A program made the translations under genes and the position numbers. A stretch of DNA of 41,891 nt from Longimicrobium sp. (GTDB taxonomy: Bacteria; Gemmatimonadota; Gemmatimonadetes; Longimicrobiales; Longimicrobiaceae), in contig DASVWD010000164.1 in assembly GCA_036389795.1 (NCBI GenBank), positions 1-41,891 on the forward strand, given 5' to 3'. Shown piece by piece: positions 1 to 41,891 of the stretch. The notes beneath the pieces are model-generated. The model was given only the letters and a program-made list of their open reading frames with translations, was not told where the DNA came from and did no database searches. Numbering within the stretch: the stretch's first letter is position 1; each line of letters starts with the position of its first letter.

Positions 1-8
1 GAAAAGGT

Positions 9-90
9 CTCACACAGAGGGCACAGAGAACACAGAGGAACAGCGGAAGAGATTGAAGTTCTCTCCGTGTCCTCCGTGTCCTCTGTGTGA
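9..90. repeat. Imperfect inverted repeat built from CACAGAGG-type units
   Basis: The left arm (about 9-40) is a run of CACAGAGG/CACAGAGAA units. The right arm (about 58-90) is its imperfect reverse complement, ending in CTCTGTGTGA. The same palindrome type, with the same GGAACAGCGG stretch after the left arm, recurs at 17346-17420, and a diverged version lies at 17438-17507. It is an intergenic dispersed repeat, not a gene. The right arm overlaps the open frame upstream of the small HTH gene. Confidence 0.75.
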
Positions 91-136
91 TGCCAATCTG
101 TTTCTCGCGAACCAGAACAATGCTCGGAAACGTGGT

Positions 137-334
137 ATGAAAGGTTCGTTCGCTTGGCGACTCCACCACCTGCGTCACGAACTCGGATTGACTCAGCTTC
201 AGGTCGCGCTCCTGATGGGAACGACGTCTTCGACGATCAACAATTGGGAGTGCGGACGATCCATGCCGCACCGCTCGCATCGCGAGTCGGTTGATTGGCT
301 ATTCCAAATGCGCAGAGTTCGGAACGGAGTCTAA
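137..334 (+). CDS. Small XRE-like helix-turn-helix protein
   Basis: A 65-residue protein that is almost entirely one helix-turn-helix domain of the XRE/Cro type: RLHHLRHELGLTQLQVALLM gives helices 1-2, then TTSSTINNWECGRSMP gives the recognition helix and the typical W-E-x-G-R-x-x-P ending. The frame is open back to position 53, but those codons lie in the palindromic repeat, so the ATG at 137 is the more credible start. There is no second domain. It probably binds DNA; the target and function are unknown. Base composition is lower in GC than the rest of the window, as for the neighbouring recombinase remnant, so it may be a leftover of a mobile region. Confidence 0.6.
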   Translation: MKGSFAWRLHHLRHELGLTQLQVALLMGTTSSTINNWECGRSMPHRSHRESVDWLFQMRRVRNGV

Positions 335-843
335 AAGGATTGCCCTGCTCTCCCCGCGCGCGGCTCTGGTCAGACCAGCGCCGGAGCTAACGCGGGCTGG
401 GAGATGCACTCCAGCACCGCCTCCACCTTCAGCGGCTCGACTTCCCTTGCCGCGGGCCAGGTCGGCCTCGGGATTGGAGCAGGGCGGCCAGTCGGTTGCG
501 TATGCGCGCCGGGCGCAGGTTCGATGAGGAGCAGCCAACTGGTAGCCTGCCACAGAACCTTGAACGTACAGCAGAAAGATCATTCCAATACACCAAAGTT
601 TTTCTTGAAGTGTTCGATACGCCGGACCACATTAGAATCAAGAGTTCTTCCGGGTCCGTAACTGGCCGTGATGAGCGGTGCGCTAACACGGCTCCGCCAG
701 CGCATAAGAGGAATCGATCGGCCGAGCGGAGCGACTCTCTCACGGCCGGACCAACCGCGATGAACATGAGCATATCATCATCGTGACAGACTGTTCCCCC
801 GCTCCCCGTAGCCAAACGGCGCCAGATAACAGGAGATCACTTC
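335..843. other. Intergenic stretch, no supported gene
   Basis: About 500 bases with short overlapping open frames on both strands, none with a recognisable domain. Around 550-650 the sequence is distinctly AT-richer than the window average, which could be decayed mobile DNA. An AGGAG at about 830 serves the amidohydrolase fragment that follows. Confidence 0.5.
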
Positions 844-1112
844 ATGAGGAAGCTCGCGATACTTGTCTTGGTCGTCAGTCCACTCAGTCTGCTGGCGCAA
901 CGCACGCCAGTGGCGTTCACGAACGTGAACGTGGTTCCCATGGACCACGACACCGTGCTGCCGGCACAGACGGTGGTGGTGCAGGGCACGCGCATCACCG
1001 CGGTGGGGCCGACGTCGCAGGTGGCGGTGCCGGCCGGGGCGCAGCGCATCGACGGCACCAGCAGGTACCTGATGCCCGGGCTGGCCGACATGCACGCGCA
1101 CGTGGTCTCGCC
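844..1112 (+). pseudogene. Truncated N-terminus of a secreted amidohydrolase
   Basis: Starts with ATG after an AGGAG site. A signal peptide (residues 1-19, ending LLAQ) is followed by a typical amidohydrolase N-terminal strand domain: VVPMDHDTVLPAQTVVVQG, then ITAVGP and a YLMPGLADMHAHV segment containing the metal-binding H-x-H pair. Homology stops right after HAHV, at about 1110. The remaining roughly 300 or more residues of the family, including the other metal ligands, are absent and replaced by recombinase sequence in another frame. The open frame runs on to 1167 without meaning. It was probably an imidazolonepropionase-like secreted hydrolase; the fragment cannot be active. Confidence 0.75.
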
Positions 1113-2631
1113 GGGGACAGCTACACCGGAACGACGTTCGAGCGTCCGGACTTCCAGGACATGGTGAGCTTCTGCAAGGCGAACCCGCGTCCGAAGTCCA
1201 GCATCGGATACATCGAGATGTACGCACCCAGCCGGTTCGGACGGATTCTCGACGAGGAGAATCGTCCAGACCTGAACGCGTACATGCTGATGTACCTGGA
1301 ACTGGAAAGGAGCGGCTGGCAACTCCGGTTCGTTACGATCGAGCTTACCGGAAATCCGACGATCGACTACGTCCTCATCGCAATCCACGCTACCGAAGCA
1401 GCGAATTACGCTACGAACCTCTCGAAGGACGTCTCGCGCGGAATCAGGAACGCGTCCCGCGAGGGCTGGTGGCCGCACGCCATTCCACCGTTCGGCACGC
1501 TCCGTTTCGACACGCGAGCCAACAAGGTCCTGCGCCATGGCGAAGCTCGACGGGCGGAGCAGGCGGTGTGATCCTGGTCCCGGACCCTGTGCTGGCGGGT
1601 GTCTGGGAGTACGCGGCTCACCAGCTTCTCGCGGGCGCCAGCTATGACGCCGTCGGCGCGGCCATCTACGAGCGCGGTATCCGCGGCCGACACGGCGGCA
1701 CGCTAGGACACCGGCACGTTCGGAACATTCTCACCAACTGCGCACTGATCGGTGAAAACGAATTTAAGGACCTTGGCCCGGACGGCCGGCCGGTACGGAG
1801 AAGAGTGAAAGCGCGCTGGCCCGCGCTGGTCGACGAAAAGCTTTTCCGCGAAGTGGAAGCCGAGGTCGAACGGCGTAATGCCAACCCGCGCAACAAGAAG
1901 CGCAAGGTGCGCGGGTGGTACCCGCTCCGACCGATCTGCGCACACTGCGGGCTTGAGTATAACGGCAGCCGACTGAGCAAAGCGCAGGATGAAGCGAGGA
2001 GCTACACGCACCCCGTCCCCAAGGAGCGGCTGAATCCCGAGGCGTATCAACTCTTCCACGCCGAGGGGTGCAAGGCGTACTCGATCGTCGCCGACGAACT
2101 CGAGGCCGCCATCGGTGACATCATCCTCATGGAGAGGGTTTCCGCGGACTTCGAAGCGGAGATCCGTGGGTACATTCTGGAGCGCGAGGAATTCCGAACG
2201 GCTGCAGAGCAGTCCATCGAGGCTGCCCGCGCGGAAGTCCAGGCGACCAAGACGAGGCTCGATAAGATGCTGAGAGCCATCGCTTTGGCCGCCGATGCCG
2301 ATTTGGACGAGTCGGAGTTCCGGCGTGAGATCGAGCCGCTCAAACAGGATCTCAAGGCAGCGAAGAGACGCTTGGCCGAGGCCGAACAGCTGGCCAGTTC
2401 GCGGGAAGATGCGTGGGAGACACTATCAGCGATCCTCCACGAGACCCGCAATCTCGCGGAAACGTGGGATATCGCTGGACCCGAGGAGCGGAAGATCCTG
2501 CTGGACTACTGGGTACTCGATGTTTGGATCGTCGTCGACCCGATCCCGGGGATGAAGCGCGCGAACCAGAAAACCGCGGTGGTCACGCTGGCGGCCGCGC
2601 CCAACCTAGTCAAGCCATTGCCGGTCGGGCG
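1113..2631 (+). pseudogene. Serine recombinase, N-terminally truncated and frameshifted
   Basis: The first part (about 1113-1560) reads TGTTFERPDFQDMVSF, then YIEMYAPSRFGR: the second half of a resolvase catalytic domain. About 50 N-terminal residues, including the nucleophilic serine, are missing. At about 1558-1566 a GTGTG dinucleotide duplication shifts the frame; removing one GT would restore AVILVPDP. The second part (to about 2631) continues with the recombinase domain (YERGIRGRHGGTLGHRHVRNIL), a zinc-ribbon-like segment (ICAHCG, later EGCKAY), a coiled coil (AEVQATKTRLDKML, LKQDLKAAKRRLAEAEQL) and the tail LLDYWVLDVWIVVDPIPG. The frame stays open to 3073 only because it runs antisense into queG. 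It is inactive as it stands. The GC content is lower than in flanking genes, consistent with transfer. Confidence 0.85.
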
Positions 2632-3828
2632 TCAACTCGACAGCGCACCCGTGATCTCCTCGCGGACCCAGGGATCCTCCTCACTCACCAGTCGCCGCAC
2701 GAGGGTCGAACCGATCGAAGCAATCACCTCGGCCGAACAGTCAGCGCCAGAAGCGATTCTGCCGAGCGCCCAGGCTGCATGCCCGCGGACCAGCGCCTCC
2801 GGGTCGTCAAGCGCACGGGTAAGGGCCGGCACCGCGTCGGGCGAGCCCCAGTTCCCCAGCGCGACGGCGACGTTGCGCAGCAGTCCGCGACGCTTTGCCC
2901 GCTTCACGGGCGACCCGCGGAACCGGCTGGAAAATTCCTCCTGCGTCAGCGACATCATTTCGGTGAGCTCAACGCCATCCACGCCCAGCCGCGGCACGAA
3001 AGCTGGCTCCGCCGTTGGCGTTGAGAATTTATGGTTGAATGGGCACACTTCCTGGCAGATGTCGCAGCCGTAGACGCGGTTGCCGATCAGCGGGCGGAGC
3101 TCGCGCGGGATCGGGCCTTTGAGCTCGATGGTGAGGTAGGAGATGCACCGCCGCGCGTCCATCCGCGGCGCGCCGGCCTCGTCGCGGCCCAGCAGCGCGC
3201 CCGTGGGGCAGGCGGACAGGCACGCCGAGCAGGTGCCGCAGTGGTCGCGCGCGAACGGCTCGTCGTACGCCAGCTCCACGTCCAGCAGCACCACGCCGAG
3301 GAAGTAGTACGACCCCCGCCGCGGCTGGATGAGCATGGTGTTCTTCCCGTGCCACCCGAGCCCCGCCCGGCTCGCCAGCTCGCGCTCCAGCACCGCCCCC
3401 GTGTCCACGTACGCCCGCCCGCCCACCGGCGTCAGTTCCGCGCCGATCCACTCCTGAAGGGCGATCAGCCGCTCCTTCATCAGGTCGTGGTAGTCGAGGT
3501 TGCGCGCGTACCGGGCCACGACGGCCCGCGACGGGTCGCCCGCCGTCGAGGCGTCCTCCTCCGCCGGGGCGTAGCCGAGTGCCACCACCACGGCCGACTT
3601 CACGCCGGGGACGAGCAGCCCCGGGTCGGCGCGCTTCGCCACCGCGTCCTCGCGCGCCAGGTAGCCCATCTCCCCGTGCATCCCCTCCCCCACCCAGCGC
3701 GCGTACGCCGTCCCGTGCGCGCTCGGCTCCGCGGGCGCGATGCCCACGGCGTCGAACCCCATCTCGCGCGCGCGGGCGCGGATGCGGTCGGAGAGCTCGG
3801 CGGGGGAGAGGACGGCAGTCGTAAGCAT
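2632..3828 (-). CDS. queG: Epoxyqueuosine reductase QueG
   Basis: Reduces epoxyqueuosine to queuosine in tRNA, the last step of queuosine synthesis; cytoplasmic, cobalamin- and Fe-S-dependent. The 398-residue protein has the N-terminal corrinoid-binding domain (REMGFDAVGIA, then GYLAR, DPGLLVPGVKSAVVVALGY, ARYARNLDYHDLMKERL), YVDTGAVLERELASRAGLGW, two [4Fe-4S] clusters (CGTCSACLSACPTGAL and CDICQEVCPFNHKF) and a C-terminal HEAT-like segment (VPALTRALDDPEALVRGHAAWALG). I chose the ATG at 3828 because homology begins just after it; the frame is open further upstream. The 3' end abuts the recombinase remnant. tgt lies about 26 kb away at 29528. Confidence 0.95.
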   Translation of the reverse strand: MLTTAVLSPAELSDRIRARAREMGFDAVGIAPAEPSAHGTAYARWVGEGMHGEMGYLAREDAVAKRADPGLLVPGVKSAVVVALGYAPAEEDASTAGDPSRAVVARYARNLDYHDLMKERLIALQEWIGAELTPVGGRAYVDTGAVLERELASRAGLGWHGKNTMLIQPRRGSYYFLGVVLLDVELAYDEPFARDHCGTCSACLSACPTGALLGRDEAGAPRMDARRCISYLTIELKGPIPRELRPLIGNRVYGCDICQEVCPFNHKFSTPTAEPAFVPRLGVDGVELTEMMSLTQEEFSSRFRGSPVKRAKRRGLLRNVAVALGNWGSPDAVPALTRALDDPEALVRGHAAWALGRIASGADCSAEVIASIGSTLVRRLVSEEDPWVREEITGALSS

Positions 3829-3879
3829 GCCCCCAGTACACACTTGAGGCCCGGCCGTGCCACGCGTCTCCACGTCCAC

Positions 3880-3905
3880 CCTGGGTACTGGGCACTGGGC
3901 ACTTT
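3880..3905. repeat. CTGGGCA short tandem repeat
   Basis: A short tandem array of ACTGGGC/TACTGGGCA units between queG and the SDR gene. The same motif on the other strand (AGTGCCCAGTGCCC) is found in a larger array at 29069-29155. It ends at the stop codon of the SDR gene. Confidence 0.5.
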
Positions 3906-4702
3906 CAGTGGAGGACCGACGCCATCCCGCCGTCCACCACCATGGAGAGCCCGGTGACGTACGAGGCGGCGCCGGAGCAGAGCCAGAGCACCGCCTCGGC
4001 CGCCTCGCGCGGGTCGCCGACGCGGCCGGCGGGGATGAACTGCTCCTGCTGCGCCCGCACCGCCTTCGCCGCCTCGGCGTCGCCACCCGTCATCCCCAGG
4101 ACGGCGCCGGCCAGCATCTCCGTCTCGAAGGCGCCCGCCACCAGCGCGTTGACGCGGATCCCGGCGCGGCCGTACTCCTGCGCGGCCGACTTGGTGAGCG
4201 CCAGCACCCCCGCCTTCGACGCCGCGTACGCCGAGGCGCGGGCCACGCCGCCCAGCCCGTTCAGCGACGAGGTGTTGACGATCGCCCCGCCCGGCGGGTC
4301 CTGGGCCAGCATCGCGCGCACCTCGGCGCGCATGCAGAGGAACACACCGCGCAGGTTCACCGCCATCGCCTCGTCCCACCCGGCCGGCTCCAGCTCGTGC
4401 ACGGGCAGCAGCGGCCCGTGCGTGCCGGCGTTGTTGAAGGCGCAGTCCAGCCGCCCGAACGCCTCCACCGCCCGGCGCACCGCGGCCTCCACCTGGGCCT
4501 CGTCGGCCACGTCGCAGCGCACCGGCTCCGCCCGGCCGCCCGCGCCGCGGATCTCCTCCGCCGCGCCCCGCAGCAGCTCCTCGCGCCGCGCGGCGAGCAC
4601 CACGCCCGCCCCCTCGCGCGCGAAGGCCAGCGCCGCCGCCCGTCCGATCCCGGAGCTGGCGCCGGTCACCAGCGCCACCTTCCCCGCGAACCTCCCCTCC
4701 AT
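3905..4702 (-). CDS. Short-chain dehydrogenase/reductase (SDR)
   Basis: A classical SDR oxidoreductase of 265 residues, NAD(P)-dependent and cytoplasmic. The cofactor motif GASSGIG lies at about residues 14-20, NNAG at about 93-96, the catalytic Ser/Tyr/Lys are in NTSSLNG and SAYAASK, and the C-terminus GLSMVVDGGM closes the fold. The ATG at 4702 directly precedes EGRFAGKVALVTG. The substrate cannot be told from sequence; many such proteins are annotated as glucose or 3-oxoacyl dehydrogenases. It is followed by queG with a small gap containing a short tandem repeat. Confidence 0.93.
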   Translation of the reverse strand: MEGRFAGKVALVTGASSGIGRAAALAFAREGAGVVLAARREELLRGAAEEIRGAGGRAEPVRCDVADEAQVEAAVRRAVEAFGRLDCAFNNAGTHGPLLPVHELEPAGWDEAMAVNLRGVFLCMRAEVRAMLAQDPPGGAIVNTSSLNGLGGVARASAYAASKAGVLALTKSAAQEYGRAGIRVNALVAGAFETEMLAGAVLGMTGGDAEAAKAVRAQQEQFIPAGRVGDPREAAEAVLWLCSGAASYVTGLSMVVDGGMASVLH

Positions 4703-4996
4703 CGTCACCCTCCGGAAGATGCACCGCCTGTGACGCGGCCTGATGCAATCCGGTAAACCACGGATGACCAGGAGAGCGTCAGGCGCCTCATCGACTCGCC
4801 ACCCTCCAGCACCGTCGGGTAGATCCCTCGGGCCGCTACCGCTCCCCTCGGGATGACATCTGCCTGGTCCACTCATTCCATCGGATCCGACCTCACGCAC
4901 CGGACCCCGCCCCCGCGCCGGACCAGCCCGGGAAGGCAGGCTTCTCGCCGTTGTCGCCGCGGCTTCCAGCCGCCCGACATCCCCGGCCGGGCCGAC
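4703..4996. repeat. Intergenic gap with two dispersed repeats
   Basis: No gene. 4815-4860 carries the GTAGATCCCTCGGG ... CCCTCGGGATGACAT element that recurs, in both orientations, at 39361-39572. 4935-4974 carries one copy of the GCAGGC-CTTCTCGCCGTTGT-GCCGCGG element, whose other copies lie at 10187, 10281, 20004, 23101 and 26692. Confidence 0.65.
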
Positions 4997-6538
4997 CTAC
5001 CGCAGCAGCGGCGCCAGCAGCGACACGGCGGCCACGATCACCACGATCCCGATCACGTCGAGGATGAGGCCGTAGCGCACCATCCGCATGAGCGGCACGT
5101 GCCCCGAGCCGTAGACGATGGCGTTGCACGGCGTCGACACCGGGAGCATGAACCCCAGGCTGGCGGCCATCGTGGCCCCCAGCGCCGGAGCCAGGGGGTC
5201 GACGCCCGCGGCGGTGGCGATGGAGATGACCACCGGCACCACCATGTTGGCCGACGCGGTGTTCGAGGTGGTCTCCGAGACCACGACGGCGATCAGCACC
5301 GAGGCCACCAGCAGCCCGAACTCGCCGTGCAGCGGCAGGAGCCCGGTGAGCCCGCGCCCCACCGCCTCGGCGAGGCCCGTCTGGAAGGAGAGCACCCCCA
5401 GCGCGAACCCGCCGCCGTAGAGCAGGATCACCCCCCAGTCGATCTTCGCCGCCTCGTCCCAGGTGATCGCCCGCTCGCCCGGGCGGCCGGGGAGCACGAA
5501 CAGGAGGAGCGCGCCCAGCAGCGCGGCCGCCGCCTCGGGGACGCGCGCGCTCATCTCGCGGTAGAGCCCGCTCCCCTCACCGCCCAGGAGCGCCACCAGC
5601 CCCGGCGTGATCCACAGCGCCGCCGTCACGCAGAAGGCCAGCGCCACCGACTTCTGCCCGCGCGTCCACGGCCCCAGCGCCGCCCGCTCGGCGCGGATGA
5701 GGTCCGCCCCCGCGCCCAGCGTCTTCACCCCCGCCGGCGACAGCGCGTTCAGGTACAGGTAGAGGCAGACGAAGAGGACGGCCACCACCGGCACGCCGAC
5801 GGCCATCCACTCGAAGAAGGTGATCTCCTCGCGCAGCAGCTCGCGGATGAACCCGATGCCGATCACGTTGGGCGGCGTTCCCACCGGCGTCGCCAGCCCG
5901 CCGATGGAGGCCGCGAACGAGGTCATCAGCATCAGCCCGGTGGCGTAGCGGGGGTCGATCGCCGGACGCCCCTCCTCGCCCGTGCGCATCATCACCGCGA
6001 GGATCGACATCCCGATCCCGAACATCATGGCCGTGGTGGCGGTGTTCGACATCCAGGCCGAGAGGGCGGCCGTCACCGCGCCGAAGGCCAGCAGCACGCG
6101 CGACGGCCGGCCCGCGATCCACGGCAGCGTGAGCACCCCGAACGCCACCCGCCGGTCGAGCCCGTGCAGGAAGATGGCGCGGGCGATGATGAACGAGCCG
6201 ATGAAGAGGAAGATCAGCGGGTCCGCGAACGGCGCGAACACCTCCTTCGCCGGCGCCACGCGCAGCGCCACGCACGCCGCCGCGCCCAAGAGCGCGGTGG
6301 CGGGCATGGGGAGCGCCTCGGTGATCCAGAGGATGACCACCGCCGCCATCACCGCGGCCAGGCGGTGCGCCTCGGGCTCGAGCCCCTCCAGCGGCGCCAG
6401 CAGGAGCACGGCGAAGGCGAGCGGGGCCGCCACGAACCCGACGCGGCGCCGCACCCGCTCGAAGCGCTCCTCGGCGGCGGTGAGCACCTCGCGCGCGGCG
6501 GGGGCGGCGGTTTCGTCTGCTGCGGGTGGAAGAGTCAC
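4997..6538 (-). CDS. SLC13/DASS family anion-sodium symporter
   Basis: An inner-membrane carrier for di- or tricarboxylates or sulfate, usually Na+-coupled. About 513 residues with roughly 11-12 hydrophobic helices. Both DASS signature repeats are present: SNTATTAMM followed by ATPVGTPPNVI in the first half, and TSNTASANMVV followed by PVSTPCNAIVYGSG in the second. Start: the frame is open far upstream, but homology begins near ERFERVRRRVGF; the GTG at 6538 is my choice and lacks a clear Shine-Dalgarno, so the start is uncertain by tens of codons. The substrate cannot be assigned. Confidence 0.9.
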   Translation of the reverse strand: MTLPPAADETAAPAAREVLTAAEERFERVRRRVGFVAAPLAFAVLLLAPLEGLEPEAHRLAAVMAAVVILWITEALPMPATALLGAAACVALRVAPAKEVFAPFADPLIFLFIGSFIIARAIFLHGLDRRVAFGVLTLPWIAGRPSRVLLAFGAVTAALSAWMSNTATTAMMFGIGMSILAVMMRTGEEGRPAIDPRYATGLMLMTSFAASIGGLATPVGTPPNVIGIGFIRELLREEITFFEWMAVGVPVVAVLFVCLYLYLNALSPAGVKTLGAGADLIRAERAALGPWTRGQKSVALAFCVTAALWITPGLVALLGGEGSGLYREMSARVPEAAAALLGALLLFVLPGRPGERAITWDEAAKIDWGVILLYGGGFALGVLSFQTGLAEAVGRGLTGLLPLHGEFGLLVASVLIAVVVSETTSNTASANMVVPVVISIATAAGVDPLAPALGATMAASLGFMLPVSTPCNAIVYGSGHVPLMRMVRYGLILDVIGIVVIVAAVSLLAPLLR

Positions 6539-6946
6539 GGGCCGGAGTCGTGAGGAGCGGGACGGCGCGGGCCGGGAGACTGGGCGCTCCAATCTGCGGG
6601 AGACGGTGAGAAGCGCCAGCCCCCCGCGCGCTGCGATGGGCCGACGATCCGCCCGTTCGCTCGGATTGCGCCTGCGGGGGGAGGCGCGGGGCGGCGGCGG
6701 GACATCGGCTCCCCAACTCGGGGCAGGTCTGGGACGCACACGCCCCAGCGCAAGCGCTTCCCCTCCGGGGCGCCTGGAGCACAAGGCGATGCCGTTCAAC
6801 GCGTTGCGGGACCGGGGACCGGACGCCGCGCGAGTGGAATGCGGGCTGCCTGGAAGGAGGGCGCCGGGCGCGACAGCCCGGCGCGCCTCGGGGGCGGCCA
6901 CCGCCCCGGGGCTCTCACCGCAGTCCTGGGAACGCTTGAGGGACAT
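6539..6946. other. Intergenic, divergent promoter region
   Basis: About 400 bases between divergently transcribed genes. No recognisable protein on either strand. It presumably holds the promoters for the DASS carrier and the small membrane gene; I could not pick convincing -35/-10 pairs. Confidence 0.4.
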
Positions 6947-7186
6947 ATGTCGAACCACGTAGCGAATCGCGTTCGCCTCGTCTTCGTCGCGCTCGTGCTG
7001 ACGCTGCTGGCGTACACCGGCCTGGACGCCGCGCTGGCGCACGGCCGGGGGCACGAGAGGGAGGCGTCCGCGTGCGGCTCGGCCGCGAACCCCTGCCGGC
7101 TCGCCCCGCTGGTGGTGACGCGCCCGGGCCCGGCGCACCTGGCCGGGGTAGCCGTGCGCGGCCCCGCTCCCCTGGCGCACTCCTGA
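6947..7186 (+). CDS. Small hypothetical membrane or exported protein
   Basis: 79 residues. An N-terminal hydrophobic helix (LVFVALVLTLLAYTGL, about residues 11-26) follows a positively charged start, so it is a signal peptide or anchor. The rest is Ala/Gly/Pro-rich with two cysteines (SACGSAANPC) and no known domain. GAGGG precedes the ATG at good spacing, and a strong GC hairpin follows the stop (7218-7246), which together support a real gene. Function unknown. Confidence 0.45.
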   Translation: MSNHVANRVRLVFVALVLTLLAYTGLDAALAHGRGHEREASACGSAANPCRLAPLVVTRPGPAHLAGVAVRGPAPLAHS

Positions 7187-7217
7187 CCGCCCCGCGGCCG
7201 GCGATGCGCCGAACGCC

Positions 7218-7246
7218 GCCCCCGCGCCGCTCCCCGGCGCGGGGGC
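7218..7246. terminator. GC-rich hairpin after the small membrane gene
   Basis: An 11-bp perfect stem, GCCCCCGCGCC/GGCGCGGGGGC, with a 7-base loop. There is no T-run after it, so if it terminates transcription it does so inefficiently or with Rho. Confidence 0.4.
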
Positions 7247-7353
7247 GCGCGCGTTCCAGGGACGGCGAAACTCGCGGGCGGCGCCTCCCGTAAGAGCGCC
7301 GGGCGGTCCGGAGCAGGGCCGGACCCGGCGACTTCCTGACAAGCGAGGCGAAC

Positions 7354-7563
7354 GTGAGAGATCCCGGTCTGGCGGCGCTCTTGAGCCTGCTCGTACCCGG
7401 CGTGGGGCAGATCTACAACGGCACCTGGCTGCGCGGGCTCTTCTGGCTGATCATCACCCCCGGCCTCTGGATCGGCACCGGCGGGACGCTCGGGTGGATC
7501 TGCCACCTGATCGCGGCGTACACCGCCTACCGCTACGCCAAGAGCCACACGTACCGCCGGTAA
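7354..7563 (+). CDS. TM2-like small membrane protein
   Basis: 69 residues with the layout of a TM2-domain protein: an LLSLLVPGVGQIYNGTWLRG motif (hydrophobic helix, then the conserved G-x-G-x-x-Y-x-G turn), a second helix (LFWLIITPGLWIG), and a third hydrophobic segment (WICHLIAAYTAYRYA). Start is GTG at 7354 with GCGAGGCG upstream. The role of this family in bacteria is unclear. A terminator follows 20 bases after the stop. Confidence 0.75.
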   Translation: MRDPGLAALLSLLVPGVGQIYNGTWLRGLFWLIITPGLWIGTGGTLGWICHLIAAYTAYRYAKSHTYRR

Positions 7564-7586
7564 GCGGGACGAGTGAAGACGCGCGA

Positions 7587-7615
7587 AGGGCCGCATCCCG
7601 GGACGGATGCGGCCC
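7587..7615. terminator. Strong hairpin terminator, probably bidirectional
   Basis: A 12-bp perfect stem AGGGCCGCATCC/GGATGCGGCCCT with a 5-base loop, followed by CTTCAT. It lies between the convergent TM2-like gene and the minus-strand membrane gene that ends at 7665, so it may serve both. Confidence 0.7.
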
Positions 7616-7664
7616 TCTTCATATGCCTTGCCCTGCAGCACAAATCAGGCAAACCCCTCCTTTC

Positions 7665-8912
7665 TCACTGCTCCGGGGCTTCTGGTGGATTTAAGTGTCG
7701 CTCAGCAAGAAGCTTCGCCTGATGAACCGTTTCAGCGAAACGGTTGATACGCATCCTGATTCCGTTGATTGACCCCTCGTGCTGGGAGACAATGAGGCGC
7801 GCTTCATCTCTGACTTCGGAAGGTGCGATCAGCAGCCATTGTGTGGACTTCGTTAAACGTTTCACAATTGTATCCAACTCAGCGGAAAGTGCAGTGAGCC
7901 GCTGCTGTGCTTCTAACAGCGCCTGTGCACGGTTGGTCATCTCGATTCTCTGCGGTTGAGCTGTCGGGGAATAGGAGTTCAGAACGGAGTTAAGCACCGG
8001 CGTGAGTGCTAATTCCAAAGCGGCCATCTGCTGCTCCACCCGCCCTAAAGCTTCATTCAGTTCCTTGAGTGCTACTTCGAGGACTTCTCGGAGCGTGGAA
8101 CCGGTGAACTCGGCCTCCATCTGCTCTATCGCCTCTGACGGGGTGATCCGTCCGAAAGCAAGATCCTTGCGGATCTCGATCAACGTATCCAGAAACCGTG
8201 GCGACCGGCTGTGGGCTACGAGGCGACGGCCAAGCTCAGTTAGTGCAACTAAGAGCACTGCAAGCCGGAAAGCGGCCCGTTGCGTACCGGGATGCAGAGT
8301 CGGGAGTGCGAATGCGAAGCCCAAAATGGAGATACAAAGCAGAAGAAGAAGAACAAAGCGTCCGATTGAAGCACCCGTCTCGAATTTCGGAGAACGCAAC
8401 GGAACAAAGATTCCGAGCTTTGGACCAATGAGGATAACCACGGCCCCGAGCAGCGATACGGCCCAATAGATAAGACCGGCAGCGGTTCCCCAGACGGGTA
8501 TCCGATGAACCACGAAGATGATCAATACCAGAAAAGCAGTCGCATGAAAGACTGCTTCCGCCGCATAGGTACCGAGACTTTTAAAGTGCCGTGCTGCTAT
8601 AAATCTGTGGCCGAGCGGACGCCAAGAAGGGTCGCTATTCCGACCAAACAACGAGAAAGCAAGCTCCCGAATGCTCAGCAGAAGTAGCCCCCACCGAACG
8701 ACCTCTTGAATTTCAAATCCGCCTGACTCCCAAAACCCGAGAGCAGACCAAGATACTGCAGCCGTCGCACCGATAATTGCAAAGAGTGTCCACCCACTCC
8801 TTTCCTGTTCCGAGGTAACTCGTGTGATTTCCGCGTCCAGCACATGCATCACGCTTTCCGCACTCGGCCAAGAACTCTTAGCTTCGGGTGGCCGATCATT
8901 GGCTTCGCTCAC
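7665..8912 (-). CDS. Unknown membrane protein with long helical C-terminus, atypical GC
   Basis: 415 residues. I do not recognise a family. The first ~220 residues carry about six hydrophobic segments in pairs (LFAIIGATAAVSWSALGF; VVRWGLLLLSI; AVFHATAFLVLIIFVV; LIYWAVSLLGAVVILIG; FVLLLLLCISILGFAFAL; AFRLAVLLVALTEL). The last ~180 are charged and helical with coiled-coil character (ALKELNEALGRVEQQMAALE, then ALLEAQQRLTALSAELDTIV). GC is visibly lower than in neighbours, about mid-50s by eye against ~70. The GTG at 8912 lies 11 bases after the nrnA stop but has no clear ribosome site; the ATG at 8849 has GGAAAG upstream and is an alternative start that removes 21 residues. Probably an inner-membrane protein with a cytoplasmic coiled coil, acquired horizontally. 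Confidence 0.75.
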   Translation of the reverse strand: MSEANDRPPEAKSSWPSAESVMHVLDAEITRVTSEQERSGWTLFAIIGATAAVSWSALGFWESGGFEIQEVVRWGLLLLSIRELAFSLFGRNSDPSWRPLGHRFIAARHFKSLGTYAAEAVFHATAFLVLIIFVVHRIPVWGTAAGLIYWAVSLLGAVVILIGPKLGIFVPLRSPKFETGASIGRFVLLLLLCISILGFAFALPTLHPGTQRAAFRLAVLLVALTELGRRLVAHSRSPRFLDTLIEIRKDLAFGRITPSEAIEQMEAEFTGSTLREVLEVALKELNEALGRVEQQMAALELALTPVLNSVLNSYSPTAQPQRIEMTNRAQALLEAQQRLTALSAELDTIVKRLTKSTQWLLIAPSEVRDEARLIVSQHEGSINGIRMRINRFAETVHQAKLLAERHLNPPEAPEQ

Positions 8913-8923
8913 GTGACGGCGCG

Positions 8924-9964
8924 TCAGTGCGGGAGCGGATTAGGCCCCTTGAGCGCGTCGCGGACGGCGGGGATCACCTGCGAGGCGACCGTCTCGGCGG
9001 GGCCCTCGACGAGCGCGCCGGCGGCCTTCACGTGGCCGCCGCCGCCGAAGCGCCGCGCCAGGCGGTTGACGTCGGCGTGGCCGTTGGAGCGGAAGGAGAC
9101 CTTGGTCTTGCCGTCGCCCGTCTCGCGGAAGAGGAGCGCCACCTCGGTGCCCTCGATGGAGCGGGCGTGCTCGATCAGCCCGTCGAAGTCCTCGCCGGTG
9201 GCCTCCAGGCGCCGGGCGGTCTGGTCGGTCACCACCATCCAGGCCAGCCCCACCGCCGGGTCCACCCGCAGCGACTCGAGCGCCTCGCGCAAGAGCGACA
9301 GCCGCCGCAGCGGCGCCGTGGCGAAGAGCCGCCGGTACACCCACTCGGGGTCGATCCCCCGCGCCAGGAGCCGCGCCGCCACCGCGTGCGAGCGCGGCGT
9401 GGTGTTGCTGAAGCGGAAGCTCCCCGTGTCGCTCACGATGGCCACGTACGCTCCCAGCGCCGCCGCGGAAGGCACGTCGTCGCCCGAGAGGACGATCAGG
9501 TCGTAGACCATCTCGCCCGTGGCGCTGGCGGAGGGGTCCTGCACGGCGGTGTCGCCCAGCACCTCGGCCCCGGCGGGGTGGTGGTCGACCACCAGGGTGC
9601 GCTCGCGGGGGAGCCGCGCGGCCAGCTCGCCCACGCGCGGGGGCTCGCTGGTGTCGAGCACCACGAACAGGTCGGCCTCGGTCAGCGCCGCCTCGGCCTC
9701 GGGGGTGCCCAGGTCGGCCACCGCGTCGTGGCGGTGCAGGAGGAAGCGGAACCCCTCCGGGAAGGGCGTGGGGTTCACGATCGAGCACTCGATCCCCCGC
9801 CCCTCCAGCCACGCCGCCACCGCCGCCTCGGACCCGGCCCCGTCGCCGTCGGCGTGCACGTGCGTGGTGAGCACCACCCGCCGCGCGGCGAGCAGGCGCT
9901 GGAGCACGCGGCGGAGCGTGAACGAGCGCGAGTCGGGAACGTCGAGGAGGTCGTTCAGGGCCAT
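8924..9964 (-). CDS. nrnA: DHH/DHHA1 phosphoesterase, NrnA-like nanoRNase / pAp phosphatase
   Basis: A cytoplasmic Mn-dependent phosphoesterase that degrades short oligoribonucleotides and, in many members, 3'-phosphoadenosine 5'-phosphate. The 346 residues hold all DHH motifs in order: THVHADGDGAGS (metal site), VLDTSEPPR, VVDHHPAG (the DHH motif), AIVSDTGSFRFSNT, and the C-terminal DHHA1 domain with RRFGGGGHVKAAG. The length fits NrnA (about 320-345). ATG at 9964. The low-GC membrane gene starts 11 bases after its stop and may be co-transcribed. Confidence 0.92.
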   Translation of the reverse strand: MALNDLLDVPDSRSFTLRRVLQRLLAARRVVLTTHVHADGDGAGSEAAVAAWLEGRGIECSIVNPTPFPEGFRFLLHRHDAVADLGTPEAEAALTEADLFVVLDTSEPPRVGELAARLPRERTLVVDHHPAGAEVLGDTAVQDPSASATGEMVYDLIVLSGDDVPSAAALGAYVAIVSDTGSFRFSNTTPRSHAVAARLLARGIDPEWVYRRLFATAPLRRLSLLREALESLRVDPAVGLAWMVVTDQTARRLEATGEDFDGLIEHARSIEGTEVALLFRETGDGKTKVSFRSNGHADVNRLARRFGGGGHVKAAGALVEGPAETVASQVIPAVRDALKGPNPLPH

Positions 9965-10049
9965 CGGGCTTACCGGACGGAAAGAGCGCGGAAAACGAAT
10001 ACGCTACGCGCCGCGGGGCGGGAGCGCAATCGGTGCGCCGTAAAACCCG

Positions 10050-10089
10050 GTGCGTGAGTGCGAAAGTGCGAGAGTGCGAAAGTGCGATC
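10050..10089. repeat. Octamer tandem repeat GTGCGAAA, five units
   Basis: Five 8-base units in a row: GTGCGTGA, GTGCGAAA, GTGCGAGA, GTGCGAAA, GTGCGATC. The reverse complement of the first two units plus GTG (19 bases) recurs at 29517-29538, at the tgt stop codon. Confidence 0.85.
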
Positions 10090-10186
10090 CGGCTCCCAGC
10101 CGATCGTCGACACCGCGCGCGGGCCCGTCCCGGGTCGGTTGAAGCCTCGCGCGCGCCGGACCCGGCCTCCGCTCCGGACCCGACAG

Positions 10187-10224
10187 CGAGGCTTTCTGCC
10201 GTTGTTGCCGCGGGTTCACCCGCC
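10187..10224 (+). repeat. Dispersed intergenic element, copy 2
   Basis: Reads GAGGCTTTCTGCCGTTGTTG then CCGCGGGTTCACCCGCC. It matches the other five copies in the core CCGTTGTxGCCGCGG and in the flanking GCAGGC/GAGGC and TTCAACCGCC parts. Confidence 0.7.
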
Positions 10225-10280
10225 TTTTGCGAAGCACGCCACCCCGCGCCGCCCCTCCTCCACGCGCCGGAGGAGCCCAC

Positions 10281-10322
10281 GCAGGTGGGCTTTTCGCCGT
10301 CGTTGCCGCGGGTTCACCCGCC
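10281..10322 (+). repeat. Dispersed intergenic element, copy 3
   Basis: Reads GCAGGTGGGCTTTTCGCCGT then CGTTGCCGCGGGTTCACCCG. Lies about 90 bases after copy 2 in the same orientation, so the two form a tandem pair. Confidence 0.7.
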
Positions 10323-10341
10323 CCGACTCGTCCCGGCGTGC

Positions 10342-10369
10342 TTGACGCAGGTCCGCACGCGCGTAAGAT
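10342..10369 (+). promoter_or_regulatory. Candidate sigma70-type promoter, long leader to permease
   Basis: TTGACG, 16 bases, TAAGAT. The only gene downstream on this strand is the amino acid permease, 306 bases on, so this would give a long GC-rich 5' leader or a separate small RNA. Sequence match only. Confidence 0.4.
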
Positions 10370-10674
10370 TCACGACCTTCCCGGTTTCGCGGACGAAAAA
10401 CCCCGGCGTCTGGCGGCACGAATGCGGCGCACGCGCGCGCTCCCCACCTTCCTGATCGCCTCCGCGCTCCCCCACGGGCCGCGGAGCGCGCCGGGCCATT
10501 CCACCCGCCGGGCCACGCCGTGAAGCGCCCTCCGCCCCCCGCCGCCTCCCGGGCGGCCTTCATCGCACCGAGCAGACGTTCGACCGGTCCCGCGCGGGAC
10601 CTCGCAGCGGCGCGCCCACCCCGGGCGGCGCGCGTCCTCCCCCACGGCGGACGATAACCCTTCCAGGAGCCTCC

Positions 10675-12201
10675 ATGAGCCTATTCGCCCGCAAGTCCAT
10701 CGACGAGCTGCGCGCGGACGCGTTCTCCGAGGGCGAGCACTCGCTCAAGCGCGCGCTCTCGGCCACCAACCTCGTGCTGCTCGGCATCGGCGCCATCATC
10801 GGCGCCGGCATCTTCGTGCTCACGGGGAGCGCGGCGGCGCAGTACGCGGGGCCGGCCATCGTCATCTCGTTCATCGTGGCGGGGCTCGGCTGCCTCTTCG
10901 CGGGGCTGTGCTACGCCGAGTTCGCCGCCATGATCCCGATCGCCGGCAGCGCGTACACCTACGGCTACGCCACCCTCGGCGAGCTGATCGCCTGGATCAT
11001 CGGCTGGGACCTGATCCTGGAGTACCTCTTCGGCGCCTCCACCGTGGCCGTGGGGTGGTCGGGGTACTTCACGGCGTTCATGAACGAGCTGGGGATCAAG
11101 ATCCCCGCCGCGCTCAGCAGCGCGCCCTTCGCCTACGAGAACGGCGACTTCGTCCGCACCGGCGCCTTCCTCAACATCCCGGCGATCTTCCTGATCCTGC
11201 TGATGACCGCGCTGCTGGTGATCGGCATCCAGGAGTCGGCGCGCTTCAACAACATCATCGTCTACGTGAAGACGGCCATCGTGCTACTGGTGATCGCCTT
11301 CGGCTTCCAGTACGTGGACAGCGCCAACTGGTCGCCCTTCATCCCGCCCAACACCGGCGAGTTCGGCCAGTTCGGCTGGAGCGGGATCGTGCGCGGCGCG
11401 GCGGTGGTGTTCTTCGCCTACATCGGCTTCGACGCGGTGTCTACCGCCGCCCAGGAGGCCAAGAACCCGCAGCGCGACATGCCGATCGGCATGCTGGGGT
11501 CGCTGGCCATCTGCACGGTGCTCTACATCCTGATGGCGCTGGTGATGACGGGGATGGTGAAGTACACCGAGCTGAACGTGCCGCACCCGGTGTTCGTGGC
11601 CATCGACGCGGCGGGCCCGGCGCTGAAGTGGCTCACCTACTTCATCAACATCGGCGCCATCGCCGGCCTGGCCTCGGTGGTGCTGGTGATGCTCATGGGG
11701 CAGCCGCGCATCTTCTACTCGATGGCGCGCGACGGGCTGCTCCCGCCGGCCTTCGGCAAGGTGCACCCGCGCTTCCGCACCCCCTACATCACCACCATCC
11801 TCACCGGCGTGGTGGCGGCCGTCGTCGCCGGGCTCTTCCCGATCGGCATCCTGGGCGAGCTGGTCTCGATCGGCACCCTGCTGGCGTTCGTGATCGTGTG
11901 CGGCGGCATCATCTACCTGCGCTACAACGAGCCCGAGCGGCCACGCCCCTTCCGCACCCCCCTGGTGCCGCTGGTGCCGATCCTGGGGATCCTGATCTGC
12001 GGCTACATGATGTACTCGCTGCCGAAGGACACGTGGCTGCGGCTCATCATCTGGATGGCGCTGGGGCTGCTGATCTACTTCTTCTACAGCCGCAGCCACA
12101 GCGTGCTGCAGCGCACCGGGCACAGCTCGCACGCGGCGCAGCAGCAGCCCCCGGCGCCCACCTACACCGACTCGGACGAGCACCCCCGGCCTCCGCGCTG
12201 A
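10675..12201 (+). CDS. APC-superfamily amino acid permease (CAT/YfnA-like)
   Basis: A 508-residue inner-membrane amino acid transporter with 12 or more hydrophobic helices. The family signature [15 protein letters not shown] (about residues 37-51) starts TM1 and contains the substrate-binding loop. [22 protein letters not shown] and [27 protein letters not shown] are the typical TM3 and TM6 regions, and [20 protein letters not shown] the later conserved segment. Similar proteins are annotated as cationic amino acid transporters (YfnA-like); the actual substrate is unknown. CAGGAG precedes the ATG. The C-terminus is a Gln/Pro/His-rich soluble tail. A hairpin at 12261-12296 follows. Confidence 0.92.
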
Positions 12202-12260
12202 GGAGGGTGGCGCTCCCGCAGGGAAGGCCCCGGAGGGCTCCCGGGGAACAGCCGGTCGGT

Positions 12261-12296
12261 CGGACGCCGGTCGCGGAGTTTCGCGACCGGCGTCCG
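12261..12296. terminator. Hairpin after the permease
   Basis: A 15-bp perfect stem CGGACGCCGGTCGCG/CGCGACCGGCGTCCG around GAGTTT, followed by GACGTTAG. A likely transcription barrier between the permease and the pyrophosphatase gene, though the T-run is poor. Confidence 0.6.
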
Positions 12297-12416
12297 GACG
12301 TTAGAATCCCCGCGCGCGCGGCCCTTCCGGCTCGCGCGAGAGGCCGCGCGCTCCGCTTCCGAGGAACGGGGCGGCGCCCGGAGTGGGCAGTCTACCGACA
12401 TAAAGCAAACCGGAGC

Positions 12417-14627
<2,211 letters not shown>

Positions 14628-14658
14628 GCGGCGGCGCGCGGCGTCGGAGGAATCACAG

Positions 14659-14692
14659 CGAAGCCCGGCCGGGATGCCCCGGCCGGGCTTCG
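14659..14692. terminator. Terminator after hppA
   Basis: A 15-bp perfect stem CGAAGCCCGGCCGGG/CCCGGCCGGGCTTCG with a 4-base loop, followed by TCGTTCC, 31 bases after the hppA stop. Confidence 0.75.
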
Positions 14693-14888
14693 TCGTTCCA
14701 ACTAAACTGGACCGAGGATTTTCAGGTATTGTTCGACTCCTAACGAGACATCCCGTCCGATGTCTACCCCTCTGGTTTTCTCCATAGGTACATCTTGATG
14801 CCGGAAAATACCGGTACTTGCCGACACATTTCCATCCGCGTAAAATGGACGTCCCGCACGAGGTCGTGGCGATCTCTTTTCCCCGCCC

Positions 14889-14917
14889 TTGACGAAACCC
14901 AGCGATAGGTTTATTCT
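14889..14917 (+). promoter_or_regulatory. Sigma70-like promoter at the DUF4160 gene start
   Basis: TTGACG, 17 bases, TATTCT. This is the best -35/-10 match I found in the window. The -10 box ends one base before the ATG at 14919, so transcription from here would start inside or after that codon; the next in-frame ATG is at 14937. Confidence 0.45.
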
Positions 14918-14918
14918 G

Positions 14919-15155
14919 ATGAGCACCGTACTTCGGATGGACGGGTACGCCGTCGTCATCCACACGCGCGACCACCCTCCGCCGCACGTCCACGTGCTGT
15001 ACGGAGGAGACGAAGAGGAAATCGTGGTGAACCTGCGTCCGATCGCGGTTCGCGAGGTCCGGGGGATGCGGCCCCAGCACATCGTCGAGGCCGTGCGCAT
15101 CGTCGAAGAGCACAAGATCTACCTGCTGATCAAGTGGAAGGTGATCCATGGCTGA
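14919..15155 (+). CDS. DUF4160 family protein
   Basis: 78 residues with the DUF4160 pattern: STVLRMDGYAVVIHTRD at the start, then the near-invariant HPPPHVHV, and a C-terminal helix (IVEAVRIVEEHKIYLLIKW). Biochemical function is unknown to me; the family is usually found directly upstream of a DUF2442 gene, as here. The stop overlaps the DUF2442 start (ATGGCTGA), so the two are translationally coupled. Start: the ATG at 14919 fits the family's usual N-terminus, but a promoter-like -10 sits immediately upstream, so the message would be leaderless or start at Met 7 (14937). Confidence 0.82.
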   Translation: MSTVLRMDGYAVVIHTRDHPPPHVHVLYGGDEEEIVVNLRPIAVREVRGMRPQHIVEAVRIVEEHKIYLLIKWKVIHG

Positions 15156-15573
15156 ACGGCTCTCCGAGGCCGAGATCCTGGCCCAGGTCGACGCCGCGAC
15201 CCGCCGGGCCCGGCGCGCGGACGCCACCGAGCCGCGCGCCGTCGCGGCCCGCTACGATCCCGATTCGCGCCTGGTGACGGTCGAGCTGCGCAACCGCTGC
15301 ACGTTCGCGTTCCCGCCGGAGCTGGAGCCGGACCTCGCGCACCTGGCGCCCGGCGTCCTGGCCGGCGTCCGCGTGGCCTCGGGGGGGCGCGCGCTGCACT
15401 GGGAGGAGCCGGACGTGCACATCGACGTCCCCGGGCTGATCGCGCACGCGATCGGGCTCGACGCGTGGGCGCCGAAGTACCTGGGCTCGCGGACCAGCGC
15501 GGCCAAGGCGCGCGCCTCGCGCGAGAACGGCAGGAAGGGAGGACGGCCGCGGCGGCGCGCCACTCCCGAGTAG
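15148..15573 (+). CDS. DUF2442 domain protein
   Basis: 141 residues. The DUF2442 core is AVAARYDPDSRLVTVELRNR, then FAFPPEL and LHWEEPDVHIDVPGLIAHAIG. A basic C-terminal tail follows (SRENGRKGGRPRRRATPE), of the kind seen in many family members. Together with the upstream DUF4160 gene (8-base overlap) it forms the two-gene unit typical of these families, which has been suggested to be toxin-antitoxin-like; I treat that as unproven. The epimerase-like gene begins 9 bases after the stop, so the transcript may extend into it. Confidence 0.85.
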   Translation: MAERLSEAEILAQVDAATRRARRADATEPRAVAARYDPDSRLVTVELRNRCTFAFPPELEPDLAHLAPGVLAGVRVASGGRALHWEEPDVHIDVPGLIAHAIGLDAWAPKYLGSRTSAAKARASRENGRKGGRPRRRATPE

Positions 15574-15581
15574 CCCGCAGC

Positions 15582-16613
15582 GTGCGCGTCCTGGTCATCG
15601 GCGGCACGCGCTTCGTCGGGCCGTGGGTGGTGCGGCGGCTGGTGGAGGCGGGGCACGAGGTCGCCGTCTTCCACCGCGGCCGGACGGAGGCGGAGCTGCC
15701 GGAGGGCGTGGAGGAGGTGCGGGGCGACCGGGCCCGGCTGGCTTCGTTCGCCGCCGCGCTGCGCCGCCTGCGCCCGCGGGTGGTGCTCGACATGGTGCCG
15801 TACACGGAGCGCGACGCGCGGGAGCTGCTGCGGACGTTCCGGGGCGTGGCCGAGCGGGTGGTGGCGGCCGGCAGCGGCGACGTGTACCTCGCCTACGACC
15901 GGCTGCGCCGCGTGAGCCCCGGCGAGCCCGGCCCGGTTCCGCTGGCGGAGGACGCGCCGCTGCGGGAGGTGCTCCACCCCTACCGGGCGGACGCGCCGGG
16001 GCCGGAGCACTGGACGTACGACTACGACAAGATCCCGGTGGAGCGCGTGGTCCTGGGCGACCCGGAGCTGCCCGGCACGGTGCTGCGCCTGCCGTGCGTC
16101 TACGGCCCGCGCGACCAGTTCCGCCGGGTGCGCGAGTACCTGCGGCGCATGGACGACGGCAGGCCCGCCATCCTGCTGGAGGAGGGGCACGCGGCCTGGC
16201 GCTGGACGCGCGGCTACGTGGAAGACGTGGCCGCGGCGGTGGCGCTGGCGGTGACGGACGCGCGCTCCGCCGGCCGCGTCTACAACGTGGGCGAGCCGGA
16301 CGCGCTCACCGAGGCGGAGTGGGTGCGCGCCATCGGCCGCGTGGCGGGGTGGGAGGGGATGGTCGTGGCCGTACCCCGCGGCCGCCTCCCCGCGCACCTG
16401 GCGCCGGATGACTTCGACTGGCGGCACCACCTGGCCACCGACTCGTCGCGGATCCGCGCGGAGCTGGGCTGGGCCGAGGCCGTCCCGCGCGGCGAAGCGC
16501 TCCGGCGCACCATCGCCTGGGAGCGCGCGCACCCGCCGGACGGCGGCGCGGCGCAGCCCGACTACGCGGCGGAGGACGCGGCACTGCGGAAGATCGCCGG
16601 CTGTCTCCCGTAA
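15582..16613 (+). CDS. NAD-dependent epimerase/dehydratase-like extended SDR
   Basis: 343 residues. The nucleotide-binding motif VLVIGGTRFVGPWVVRRL stands at the very start, so the GTG at 15582 is well supported; 9 bases separate it from the DUF2442 stop. YDYDK (Y-x-x-x-K) after EHWT is the catalytic pair, LRLPCVYGPRDQFRRV the family substrate-loop segment, and GRVYNVGEPDALTEAEWV the typical C-terminal domain. Atypical extended SDR; it could be an NDP-sugar epimerase or, as with some bacterial relatives of plant CSP41, have another role. Substrate unknown. Confidence 0.88.
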   Translation: MRVLVIGGTRFVGPWVVRRLVEAGHEVAVFHRGRTEAELPEGVEEVRGDRARLASFAAALRRLRPRVVLDMVPYTERDARELLRTFRGVAERVVAAGSGDVYLAYDRLRRVSPGEPGPVPLAEDAPLREVLHPYRADAPGPEHWTYDYDKIPVERVVLGDPELPGTVLRLPCVYGPRDQFRRVREYLRRMDDGRPAILLEEGHAAWRWTRGYVEDVAAAVALAVTDARSAGRVYNVGEPDALTEAEWVRAIGRVAGWEGMVVAVPRGRLPAHLAPDDFDWRHHLATDSSRIRAELGWAEAVPRGEALRRTIAWERAHPPDGGAAQPDYAAEDAALRKIAGCLP

Positions 16614-16748
16614 ACGTTTCCCCTGTACCTGGCGATCGCGGCGGCCGCATCGTTATGAAGCTGGGCCGGAGCGCGGCTATCTCTCGGCGGGCGTCGCAGT
16701 TGCGCCTGGACACAGGGCGTAGCAGAGCAGATGCGGCCAACAAGACTG

Positions 16749-16777
16749 TTGCATCACGTCTGTTTGCACTTTAGCTT
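16749..16777 (+). promoter_or_regulatory. Possible promoter for the response regulator
   Basis: TTGCAT, 17 bases, TAGCTT, about 75 bases before the regulator ATG, in a locally AT-richer stretch. Weak sequence match only. Confidence 0.3.
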
Positions 16778-16850
16778 GCTATCCCCCACCCAACGCGGGC
16801 CAGGTCCACAGGCGTCCGGAATCGCCGGGCGCCCACGCGGAGCACACGCC

Positions 16851-17255
16851 ATGGCGTCGAAGACCGTGCTCATCGTGGACGACGACCCCGACCAGCATGT
16901 ACTCTGTGGTCTGTACCTGGAGCATTCCGGGTACGCGGTCCTCCACGCGCACGACGGACGGGAAGGCTACGAGACGGCGCGGTCCAGGCAGCCCTCGCTG
17001 ATCCTGATGGACCTGCGCATGCCGCGCCTGGACGGGGCGTCGGCGTTCCGGCTCCTGGCCGCGGACGACGACACCCGCGCCATCCCGGTGGTGGCGCTCT
17101 CGGCCGACGTGCTGGAGTGGTCGGAGACGCGCGCGCTGCGGGAGGGCTTCGCCGGGCACATCGCCAAGCCGTGCGACCTGCGCCGGATCCGCGACCTGGT
17201 GCAGCGCCTGATCGGCCCCGCCGAGCCGGCCGGGATGGCCGCGGCCATGGCCTGA
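16851..17255 (+). CDS. Single-domain (CheY-like) response regulator
   Basis: 134 residues forming only a receiver domain. Acidic pocket D10-D11-D12 (VLIVDDDPD), phospho-acceptor D54 (ILMDLRMPRLDG), Ser84 in VVALSAD at the conserved Thr/Ser site, and K106 in HIAKPCD are all present, so phosphotransfer should work. There is no output domain. No histidine kinase lies in the window, so the partner is unknown; it may act by protein contact or in a phosphorelay. An intrinsic terminator follows within 25 bases. Confidence 0.93.
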   Translation: MASKTVLIVDDDPDQHVLCGLYLEHSGYAVLHAHDGREGYETARSRQPSLILMDLRMPRLDGASAFRLLAADDDTRAIPVVALSADVLEWSETRALREGFAGHIAKPCDLRRIRDLVQRLIGPAEPAGMAAAMA

Positions 17256-17279
17256 TTCGAAGCCTGCACATCGATCGCC

Positions 17280-17307
17280 AGCGGATGCCGGGTCCCCGGC
17301 ATCCGCT
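17280..17307 (+). terminator. Intrinsic terminator after the response regulator
   Basis: A 13-base perfect inverted repeat AGCGGATGCCGGG/CCCGGCATCCGCT followed by GTTTTCTTTT. The best rho-independent terminator in the window. Confidence 0.88.
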
Positions 17308-17345
17308 GTTTTCTTTTGGATGAGTTCTCCAGACACAACGAGACT

Positions 17346-17420
17346 CTCACAGAGGACACAGAGGGCACGGAGGAACAGCGGGTCGGATGCAGTTCTCTGT
17401 GTCCTCCGTGTCCTCTGTGA
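17346..17420. repeat. CACAGAGG palindromic repeat, second copy
   Basis: Left arm TCACAGAGGACACAGAGGGC..., right arm ...GTCCTCCGTGTCCTCTGTGA. Shares unit sequence and the GGAACAGCGG linker with the repeat at 9-90. Confidence 0.8.
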
Positions 17421-17437
17421 GACAAAAACAGCAGGCC

Positions 17438-17507
17438 TCACGCAGAGTCAGCAGAGTTAGCAGAGAACCCCTCGTTGTTCTCTGTTGACTCTGCTGACTC
17501 TGCGTGA
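17438..17507. repeat. Third palindrome of the same architecture, built on GTCAGCAGA units
   Basis: Left arm TCACGCAGAGTCAGCAGAGT... (17438-17468) and right arm ...GACTCTGCTGACTCTGCGTGA (about 17475-17507) are close to a perfect inverted repeat with a short loop. Same layout as the CACAGAGG palindrome 18 bases away, but with a different unit. It lies just past the 3' end of the TamB-like gene (stop at 17538). Confidence 0.8.
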
Positions 17508-17537
17508 TCCAAATCTGTTGAAGTTTGGATGTTTGGA

Positions 17538-18812
17538 TTATGTCTCCGGCGTGGGGTCGGCGCGCTCGGGGCGGGCGTTGTCGCCGCGGATCTCGGCGCC
17601 GCCCAGCACCAGGCCGCGCACGGGGAGGCCGTCGGGGAGCATCCGCTCGATCAGCGACACGCGGATCGGCTGGGCGCGCACGTTCATGTCCACGAAGCGC
17701 AGCGTATCGCCCAGGATCATCCCGAAGCTGCCGGCGATGCGCGTCCCGGGCGCGCGCAGGCTCGCGTTGCGGGCGGTGATCATGACGCCTTCGGGGCGCG
17801 ACTCCACCAGCAGCGACAGCGAGCCGCGCAGGTCGGGCGGGAAGCCGCGGTAGAGCCACTGGAAGTCGCCGAACGCCAGCGAGTCGCCGCGCAGCGCCAC
17901 GTCGTACATCGGCGCCTCGGCGGGGTCGAACCAGCGCGGGAAGTCGCCGAAGCGCACCACCCCCGAGGTGGCGAGCCGCGAGGTGGGCAGCCGCGCCGCC
18001 GGGATGTCGAACTCCAGGTGGTCGGGGAAGAGCGCCAGCGTCCCCCGCAGGTGCCGGATCTCGACCGGCTTGCGGTAGAAGTGCACGTTGCCGCGCAGCG
18101 TGTCGACGTGGAAGCGCGACCCCGTCCTGCTCCCCGGCGAGAAGCGCACGTCGTGCAGCACCCCCTGCAGCTGGCGGACCTCGACGGTGCGCACGTAGCC
18201 GCCGTTGTTCGGGAGCTGCCGCACCACCACCGGCGAGGTGTCGGCGAGCGCCTCGCGCAGCAGGCGCCGCTGGCGGGCCGCCGGGAGTGTGCTGTCGGTG
18301 CGGAACGGCGTCTCCATGCGCACCAGGCCGTTCACCACCTTCACGTACCCCATCATGGTCACGCGCTCGGGGCCGCGGCGCGTGGTGTCCTTCGGCGTGG
18401 TGTCGGCGAAGATCGCCTGGTAGTTCCAGAGCGAGTCGCCCGGGAACTTGAAGACGTAGATCTCCGGGTCGTACAGCGTGAGCCGGTTGATGACGATGCG
18501 CGGCGACAGCAGCGTGCTGACGTCGTACTCGGCGAAGGCGCTGTCGGCGACGATGAAGGGTCGTCCCCGCGTGTCCTGGAGGCGGAGCCCGTAGATCTTC
18601 GCGCCCTCGAAGAGGTTGCCGTCGATGCGGTCGATCAGGAGCTTCCCGTTGGGGAGGCCCTTCCCCAGCGCGGTGAGCGTCTGCTGCAGCACCCACTCGC
18701 GCCCGGAGCTGGTACGCGCCACCAGGTTCAGCGCCAGGAACGCCAGCCCCGCGCCGAGCGCCAGCCCGCCCACGGCCCACGAGGCCGTCCGCACCGCCCG
18801 GGAGCGCGCCAT
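17538..18812 (-). CDS. AsmA/TamB-like membrane-anchored protein, short
   Basis: 424 residues. One N-terminal anchor helix (VGGLALGAGLAFLALNLVAR, about 14-33) is followed by TSSGREWVLQQTLTAL and NGKLLIDRIDGNLFEGAKIYGLRLQD, the hallmark start of AsmA/TamB-type proteins that span the periplasm and take part in outer-membrane lipid transport or protein assembly. The rest is beta-rich. TamB proteins are commonly over 1000 residues, so this is either a short AsmA-like member or a shortened gene. The C-terminus (NARPERADPTPET) is low-complexity and ends 30 bases from a palindromic repeat. It starts 4 bases after the stop of the small membrane gene, in an operon with the phosphoesterase. Confidence 0.75.
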   Translation of the reverse strand: MARSRAVRTASWAVGGLALGAGLAFLALNLVARTSSGREWVLQQTLTALGKGLPNGKLLIDRIDGNLFEGAKIYGLRLQDTRGRPFIVADSAFAEYDVSTLLSPRIVINRLTLYDPEIYVFKFPGDSLWNYQAIFADTTPKDTTRRGPERVTMMGYVKVVNGLVRMETPFRTDSTLPAARQRRLLREALADTSPVVVRQLPNNGGYVRTVEVRQLQGVLHDVRFSPGSRTGSRFHVDTLRGNVHFYRKPVEIRHLRGTLALFPDHLEFDIPAARLPTSRLATSGVVRFGDFPRWFDPAEAPMYDVALRGDSLAFGDFQWLYRGFPPDLRGSLSLLVESRPEGVMITARNASLRAPGTRIAGSFGMILGDTLRFVDMNVRAQPIRVSLIERMLPDGLPVRGLVLGGAEIRGDNARPERADPTPET

Positions 18813-18816
18813 GGGC

Positions 18817-19029
18817 CTACTCCTCCCCCGCCGCGCCGGCCGCGGCCAGCTCGCCGCGCACCAGGGCGAGCGGCCGCCCGGCGGTGGGCGGCTTCACGGA
18901 CGAAGCGTGGGAGCGCGCGGAGAGGGCGCGGCGGACGTAGAGCGTGAGCGCCCCGGCCGTGAGCAGCGCGCCCGCGGCGGCCAGCACCAGCCGGAGCGGG
19001 GGGCGGCGCCCGCCTGCTTCGCCGTTCAT
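18817..19029 (-). CDS. Small single-helix membrane protein
   Basis: 70 residues with one hydrophobic helix (LRLVLAAAGALLTAGALTLYV, about 12-32) and a positively charged C-terminal side. The ATG overlaps the stop of the metallophosphoesterase (ATGA, 4 bases) and the TamB-like gene starts 4 bases after its stop, so it is the middle gene of a tight three-gene operon. No known family; it may be an accessory of its neighbours. Confidence 0.65.
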   Translation of the reverse strand: MNGEAGGRRPPLRLVLAAAGALLTAGALTLYVRRALSARSHASSVKPPTAGRPLALVRGELAAAGAAGEE

Positions 19030-19916
19030 GGGCGGGGCTCCTTGCGGTCGTCCAGGAAGATGGCCTCCACCTGCGCCTGCCCCTCGGCGTCCAGCGGCGG
19101 CCGGCCCCGCCGGAAGAAGAGGTGCCGGCTCACGGGGACGAAGTCCTTCGCGTCTTCGAAGTACATGTAGTGCGTCACCCGGATGGTGCGCTCGTCCAGC
19201 CGCAGCACGTTGAGCGAGTTCTTCTCGGCCTCGCGCGCGCGCCCGCGGCGCGAGGTGGACGTGCCGCTCTGCACGATCACGATGCCGTGCTCGCGGTCCA
19301 TCCCCGCGTACACGTCGAGCGAGTTGCCGATGTAGGCGCGGTGCAGGTGCCCGCCCATGATCATGTCCACCTTCATGCGGGTGAAGGCGTCGAGCGCGCG
19401 CTTGGCCTTGGGCATCACGTCGCCCCCCTCCCAGTCGGGCGGCGGGGCGAAGTGGTGGTGCGCCACCACGATGCGGTAGTCGTTTTCCGGCACCCCCTGC
19501 AGCGCCTCGCGCACGAAGTCGAGCTGCCAGCGGTGGATGCGCCCGTTGGTGACGGCCCTGCGCGGCGCCGTGCTGTTGATCGACACGATCACCGCGCCCG
19601 GGATGCGCATCACCGAGTCCAGCTCTTCGCTGATGTACTGCCGGTAGTACCGGTACGGGTCGAACAGCCGCTCGAAGACGCGGTAGAGCGGCACGTCGTG
19701 GTTGCCGGGCGTCACCAGCGTGGGCAGCTTCGGCAGCCGGTCCAGGAAGGCGCGGGCGGCGGCGTACTGCTCGGGCTTCGCGCGCTGCGTGAAATCGCCC
19801 GAGGCCACGATGGCCGTAGGCGCCAGCCGCACCGCGAACTCCTGCAGCGCCTCGCCGACGTGCTCGACGTAGGGCGGCCCGAAGTGCAGGTCCGAGACGT
19901 GGAGGAGCGTGATCAA
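19026..19916 (-). CDS. Calcineurin-like metallophosphoesterase
   Basis: A dimetal phosphoesterase of about 296 residues with all motifs: LLHVSDLHFG (D-x-H), IVASGDFTQRA (GD), LVTPGNHDVP (GNHD), IVVAHHHFAPP, and MIMGGHLHRAYIG (GHxH). Relatives act on cyclic nucleotides or nucleotide esters, with UDP-diacylglucosamine pyrophosphatase as a distant alternative; the substrate is unknown. The frame is open to 20093, but that region is a dispersed intergenic repeat, so I chose the TTG at 19916 immediately before the motif. A GTG at 19970 is an alternative. Overlaps the next gene by 4 bases. Confidence 0.88.
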   Translation of the reverse strand: MITLLHVSDLHFGPPYVEHVGEALQEFAVRLAPTAIVASGDFTQRAKPEQYAAARAFLDRLPKLPTLVTPGNHDVPLYRVFERLFDPYRYYRQYISEELDSVMRIPGAVIVSINSTAPRRAVTNGRIHRWQLDFVREALQGVPENDYRIVVAHHHFAPPPDWEGGDVMPKAKRALDAFTRMKVDMIMGGHLHRAYIGNSLDVYAGMDREHGIVIVQSGTSTSRRGRAREAEKNSLNVLRLDERTIRVTHYMYFEDAKDFVPVSRHLFFRRGRPPLDAEGQAQVEAIFLDDRKEPRP

Positions 19917-20003
19917 ACCGGACGATCTTGGGTCTCGGTGTTTGCCAGCCTCGACTGCGCGAACCTGCACGCCTGACGCGACGGGCGTGCCAGGGCGGGC
20001 CAG

Positions 20004-20060
20004 GGCGATTGAAAGCGCGGCAACAACGGCGCGAAGTCCGCCTGCGCGGACTCCCACGCA
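20004..20060 (-). repeat. Dispersed intergenic element, copy 4
   Basis: On the minus strand it reads AGTCCGCGCAGGCGGACTTC, GCGCCGTTGTTGCCGCGCTT, TCAATCGCCC, the longest match to the family. It covers the open upstream extension of the phosphoesterase frame. Confidence 0.8.
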
Positions 20061-20206
20061 AGGATCCGCCCGCGCCCCCGGACGTCGGTGCACGCCGCGG
20101 AATGCCCCCTCCCCCCGCCCTCCCCCGCTGCGCGGGAGAGGGAGCTAATTCGGTCGCGGCACCGGGCTTCGGCGCAACGCCGCCGGGCCGCACCGAGCCG
20201 TAAAGT

Positions 20207-20262
20207 ACCCTCTCCCGAAGTCGGGAGAGGGTGGCGACGCGGTAGCGGCGCCGGGTGAGGGC
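20207..20262. repeat. CCCTCTCCCG/CGGGAGAGGG palindromic element
   Basis: ACCCTCTCCCGAAGTCGGGAGAGGGT is a hairpin followed by GGCG...GCCGGGTGAGGG. Related copies lie at 26583-26636 and 31829-31882; a shorter relative is at 20115-20142. It directly follows the tsaD stop on the minus strand and could act as a terminator. Confidence 0.75.
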
Positions 20263-21333
20263 CTAGCGCCGGACGCCGATCCGCTCGTCCACCAGCCCGG
20301 GGAACGGCAGGTCGGCGCGGGCGTTGAGGTCCAGGCCCGAGACCTCGCCGCGCTCCCAGCGGAAGAGGGCGGCGCGGGCGATCATGGCGGCGTTGTCGGT
20401 GGAGAGGCGCGGGCTGGGCGCGTACAGCTCGCCGCCGTCCCCGAGCCTCCGCCGCAGCTCGTCGCGCAGGGCGCGGCTGTTGGCGACGCCGCCGCCCAGC
20501 ACCACGCGCCGGCAGCCGGTCTCCTCCACCGCGCGCATCGTCTTCCCCGCCAGCACGTCCACCACCGCCGCCTGGAACGACGCCGCCACGTGCGGCAGCT
20601 CCGCCTCCAGCCGCCCGGCGGCCTCCAGCTCGCGCACCAGCAGCCGCACCGCGTTCTTGAGCCCGCTGAAGCTCATGTCGTAGAACTCGGGCTCGCCCGG
20701 CTTCTCGCCCCGGCCCAGCAGTGGACGGGGGAGCCGGTGCCGCTTCGGGTCGCCGGCTTCCGCCGCGCGCTGGATCGACGGGCCGCCGGGGTACGGCAGC
20801 CCCAGGATCCTGGCCGCCTTGTCGAACGCCTCCCCCGCCGCATCGTCCCTCGTGGCTCCCAGCAGGTGGTACTCGCCCCAGGCGGGCACCCAGAGGAGCA
20901 GCGTGTGGCCGCCGGAGACCAGCAGCGCCACGAAAGGCGGGCGCGCACCCGGGTGCTCCAGCTCCGTGGCGAAGAGGTGCGCCTCCATGTGGTGCACGCC
21001 CACCACGGGCCGCCCCTCCGCCCACGCCGCCGCCTTCGCCCAGGCGACCCCGACCAGCAGCGCGCCGATCAGCCCCGGCCCCGCGGTGACGCCGAAGACG
21101 TCCACGTCGCCGAGCGCCACCCCCGCCTCGCGCAGCGCCCCGTCCACCACGTCGTCCAGCGTCTTCAGGTGCGCGCGGGAGGCGATCTCGGGGACCACGC
21201 CGCCGTAGAGCCGGTGGACGTCCTGCGTGAAGATCACGTGCCCCAGCAGCTCGCCGTCGCCCCGCAGCACCGCCGCCGAAGTCTCGTCGCACGACGTCTC
21301 GATCCCCAGCACCAGCGGAGCGCGCCCCGTCAC
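20263..21333 (-). CDS. tsaD: tRNA N6-threonylcarbamoyladenosine synthase subunit TsaD
   Basis: Transfers threonylcarbamoyl from its adenylate to A37 of ANN-decoding tRNAs, with TsaB and TsaE (not in this window). 356 residues with the Kae1/TsaD motifs: VLGIETSCDETSAAVL, VVPEIASRAH, VTAGPGLIGALLVG, metal-binding VGVHHMEAHLFA, LVSGGHTLLL, GEAFDKAARILGLPYPGG, MSFSGLKNAV and VVLGGGVANSRALR. The start is a GTG that overlaps the ybbR stop (GTGA), so it is coupled to ybbR. Essential in most bacteria. Confidence 0.96.
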   Translation of the reverse strand: MTGRAPLVLGIETSCDETSAAVLRGDGELLGHVIFTQDVHRLYGGVVPEIASRAHLKTLDDVVDGALREAGVALGDVDVFGVTAGPGLIGALLVGVAWAKAAAWAEGRPVVGVHHMEAHLFATELEHPGARPPFVALLVSGGHTLLLWVPAWGEYHLLGATRDDAAGEAFDKAARILGLPYPGGPSIQRAAEAGDPKRHRLPRPLLGRGEKPGEPEFYDMSFSGLKNAVRLLVRELEAAGRLEAELPHVAASFQAAVVDVLAGKTMRAVEETGCRRVVLGGGVANSRALRDELRRRLGDGGELYAPSPRLSTDNAAMIARAALFRWERGEVSGLDLNARADLPFPGLVDERIGVRR

Positions 21334-22298
21334 GGCAGCCTCGGCGCGCCGGGCGGGGCCGGCGGCGCGGCGGGCGCCACGCGCACGCGCAGCGGCACCG
21401 TTCTGGCCGCCACCCCCGGCGGGAGTCCCTCGACCACCACCGGCGCCTCCACGCCCGCCGCCGGCAGCGCCGCGGGGAGGGAGTCGCGCGGGACCACGGC
21501 CCGCAGGGCCGCCGCGGTGACGCCGGCCAGCGCGCGCCGGCCGCCCTGCGCGTGCACCTCCACCTGCACGGGCGCCGAGCGCATCCCCTCCGGCGTCCAC
21601 ACCGCCACCCCGGGGAAGGCCAGGTCCTCCCTGCGGTCCACGCCCCCGCTCACCCGCACCTCGGGCGCGGAGAGGGAGACGCCCTCGCCCAGGCCCTCCA
21701 CGTCCAGGCGCACCGGGTTGGCGAAGGTGCTGTCGTCGTCGCCGGGGACGATCTCGAAGGAGCGCGTCTCGACCGCCTCGATCCGGGCCAGCACGTCCTC
21801 GGGCCCCATCACGCGCACGGTGGAGGGCGAGACGCGGACGCTGTCGGAGAGCACCCAGCGCCGCAGCGAGCGGGCGCCGATGCGCGCGCGCACGGGCACC
21901 ACCCTGCTCGCCAGCCGCTGCAGGTGCACGCGCACCACCGCCGGGCGCACGTCGCGCGCCTCCACCTCCAGCCGCTCGCGCGTGCGCACCATCGAGGGGT
22001 CCACCGTGAAGCTGCGGGCGCTGCCCACCTCGCGCAGGCGCAGCACCAGGGTGGGAGGGTCCACCGCCAGCTGCCACAGCTCGCGCCCGGGGCCGGTGAA
22101 GCGCACCCGCACCTCGGCCGGGTCGGCGCCGCCGGTCAGCACGTAGGCGGGGTCCTCCAGCACCGGCTCCACCCGCACGGGGATCCACTGCGACGAAGGC
22201 TGCTCGGCCGTCACCACCGCCCACAGCAGCAGGGCCAGCGCCAGCGCCGCCAGCTTCAGCCTCCAGTTCTCCGTCATCCCGCGCAGCGAGAGCCGCAC
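21330..22298 (-). CDS. YbbR-domain membrane protein (CdaR-like)
   Basis: 322 residues: one N-terminal transmembrane helix (LKLAALALALLLWAVVTAE, about 14-32), then three or more YbbR-type beta repeats outside the membrane (WIPVRVEPVLEDPAYVLTGG, RVVPVRARIG, VRVMGPEDVLARIEAVET, EGVSLSAPEVRVSGGV). In Firmicutes the family member CdaR regulates the c-di-AMP cyclase CdaA, but no CdaA is present here, so the role is open. GTG start with AAGGAG at good spacing inside the end of the TlpA gene; the stop overlaps tsaD. Confidence 0.85.
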   Translation of the reverse strand: MRLSLRGMTENWRLKLAALALALLLWAVVTAEQPSSQWIPVRVEPVLEDPAYVLTGGADPAEVRVRFTGPGRELWQLAVDPPTLVLRLREVGSARSFTVDPSMVRTRERLEVEARDVRPAVVRVHLQRLASRVVPVRARIGARSLRRWVLSDSVRVSPSTVRVMGPEDVLARIEAVETRSFEIVPGDDDSTFANPVRLDVEGLGEGVSLSAPEVRVSGGVDRREDLAFPGVAVWTPEGMRSAPVQVEVHAQGGRRALAGVTAAALRAVVPRDSLPAALPAAGVEAPVVVEGLPPGVAARTVPLRVRVAPAAPPAPPGAPRLP

Positions 22299-22302
22299 AC
22301 CG

Positions 22303-22866
22303 TCACTCCTTCAGCAGCCGCCGGATGAGCGCCACGCGGGTGGAGTCGTCCCACTCCGTGGCGCCGACCACCTTCTTCGCGATTCGTCCGTCGCGCCCGA
22401 TCAGGTAGCTCTCGGGCACCCCCGTGGCGCGGTAGTCGCGCTGCACCTGGGCCGAGCTCTGGCGCCAGACGTCGAAGGTGAGCCCCAGCTCGCGCGCGAA
22501 CGCCCAGGGGTCGCCCCCGGCGTACCCCATCGCCCCCAGCTGCCCCGGCGCCGCGTCGATGCTCACCGCCACGACACGCAGGCCCTCGGGCTTCAGCTGC
22601 CGGTAGAGGCGCTCCATCGAGGGCATCTCCACCTGGCAGGGCACGCACCAGGTGGCCCACACGTTGAGCAGCACCACCTGCCCGCGCAGGTCGGAGAGGC
22701 GCACGGGCCGCCCGGCCGAGTCGGCGGCGAGCACCTCGGGCGCGGGGCTCCCCACGTCCACCGGCAGGAAGCGGCCGCGCATCAGCCACCCCGCCCCCAC
22801 CAGGAGCGCGAGCAGCGCCACGACACCCGCGACCGCCATCCACTGCCTGCGATTGCCGCTCGTCAT
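22303..22866 (-). CDS. TlpA/ResA-like membrane-anchored thioredoxin
   Basis: 187 residues: an N-terminal anchor (WMAVAGVVALLALLVGAGWLM), then a thioredoxin fold with the redox motif WATWCVPC (C74, C77), the cis-proline segment TGVPESYLIGRDG and the TlpA-type start GSPAPEVLAADSAGRPVRLSDLRG. Faces the periplasm and probably reduces protein disulfides, for example during cytochrome c maturation; the partner is not in the window. First gene of a three-gene unit with ybbR (4-base gap) and tsaD. Confidence 0.92.
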   Translation of the reverse strand: MTSGNRRQWMAVAGVVALLALLVGAGWLMRGRFLPVDVGSPAPEVLAADSAGRPVRLSDLRGQVVLLNVWATWCVPCQVEMPSMERLYRQLKPEGLRVVAVSIDAAPGQLGAMGYAGGDPWAFARELGLTFDVWRQSSAQVQRDYRATGVPESYLIGRDGRIAKKVVGATEWDDSTRVALIRRLLKE

Positions 22867-23100
22867 CGTCCAACGACTGGTCGTTCAACTGCGAACTGCT
22901 GAACTGCGTGTTTGGGCGTGTCCCTCCGCTGCGCTCCGGGCCGGGCTGCGCGCGCGGTAAGGCAGCAAACAACGCTGCCCAACCGCGCCGGGCCACCGCC
23001 GCCACGATACCCCTGTGGCGGCGCCGTCCCGGCCCTCCGGGCGCGCATCCCTCACGCACGTGCCGGTCGGTGGGGTACCGACGCGGGGCCACCGCCGTTC

Positions 23101-23150
23101 CCCCGGTTGAAACCGGAGGCTACAACGGCACAAAGTCCGCCTGCGCGACT
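23101..23150 (-). repeat. Dispersed intergenic element, copy 5
   Basis: On the minus strand: AGTCGCGCAGGCGGACTTTG, TGCCGTTGTAGCC, TCCGGTTTCAACCGGGG. Differs from copies 2 and 3 by compensated changes in the terminal inverted part (CCGGTTTCAACCGG), suggesting the palindrome itself is maintained. Confidence 0.75.
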
Positions 23151-23286
23151 GCGATGGCGGGCCCGGCGCTTCGCCCCACCACCCTCGCGGCGCCGGCGCG
23201 GTCGAGGCATGCCTCGCCCCTACGAGCCGTTCCCGCGTCTCGCCCATCACGAGCGAAGCGAGGAGGTCCCTCCCCCAGGCTGTTTT

Positions 23287-23322
23287 GGGGGAGGGACAGG
23301 CGCCTCAGGCGCCAGGGAGAGG
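23287..23322. repeat. GGGAGGGACAGGCGC palindromic element
   Basis: GGGGGAGGGACAGGCGCCTC then AGGCGCCAGGGAGAGGG. A close inverted copy lies at 41469-41502. Confidence 0.55.
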
Positions 23323-23356
23323 GCCCCGCGCCGGCATCCGCCGCAGGGCGCCAACC

Positions 23357-24286
23357 CTACCGCCGCCGCTCCGGGATGCGGATCGTGTCCCTCGGCTCCG
23401 CGGGCGGCGGCTCGGGCGGCGGCTCCTGGGGCTCGCCCGGCTCCCCGGGCTCCGCCGGCTGCAGGGTGTCCACCGGCACCACCACGGGCGGCGGGTTGGG
23501 GTCGGGGCCCGCCAGCACCACGCGCACCGCGCTCCCCATCCGCAGGCTGTCGCCCGCCGCCGGAGCCTGCGAGAGCACCGTGCCGCGCGGCTCGGCCGAG
23601 AGCGAGTCGTAGCTCACCCTCCCCAGCCTGAGCCCCACCGCCTCCAGCCGTGCCGCCGCGTCGCCCTCGTCCAGCGCCAGCACGCTGGGGACCAGCACCT
23701 TCGGCGGCCCGGCCGAGAGCGTCAGCGTCACCGTCCCGGGCATCGGCATGCGCGTGCCGGCCTTCGGGTCCATCCCCAGCAGCTTCCCCTCGGGGCTGTC
23801 GTCGACCACCGAGGCCAGCCGCACCCGGAAGCCCATCCGCTGCAGGAGCGCCACCGCGTCGTCCTTCCCCAGTCCGGTGATGGAGGGCACCGCGCGCCGC
23901 TCCGGCCCCTGGCTGACGATCACCTCCACCTCGCTCCCGCGCGCCGCCTCCTGCCCGGGGAGCGGCACCTGCGCCAGCACCCGCCCCGCGCGGACGGTGG
24001 GGTGCGAGAGCGAGTCGCCGATCTGCGCCTCGAGCCCCACCCGGTCGAAGGCGCGCCGGGCCTGCGCCAGCGTCTTCCCCCGCACGTCGGGCACCGTCAC
24101 GATCGCCGAGCGGCCGAAGGGGAAGAAGAGGAGCGTGATGAAGACGTAGCCGAGCAGGAACCCCGCCAGCCCGCAGTAGATCACGTACTTGAGGATCTTG
24201 CGCTCGTTGAAGTACGTGGCCACCCGCTCGGGCACGCGGGGGCGCCAGCGCCGCCCCGGCGGCGCGGGCCGCGCGGGCGCCCTCAC
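23357..24286 (-). CDS. Membrane-anchored protein with three PASTA domains, no kinase domain
   Basis: 309 residues: a short basic cytoplasmic part, one transmembrane helix (VIYCGLAGFLLGYVFITLLFF, about 34-54), then three PASTA repeats beginning VTVPDVRGKTLAQARR (~62), AVPSITGLGKDDAVALL (~129) and LVPSVLALDEGDAAARL (~197), and a Pro/Glu-rich tail of about 45 residues. PASTA domains usually bind peptidoglycan or muropeptides on Ser/Thr kinases or penicillin-binding proteins. Here the N-terminal ~33 residues are too short for a kinase, so it is an orphan sensor or cell-wall-binding protein. GTG start overlapping the rsmB stop (GTGA). Confidence 0.87.
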   Translation of the reverse strand: MRAPARPAPPGRRWRPRVPERVATYFNERKILKYVIYCGLAGFLLGYVFITLLFFPFGRSAIVTVPDVRGKTLAQARRAFDRVGLEAQIGDSLSHPTVRAGRVLAQVPLPGQEAARGSEVEVIVSQGPERRAVPSITGLGKDDAVALLQRMGFRVRLASVVDDSPEGKLLGMDPKAGTRMPMPGTVTLTLSAGPPKVLVPSVLALDEGDAAARLEAVGLRLGRVSYDSLSAEPRGTVLSQAPAAGDSLRMGSAVRVVLAGPDPNPPPVVVPVDTLQPAEPGEPGEPQEPPPEPPPAEPRDTIRIPERRR

Positions 24287-25599
24287 GCGCGCCTCTCCAG
24301 GCGGGCCGCGAAGGCGCCGTCCACGCCGTGGCGCTGCGGCAGCACGCACAGGCGGCCGGCCGCGTCCAGCAGCTCGGGCGCCACGGCGCCCTCCGCCGGC
24401 CGGGGCGCGAACTCCGGATGGTCCGCCAGGAAGGCCTCCACTCGCTCCTCGTTCTCCTCGCGCTCCAGCGAGCACGTCGAGTACACCAGCACCCCGCCGG
24501 GCCGCACCAGCGCCGCGGCCGCCTGCAGCAGCTCGGCCTGCAGCCGCGCGAGCGCCTCCAGGTCGTCCGGCGCCACCCGCCAGCGCCCGTCGGGGTGCCG
24601 GCGGAAGGTGCCCGTCCCCGTGCACGGCGCGTCCAGGAGCACAGCGTCCGCCGCCCGGAAAGGGGGAAGGCGCGCGTCCGCCGCCACCGCGCCGAGGCGC
24701 TCCGCCCACCCCACCCGCGCCGCGTTCTCCACCACGCGCTTGAGACGCCGGGGCGAGAGGTCCGCGGCCGCCACCCGGGCCGCGCTCTCCGCCAGCCCCA
24801 GCGCCTTCCCCCCCGGCGCCGCGCACACGTCCAGCACCGTCGCCCCGGCGGGCACGGCCGCGTAGCGCACCACCAGCGCGGCCGCCGGGTCCTGCACCAC
24901 GGCCGGGATCGCCGCCAGCGCCTCCGCGGCGGACGCGGGGGGCAGCACCCGCAGCGAGTCGGGCGAGACCGGCACCGGCACCCCCTCCACGCCCGCCTCG
25001 TGCAGCCGCGCCGCCGCGTCGGGGAGCGAGAGCCCCAGCGGCCGCACGTACAGCTCGGGGCGCGCGTTGTCGGCCTCCACCAGCAGCCGCGCGTCGTCGG
25101 CCCCCCAGCGGGCGATCCACCGCTCCACCACCCAGCGCGGGTGCGAGCCCCAGGTGGCCAGGTGGCCGGCGGGGTCGCGCTCGAAGGCGGGGAAGCGGAT
25201 CGACTCGCGCCGCCGCTGCAGGTTCTGCAGCACGCCGTTCACCAGCCCCGCCGCGCGCTCCGCGCCGCCCGCGCGCGCGAGCTCCACCGACTGCGAGACG
25301 GCGGCGTACGGCGGCACGCTCCCCATCTCCAGGAGCTGGTAGGCGCCCAGGCGCAGCACGTCCAGCACCACGGGCTCCAGCTTGTCCACGCCCCCGCGCA
25401 CCAGCGCGCCCAGCAGGTGGTCGATGCGCCCGCGCAGGCGGAAGGTGCCGTAGACCAGCTCCTGCGCCCAGGCGCGGTCGCGCGGCTCCAGCCCCGCCGC
25501 GGCGTGGTCGAAGGCGCGGTCGGCCAAGTCGCCGCCGCGGACGCGCTCCAGCACCCGCAGCGCCGCCCTGCGCGCCGCCGTCGCCCGGCCCGTCTTCAT
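24283..25599 (-). CDS. rsmB: 16S rRNA (cytosine-967-C5)-methyltransferase RsmB
   Basis: Methylates C967 of 16S rRNA using SAM. 438 residues: an N-terminal NusB-like RNA-binding domain (AALRVLERV ... DRAWAQELVYGTFR ... QLLEMGSVPPYAAVSQSVELAR) and a C-terminal Rossmann methyltransferase with VLDVCAAPGGKALGLAE (SAM site), VLLDAPCTGTGTFRRHPD (catalytic PC), and YSTCSLEREENEERV (second catalytic Cys). The ATG at 25599 is chosen over a TTG at 25620. Overlaps the PASTA gene by 4 bases; thiG lies upstream. Confidence 0.94.
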   Translation of the reverse strand: MKTGRATAARRAALRVLERVRGGDLADRAFDHAAAGLEPRDRAWAQELVYGTFRLRGRIDHLLGALVRGGVDKLEPVVLDVLRLGAYQLLEMGSVPPYAAVSQSVELARAGGAERAAGLVNGVLQNLQRRRESIRFPAFERDPAGHLATWGSHPRWVVERWIARWGADDARLLVEADNARPELYVRPLGLSLPDAAARLHEAGVEGVPVPVSPDSLRVLPPASAAEALAAIPAVVQDPAAALVVRYAAVPAGATVLDVCAAPGGKALGLAESAARVAAADLSPRRLKRVVENAARVGWAERLGAVAADARLPPFRAADAVLLDAPCTGTGTFRRHPDGRWRVAPDDLEALARLQAELLQAAAALVRPGGVLVYSTCSLEREENEERVEAFLADHPEFAPRPAEGAVAPELLDAAGRLCVLPQRHGVDGAFAARLERRA

Positions 25600-25737
25600 C
25601 CGCCGCGCCCCGTCCGGCAAAGGAAAACGGTGCAGATCGAGGCGCGCGAGGAGTCCCCGACCGAGGCGTACGGGGTCGTACGCCGCGGGGAGCGGCGACG
25701 AGCAGCAACGCGGAGTTGCGCCATTTTCCGCAGCCGG

Positions 25738-26538
25738 TCAGTCGAGCATCCCCGCGAGGGGGGACGAGGGGACGGCGCGCTCCCGCTTCGGCATCCGCCC
25801 GGCGAGGTACGCGAGGCGGCCGGCCTCGGTCGCCAGCGCCATCGCGCGGGCCATGCGCACGGGGTCCCGCGCCTCGGCCAGCGCGGTGTTCATCAGGATC
25901 CCGTCGACCCCCTGCTCCATCGTGACCGCCGCGTCCGAGGCCGTCCCCACCCCCGCGTCGACGATAACGGGGACACAGAGGCGGGCCTTGATGGTGCGCA
26001 CGTTGTAGGGGTTCACCAGCCCCAGCCCGCTCCCGATCGGCGAGGCCAGCGGCATCACCGCGGCGCACCCGGCGTCCTCCAGCCGCAGCGCGGTGATCAG
26101 GTCGTCGTTGGTGTAGGCCAGCACCGTGAAGCCGTCCGCCACCAGCTCCTTCGCCGCGCGGACGGTGGCCTCGGCGTCGGGGAGCAGCGTCTCCTGGTCG
26201 CCGATCACCTCCAGCTTCACCCAGTCGGTGAACCCCGCCGCCCGCGCCAGCCGCGCGTAGCGGACGGCGTCCTCGGCGGTGTAGCAGCCGGCCGTGTTGG
26301 GGAGGAGGAGGAAGCGCTCGGGGTCCAGGTGGAAGAGGACGCCCTCCTCCTTCGTGCGGTCGAGGTCCACGCGCCGAACGGCGACGGTGACCACCTCGGC
26401 GCCGGACGCCTCGATGGCGCGCACCATCAGGTCGTTGCCGCGGTACTTCCCCGTGCCGACCATGAGCCGCGAGCGCAGCGCCCGCCCCGCGATCACCAGG
26501 GGCTCGTCCATCACCTGCGGCTCCAGCACCGTCGCCAT
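25738..26538 (-). CDS. thiG: Thiazole synthase ThiG
   Basis: Makes the thiazole phosphate ring of thiamine from deoxyxylulose phosphate, dehydroglycine and the ThiS thiocarboxylate. 266 residues with the family landmarks: [48 protein letters not shown] (the Schiff-base Lys), [12 protein letters not shown] and [20 protein letters not shown] lies 5 bases before the ATG at 26538. It is separated from thiS (26760) by a repeat-filled 220-base gap, so the two may or may not share a transcript. No TPP riboswitch was seen upstream. Confidence 0.96.
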
Positions 26539-26582
26539 GTATCCCTCCACTGAAATCGAAGATCGACCCTCACCCCGGGCGG

Positions 26583-26636
26583 CCCTCACCCGGCCGCCTT
26601 AGGGCGTCCACCCTCTCCCAACTGCGGGAGAGGGTA
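26583..26636. repeat. CCCTCTCCC/GGGAGAGGG palindromic element
   Basis: CCCTCACCCGGCCGCCTTAG then GGCGTCCACCCTCTCCCAAC then TGCGGGAGAGGG. Its reverse complement matches 31829-31882, including the AAGGCGGC-CGGGTGAGGG part, and 20207-20262 in the hairpin. Confidence 0.75.
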
Positions 26637-26691
26637 CTTTGCGGGCTCGGCGCAGGACGAATCCCATCGTCGCGCGCGGATCTCACCCCGG

Positions 26692-26742
26692 GAGTCCACG
26701 CAGGCGGATTTTGCGCCGTCGTAGCGGTGATTTCAATCGCCC
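26692..26742 (+). repeat. Dispersed intergenic element, copy 6
   Basis: Reads GAGTCCACGCAGGCGGATTT, TGCGCCGTCGTAGCGGTGAT, TTCAATCGCCC. Located in the thiG-thiS gap. Confidence 0.75.
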
Positions 26743-26759
26743 TACTGGCCCCGACCCCC

Positions 26760-26993
26760 TCACCCGCCCCCGACGAAGTGCACCAGCTCGTACGCGTCCC
26801 CCGGCTCCACCGCGGTCGTCTCCAGCGCGTCGCGGCGCAGGATGTCGCCGTTGCGCTCGACGACCACCATGCGCGGGTGGAGGTCGAGGTGCGCGAGCAG
26901 CCCCGCCACGGTGAGCCTCGCCGGGACCTCGCGCTCGTCGCCGTTCACGCGGACGCGCACCGCCTCGTCCGCCGCCGTCTCTATCGTCGCCAT
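26760..26993 (-). CDS. thiS: Sulfur carrier protein ThiS
   Basis: 77 residues with a ubiquitin-like fold: VNGDEREVPARLTVAGLLAHLDLHPRMVVVERNGDILRR and the C-terminus ELVHFVGGG, which presents the Gly-Gly end that is adenylated and thiocarboxylated before sulfur transfer to ThiG. Overlaps the end of thiE/tenI by 13 bases. No thiF homologue is in the window. Confidence 0.93.
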   Translation of the reverse strand: MATIETAADEAVRVRVNGDEREVPARLTVAGLLAHLDLHPRMVVVERNGDILRRDALETTAVEPGDAYELVHFVGGG

Positions 26994-27610
26994 GCCTTCA
27001 GGTACCTCGTCACTGCGTCAGCGGGATCGGAAGCGTCCCATACGCCACGAACCACCGCCACGCCCGCGGCGCGCGCAGCTCGCGCCTCGCGCGCCCGCTT
27101 CGGCGTCACGCCCCCGATCGCGATCGTCGGGATGCCGAGCGCGGCGATCTGGCGGACCAGCCCGGTCCCGGCGCCGGGCCGGTCGGGGTGCGACGGCGTC
27201 TCCCAGATCGTGCCGGCCAGCACGAAGTCCGCGCCGGCCGCGCGCGCGTCCCGCGCCTCGTCCACCGAGTGCACGGAGGCGCCCAGCAGGTAGTCCGGGC
27301 CCAGCACCCGCCGCGCGTCGGCCGGGAGCAGCCCGCGGGCGCCCACCTGCGCGCCATCCGCTGCGGCCGCGAGCGCCACGTCCACGCGGTCGTTGACCAC
27401 GAGCCAGGCGTCCGCGCCCAGCACCGGGTCCCGCAGCGCGCGCGCGAGCTCGTACAGCCGCCGGCCGGACGCGCGCGGGGCGCGCAGGTGGAAGACGAGG
27501 TGCGGCCCGCCGCTCTCCAGGACCCGCTCCGCCTGGCGGAGGAAGTCCTTCCGCGCCACCACCGCGTCGTCGGTGACGACGTGCAGCGGCGGGATGGGAT
27601 TCGGCTTCAC
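26981..27610 (-). CDS. Thiamine phosphate synthase / thiazole tautomerase family (ThiE/TenI)
   Basis: 209 residues, TIM barrel. Clear family segments: VFHLRAPRASGRRLYELA, WLVVNDRVDVALAAAADGAQVG, DYLLGASVHSVDEARDARAAGADFVLAGTIWE, and IPTIAIGGVTPKRAREARAAGAAGV-like end. True ThiE enzymes have a P-T-x-T-K loop after the G-P-I strand; here it is ETPSHPDRPGAG, closer to TenI, which tautomerises the thiazole carboxylate made by ThiG. With thiS and thiG next door either role fits the pathway; I lean to TenI. GTG start, 24 bases after the fmt stop. Confidence 0.85.
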   Translation of the reverse strand: MKPNPIPPLHVVTDDAVVARKDFLRQAERVLESGGPHLVFHLRAPRASGRRLYELARALRDPVLGADAWLVVNDRVDVALAAAADGAQVGARGLLPADARRVLGPDYLLGASVHSVDEARDARAAGADFVLAGTIWETPSHPDRPGAGTGLVRQIAALGIPTIAIGGVTPKRAREARAARAAGVAVVRGVWDASDPADAVTRYLKAWRR

Positions 27611-27634
27611 GTCGGAAACCCACCGGCGCGGGGC

Positions 27635-28570
27635 TCAGCCCTCCAGGCCGAAGCGGTCGCCCACGGCAACGCCGCGCCCGCGCACCCACTCGCCGGCGCC
27701 CATGCGGCGCTTCCCCGGCGGCTGCACCTCGCGCACGCGCACGGCGCCCTCGCCCGCGGCGACCAGCACGCCCTCCTCGTCCGCCGCCAGCACGGTGCCC
27801 GGCTCGCCGGCGCCGCCCTCCACGCGCGGGCGGAAGAGCTTCACCGGGCCGCGCGCGCCGAGCGGGCTCCAGGCACCCGGGACGTCGTCGAGCCCGCGGA
27901 TCCAGAGCGCCAGCTCCGCCGCGGGGCGCGTCCAGTCGAGCCGCGCCGACGCGCGGTCCAGCTTGGGCGCGTAGGTCGCCCTGCCGTGGTCCTGCGGCTC
28001 CTGGACGAGCTGGCCGTCCTCCAGGAGCGCCAGCGCCTCCACCAGCGCCTCGGCCCCGATCTCGGCCAGGCGCCCCGCCAGCTCGCACCCGGCCTCCTCC
28101 GGCTCGATCGGCTCCTCCACCCTGAGCAGCATCGGCCCCGAGTCGAGCCCCGCGTCCATGCGCATGATGGTGACGCCCGTCATCTCGAGCCCGCGGATGA
28201 TGGCCCACTGCACCGGCGCCGCCCCGCGCAGCTCGGGAAGGAGCGACGCGTGGATGTTCACCGAGCCGAGGCGCGGCAGGTCCAGCACCTCGGGCCGGAG
28301 GATCTGCCCGTAGGCGACCACCACGGAGAGGTCCGGGTCGAACGAGCGCAGCCGGGCCAGGAAGTCGTCCCCGCGCGCCCGCTCCGGCTGCAGCACGGGG
28401 ATTCCCTCCGCCAGCGCTTCCTCCTTCACGGGAGAGAAGTGCACCTCGCGGCCGCGCCCCGCGGGCCGGTCGGGCCGGGTGACCACCGCCACCACGTCGT
28501 GCCCCTCCTCGCCCAGCGCGCGCAGCGCCGGGATGGAGAAGTCGGGCGTCCCCCAGAAGACGATCTTCAC
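27635..28570 (-). CDS. fmt: Methionyl-tRNA formyltransferase Fmt
   Basis: Formylates initiator Met-tRNA using 10-formyl-THF. 311 residues: VKIVFWGTPDFSIPALRAL at the start, VVTRPDRPAGRG, VVVAYGQILRPEVLDLPRLG, the catalytic segment NIHASLLPELRGAAPVQWAI, and GVTIMRMDAGLDSGPML, then the C-terminal OB-like domain (DWTRPAAELALWIRGLDDVPGAW). GTG start overlapping the def stop (GTGA): the classic def-fmt pair with translational coupling. Confidence 0.96.
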   Translation of the reverse strand: MKIVFWGTPDFSIPALRALGEEGHDVVAVVTRPDRPAGRGREVHFSPVKEEALAEGIPVLQPERARGDDFLARLRSFDPDLSVVVAYGQILRPEVLDLPRLGSVNIHASLLPELRGAAPVQWAIIRGLEMTGVTIMRMDAGLDSGPMLLRVEEPIEPEEAGCELAGRLAEIGAEALVEALALLEDGQLVQEPQDHGRATYAPKLDRASARLDWTRPAAELALWIRGLDDVPGAWSPLGARGPVKLFRPRVEGGAGEPGTVLAADEEGVLVAAGEGAVRVREVQPPGKRRMGAGEWVRGRGVAVGDRFGLEG

Positions 28571-29064
28571 GAGGCGAGCTTCCGGTACTTGCGCAGCACC
28601 ATGTTGCGCTTGAGCGGCGACAGGCGGTCGATGAACAGCACCCCGTCCAGGTGGTCGATCTCGTGCTGGAGGCAGCGCGCCAGCATCGCCTCGGCCTCGA
28701 TGCGCACGGGGTTCCCCGCGCGGTCCAGCCCCTCGACGGTGACGGCGAACGGGCGTTCCACCACGCCGGTGACGCCGGGGATGCTCAGGCACCCCTCCTC
28801 CATCTTGTCGAGCTGCGGGCCGGCCTCCACCACGCGCGGGTTGTACAGCGCGAACGGCTCCACGTCGGGCTCGTTGACGTCCACCACGATCACCCGCCGG
28901 GAGACGCCAACCTGGGGCGCGGCCAGGCCGATCCCCTTCTGCTCGTACATGGTCTCGAACATGTCGTCGATCAGCCGGTCCAGCTCCGGGTCCGGCCCCG
29001 CGACCTCTTCCGCCCGGCGCCGGAGCACCTCCGACCCGAGCAGCTCCACCTTGAGCACTGCCAT
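28567..29064 (-). CDS. def: Peptide deformylase Def
   Basis: Removes the N-formyl group from nascent proteins; metal enzyme. 165 residues with the three motifs: GIGLAAPQVG (residues 44-53), EGCLSIPG (C92 ligand) and QHEIDHLDG (H134, E135, H138). The N-terminus is typical (LLGSEVLRRRAEEV). Precedes fmt with a 4-base overlap; a short tandem repeat array lies upstream (29069-29155). Confidence 0.97.
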   Translation of the reverse strand: MAVLKVELLGSEVLRRRAEEVAGPDPELDRLIDDMFETMYEQKGIGLAAPQVGVSRRVIVVDVNEPDVEPFALYNPRVVEAGPQLDKMEEGCLSIPGVTGVVERPFAVTVEGLDRAGNPVRIEAEAMLARCLQHEIDHLDGVLFIDRLSPLKRNMVLRKYRKLAS

Positions 29065-29068
29065 CGTT

Positions 29069-29155
29069 AGTCCTAAGTGCTAAGTCCTTAGTGCCCAGTG
29101 CCCAGTGCCCAGGATTCAGTACCCGGCACTCGGCACTCGGCGCTCGGCACTTCTT
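29069..29155. repeat. AGTGCCC / GGCACTC short tandem repeat array
   Basis: TAGTCCTAAGTGCTAAGTCC leads into AGTGCCC repeated three times, then GGCACTC-type units (GGCACTCGGCACTCGGCGCTC). The two halves are roughly complementary and can form a hairpin. Related to 3880-3905. It fills the yajC-def gap. Confidence 0.7.
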
Positions 29156-29165
29156 TTCCTCGATC

Positions 29166-29483
29166 TTACTTCTCCGAAGCGGCCGGCGTGGCCCGGCGCG
29201 TGATGCGGGCGCGCTCCACCACCACGGTCGAATTGCCGGTGCGCAGCTGCACCGTGTCGTCCTTGATGGAAATGATCTCGCCGATCAGCCCCCCCGCCGT
29301 CACCACCTGGTCGCCCTTCTGCAGGCTGTCGACGAGCCTCTGGTGCTCCTTCACCTGCCGCCGCTGGGGGACGATCAGGAGGAAGTAGAAGATCGCCAGC
29401 ATCCCCAGCAGGGGGAGCAGGTTCACCAGCGGGTTGGCCCCGCCCTGGGGTGCGCCCTGCAGCAGAATCGCCATCGCGTGCAT
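29166..29483 (-). CDS. yajC: Preprotein translocase subunit YajC
   Basis: A small membrane partner of SecDF-YidC. 105 residues: one transmembrane helix (LLPLLGMLAIFYFLLIVPQRRQVKEHQRLV) with the conserved P-Q-R-R-Q-x-K-E-H sequence and then LQKGDQVVTAGGLIGEIISIKDDTVQLRTG. ATG at 29483 preceded by GGAA. It lies just after tgt, a common arrangement (tgt-yajC-secDF), although secD and secF are not in the window. Confidence 0.95.
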   Translation of the reverse strand: MHAMAILLQGAPQGGANPLVNLLPLLGMLAIFYFLLIVPQRRQVKEHQRLVDSLQKGDQVVTAGGLIGEIISIKDDTVQLRTGNSTVVVERARITRRATPAASEK

Positions 29484-29516
29484 CTATTCCGTCTCCGTCT
29501 CGAGTGTCCGCCGGTT

Positions 29517-30808
<1,292 letters not shown>

Positions 30809-31693
30809 TCACCCCTCCCGCCGCAGCCGGAGCAGCCCCTCCTGTGCGGTGGAGGCCACCAGCGCGCCATCGCGGGTGAAGATGGAGCCGCGGGTGAAGC
30901 CGCGCGCGCCGGCCGCGGTGGGGCTGTCGGTGGTGTAGAGGAGCCAGTCGTCCACGCGGAAGGGGCGATGCAGCCACACGGCGTGGTCCAGGCTGGCGGC
31001 CTGCACGTCGCGCCGCAGGAACGACAGACCGTGCGGCAGCAGCGCCGTCCCCAGCAGCCCGTAGTCCGACGCGTACGCCAGCACCGCCTGGTGCAGGATC
31101 GGGTCGTCGGGCATGGCGCCCTCGGCGCGGAACCACATGTGCTTGAGCGGCTCCCGCCGGTCCGGCGCGAAGGGGTTCACCGGGTCCACGGGGCGGAAGT
31201 CGATCGGCCGGTCCTGCGTGTACACGCCCCGCAGCGGCTCGGGGATGCGCTCGGCCATCGCGCGCACCAGGTCCAGCTCGCGCGGCACCGCCTCCGGCGG
31301 CGGCACCTCGGGCATCGGCGCGGAGTGCCCGATGCCTTCCTCGCCGACGTGGAACGAGCAGAGCATGCTGAAGATCTCCCGCCCCTGCTGGATCGCCAGC
31401 ACGCGCCGCGTGGTGAAGCTCTTCCCGTCGCGGATGCGGTCGACCTGGTAGAGCACCGGCGTGTCCAGGTCGCCGGGGAGCATGAAGTAGCCGTGCAGCG
31501 AGTGCGCGGTGCGCCCCTCCACCGTCTGCCCCGCCGCCACCAGCCCCTGCGCCAGCACCTGCCCGCCGAACACCCGCCCCGAGCCGATGTCGCGGTTCTG
31601 GCCGCGGAACAGGTTCAGCTCCAGCCGCTCCAGCTCCAGCAGGCGGAGGAGGAGGTCCAGGGGCTGTCCGTCGGGGTCGCCTGTGCCGCTCAT
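30809..31693 (-). CDS. tesB: Acyl-CoA thioesterase II (TesB)
   Basis: Hydrolyses acyl-CoA to fatty acid and CoA; double hot-dog fold. 294 residues: LFRGQNRDIGSGRVFGGQVLAQGL and AHSLHGYFMLPGD in the first hot-dog, and SLDHAVWLHRPFRVDDWLLY, then GFTRGSIFTRDGALVASTAQEGLLR in the second, with the Asp/Thr/Gln triad region (DHA, SPTAAGARG, AQEG). ATG at 31693 precedes SGTGDPDGQPLD. A strong hairpin lies 73 bases upstream. Confidence 0.93.
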   Translation of the reverse strand: MSGTGDPDGQPLDLLLRLLELERLELNLFRGQNRDIGSGRVFGGQVLAQGLVAAGQTVEGRTAHSLHGYFMLPGDLDTPVLYQVDRIRDGKSFTTRRVLAIQQGREIFSMLCSFHVGEEGIGHSAPMPEVPPPEAVPRELDLVRAMAERIPEPLRGVYTQDRPIDFRPVDPVNPFAPDRREPLKHMWFRAEGAMPDDPILHQAVLAYASDYGLLGTALLPHGLSFLRRDVQAASLDHAVWLHRPFRVDDWLLYTTDSPTAAGARGFTRGSIFTRDGALVASTAQEGLLRLRREG

Positions 31694-31765
31694 GCTGGCT
31701 CGTGGTTGCGGGAAAGACCGGCGGCTGCGCGCGCCAATCTCTCCTCGCCGCCCGCCGAGCACAAC

Positions 31766-31798
31766 CAGGGCTCGCGGGAAGAACTCCCGCGAGCCCTG
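31766..31798. terminator. Perfect hairpin between serpin and tesB
   Basis: A 14-bp perfect stem CAGGGCTCGCGGGA/TCCCGCGAGCCCTG with a 5-base loop. On the minus strand it follows the serpin gene by 88 bases and is trailed by GTTGTG; a probable terminator for the serpin. Confidence 0.65.
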
Positions 31799-31828
31799 AA
31801 AGCACCTCTCTCTGCCTTCGTCATGTCC

Positions 31829-31882
31829 ACCTTCTCCCAGACTTGGGAGAGGGTTGCCGCTCTAAGGCGGCGGGTGAGGGCT
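31829..31882. repeat. CCTTCTCCCA/TGGGAGAGGG palindromic element
   Basis: ACCTTCTCCCAGACTTGGGA, GAGGGTTGCCGCTCTAAGGC, GGCGGGTGAGGG. It abuts the serpin stop codon (31886) as the copy at 20207-20262 abuts the tsaD stop. Confidence 0.75.
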
Positions 31883-31885
31883 CCG

Positions 31886-33124
31886 TCAGTCGCCGAGCTT
31901 CGCGATCTTGCCGATGAAGAGGATGGTGCCCGAGAAGCGCTCCCGGATCGCGAAGACGAAGGGACGGTCGGCGCGGAACGACGGCGGGACGGACACGAGA
32001 CCCACGTTGACGCTGGTGACGGCCGCGGCCTCGGTGCCCTCCTCGTTCACCTCCACGAAGCTCTTCTGCAGCACCTCGCTGACGTAAACGCCGCCCGCGG
32101 GGGAGAGCGCCGTGAAGTCGGCGGCGTCGGTGAACGCCAGCGGCATCCCCAGCGCCTTCAGCGCGTCGTTGAGGGTCTTCTCGTACGTCACCCGGAAGCG
32201 CGGGAGGAAGACGCTCATCTCCGTCTCCTGCACCCCGTCGAGCGCCGCGGTGATCTCCTGCCACCGCGCGGCGTCCAGCGAGCCCACCAGCGCGTCGACG
32301 CCGTGCCCCTCGCGGGGAAGGACCACGGTCATCACGAACGCGCCGTTGCCGTAGGGGAGGTCCACCGCCTGGTACTCGGGTCTCCAGACGTGGCGGTAGT
32401 TCCCGCCGCGGACCATCAGCGGCACGGTGCGGTCCACGCCGTCGGCGCCGTGGAAGGGCGCCTGCGTGGTCTGCGCCGGGTCGAACGCGGCGCGCCAGCT
32501 TCCCTTGAAGTAGAGCGCGTTGACCAGGAACATGATGTCGTCGCCGTCGATCTTCTCGACGATCTTGTCGATGCGGCCGCTGGTGGCCTGGCTCGCCCAC
32601 CGGTTGATCGAGTCCACCGCGGCCGGCGAGCCGAAGTCCAGGCCGGCGGCCTTCGCGCCGAAGTACGTCCGGCAGGTCTCCAGGAACGACGTCTCGAACG
32701 GGAACTCCCGCCGGTACCACACCGAGTTGGCCAGGCGCACGTCCACGCCGCGGTCGAGCCCCAGCAGGAGCTCGATGAGGCTCCGGTAGCTCCCGTTCAC
32801 GTCGGCCATCGCCAGCGAGCCGAAGCCGAGGGTGGCGCGCATCTCGTCCAGCGTCTGGCCGCGGGCGCCGTTCATGGTCATCCCCAGCGCCATGGAGGCG
32901 CTGAGCGGGGAGATGAAGACGTTCTCCGCGCCCTGCCCGCCCACCTGGCGGAAGAGGCCGAGCGCGAACTGGTTGCCGGCCCCCACCAGCGCCCGCTCGG
33001 CGTCGGTCAGCGGGCGCGGCAGCTCGGTCAGGGTGCCGGGGTCGGACGGGGAGCCCTCGCACGCGGCCAGGAGGGCGGCGGCGGCGAGGCCGGTGAGCGT
33101 GCTGCGCACGAGTGCACGTCCCAT
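31886..33124 (-). CDS. Lipoprotein serpin (serine protease inhibitor)
   Basis: 412 residues. A lipoprotein signal peptide with lipobox LLAAC (C22) is followed by a complete serpin fold: NQFALGLFRQV, NVFISPLSASMALGMTMNGA, FLVNALYFKGSWRAAF, LPRFRV, and the C-terminal RPFVFAIRERFSGTILFIGKI. The reactive loop EEGTEAAAVTSVNVGLVSVP has a proper hinge (G363-T-E-A-A-A) and aligns without gaps to alpha-1-antitrypsin, placing P1 at V377 and P1' at S378. This suggests inhibition of elastase-like proteases, probably on the outer face of the envelope. GGAGAAG precedes the ATG at 33124. Confidence 0.94.
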   Translation of the reverse strand: MGRALVRSTLTGLAAAALLAACEGSPSDPGTLTELPRPLTDAERALVGAGNQFALGLFRQVGGQGAENVFISPLSASMALGMTMNGARGQTLDEMRATLGFGSLAMADVNGSYRSLIELLLGLDRGVDVRLANSVWYRREFPFETSFLETCRTYFGAKAAGLDFGSPAAVDSINRWASQATSGRIDKIVEKIDGDDIMFLVNALYFKGSWRAAFDPAQTTQAPFHGADGVDRTVPLMVRGGNYRHVWRPEYQAVDLPYGNGAFVMTVVLPREGHGVDALVGSLDAARWQEITAALDGVQETEMSVFLPRFRVTYEKTLNDALKALGMPLAFTDAADFTALSPAGGVYVSEVLQKSFVEVNEEGTEAAAVTSVNVGLVSVPPSFRADRPFVFAIRERFSGTILFIGKIAKLGD

Positions 33125-33388
33125 GAGCGGCTTCTCCGTATTGCAGTGGTGGGCTGAAACGGTGGGTGTTCGTTTCTCGCCGGTGAAACGTCCATCCCCC
33201 GCCCGGAGTGACACCCTCACGCGATGGAGCATCTCCCCACTCCCACCGTCTCGCCGACGATTCCCCTGCTACGCGGAGGCGGCGGCCGGACGCGCCGGTC
33301 TTCCACCTCGAACGGATCGAGCTGGAGGGAGAGATGACAACCTCGAAGAAGGTCCTGCAAAGATCTTTCCGGATCTCCGAACGACGAA
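33125..33388. other. Upstream region of the serpin gene
   Basis: About 260 bases, no gene. It should contain the serpin promoter on the minus strand, but no convincing boxes were found. Confidence 0.35.
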
Positions 33389-33418
33389 GGCCCGCGTCCG
33401 CTGCGGCGGACGCGGGCC
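33389..33418 (-). terminator. Terminator after the outer-membrane barrel gene
   Basis: A 13-bp perfect stem GGCCCGCGTCCGC/GCGGACGCGGGCC; on the minus strand it is followed by TTCGTCGTTC. Lies 34 bases after the barrel stop. Confidence 0.75.
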
Positions 33419-33451
33419 CAGGTGCGTACCCCCGCGGACCAGCCCGGCGGG

Positions 33452-34816
33452 CTACATCTCCATCTGCCCCATGCCCCGCATGGACTCCCCGACGGGCTTG
33501 AGCCGGACGAAGACGGTCAGCCCGGCCGGCGTCCTCGACCCGTAGGCCGGCTCGAGCGCTCCGGGGAGCAGGTTGATCGAGCCGCGCACGCCCGCGCCCA
33601 GCGTGGCCTTCGGCAGCCGCACCAGCTCCCGCACGTAGCCCAGCGCCACGGAGCCCACCGTGAAGGCGCGCTCCTCCGGGAAGCCTTCCAGGACCAGGTC
33701 CTCCGCGGTCTTGCGGACGACCTCGGCGCGGCCGAAGAACGCGTTGCGGCGGTCCGGCTCCAGGTTGCTCTCCAGCAGCAGGCTGGGGGCGAAGCCGCCT
33801 CCGTGGTGCCGGTTCGCCCCGAAGACCAGGGCGCTCGACCAGTTGCCCCGCTTCCCGAGCGCCCGGCCGTGGAGGACGGAGGCCGTCGCCCGCTGCATGT
33901 CCTCTTCCGGCTCGTGCGCCTCGGGGCTCCGGATCCAGGCGTACGAGGCGCTCAGGCTCCACGCGGACGACGGGTTGAAGGTGAGCCGGGCGGCGCGGGA
34001 GTCGAGCGCGCGGAGCTCGACGTCGGTGCGGTCCTCGTCCGGCTCGCGCCCGTTGAACAGCGAGCCCTCCACCTTCAGCCGCCGCGTGAAGAGCCCCGCC
34101 GTCACCACCCCGAAGGTGATGTGCGTGGCGTCCTGCCAGTGGTGGCCGATCGGCGGGATCGGGTCGTTCTGGGCCGACGGGCGGTGCATGAAGGCCACGG
34201 GGCTGGCCGCCGGCTCGCCCGAGGGCGCCAGGTAGAGCGAGAGGCCCAGGTCGCGCGTGAGCTCGCGCTCGAAGAGGACGCCCAGCTCCATGAAGAGGTC
34301 GTGCGGGTGCTGCCGGTCGTGGATCGGCTCGCCCCGGAAGGTCTCGCCGGACTGCAGCAGGAGCGGGTAGCCGCGCCCCGAGACGGTCCACGGCTCCAGC
34401 GTGAGCATGGTGCGCAGCTGCAGGCGGCCGCGCGGCAGGTTGCGCGTGGCCATCAGCATCGCCCAGTTGATGCTCCCCAGCTGGTCGTCGCCGCGCGCGC
34501 CGTACTGCCGCTGGTACTGGCCGAACGCCACGCCGTGCACCATCACCGACCACTCCCCCGCCCGGAAGCGCACGAAGGGCATGATCGACTCGTCGGGGAG
34601 CCAGCTCGTCCCCGAGCCCATGCGGTCCACCGGGATCCCCAGCGGCCCCGTCATCTCCGCCATCATCCGCGCGTGCTCCCCGGCGCTCATCCCCATCGCC
34701 GCGCGGGCGCGCGCGGTGTCGGGGCGCGCGGGCGGGTGCTCGTGCTGCGCGCGGAGGGCCGGGGCCAGCAGCAGGGCCGGCAGCAGGAAGGCGTACAGGA
34801 CGGCTCTACGAATCAC
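33452..34816 (-). CDS. Outer-membrane beta-barrel protein, Met/His-rich ends
   Basis: 454 residues. A signal peptide (AVLYAFLLPALLLAPALRAQ) is followed by a His/Met-rich start (HEHPPARP, MGMSAGEHARMMAEMTG), then a long series of alternating beta strands typical of an outer-membrane barrel (SVMVHGVAFGQYQRQYG, RLQLRTMLTLEPW, HDLFMELGVLFERELTR, HITFGVVTAGL, WSLSASYAWIRSP). It ends GMGQMEM. The Met/His clusters resemble those of copper- or silver-handling proteins, but no metal function is proven. GTG start only 6 bases after the ychF stop, so it is probably cotranscribed with ychF; the terminator after it closes the unit. Confidence 0.8.
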   Translation of the reverse strand: MIRRAVLYAFLLPALLLAPALRAQHEHPPARPDTARARAAMGMSAGEHARMMAEMTGPLGIPVDRMGSGTSWLPDESIMPFVRFRAGEWSVMVHGVAFGQYQRQYGARGDDQLGSINWAMLMATRNLPRGRLQLRTMLTLEPWTVSGRGYPLLLQSGETFRGEPIHDRQHPHDLFMELGVLFERELTRDLGLSLYLAPSGEPAASPVAFMHRPSAQNDPIPPIGHHWQDATHITFGVVTAGLFTRRLKVEGSLFNGREPDEDRTDVELRALDSRAARLTFNPSSAWSLSASYAWIRSPEAHEPEEDMQRATASVLHGRALGKRGNWSSALVFGANRHHGGGFAPSLLLESNLEPDRRNAFFGRAEVVRKTAEDLVLEGFPEERAFTVGSVALGYVRELVRLPKATLGAGVRGSINLLPGALEPAYGSRTPAGLTVFVRLKPVGESMRGMGQMEM

Positions 34817-34822
34817 GACAAC

Positions 34823-35923
34823 TCACACGTTGAAGCGGAAGAGCAGGATGTCGCCGTCCTTGACGACGTACTCCTTCCCCTCGGAACGCATCAGCCCCTG
34901 CTCGCGGGCGGCCTTCACCGAGCCGGTCTTCACGAAGTCGTCCCACCCCACCGTCTCGGCGCGGATGAAGCCGCGCTCGAAGTCGGAGTGGATCACCCCC
35001 GCCGCCTCGGGCGCCCGGGCGCCGACGGGGATCTCCCAGGCGCGCACCTCCTTCTCGCCCGCCGTGAAGTACACGTGCAGCCCCAGCAGCCGGTAGCTCT
35101 CGCGGATCAGCTTGTGGAGCCCCGGCTCGTCCAGCCCGAGCGACTCCAGGAACTCCGCCCGGTGCGCGTCGTCCAGCTCGGCCAGCTCCGACTCGATCTT
35201 GCTGGAGATGGGGATCACGTGCGCCTCCTCGCCGCTCTCCTCCACCGCCCTGCGCAGCGCGCGGACGTGCTCGTTGTCGCCCTCCGGCAGGTCGTCCTCG
35301 GCGACGTTCGCCAGGTAGAGCACGGGCTTGGAGGTGAGGAGGTTGAAGCTCTTGAGCAGCTTTCTCTCCTCGTCGCCGACCTCGACGCTGCGCGCGGGGC
35401 GCCCCTCGCCGAGCGCGGCCACCAGGCGCTCCAGCAGGGCCAGCTCCGCCTGCGCGTCACGATCGCCGCCGCGGGCGGTCTTGCGCACGCGCTCCAGGCG
35501 CTTCTCGGCCACGGCCAGGTCCGAGAGCACCAGCTCCAGGTTGATGACCTCGCGGTCGCGCACCGGGTCCACGCTCCCCATCACGTGCACCACGTCGGGG
35601 TCGTCGAAGCAGCGCACCACGTGCACGACGGCGTCGGTCTCGCGGATGTTGGTGAGGAACTGGTTGCCCAGCCCCTCGCCCTCGCTGGCGCCCTTCACCA
35701 GCCCGGCGATGTCGACGAACTGCACCACGGCCTTCACCACGCGCTGCGGCTGCACCTTCTCGGCGAGCAGGTCCACGCGCGGGTCGGGCACCTCCACCAT
35801 CCCCACGTTCGGCTCCACGGTGCAGAACGGGTAGTTGGCGGCGTCGGCCCCCGCGGCGGTCAGCGCGTTGAACAGCGTCGACTTGCCCACGTTGGGCAGC
35901 CCCACGATCCCCAGCTTCAGCAT
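34823..35923 (-). CDS. ychF: Ribosome-binding ATPase YchF
   Basis: An Obg-family P-loop ATPase, a conserved factor linked to translation and stress. 366 residues: LKLGIVGLPNVGKSTLFNALT (G1), FCTVEPNVG (switch I), FVDIAGLVKGASEGEGLGNQFL (G3 with switch II), then a coiled-coil arm (EKRLERVRKTARGGDRDAQAELALLERL), VLYLANVAEDD (the NxxE motif in place of NKxD, giving ATP preference) and the C-terminal TGS-like domain (FTAGEKEVRAWEIPVGARAPEAAGVIHSDFERGFIRAETV). ATG at 35923. Confidence 0.96.
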   Translation of the reverse strand: MLKLGIVGLPNVGKSTLFNALTAAGADAANYPFCTVEPNVGMVEVPDPRVDLLAEKVQPQRVVKAVVQFVDIAGLVKGASEGEGLGNQFLTNIRETDAVVHVVRCFDDPDVVHVMGSVDPVRDREVINLELVLSDLAVAEKRLERVRKTARGGDRDAQAELALLERLVAALGEGRPARSVEVGDEERKLLKSFNLLTSKPVLYLANVAEDDLPEGDNEHVRALRRAVEESGEEAHVIPISSKIESELAELDDAHRAEFLESLGLDEPGLHKLIRESYRLLGLHVYFTAGEKEVRAWEIPVGARAPEAAGVIHSDFERGFIRAETVGWDDFVKTGSVKAAREQGLMRSEGKEYVVKDGDILLFRFNV

Positions 35924-35964
35924 GTCTCGACAGTCGATCAGAAGACGATTCGGGCAAACGAACA

Positions 35965-35992
35965 GGCCGGGCGCCCCAGCGGGAGCCCGGCC
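35965..35992 (-). terminator. Terminator after the 36050 lipoprotein gene
   Basis: GGCCGGGC/GCCCGGCC stem extended by a CCC/GGG inner stem; the minus-strand tail is CTGTTCGTTTGC, 58 bases after the lipoprotein stop. Confidence 0.6.
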
Positions 35993-36049
35993 CAGCGCTC
36001 TGAATCTAACGAATCGTCCCGCTCGATTCAACGAGCGGCGCCCGGCCGC

Positions 36050-36625
36050 TCAGCGGTTCGCCCGCGCCACGGCGCTGTCCGCCAGCATGCCGGCGATCTG
36101 CCGCTCCAGCACGCCCTTGGTCATGCAGCGCACGGGCGTGCTGCTGGCGGTCTGCTGGCGGCCGCTCGCCTCCAGCCAGGTGCTGACCTTCGCGGCTTCG
36201 CCGGCGGGGCGCACCTCCGTCACCACGCTCATGGTGATGGCGTACGTGTCGGCGTCGCCCGCGTAGGTGCTGCCGCACTCGATGACGCGCGAGAGCGGGC
36301 GGCCGCCCAGCCGGCGGTGCAGGCGCAGGTTCTGGCGCCCGTACCTCCGCGCCGCGGGATCCTGGCTCATCACCCCCGCGCCGTCGATGCCGAGGGCCGC
36401 GTAGACGCGGGGGAGCGCCGCCCACACCCGGTCGGCGCTCGCGTTCACCGTGCCTTCGGCCGGGCGGCGGTCGATGTCCAGCTCCACATCGGCGGCGTCG
36501 CCCGAGCGGGCGGCGGTCTCGTCGCGGACCACGACGCGGCCGTCGCTGGGCGGCGATCCGCCGGAAGCGGTGGAGGCGCAGGCGGCGAGCAGGGGCAGCA
36601 GCAAAAGGGGACGCAGGCGGCGCAT
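36050..36625 (-). CDS. Hypothetical lipoprotein
   Basis: 191 residues. Signal peptide with lipobox LLAAC (PLLLLPLLAAC). The mature part has TVNASADRVWAALPRVYAALGI and MSVVTEVRPAGEAAKVSTWLEA, a pattern reminiscent of BamC/NlpB- or START-like lipoprotein domains, but I cannot assign it to a family. Two cysteines (IECGS, VRCMT) could pair. ATG at 36625. Function unknown. Confidence 0.72.
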   Translation of the reverse strand: MRRLRPLLLLPLLAACASTASGGSPPSDGRVVVRDETAARSGDAADVELDIDRRPAEGTVNASADRVWAALPRVYAALGIDGAGVMSQDPAARRYGRQNLRLHRRLGGRPLSRVIECGSTYAGDADTYAITMSVVTEVRPAGEAAKVSTWLEASGRQQTASSTPVRCMTKGVLERQIAGMLADSAVARANR

Positions 36626-36797
36626 CAGGGGCTCCGTGCAGAGGTGGGTGGGGCGGGGCGTGACACCGCGGTCACACAAACTATGCTGCGGGAAAGCGAA
36701 GCGGCCAGGGTTCTCGTTCGGCCCCGGGGAGACGCCCGCTCGCGGAAGCGCGCGGGGGGGTGGCGAAGGCGCACGGGCGGAGATGGACGGCCCTGCG

Positions 36798-37604
36798 TCA
36801 CCCGGGAGCCGCGCGCGCGTCCACTTCGGATGCGTAGTAGCCGAAGACGAGGAGCGACGCGGCCGCGCCCGCCACGTGCCAGAGCGCGTGTCCCTGCAGC
36901 CAGCTCGAAGGCGAGCACGCGCGGTGGGTGATGTCGAGAACCCAGATGCCGAATCCGACCGCCATCAAGAGAAGCGCGAGGAGGAGATGGCGCCCCTGCA
37001 GCTCGCGAGTCCTCCGCCGCCGGACCAGGGATTCCGGGACCAGCGCGGAGAGCAGAACGGCGGCGAAAAGGTACCTGCGGAGTGCCGGCACCGCGTACAG
37101 GAGGCTCGCCAGCAGCGCGTTCAGCGCTACGTAGCCGAGCACGACCGTAACCGTCTTCAGCCGGCGTATTCTCGCGAGGTTGTAGAGGAAGATGAACGTG
37201 GCCAGCAGGTACATCCCGAACACGTCGAAGAACTGCCCGGCGAACGTCAGCGATGCGTGATAGAAGGCGCTCCCGAAGCCGATCAGCAGGACGGCGGTCC
37301 CGTAGACGGCGCGGTAGGCGGGGTTTCGGGTGATCGGATTCACGCCGTGGCCCGCGCCCCGCGTGGCGCCGCCCGCCAGGATCCAGGCGCCCACGAGCAC
37401 GAAGCCGGCGGACGACAGCGCGTTCGCCGGCTGGCGGATGGAGCCCGGCCGGATCAGCTCGCAGAAGCAGCGGCCCGGCATGCACGTGGCCGGCCGCCAG
37501 TCCGCCCAGGAGAGGCTGGAGGAGTCGAGGAGCAGGTAGAGCGCGAGAAAGGCGAGCGGCGGCGCCCCGAAGAGCAGCGCGTGGACGATCCTGCGCGGAA
37601 GCAT
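36798..37604 (-). CDS. Ceramidase of the alkaline (CREST) family
   Basis: 268 residues with seven hydrophobic segments. Family landmarks in order: CELIRPGSIRQPANALSSAGF, GFGSAFYHASLTFAGQFFD, LYNLARIRR, and SWLQGHALWHVAGAAASLLV. S112-x-x-x-H116, D127 (H+11) and H239-x-x-x-H243 match in identity and spacing the Ser77, His81, Asp92, His217, His221 zinc site of human ACER3. It should be a membrane-embedded zinc amidase acting on ceramide-type lipids, implying sphingolipids (or similar amides) in the cell or its prey. ATG at 37604. GC is somewhat below its neighbours. Confidence 0.87.
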   Translation of the reverse strand: MLPRRIVHALLFGAPPLAFLALYLLLDSSSLSWADWRPATCMPGRCFCELIRPGSIRQPANALSSAGFVLVGAWILAGGATRGAGHGVNPITRNPAYRAVYGTAVLLIGFGSAFYHASLTFAGQFFDVFGMYLLATFIFLYNLARIRRLKTVTVVLGYVALNALLASLLYAVPALRRYLFAAVLLSALVPESLVRRRRTRELQGRHLLLALLLMAVGFGIWVLDITHRACSPSSWLQGHALWHVAGAAASLLVFGYYASEVDARAAPG

Positions 37605-37718
37605 CGAATCAGCACGCCGCTCGGCCGGAGGAGGATCACCACATCGTGCGACGATGGATTCTGCGGGCGAAGCGCGGGAAGTCAACCACGCCGTTGCCGC
37701 CGCCTCCGGTGCCGCGCG

Positions 37719-38450
37719 TCAGTGGTGGCGGTGCCCGTCGGCCTCCACGAAGCGGAGGAACTGGGCGCGGGTGCCGCGGAAGCGGTTGACGTCCACGCGC
37801 CTGCCGATGCCGTCCACCCGCCCGCGCGTGGTGTACTGCCAGAACGTCCACCGCCCCCACTCGCCGGGCACCCGCGGCGCGCTGCTGCGGTAGTGCGCGA
37901 TCCAGAGCGCGTGCCGGCGGAAGCCCCCGCCCTCCAGCCGCCGCGCGAACCGGGGGTTGGTGTAGACGATCGGCCGCTTCCCCGTCTCCTCCTCCACGAT
38001 GCGCAGCCAGGTGCGCACGCCCCGCCGGAGCCGCGCCGAGCCGATGCCGCCGTGCACCTCCACGTCCAGCACGGGCGGCAGGTCGCTCGGCCCCAGCCGC
38101 ACGGTGCGGAGGAAGTGGCGCGCCTGCCGCGCCGGGTCGGTGCCGGGGCGGTAGAAGTGGTACGCGCCGCGCACCACGCCGGCCCGCTTCGCGCCCCGCC
38201 AGTTGCGCGCGAAGGTGGGGTCGGTGAGGTCGCCGCCCTCGGTGGCCTTGATGAAGGCGAACGCCACGCCGTCGTCCTTCACCGCGTGCCAGTCGATGCT
38301 GCCCTGGTAGCGGGAGACGTCCACGCCGCGCAGCGAGCGCGGCGCCTCGGCGGCGGAGAAGAGCGGGCGCGCGGCGAGCAGGAGGCCCGCGCTGGCCGCG
38401 GCCGCGGCCCAGCGCGCGCGCCGGGAGCGGAGCAGGTGTGCGATCTTCAT
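37719..38450 (-). CDS. GH25 family lysozyme (muramidase), exported
   Basis: 243 residues. N-terminal signal or anchor (RWAAAAASAGLLLAARPLF), then the GH25 catalytic barrel: RGVDVSRYQGSIDWHAVK (D44), FAFIKATEGGDLTDPTFARNW, GAYHFYRPGTDP, LPPVLDVEVHGG (D129 and E131, the catalytic pair), PIVYTNPRFA, and WTFWQYTTRGRVDGIGRRVDVNRF. It cleaves the MurNAc-GlcNAc bond of peptidoglycan; in the periplasm or outside it may remodel the wall or attack other bacteria. ATG at 38450. Confidence 0.94.
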   Translation of the reverse strand: MKIAHLLRSRRARWAAAAASAGLLLAARPLFSAAEAPRSLRGVDVSRYQGSIDWHAVKDDGVAFAFIKATEGGDLTDPTFARNWRGAKRAGVVRGAYHFYRPGTDPARQARHFLRTVRLGPSDLPPVLDVEVHGGIGSARLRRGVRTWLRIVEEETGKRPIVYTNPRFARRLEGGGFRRHALWIAHYRSSAPRVPGEWGRWTFWQYTTRGRVDGIGRRVDVNRFRGTRAQFLRFVEADGHRHH

Positions 38451-38599
38451 GGAGGTGCGGGGAGTTGCGACGAGAAGTTGCGGCGCTCGGTACCCGCCTG
38501 CGCCGCGCGAAGATCCACCTGCACAACGCAGCACGGCGGCCCGCGGATTCACGGCCCGCCACCGTGACCCTTCCTGTCGACATCCGGAGTCGAACAACG

Positions 38600-38635
38600 A
38601 GCGGGCCGGGCGCCCGTGAAAGGCACCCGGCCCGC
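38600..38635 (-). terminator. Hairpin after the 38680 lipoprotein gene
   Basis: AGCGGGCCGGG/CCCGGCCCGCT stem with an inner GCC/GGC; on the minus strand the tail is CGTTGTTCG. 45 bases after the stop of the lipoprotein. Confidence 0.65.
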
Positions 38636-38679
38636 TTCGGTCATCCCGCCGCGCTTCCGCCGTGGCGCGGCCGGTGCGG

Positions 38680-39111
38680 TCAGAGCTCCAGCTCGATCAC
38701 CTGCGGCTCCTGGCCGCTGGCGGTCTCGCCGGGGCGCAGGACGCGGACGGCCAGCATCTGCGTGCGGCGCTCGACGGGGACGTTCAGGACCGCCGCGGCC
38801 ACGCGCGTGGTGAACTTCGGGTCCTCGAACTCGCCCAGGATGATGGCGTTGGCGCCGAGGCGGCCGGCCTTCTTGCGCGCGGCCTCGATCATGTCGTGGT
38901 GGTTGATCACGTCGGCGTTGGCCGAGACGAAGAGGAGCGCCACCTTCTCGAAATCGCCGGGGACGTCGGACTCCGCCTGGTAGACGCGGACCTGGCCCCG
39001 CGGCACGGGCTCGTAGTGGGTGCCCTCGCCCAGGCGCGAGGCGTGGACCTGGACGCACGCGCCGAGCGCCAGCGCGAGGGGAAGCGCGAGCAGAAGCGAC
39101 TTGCGGCTCAT
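38680..39111 (-). CDS. Small lipoprotein with RcsF/DUF4156-like fold
   Basis: 143 residues. Lipobox LALGAC after a short signal. The domain has VYQAESDVPGDFEKVALLFVSAN, HHDMIEAARKKAGRLGANAIILGE and a final strand pair. The A-x-x-K-A-G-x-L-G-A-N-A-I pattern is typical of the RcsF/DUF4156/YbjQ-like group, often outer-membrane lipoproteins involved in envelope stress sensing, but assignment is tentative. ATG at 39111. An AT-richer stretch upstream (39220-39250) may hold the promoter. Confidence 0.75.
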   Translation of the reverse strand: MSRKSLLLALPLALALGACVQVHASRLGEGTHYEPVPRGQVRVYQAESDVPGDFEKVALLFVSANADVINHHDMIEAARKKAGRLGANAIILGEFEDPKFTTRVAAAVLNVPVERRTQMLAVRVLRPGETASGQEPQVIELEL

Positions 39112-39589
39112 ATGAACAGACTCCGGGTGGACGGCTGGGTGGAGATCGGCCCGCTTGCGCGGGGTTGCCGGCAGGGGGCTCACTCAACACGAATGCCAGT
39201 CGGAGGGATTCCGGGTACGGAAATGTAAGCGATTACACGATAACGAGATGCGATTCGAATCCGATCCCCGGCTCCGGACGCGCTCCCTTCCCCCTGTCCA
39301 CGATTCAGGTCAGCTCGCGCCCAGCCGATGACGGGCGGAGATCCGGATTTCCAGAACGAGATGTCATCCCGAGGGGAGCGTCGGCGCAAGCTCCGTCCGG
39401 CACCGCGGCCCGGACGCTCGCGAGGGATCTACCCGATGCGGCCGAGGAGCCGGCAGTCGCGCGCGAAGGCCGGCCACCAGCACGGTCGAGTAGATCCCCC
39501 AGGCGCCGCCGAACCGCGGTGCGGAGGAAGGGGTCGGTGCAGCGGCGCCTTCGGGATGACATCCGATGGATGTCACTCCCGACGACCAT
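39112..39589. other. Intergenic gap with a large inverted pair of repeats
   Basis: About 480 bases, no gene. After an AT-richer island (about 39220-39250) come two copies of the CCCTCGGGATGACAT...TAGATCCCTCG element in opposite orientation: 39361-39436 and 39488-39572, the same family as 4815-4860. Confidence 0.6.
39361..39572. repeat. Inverted pair of GATGACATCC elements
   Basis: Starts ATGTCATCCCGAGGGGAGCG ... CGAGGGATCTACCCGATGC and ends GTAGATCCCCCAGGCG ... CTTCGGGATGACATCC. The outer ends are reverse complements, so the unit can fold into a long cruciform. Confidence 0.65.
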
Positions 39590-41359
39590 TCACCCGAGCA
39601 GCGCCGACACGGCGTGGCGGAGCGCGTCGAGCATCAGTCCGCCGTCGGGCTCGCCGGGGGGGCCCTTGAACTGGGTGTTGACGGCGAAGCGCAGGAAGAA
39701 GGGGACGAGCACCAGCGAGACGGCGCCCATCAGCTTGAGCGCCACGTTGACGGCCAGGCCGGCGCAGGCCAGGCGCTCGCCCGCCCCGTCCCAGGCGTGC
39801 ACCAGGAAGAGCGAGAGCGGCACCCCGGCGACGACCGCGCCGGCCAGGAGCCCGCAGAGCCCGTCGAGGCCCACCAGCGCCCCCGTCAGCACGGGGACGG
39901 CGACCGCGATCAGCCCCGGCACGATCAGCCCGCGCAACGCCGCGCGCCCGGGGTCGGCGCCCGTGCGGAGCGCCGCCATCAGCACCAGCGCGGCGAAGAC
40001 GAACGGCGCGGCCCCGCCCACCAGGAGCCCGGCCAGCACGCGGCCGGAGAACACGTCCACCCACTCCAGCAGCCCCTTCGGCGCGGAGCCGACGCCCGCC
40101 GCCAGCGCCAGCGCCGCCAGCCCCGCCGCCGCGCTCGCGAACGCCCGCCCCGCCGCGCCGGCGTCTCTCGTTCGCACCGCGTCCGCGTCCGCAGCCGACG
40201 CATCCGCCGGCGCTGTCACCGGCGCCACCGCCGGCACGTCCAGCGCCGCCGCCGCGGTGACGCCGAGCGTGGCGACGATGCCCACGGCGGCCAGGGCGAC
40301 CCCGTAGAGCCCCGCCAGCGCGTAGCCCACCCCGGCCGCCACCGCCAGCGCCGTCACCGGGAAAGCCGTGGCCGCCAGGCCCACCGCCGCGCCGGCCGCC
40401 GGATCGGGCTCGGCCACGGCCGCGTCCGCCGCCCGGCCCCGGGCGCCCAGGCCACGCGGGAGCCAGCCGATCGCCACGCCCGCCAGCGCGCCGGCCAGGA
40501 GCGCCCAGTACGGCCCGTCGTAGCGGTAGACGGTGCCCACCTCGTCGGTCATGTCGAAGCCGAGCCGCGTCGCCACGAACCAGGCGGCGACGAGGAAGAC
40601 GGCCGTCGCGGCGAGCACTGCCGCGCGCAGCCCCGCCCCAGCGCCGCGCCGCCTGAGCGCGCGCGCCAGCGGGAGGCAGAGGGCGGAGGCAACGAGCCCC
40701 AGCGCCAGCGCCAGCACCGGGAAGCTCACCGCGGCGATGCGGTTGTCGTAGCCCTGCAGCGACGCGTCCGTGGCGCCGACGGCCCAGGCGGCGGCGACCG
40801 CGCACGCCAGGCTACCGAGGAGGTCCGCCGCGCTCCCCGCGGCGCGCCACCCCGGCGAACCGCCCGCGCAGATCCCTCCGCCCACGCGCAGGAAGAGCGC
40901 GGCCAGCGCGGCGCCGAGCGCGAACCCCGACGAGATGTCGACGAACTCCTCGAAGCGAACCTGCTGGGTGACGCCCGCGTACGTGATCCCGAAGTAGTAG
41001 ACGATCCCCAGCCCCAGCAGCCCGAGCGAGGCCGCCGCGAGCCCCACCGCCGCCCCGCGGCCGGGCCCACTTCCCGCCCTGGCGCCCACCCACAGCGCGA
41101 AGAGCCCCGCCGCCGCCGCCGAAGCCGCGCCGATCCCGAACGCCGCCGCGGTCTTCATGCGGATCACCAGCGACAGCAGCACGATCCCGAGCACGACCAC
41201 CGCCGCGAAGGCGATCCCCGTGCGGCGGAGAAACGGGCCGGGGGCGGCGCGCGCCGCCTCCCCCGCCGCGCGCGCGCCGCGCAGCGCCAGCACCGCGGCC
41301 AGGGCCAGCCCGGCGAGCCCGAGCAGCCACACCCAACCCGCGAGGTCGATGATCGTCAA
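39590..41359 (-). CDS. Membrane pyrophosphatase paralogue lacking the hydrolytic centre
   Basis: 589 residues with about 15 hydrophobic helices. It aligns along its length with the intact hppA of this window: SGFALGAALAALFLRVGGGI vs TGFSLGAESIALFARVGGGI; SAADLLGSLACAVAAAWAVG vs MGADLFGSYVATILASMVLG; LAGLYGVALAAVGIVATLGV vs VAGLYGVAIAAAGMMATTAM; GRVLAGLLVGGAAPFVFAAL vs ARVLGGLFVGAMIPFIFSSL; NVALKLMGAVSLVLVP vs NILIKLMSIVSLVIAP. All PPi/Mg ligands are gone: the K-x-x-D...DNVGDNVGD loop is replaced by CAGGSPGWRAAG, and the DNAGG and DNAKK segments are lost. Ion-gate residues R158, D179 and K542 are kept. No stops or frameshifts over 1.77 kb. TTG start with GAGG upstream. Probably a membrane channel- or carrier-like pseudoenzyme; function unknown. 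Confidence 0.85.
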   Translation of the reverse strand: MTIIDLAGWVWLLGLAGLALAAVLALRGARAAGEAARAAPGPFLRRTGIAFAAVVVLGIVLLSLVIRMKTAAAFGIGAASAAAAGLFALWVGARAGSGPGRGAAVGLAAASLGLLGLGIVYYFGITYAGVTQQVRFEEFVDISSGFALGAALAALFLRVGGGICAGGSPGWRAAGSAADLLGSLACAVAAAWAVGATDASLQGYDNRIAAVSFPVLALALGLVASALCLPLARALRRRGAGAGLRAAVLAATAVFLVAAWFVATRLGFDMTDEVGTVYRYDGPYWALLAGALAGVAIGWLPRGLGARGRAADAAVAEPDPAAGAAVGLAATAFPVTALAVAAGVGYALAGLYGVALAAVGIVATLGVTAAAALDVPAVAPVTAPADASAADADAVRTRDAGAAGRAFASAAAGLAALALAAGVGSAPKGLLEWVDVFSGRVLAGLLVGGAAPFVFAALVLMAALRTGADPGRAALRGLIVPGLIAVAVPVLTGALVGLDGLCGLLAGAVVAGVPLSLFLVHAWDGAGERLACAGLAVNVALKLMGAVSLVLVPFFLRFAVNTQFKGPPGEPDGGLMLDALRHAVSALLG

Positions 41360-41792
41360 GGACCAACCTCAGGCGATGGTGGTTCGACTCCCCTCCGGAG
41401 CGCCGCGTGCCCCTGAAAACAACGTGCCGGACGGTTCGCCGGGCATCCGCGCGGAGGCCGGCAGCCCCCTTCCTGGCGCCTGGCGCGCCTGTCCCTCCCC
41501 CGAGAACCCCCGGGCCATCGTGGACGAAGCGGCGGCCGGAATCGGTGCCGCTACCGCGCCCCACCCACCTGCCAGGGGGAGAAGATCCCTCGGCCCTGCC
41601 GTCATCCACGCGGACGCTGGTTCCGTGTGGCCGGGGCCCAGACCGTGTGAAAACCTCGGCAACTGGGAGTTGCGACGGTTTTCAAGAAGAGCGAGACGCG
41701 AAATTCGGGGTGAGCGGCCTGAGCAGCGTCTCAGATGCGTCTGGAGAGCTGAGAACCCGCTCCTCTGGAGCCTTGAAGACGACGCAAACGGC
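41360..41792. other. Intergenic region, repeats and IS flank
   Basis: About 430 bases without a gene. 41469-41502 is an inverted copy of the 23287-23322 element, 41578-41606 a partial GATCCCTCGG/GTCATCC element, and 41648-41684 a hairpin near the transposase end. Confidence 0.5.
41648..41684. repeat. Hairpin near the transposase fragment
   Basis: TGAAAACC ... GGTTTTCA outer arms with an inner GCAACT/AGTTGC stem. It lies about 110 bases beyond the transposase stop and could be the insertion sequence's end or a terminator. Confidence 0.45.
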
Positions 41793-41891
41793 TCAGATCG
41801 GCTGCGGAACGGGCATTTTACCGCTCCTCAGCACCTCCAGGAGACACTCCACCCCAAGCAGGTTCAACACCCGCCTCAGGTTGTACGCCAG
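41793..41891 (-). CDS. C-terminal end of an IS transposase (partial, cut by window edge)
   Basis: Minus-strand frame entering from the window edge: LAYNLRRVLNLLGVECLLEV, then LRSGKMPVPQPI and stop. The L-A-Y-N-L-R-R-V-x-N-x-x-G segment is the usual C-terminal helix of DDE transposases of the IS1182/IS5-like type. Only 32 residues are visible, so the IS family is not certain and intactness cannot be judged. Confidence 0.7.
   Translation of the reverse strand: MAYNLRRVLNLLGVECLLEVLRSGKMPVPQPI

Follow-up and report, generated by a model that had tools for sequence, protein, structure and literature searches.

Bacterial serpins have been sorted in a 2021 phylogeny, which describes a membrane-anchored class among the prokaryotic members, most with N-terminal transport peptides, and calls the role of prokaryotic serpins enigmatic (PMC8233489). 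The same phylogeny groups the siropins, tengpin and the serpin of Bifidobacterium longum with miropin in Group T (PMC8233489). Each of these three reportedly inhibits neutrophil elastase (PMC6718151), and elastase and proteinase 3 were found to cut the siropins at P3-P2 and P6-P5 (PMC5127057). Miropin itself, from Tannerella forsythia, is listed in reviews as an inhibitor of elastase, cathepsin G, trypsin, subtilisin and gingipain (PMC6718151, PMC8201313), and it has been described as probably surface-exposed (PMC4604654).

Here we describe a serpin gene found in a 41,891-nucleotide stretch of Longimicrobium sp. DNA (the window), and compare it with serpins from the same phylum and beyond. Among the papers listed in literature searches for serpins of Gemmatimonadota, Longimicrobium or predatory bacteria, none was on such a serpin. 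An initial annotation, made from the sequence alone, had called lipid-anchored bacterial serpins little studied, which is fair, although the membrane-anchored prokaryotic class already appears in the 2021 phylogeny (PMC8233489).

The serpin gene, its leader and its surroundings

The gene is an intact open reading frame starting with ATG at 33124, and GGAG lies upstream of it (Table 1). Its product matched the Pfam family PF00079 (Serpin) over residues 50-408 with an E-value of 1.9e-104 and 350 bits, against a cut-off of 27 in the Pfam profile search. The match covered positions 3-368 of the 370 in the profile, i.e. the whole domain by which members of the superfamily are recognized in sequence. 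A search of NCBIfam assigned no family to the protein. The initial identification of a serpin was thus correct; the gene encodes a new serpin of a known family and is, as a gene, ordinary.

Table 1. Features of the serpin gene and its product, in coordinates of the window.
Feature	Position	Strand	Basis
Serpin gene, 412 aa plus stop	31886..33124	minus	Open reading frame and translation
Likely ribosome-binding site GGAG, 9 nt before ATG	33134..33137	minus	Read from the sequence
Lipoprotein-type signal peptide, residues 1-21	33062..33124	minus	Translation, lipobox rule, family shuffle control
Cys22, predicted lipidated residue	33059..33061	minus	Lipobox LAAC; Lgt, LspA and LolA homologues in the genome
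Linker, residues 23-49	32978..33058	minus	Cys-to-core distance
Serpin domain, residues 50-408	31901..32977	minus	Pfam match, structure model
Reactive loop P17-P1, residues 361-377	31994..32044	minus	Translation, alignment
Codons of P1 Val377 and P1' Ser378	31991..31996	minus	Sequence, loop alignment, miropin fragments

Relatives were collected from the genome itself, from 30 loci of a phylum search (ranked by Pfam score) and from 80 loci of named genomes (ordered by similarity to the query). The 131 matched frames were reduced to 130 by a length cut, to 125 distinct sequences, and to 124 with a readable hinge after one (L037) was dropped; since they were partly picked by likeness to the query, these 124 are not a random draw. 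A follow-up set consisted of 40 phylum serpins from lower in the list, roughly one per genus and chosen blind to their loops, and when six duplicates of the first set were removed 34 distinct serpins were left.

The leader of the query, MGRALVRSTLTGLAAAALLAAC, starts with charge and continues through a hydrophobic stretch to the lipobox LAAC, which ends in Cys22. It was scored as canonical by a rule-based lipobox test (not SignalP), in which a PROSITE-like lipobox was combined with a hydrophobic stretch, a positive charge and a start codon, and it thereby has the n-region, core and Cys typical of a lipoprotein. The lipidation pathway is represented in the genome by three matches to Lgt, three to LspA and one to LolA. 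The leader is a shared trait: among the 125 distinct relatives 75 leaders were canonical, 34 were looser (Cys followed the hydrophobic stretch, but the residue at -1 or -3 was unusual), 13 sequences had none and three were too short to tell. Under a slightly simpler rule, 79 of 120 observed N-termini were canonical, compared with a mean of 1.8 and a maximum of 6 after shuffling. The follow-up set gave 28 canonical leaders, 3 looser ones and 3 sequences with none. The distance from Cys to core is 28 in the query, which is also the commonest value in the relatives (52 of 109), and five cyanobacterial relatives have no such leader Cys.

From the leader, Cys22 is probably lipidated. Whereas the lipid-anchor part of the initial annotation agrees with the lipoprotein-type leader, its placement of the protein on the surface found no support: surface exposure is not readable from the sequence, and the protein could equally well face the periplasm. 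The Lol rule that holds for lipoproteins in general makes the outer membrane its likely place, and we know of no surface-export signal for lipoproteins of this phylum.

The serpin gene is flanked by tesB (30809-31762) on one side, and on the other by the gene of a further protein (33452-34816) followed by ychF. In two genomes of the same genus, G311 and G379, ychF and tesB lie close together with no serpin between them, and four serpin loci of the family had no tested neighbour in common with the window. Membership in a conserved operon was therefore rejected, and the serpin is accessory and often moved or lost. Contamination of the assembly as the source of the window is unlikely, as both ychF (92% and 89%) and tesB (82% and 81%) find their matches in the same two relatives. 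The 33452-34816 gene (minus strand) encodes 454 residues with an export-type leader and without a Pfam match, and tblastn gave no match to it across the region that holds ychF and tesB in G311 and G379.

Of 395 genomes sampled from the phylum, 180 contained a serpin, as did 6 of the 15 family genomes and 2 of the 8 genus genomes listed. Across 85 serpin loci, no neighbour family recurred across phyla except the serpin itself and frames overlapping it; other recurrence was genus-level synteny, mainly in Pontibacter. The idea of a guard gene with a protease partner was rejected, as no protease recurred as a neighbour in these loci.

Two elements lie downstream of the gene. Directly after the serpin stop is an interspersed intergenic repeat of about 67 bases (31819-31885, minus strand) with at least 40 further matches in the genome at 79-95% identity (40 of 187 candidates scored), and 12 other aligned copies show two hairpin-like parts. 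Between the serpin and tesB, positions 31766-31798 form a perfect 14-base-pair G+C-rich hairpin without the T run of a standard terminator.

The reactive loop and its bond in relatives

The reactive loop of the query reads EEGTEAAAVTSVNVGLV up to the predicted bond and SVPPSFRADRPF after it. The inhibitory hinge claimed by the initial annotation is present as EEGTEAAAV at residues 361-369, in line with the P17-P9 consensus ExGTEAAAx with small residues. Val at P9 is also found in miropin and in 61 of 124 relatives, and P17, P15 and P11 are identical in all 124. From Glu361 at P17 to P1 there are 16 residues, as in alpha-1-antitrypsin, and the two loops align without gaps (letters confirmed against 1qlp), placing P1 at Val377 and P1' at Ser378 with the codons GTG TCC (31996-31991). 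The register and coordinates given earlier thus hold, with outside support from the subtilisin cut of miropin and from a conservation valley at P1/P1', and the proposed Val-Ser bond is right as far as computation goes.

An AlphaFold2 model built with 62 sequences had a pLDDT of 90.5, with residues 363-376 (P15-P2) as a strand, and its best Foldseek match was subtilisin-cleaved miropin (5ncu; rmsd 1.1 Å, TMt 0.96), so that the predicted model has a serpin fold. The best PDB matches were cleaved miropins (rmsd 1.1-1.2 Å), whereas native miropin came at rank 33 with an rmsd of 19.4 Å, showing the model to be in the loop-inserted state. Such a model agrees with an inhibitory loop of suitable length, but a training set with cleaved serpins may explain it.

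Miropin was also the best solved relative by sequence (5ncs, E 5e-80), and its fragments bear on the register. In subtilisin-cleaved miropin (5ncu) the C-terminal fragment begins SSPST, and the cut thus falls after the Thr aligned with Val377. In trypsin-cleaved miropin (5nct) the fragment begins TSSPST, i.e. the cut follows the Lys at P2, and in a mutant with Lys at P3 (5ncw) the trypsin cut was shifted one residue further. A microbial serine protease therefore uses the aligned bond, and the loop tolerates cutting at neighbouring bonds.

The P1 residue in the 124 relatives was Thr in 75, Ser in 22, Val in 10, Gly in 9, Lys, Asp and Ala in 2 each, and Leu and Glu in 1 each, and P1' was Ser in 85. 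The pairs Thr-Ser (70) and Val-Ser (10) make up 80 of the 124. In 21 more relatives Ser stands one residue before P1', and in 5 it occupies P1' after another P1; Ser is thus found at P1' or one earlier in 106 relatives and is absent from both places in 18. The follow-up set behaved similarly, with Thr/Val-Ser in 25 of 34 and a Ser at P1' or at the preceding residue in 31. When the 362 alignment columns of the 124 relatives were ranked by entropy, P1 and P1' fell at percentiles 46 and 42, compared with 95 for P3, 88 for P2, 89 for P2' and 91 for P4', and the follow-up serpins likewise had lower entropy at P1 and P1' than at P2 and P2'. Common descent alone would not leave two conserved positions flanked by variable ones within one set of proteins. 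The P8-P7 pair, which lies in the inserting strand, reads Thr-Ser or Val-Ser in 82 of 124 as well.

On a quick tree for which the loop had been left out of the alignment, nine changes between Thr and Val were counted among the 80 Thr/Val-Ser sequences, and the nearest relative (L013, 60% identity) has Thr at P1, suggesting that Val377 is a recurrent stand-in for Thr. The Thr/Val-Ser pair was seen in 23 of 26 sequences from Bacteroidota, 11 of 11 from Cyanobacteriota, 5 of 6 from Ignavibacteriota and 2 of 10 from Zixibacteria, as well as in Gemmatimonadota and in individual genomes from further phyla. L063 (called Deltaproteobacteria) and L049 (Calditrichaceae) have identical leaders and loops, so the phylum assigned to some metagenome bins may be wrong. 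As judged from these alignments, the Val-Ser bond is not private to the query, and Thr/Val-Ser is common to most relatives; this conserved lipid-anchored family is more interesting than the gene itself. No statement of the conserved bond was found in the literature searched, which included few subscription papers.

The genome of the query (G000) has a second serpin (contig C141:132893-134002; locus L002, 1462-2862, minus strand). Its core is 37% identical, its leader is canonical, and its longer loop has Asp-Thr at the P1-P1' register; its target is likely different. Serpins also occur in tandem arrays with differing loops, five genes in L043 (1-9197, Zixibacteria SM23_73_2) and four in L054; in the L043 array one copy has Thr-Ser and others have Gly-Pro at the P1-P1' register.

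Proposed role and alternative explanations

Building on the family membership, leader, hinge, register and loop-inserted model, we infer that the gene product, a genuine serpin, is probably inhibitory and probably lipidated. Exported by the lipoprotein pathway, it would be tethered through Cys22 and a 27-residue linker to the cell envelope, most likely at the outer membrane. A serine protease of broad type (elastase-, subtilisin- or alpha-lytic-like) would attack the loop, usually at Val377-Ser378, upon which the cut loop would insert into sheet A with the protease trapped as an acyl-enzyme. Since the tether would hold the inhibitor at the cell, the envelope would be shielded from proteases that cut at small residues. 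We give this proposal as a whole a probability of about 0.62. The elastase or alpha-lytic specificity put forward in the initial annotation is compatible with Val at P1, but neither a single bond nor a single protease class can be counted on, because the usual P1 of the family is Thr and relatives are cut at several bonds. The 18 relatives with Ser at neither place and the Asp-Thr of the genome's second serpin also speak against the proposal, as does the lack of a protease partner among the neighbours. A specific defence role against hosts or predators, also suggested there, was not supported.

The bond that is cut in the query may itself vary, by analogy with trypsin at P2 of miropin and with the siropins, cut at P3-P2 and P6-P5 (PMC5127057). 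Taken further, the loop could be used mainly at another bond, e.g. Leu376-Val377 or Val374-Gly375, and the Val-Ser assignment would then be convention only. The siropin cuts speak for this, as does the trypsin fragment of miropin, which starts one residue before the Ser of the Thr-Ser bond. P1 and P1' are, however, conserved in the 124 relatives while P3, P2 and P2' vary, with a similar entropy trend in the 34 follow-up serpins, a pattern that convention by itself would leave unexplained; we regard predominant use of another bond as rather unlikely. Far less probable still is a non-inhibitory serpin with a substrate, chaperone or binding role, of the kind suggested for a Streptomyces clade (PMC8233489), given that the hinge letters of the query are of the inhibitory type and nearly invariant in the 124 relatives, and that miropin, with the same hinge, inhibits proteases (PMC6718151, PMC8201313).

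The origin of the proteases is a separate matter. HtrA proteases favour P1 residues of the Val, Ala or Thr type, and 22 Peptidase_S8 and 6 trypsin-family matches were counted in the genome. Both are in line with a serpin that protects the cell from proteases of its own, secreted or in the periplasm (subtilases, HtrA-type), and not from foreign ones, and protection from endogenous proteases has been proposed for miropin (PMC6718151, PMC8201313). On the other hand, Peptidase_S8 counts were 22, 20, 2, 4, 1 and 28 in six family genomes with a serpin and 12, 21, 22, 24, 9, 21, 7, 8 and 1 in nine without; the corresponding trypsin-family counts were 6, 2, 4, 3, 5 and 3 versus 5, 4, 4, 5, 3, 6, 5, 2 and 3. 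An effect of endogenous-subtilase dosage was rejected, as Peptidase_S8 number was not associated with serpin presence in this comparison, which is small (6 versus 9 genomes) and counts families, not targets; trypsin-family number showed no visible difference either. Together with the lack of a recurrent protease neighbour in the 85 loci, this makes a role against the cell's own proteases improbable, about as much so as the use of another bond. As an observation apart, at least 20 Peptidase_S8 matches per genome were found in G000, G180, G251, G273, G311, G379 and G346, a subtilase expansion that spans most genomes of this genus and one sister genus.

Beyond the shielding proposed for the single protein, it is conceivable, if somewhat doubtful, that lipid-anchored serpins form a widespread envelope-defence family in which Thr/Val-Ser is constant since all members meet one kind of foreign serine protease, tentatively the alpha-lytic, elastase- or subtilisin-like enzymes of competitors and predators. 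Such a family would take in close to half of the genomes sampled from the phylum and would extend to several other phyla. Animal serpin loops change fast, and a constant bond would be the opposite. A lipid-anchored family with a conserved bond leads to a testable prediction, namely one protease class acting at the same bond across phyla, and, if borne out, this would show what purpose serpins serve in environmental bacteria.

Comparison with characterized serpins

Miropin (5ncs, 5nct, 5ncu, 5ncw) has the same hinge as the query, EEGTEAAAVT, and is 36-39% identical to it in structural alignments. In both proteins a small beta-branched P1 is followed by Ser, and the query model superposes on cleaved miropin. 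Unlike the query, miropin has Lys at P2 and a loop that is four residues longer on the P' side, and its source is a bacterium of the human mouth. The siropins, tengpin and the B. longum serpin are bacterial inhibitory serpins, as the query is predicted to be, but the bonds cut in the siropins differ from its predicted P1-P1' bond. Chloropin (PMC10090351) resembles the query in being an exported bacterial serpin with the same hinge consensus, and differs in its Arg-Ser bond, in its targets thrombin and KLK7, and in being described as secreted and not lipid-anchored. Conserpin (5cdx) and alpha-1-antitrypsin are sequence relatives of the query, both without a lipid anchor, and alpha-1-antitrypsin shares its hinge-to-P1 length but has a Met-Ser bond.

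Follow-up and report, generated by a model that had tools for sequence, protein, structure and literature searches.

Membrane-bound pyrophosphatases (M-PPases) have been divided into ion subclasses on the basis of a few gate residues, and in the published table (PMC10897367) the H+-PPase of Flavobacterium johnsoniae is marked by E at position 5.43 and G at 6.53. The same source describes the role of E6.53 as the ion-binding glutamate. In the substrate-bound plant enzyme, in which the gate is closed, the residues that neutralise K16.50 are D6.50, S6.54 and N16.46 (PMC5150537). No account of an M-PPase pseudoenzyme was found in the open-access literature searched, which is no proof of absence.

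The window analysed here (the whole stretch of 41,891 nucleotides) carries an intact hppA on the plus strand (12417-14627) whose residues at 5.43 (E) and 6.53 (G) are those of the F. johnsoniae-type H+-PPase; this and the other H+ or Na+ assignments below were read from the sequence. A second gene on the minus strand (39590-41359) encodes a catalytically dead descendant of an M-PPase of the other, Na+-type subclass. That its product is a core-only descendant of such a pump, devoid of the hydrolytic site, is well supported.

Reading frame, catalytic face and fold of the dead protein

The gene at 39590-41359 begins with TTG and encodes 589 amino acids, in agreement with the coordinates and length given by the sequence-only reading. 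A likely ribosome-binding site, GAGG (41367-41370, minus strand), was read directly 7 nt 5' of the start, and an in-frame stop stands immediately before it. Promoter and terminator scans for this gene returned nothing. The product matched the Pfam family H_PPase (PF03030) with an E-value of 1e-29 and 104 bits, the curated cut-off being 29.7, and BLASTP against the intact hppA product of the window gave 4e-24 at 27% identity, confirming a homology to M-PPases far beyond chance.

The catalytic motifs KxxDxxxDxxGKxE, DNVGDNVGD, DNAGG, DNAKK and GDxxGDPxKD, which define the ligands of the enzyme (EC 7.1.3.1), are absent with a single exception: D524 (39788-39790), opposite the Asp of AWDNAKK in the alignment, is the sole catalytic ligand still in place. 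The earlier claim that every PPi/Mg ligand had been lost is therefore nearly but not wholly right; the residue numbers quoted with it for the intact hppA were correct. Loop 5-6 is reduced to a stub of 8 residues (residues 165-172, 40844-40867), as against 39 in intact enzymes, and KxxDxxxDxxGKxE together with the first Asp of DNVGDNVGD falls in the resulting gap. The whole catalytic lid (loops 5-6, 11-12, 13-14 and 15-16) has been removed or shortened.

Hydropathy analysis revealed 16 TM segments. With the sidedness of the loops taken from the known M-PPase topology, 47 of 48 periplasmic loop residues are kept and 96 of 216 cytoplasmic ones; 120 of the 131 deleted residues belong to cytoplasmic loops and a further 8 to helix 4, at its cytoplasmic end. 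No indel shifts the frame. An AlphaFold2 (AF2) model (pLDDT 78.7, pTM 0.85) superposed on the Na+-PPase of Thermotoga maritima (4AV3/6QXA) with a Z score of 39.9 over 549 residues, its 16 helices standing in the M-PPase arrangement; the predicted fold is partly borrowed, because the alignment supplied to the program contained intact enzymes.

One explanation for such a gene is a frank pseudogene whose frame has stayed open since GC-rich DNA has few stops. The window has 72% GC, and because the strand opposite the gene is open as well (616 codons), an open frame alone proves little here. Several observations make this explanation highly improbable. GC at codon positions 1, 2 and 3 is 0.80, 0.59 and 0.96, a contrast which runs along the full length, and GC3 (0.963) is near the values of the neighbouring genes; the start site and Shine-Dalgarno sequence have also been kept. 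When an intact family gene was drifted neutrally to 40% identity at GC contents of 0.72-0.90, it acquired 2.4-6.2 stops and retained 3-5 TM segments (maximum 8), compared with no stops and 16 segments observed. The simulation ignores indels and any selection that preceded the loss of activity. It argues against plain decay, but a positive function and the avoidance of harmful misfolding would look alike in it. A frame open by chance is rejected on the simulation and the placement of the deletions. The proposal that the membrane core was held by selection rather than left to plain decay thus stands, on the missing stops, the 16 helices, the nearly exclusively cytoplasmic deletions, the gene-like codons and a second dead copy in another genus, described below. 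The composition of the protein has drifted towards Ala (25.8%) and Gly (14.3%), a sign of relaxed constraint on side chains.

Origin of the gene and its fate across the family

A genome search identified just two M-PPases in the genome of the window (G000), the intact hppA and the dead gene. The second M-PPase of the relatives (class A) has a Na+-type gate, with S at 5.43 and E at 6.53, and is the nearest relative of the dead protein (36-40% as against 30% to the intact hppA in alignment A1, with better E-values as well). The dead protein and the class A proteins of two genomes, G001A and G007A, have a GY[DE]NRIAAVS stretch in common. In a tree without the other dead protein (G013) it joined G001A and G007A (AU 0.94); placement with class B was rejected (0.003) and the other class A placements were not, bar one inside the G001/G007 pair, the AU test having used a smaller number of resamplings than is advised for the program. 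With G013 included the two dead proteins paired on very long branches amid weak support (67), which is probably long-branch attraction. Tree, AU test and locus all place the protein in the Na+-type clade (class A of the order); its exact sister group is less certain because of the long branch, the divergence being about 2 substitutions per site.

The family locus of the Na+-type gene reads prs-rplY-pth-hppA-(GH25)-ychF, where prs, rplY and pth were named from their sequences. With respect to GH25 and ychF, the dead gene has both the side and the orientation of the relatives' Na+-type hppA. Comparison of the loci identified ychF (34823-35923, minus strand) as the downstream anchor of the ancestral prs-rplY-pth-hppA-ychF arrangement, and a GH25 lysozyme-like gene (37719-38450, minus strand), which stands between hppA and ychF in G003-G006 as well. 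A duplicate of the intact hppA, or a paralogue spun off from it as the sequence-only reading supposed, is rejected on the tree and the locus; the dead gene is the in-place remains of a second, separate pump of the Na+ type.

Two further features of this region were noted. A gene for a ceramidase-family membrane protein (36798-37604; PF05875, 1e-16) adjoins the lysozyme gene. Between the dead gene and a lipoprotein gene lies a dispersed inverted-repeat element, MITE- or REP-like, with the ends GATGTCATCC/GGATGACATC (39360-39563), and 45 further sites in the genome partly match the stretch 39240-39589.

The window is a whole contig (C164). At its upstream end stands a truncated transposase gene of which the 3' part remains; sequence comparison identified it as the 3' end of an insertion sequence (IS; 41640-41891, minus strand). 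Contig C219 breaks off shortly behind pth, within the 5' portion of a similar transposase, and its terminal repeats match those at the end of C164. The two ends are probably one element separating the dead gene from its former operon; several contigs of this genome stop in the same transposase end, and other copies exist. The IS probably causes the contig break.

The Na+-type pump was searched for in 21 family genomes, some of them incomplete (G003 86%, G007 76%, G020 61%), and was found intact in 5 (G010, G011, G016, G017, G018), altered at a few catalytic residues in 6, fully dead in 2 (the genome of the window and G013, of another genus) and absent in 8. The altered copies (G001 and G003-G007) all belong to the genus of the window. 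In the numbering of the Vigna enzyme, G003-G006 have the N of DNAGG changed to T, the N of GNTT to S and K694 to R; G007 (L053:8827-11034) has N534K, K12.50T, K694R and DLVGD for DNVGD; and G001 (L051:2487-4631) has the changes of G007 plus K250T and D287G (= D6.43). None of the examined genomes of the genus holds an unaltered Na+-type copy, while identity of the H+-type enzyme remains near 80%. Where the gene is absent, pth and ychF are still near each other in G002, G008, G009, G012, G014, G015 and G020, without pump remnants between them; G019 is rearranged and gave no Na+-type match.

By a simple counting method, uncorrected for codon bias, dN/dS was 0.35 for G001/G007, 0.17-0.27 among G004-G006 and 0.12-0.15 for intact pairs. 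The altered copies of the genus, G001 and G007 included, are accordingly read as remaining under purifying selection. The ratio for the dead gene itself is unmeasurable because its nearest relatives are too diverged.

Searches of genome_contigs (from which this genome and its very close neighbours may be missing), of viral_contigs and of 394 class members turned up no orthologue of the dead form. At the level of the phylum, a Pfam survey covering 395 genomes was followed through its best 150 matches; among 47 genomes, many of them picked for weak or multiple matches, G013 has the sole other long, open, low-scoring M-PPase copy. The remaining copies in these genomes were mostly read as contig edges or frames with a stop. 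Two M-PPase copies with one in-frame stop (G072:C1:110429-112124 and G182:C1:51534-53543) are candidate pseudogenes or sequencing errors.

The G013 gene (G013:C75:58672-60639 = L054:8673-10640) encodes 655 amino acids, and an M-PPase fold was likewise predicted for it (AF2 pLDDT 85.1, pTM 0.89). Like the protein of the window it has lost its catalytic ligands, kept D6.50, S6.54 and K16.50, and replaced E6.53 by Gly. Unlike it, 189 of 216 cytoplasmic loop residues remain, N16.46 is Thr, the gate Arg is His, so that this Arg is not conserved in the other dead copy, and the gene still lies between pth and ychF in its native operon, 28 nt after the former and 4 nt before the latter. Its codon composition is like that of its neighbours.

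These comparisons bear on the possibility that the gene of the window is simply late in being lost, without positive function, its foldability kept since a misfolded 16-helix protein is harmful and its cytoplasmic face having gone first. The 8 family genomes without the gene include the closest relatives by YchF (G002, G008), every copy found in the genus is altered, and the Ala/Gly drift and the probable IS upstream fit as well. Against this, a divergence of about 2 substitutions per site is long if the gene persists solely because misfolding would be harmful, the G013 copy, also dead, is undisturbed in its operon with neighbour-like codons, and in the window five gate residues outlasted the other polar residues of the core (see below). 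Late loss is thus a possible but tentative explanation.

The ion gate and what the core may still do

The sequence-only reading held that the protein had kept its ion gate, and alignment upholds part of this. R158 (40886-40888), D179 (40823-40825) and K542 (39734-39736) do correspond to R5.50, D6.50 and K16.50, and two residues which had been overlooked are kept too, S183 (S6.54; 40811-40813) and N538 (N16.46; 39746-39748). Lost are the ion-binding Glu at 6.53, now G182 (40814-40816), and the gate Ser at 5.43, now A151 (40907-40909). With C186 at 6.57 there is no gate Glu at 6.53, 6.57 or 5.43. The five residues kept (5/5) contrast with 3/18 of the other invariant polar TM residues (p=0.0017), or 5/7 with 6/27 when Na+-type enzymes only serve as the reference (p=0.024); the same comparison was not significant for the G013 protein. 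The remaining polar residues of the TM core are mostly replaced, often by Ala. Since the D6.50/S6.54/N16.46 trio that neutralises K16.50 in the closed plant gate is kept here, the pore is probably sealed without E6.53, K542 being held by D179, S183 and N538; the gate geometry was judged by alignment only.

This bears on the suggestion that the protein is a passive, perhaps regulated ion channel in which, with the lid gone, a wide cytoplasmic funnel opens onto the gate and H+ or Na+ flows down its gradient. The retained core and five gate residues, and the trimmed lid loops, would suit it. The gate has, however, been deprived of its ion-binding carboxylate, in G013 too, and of the Ser which orients it, the leftover R/D/K triad would be net positive and repel cations, and most other polar residues of the core are replaced. 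A leak channel is accordingly highly improbable. The earlier proposal of a partner subunit, here pictured as a heterodimer in which the dead protein assists or regulates the intact H+-PPase, found no support: M-PPases do form homodimers whose protomers communicate (PMC5150537, PMC10897367), but the two proteins are only about 30% identical and of different subclasses, which coexist elsewhere, and much of the dimer interface is made by helices 10 and 13, whose conservation (40% and 48% relative to the class A consensus) is no higher than that of the remainder. It is the least credible of the explanations.

The new use of the fold that had been envisaged would be a maintained pseudoenzyme, its catalytic face stripped by selection and its 16-helix core and partial gate kept for a new job such as regulated conductance, sensing or scaffolding. 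This can be entertained only tentatively, the late stage of loss being a serious alternative because the same gene has been eroded stepwise and lost in close relatives.

The explanation preferred here, with a probability of about 0.5, is that the gene is an in-place descendant of a Na+-type M-PPase, eroded stepwise, whose core still folds and which neither hydrolyses PPi nor pumps. In this lineage the Na+-type pump would have eroded while an H+-type M-PPase elsewhere kept the role of PPi-driven pump. The product would be translated and constrained as a membrane core, inserting and folding as that of an M-PPase, with PPi hydrolysis and pumping presumably gone. Its leftover role, if any, would be passive (structural, regulatory or ligand-sensing) rather than transport.

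Comparison with known systems

At a single locus, this family shows one and the same pump in conditions ranging from intact through slightly altered, crippled and stripped to deleted. The series lets one ask which residues serve pumping but not folding, whether the gate survives loss of its glutamate, whether a channel or a sensor can arise from a primary ion pump, and what use there may be for a pump that no longer works. Structural studies of the M-PPase gate could also take the core-only protein as a naturally minimal scaffold.

Among known systems, the K+-dependent Na+-PPase of T. maritima (TmPPase) resembles the dead protein in fold, in its 16 TM helices and periplasmic loops, and in R5.50, D6.50, S6.54, N16.46 and K16.50. 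The dead protein differs in lacking the catalytic Asp, Lys and Glu sets, E6.53 and S5.43, and in its cytoplasmic loops (96 as against 216 residues). Sister genera carry their Na+-type hppA at the same genomic locus (e.g. L063:7283-9421, 712 aa). The F. johnsoniae-type H+-PPase, represented by the intact copy of the window, is of the same family and also has G at 6.53; unlike the dead protein it has all the catalytic motifs and E at 5.43, and a recent common origin of the two is rejected by the tree. As in other pseudoenzymes, for example dead paralogues such as prozyme (PMC5201418), catalysis has been lost and the fold kept; the difference is that the ancestor here was an ion pump rather than a soluble enzyme, and that no activated partner is known.
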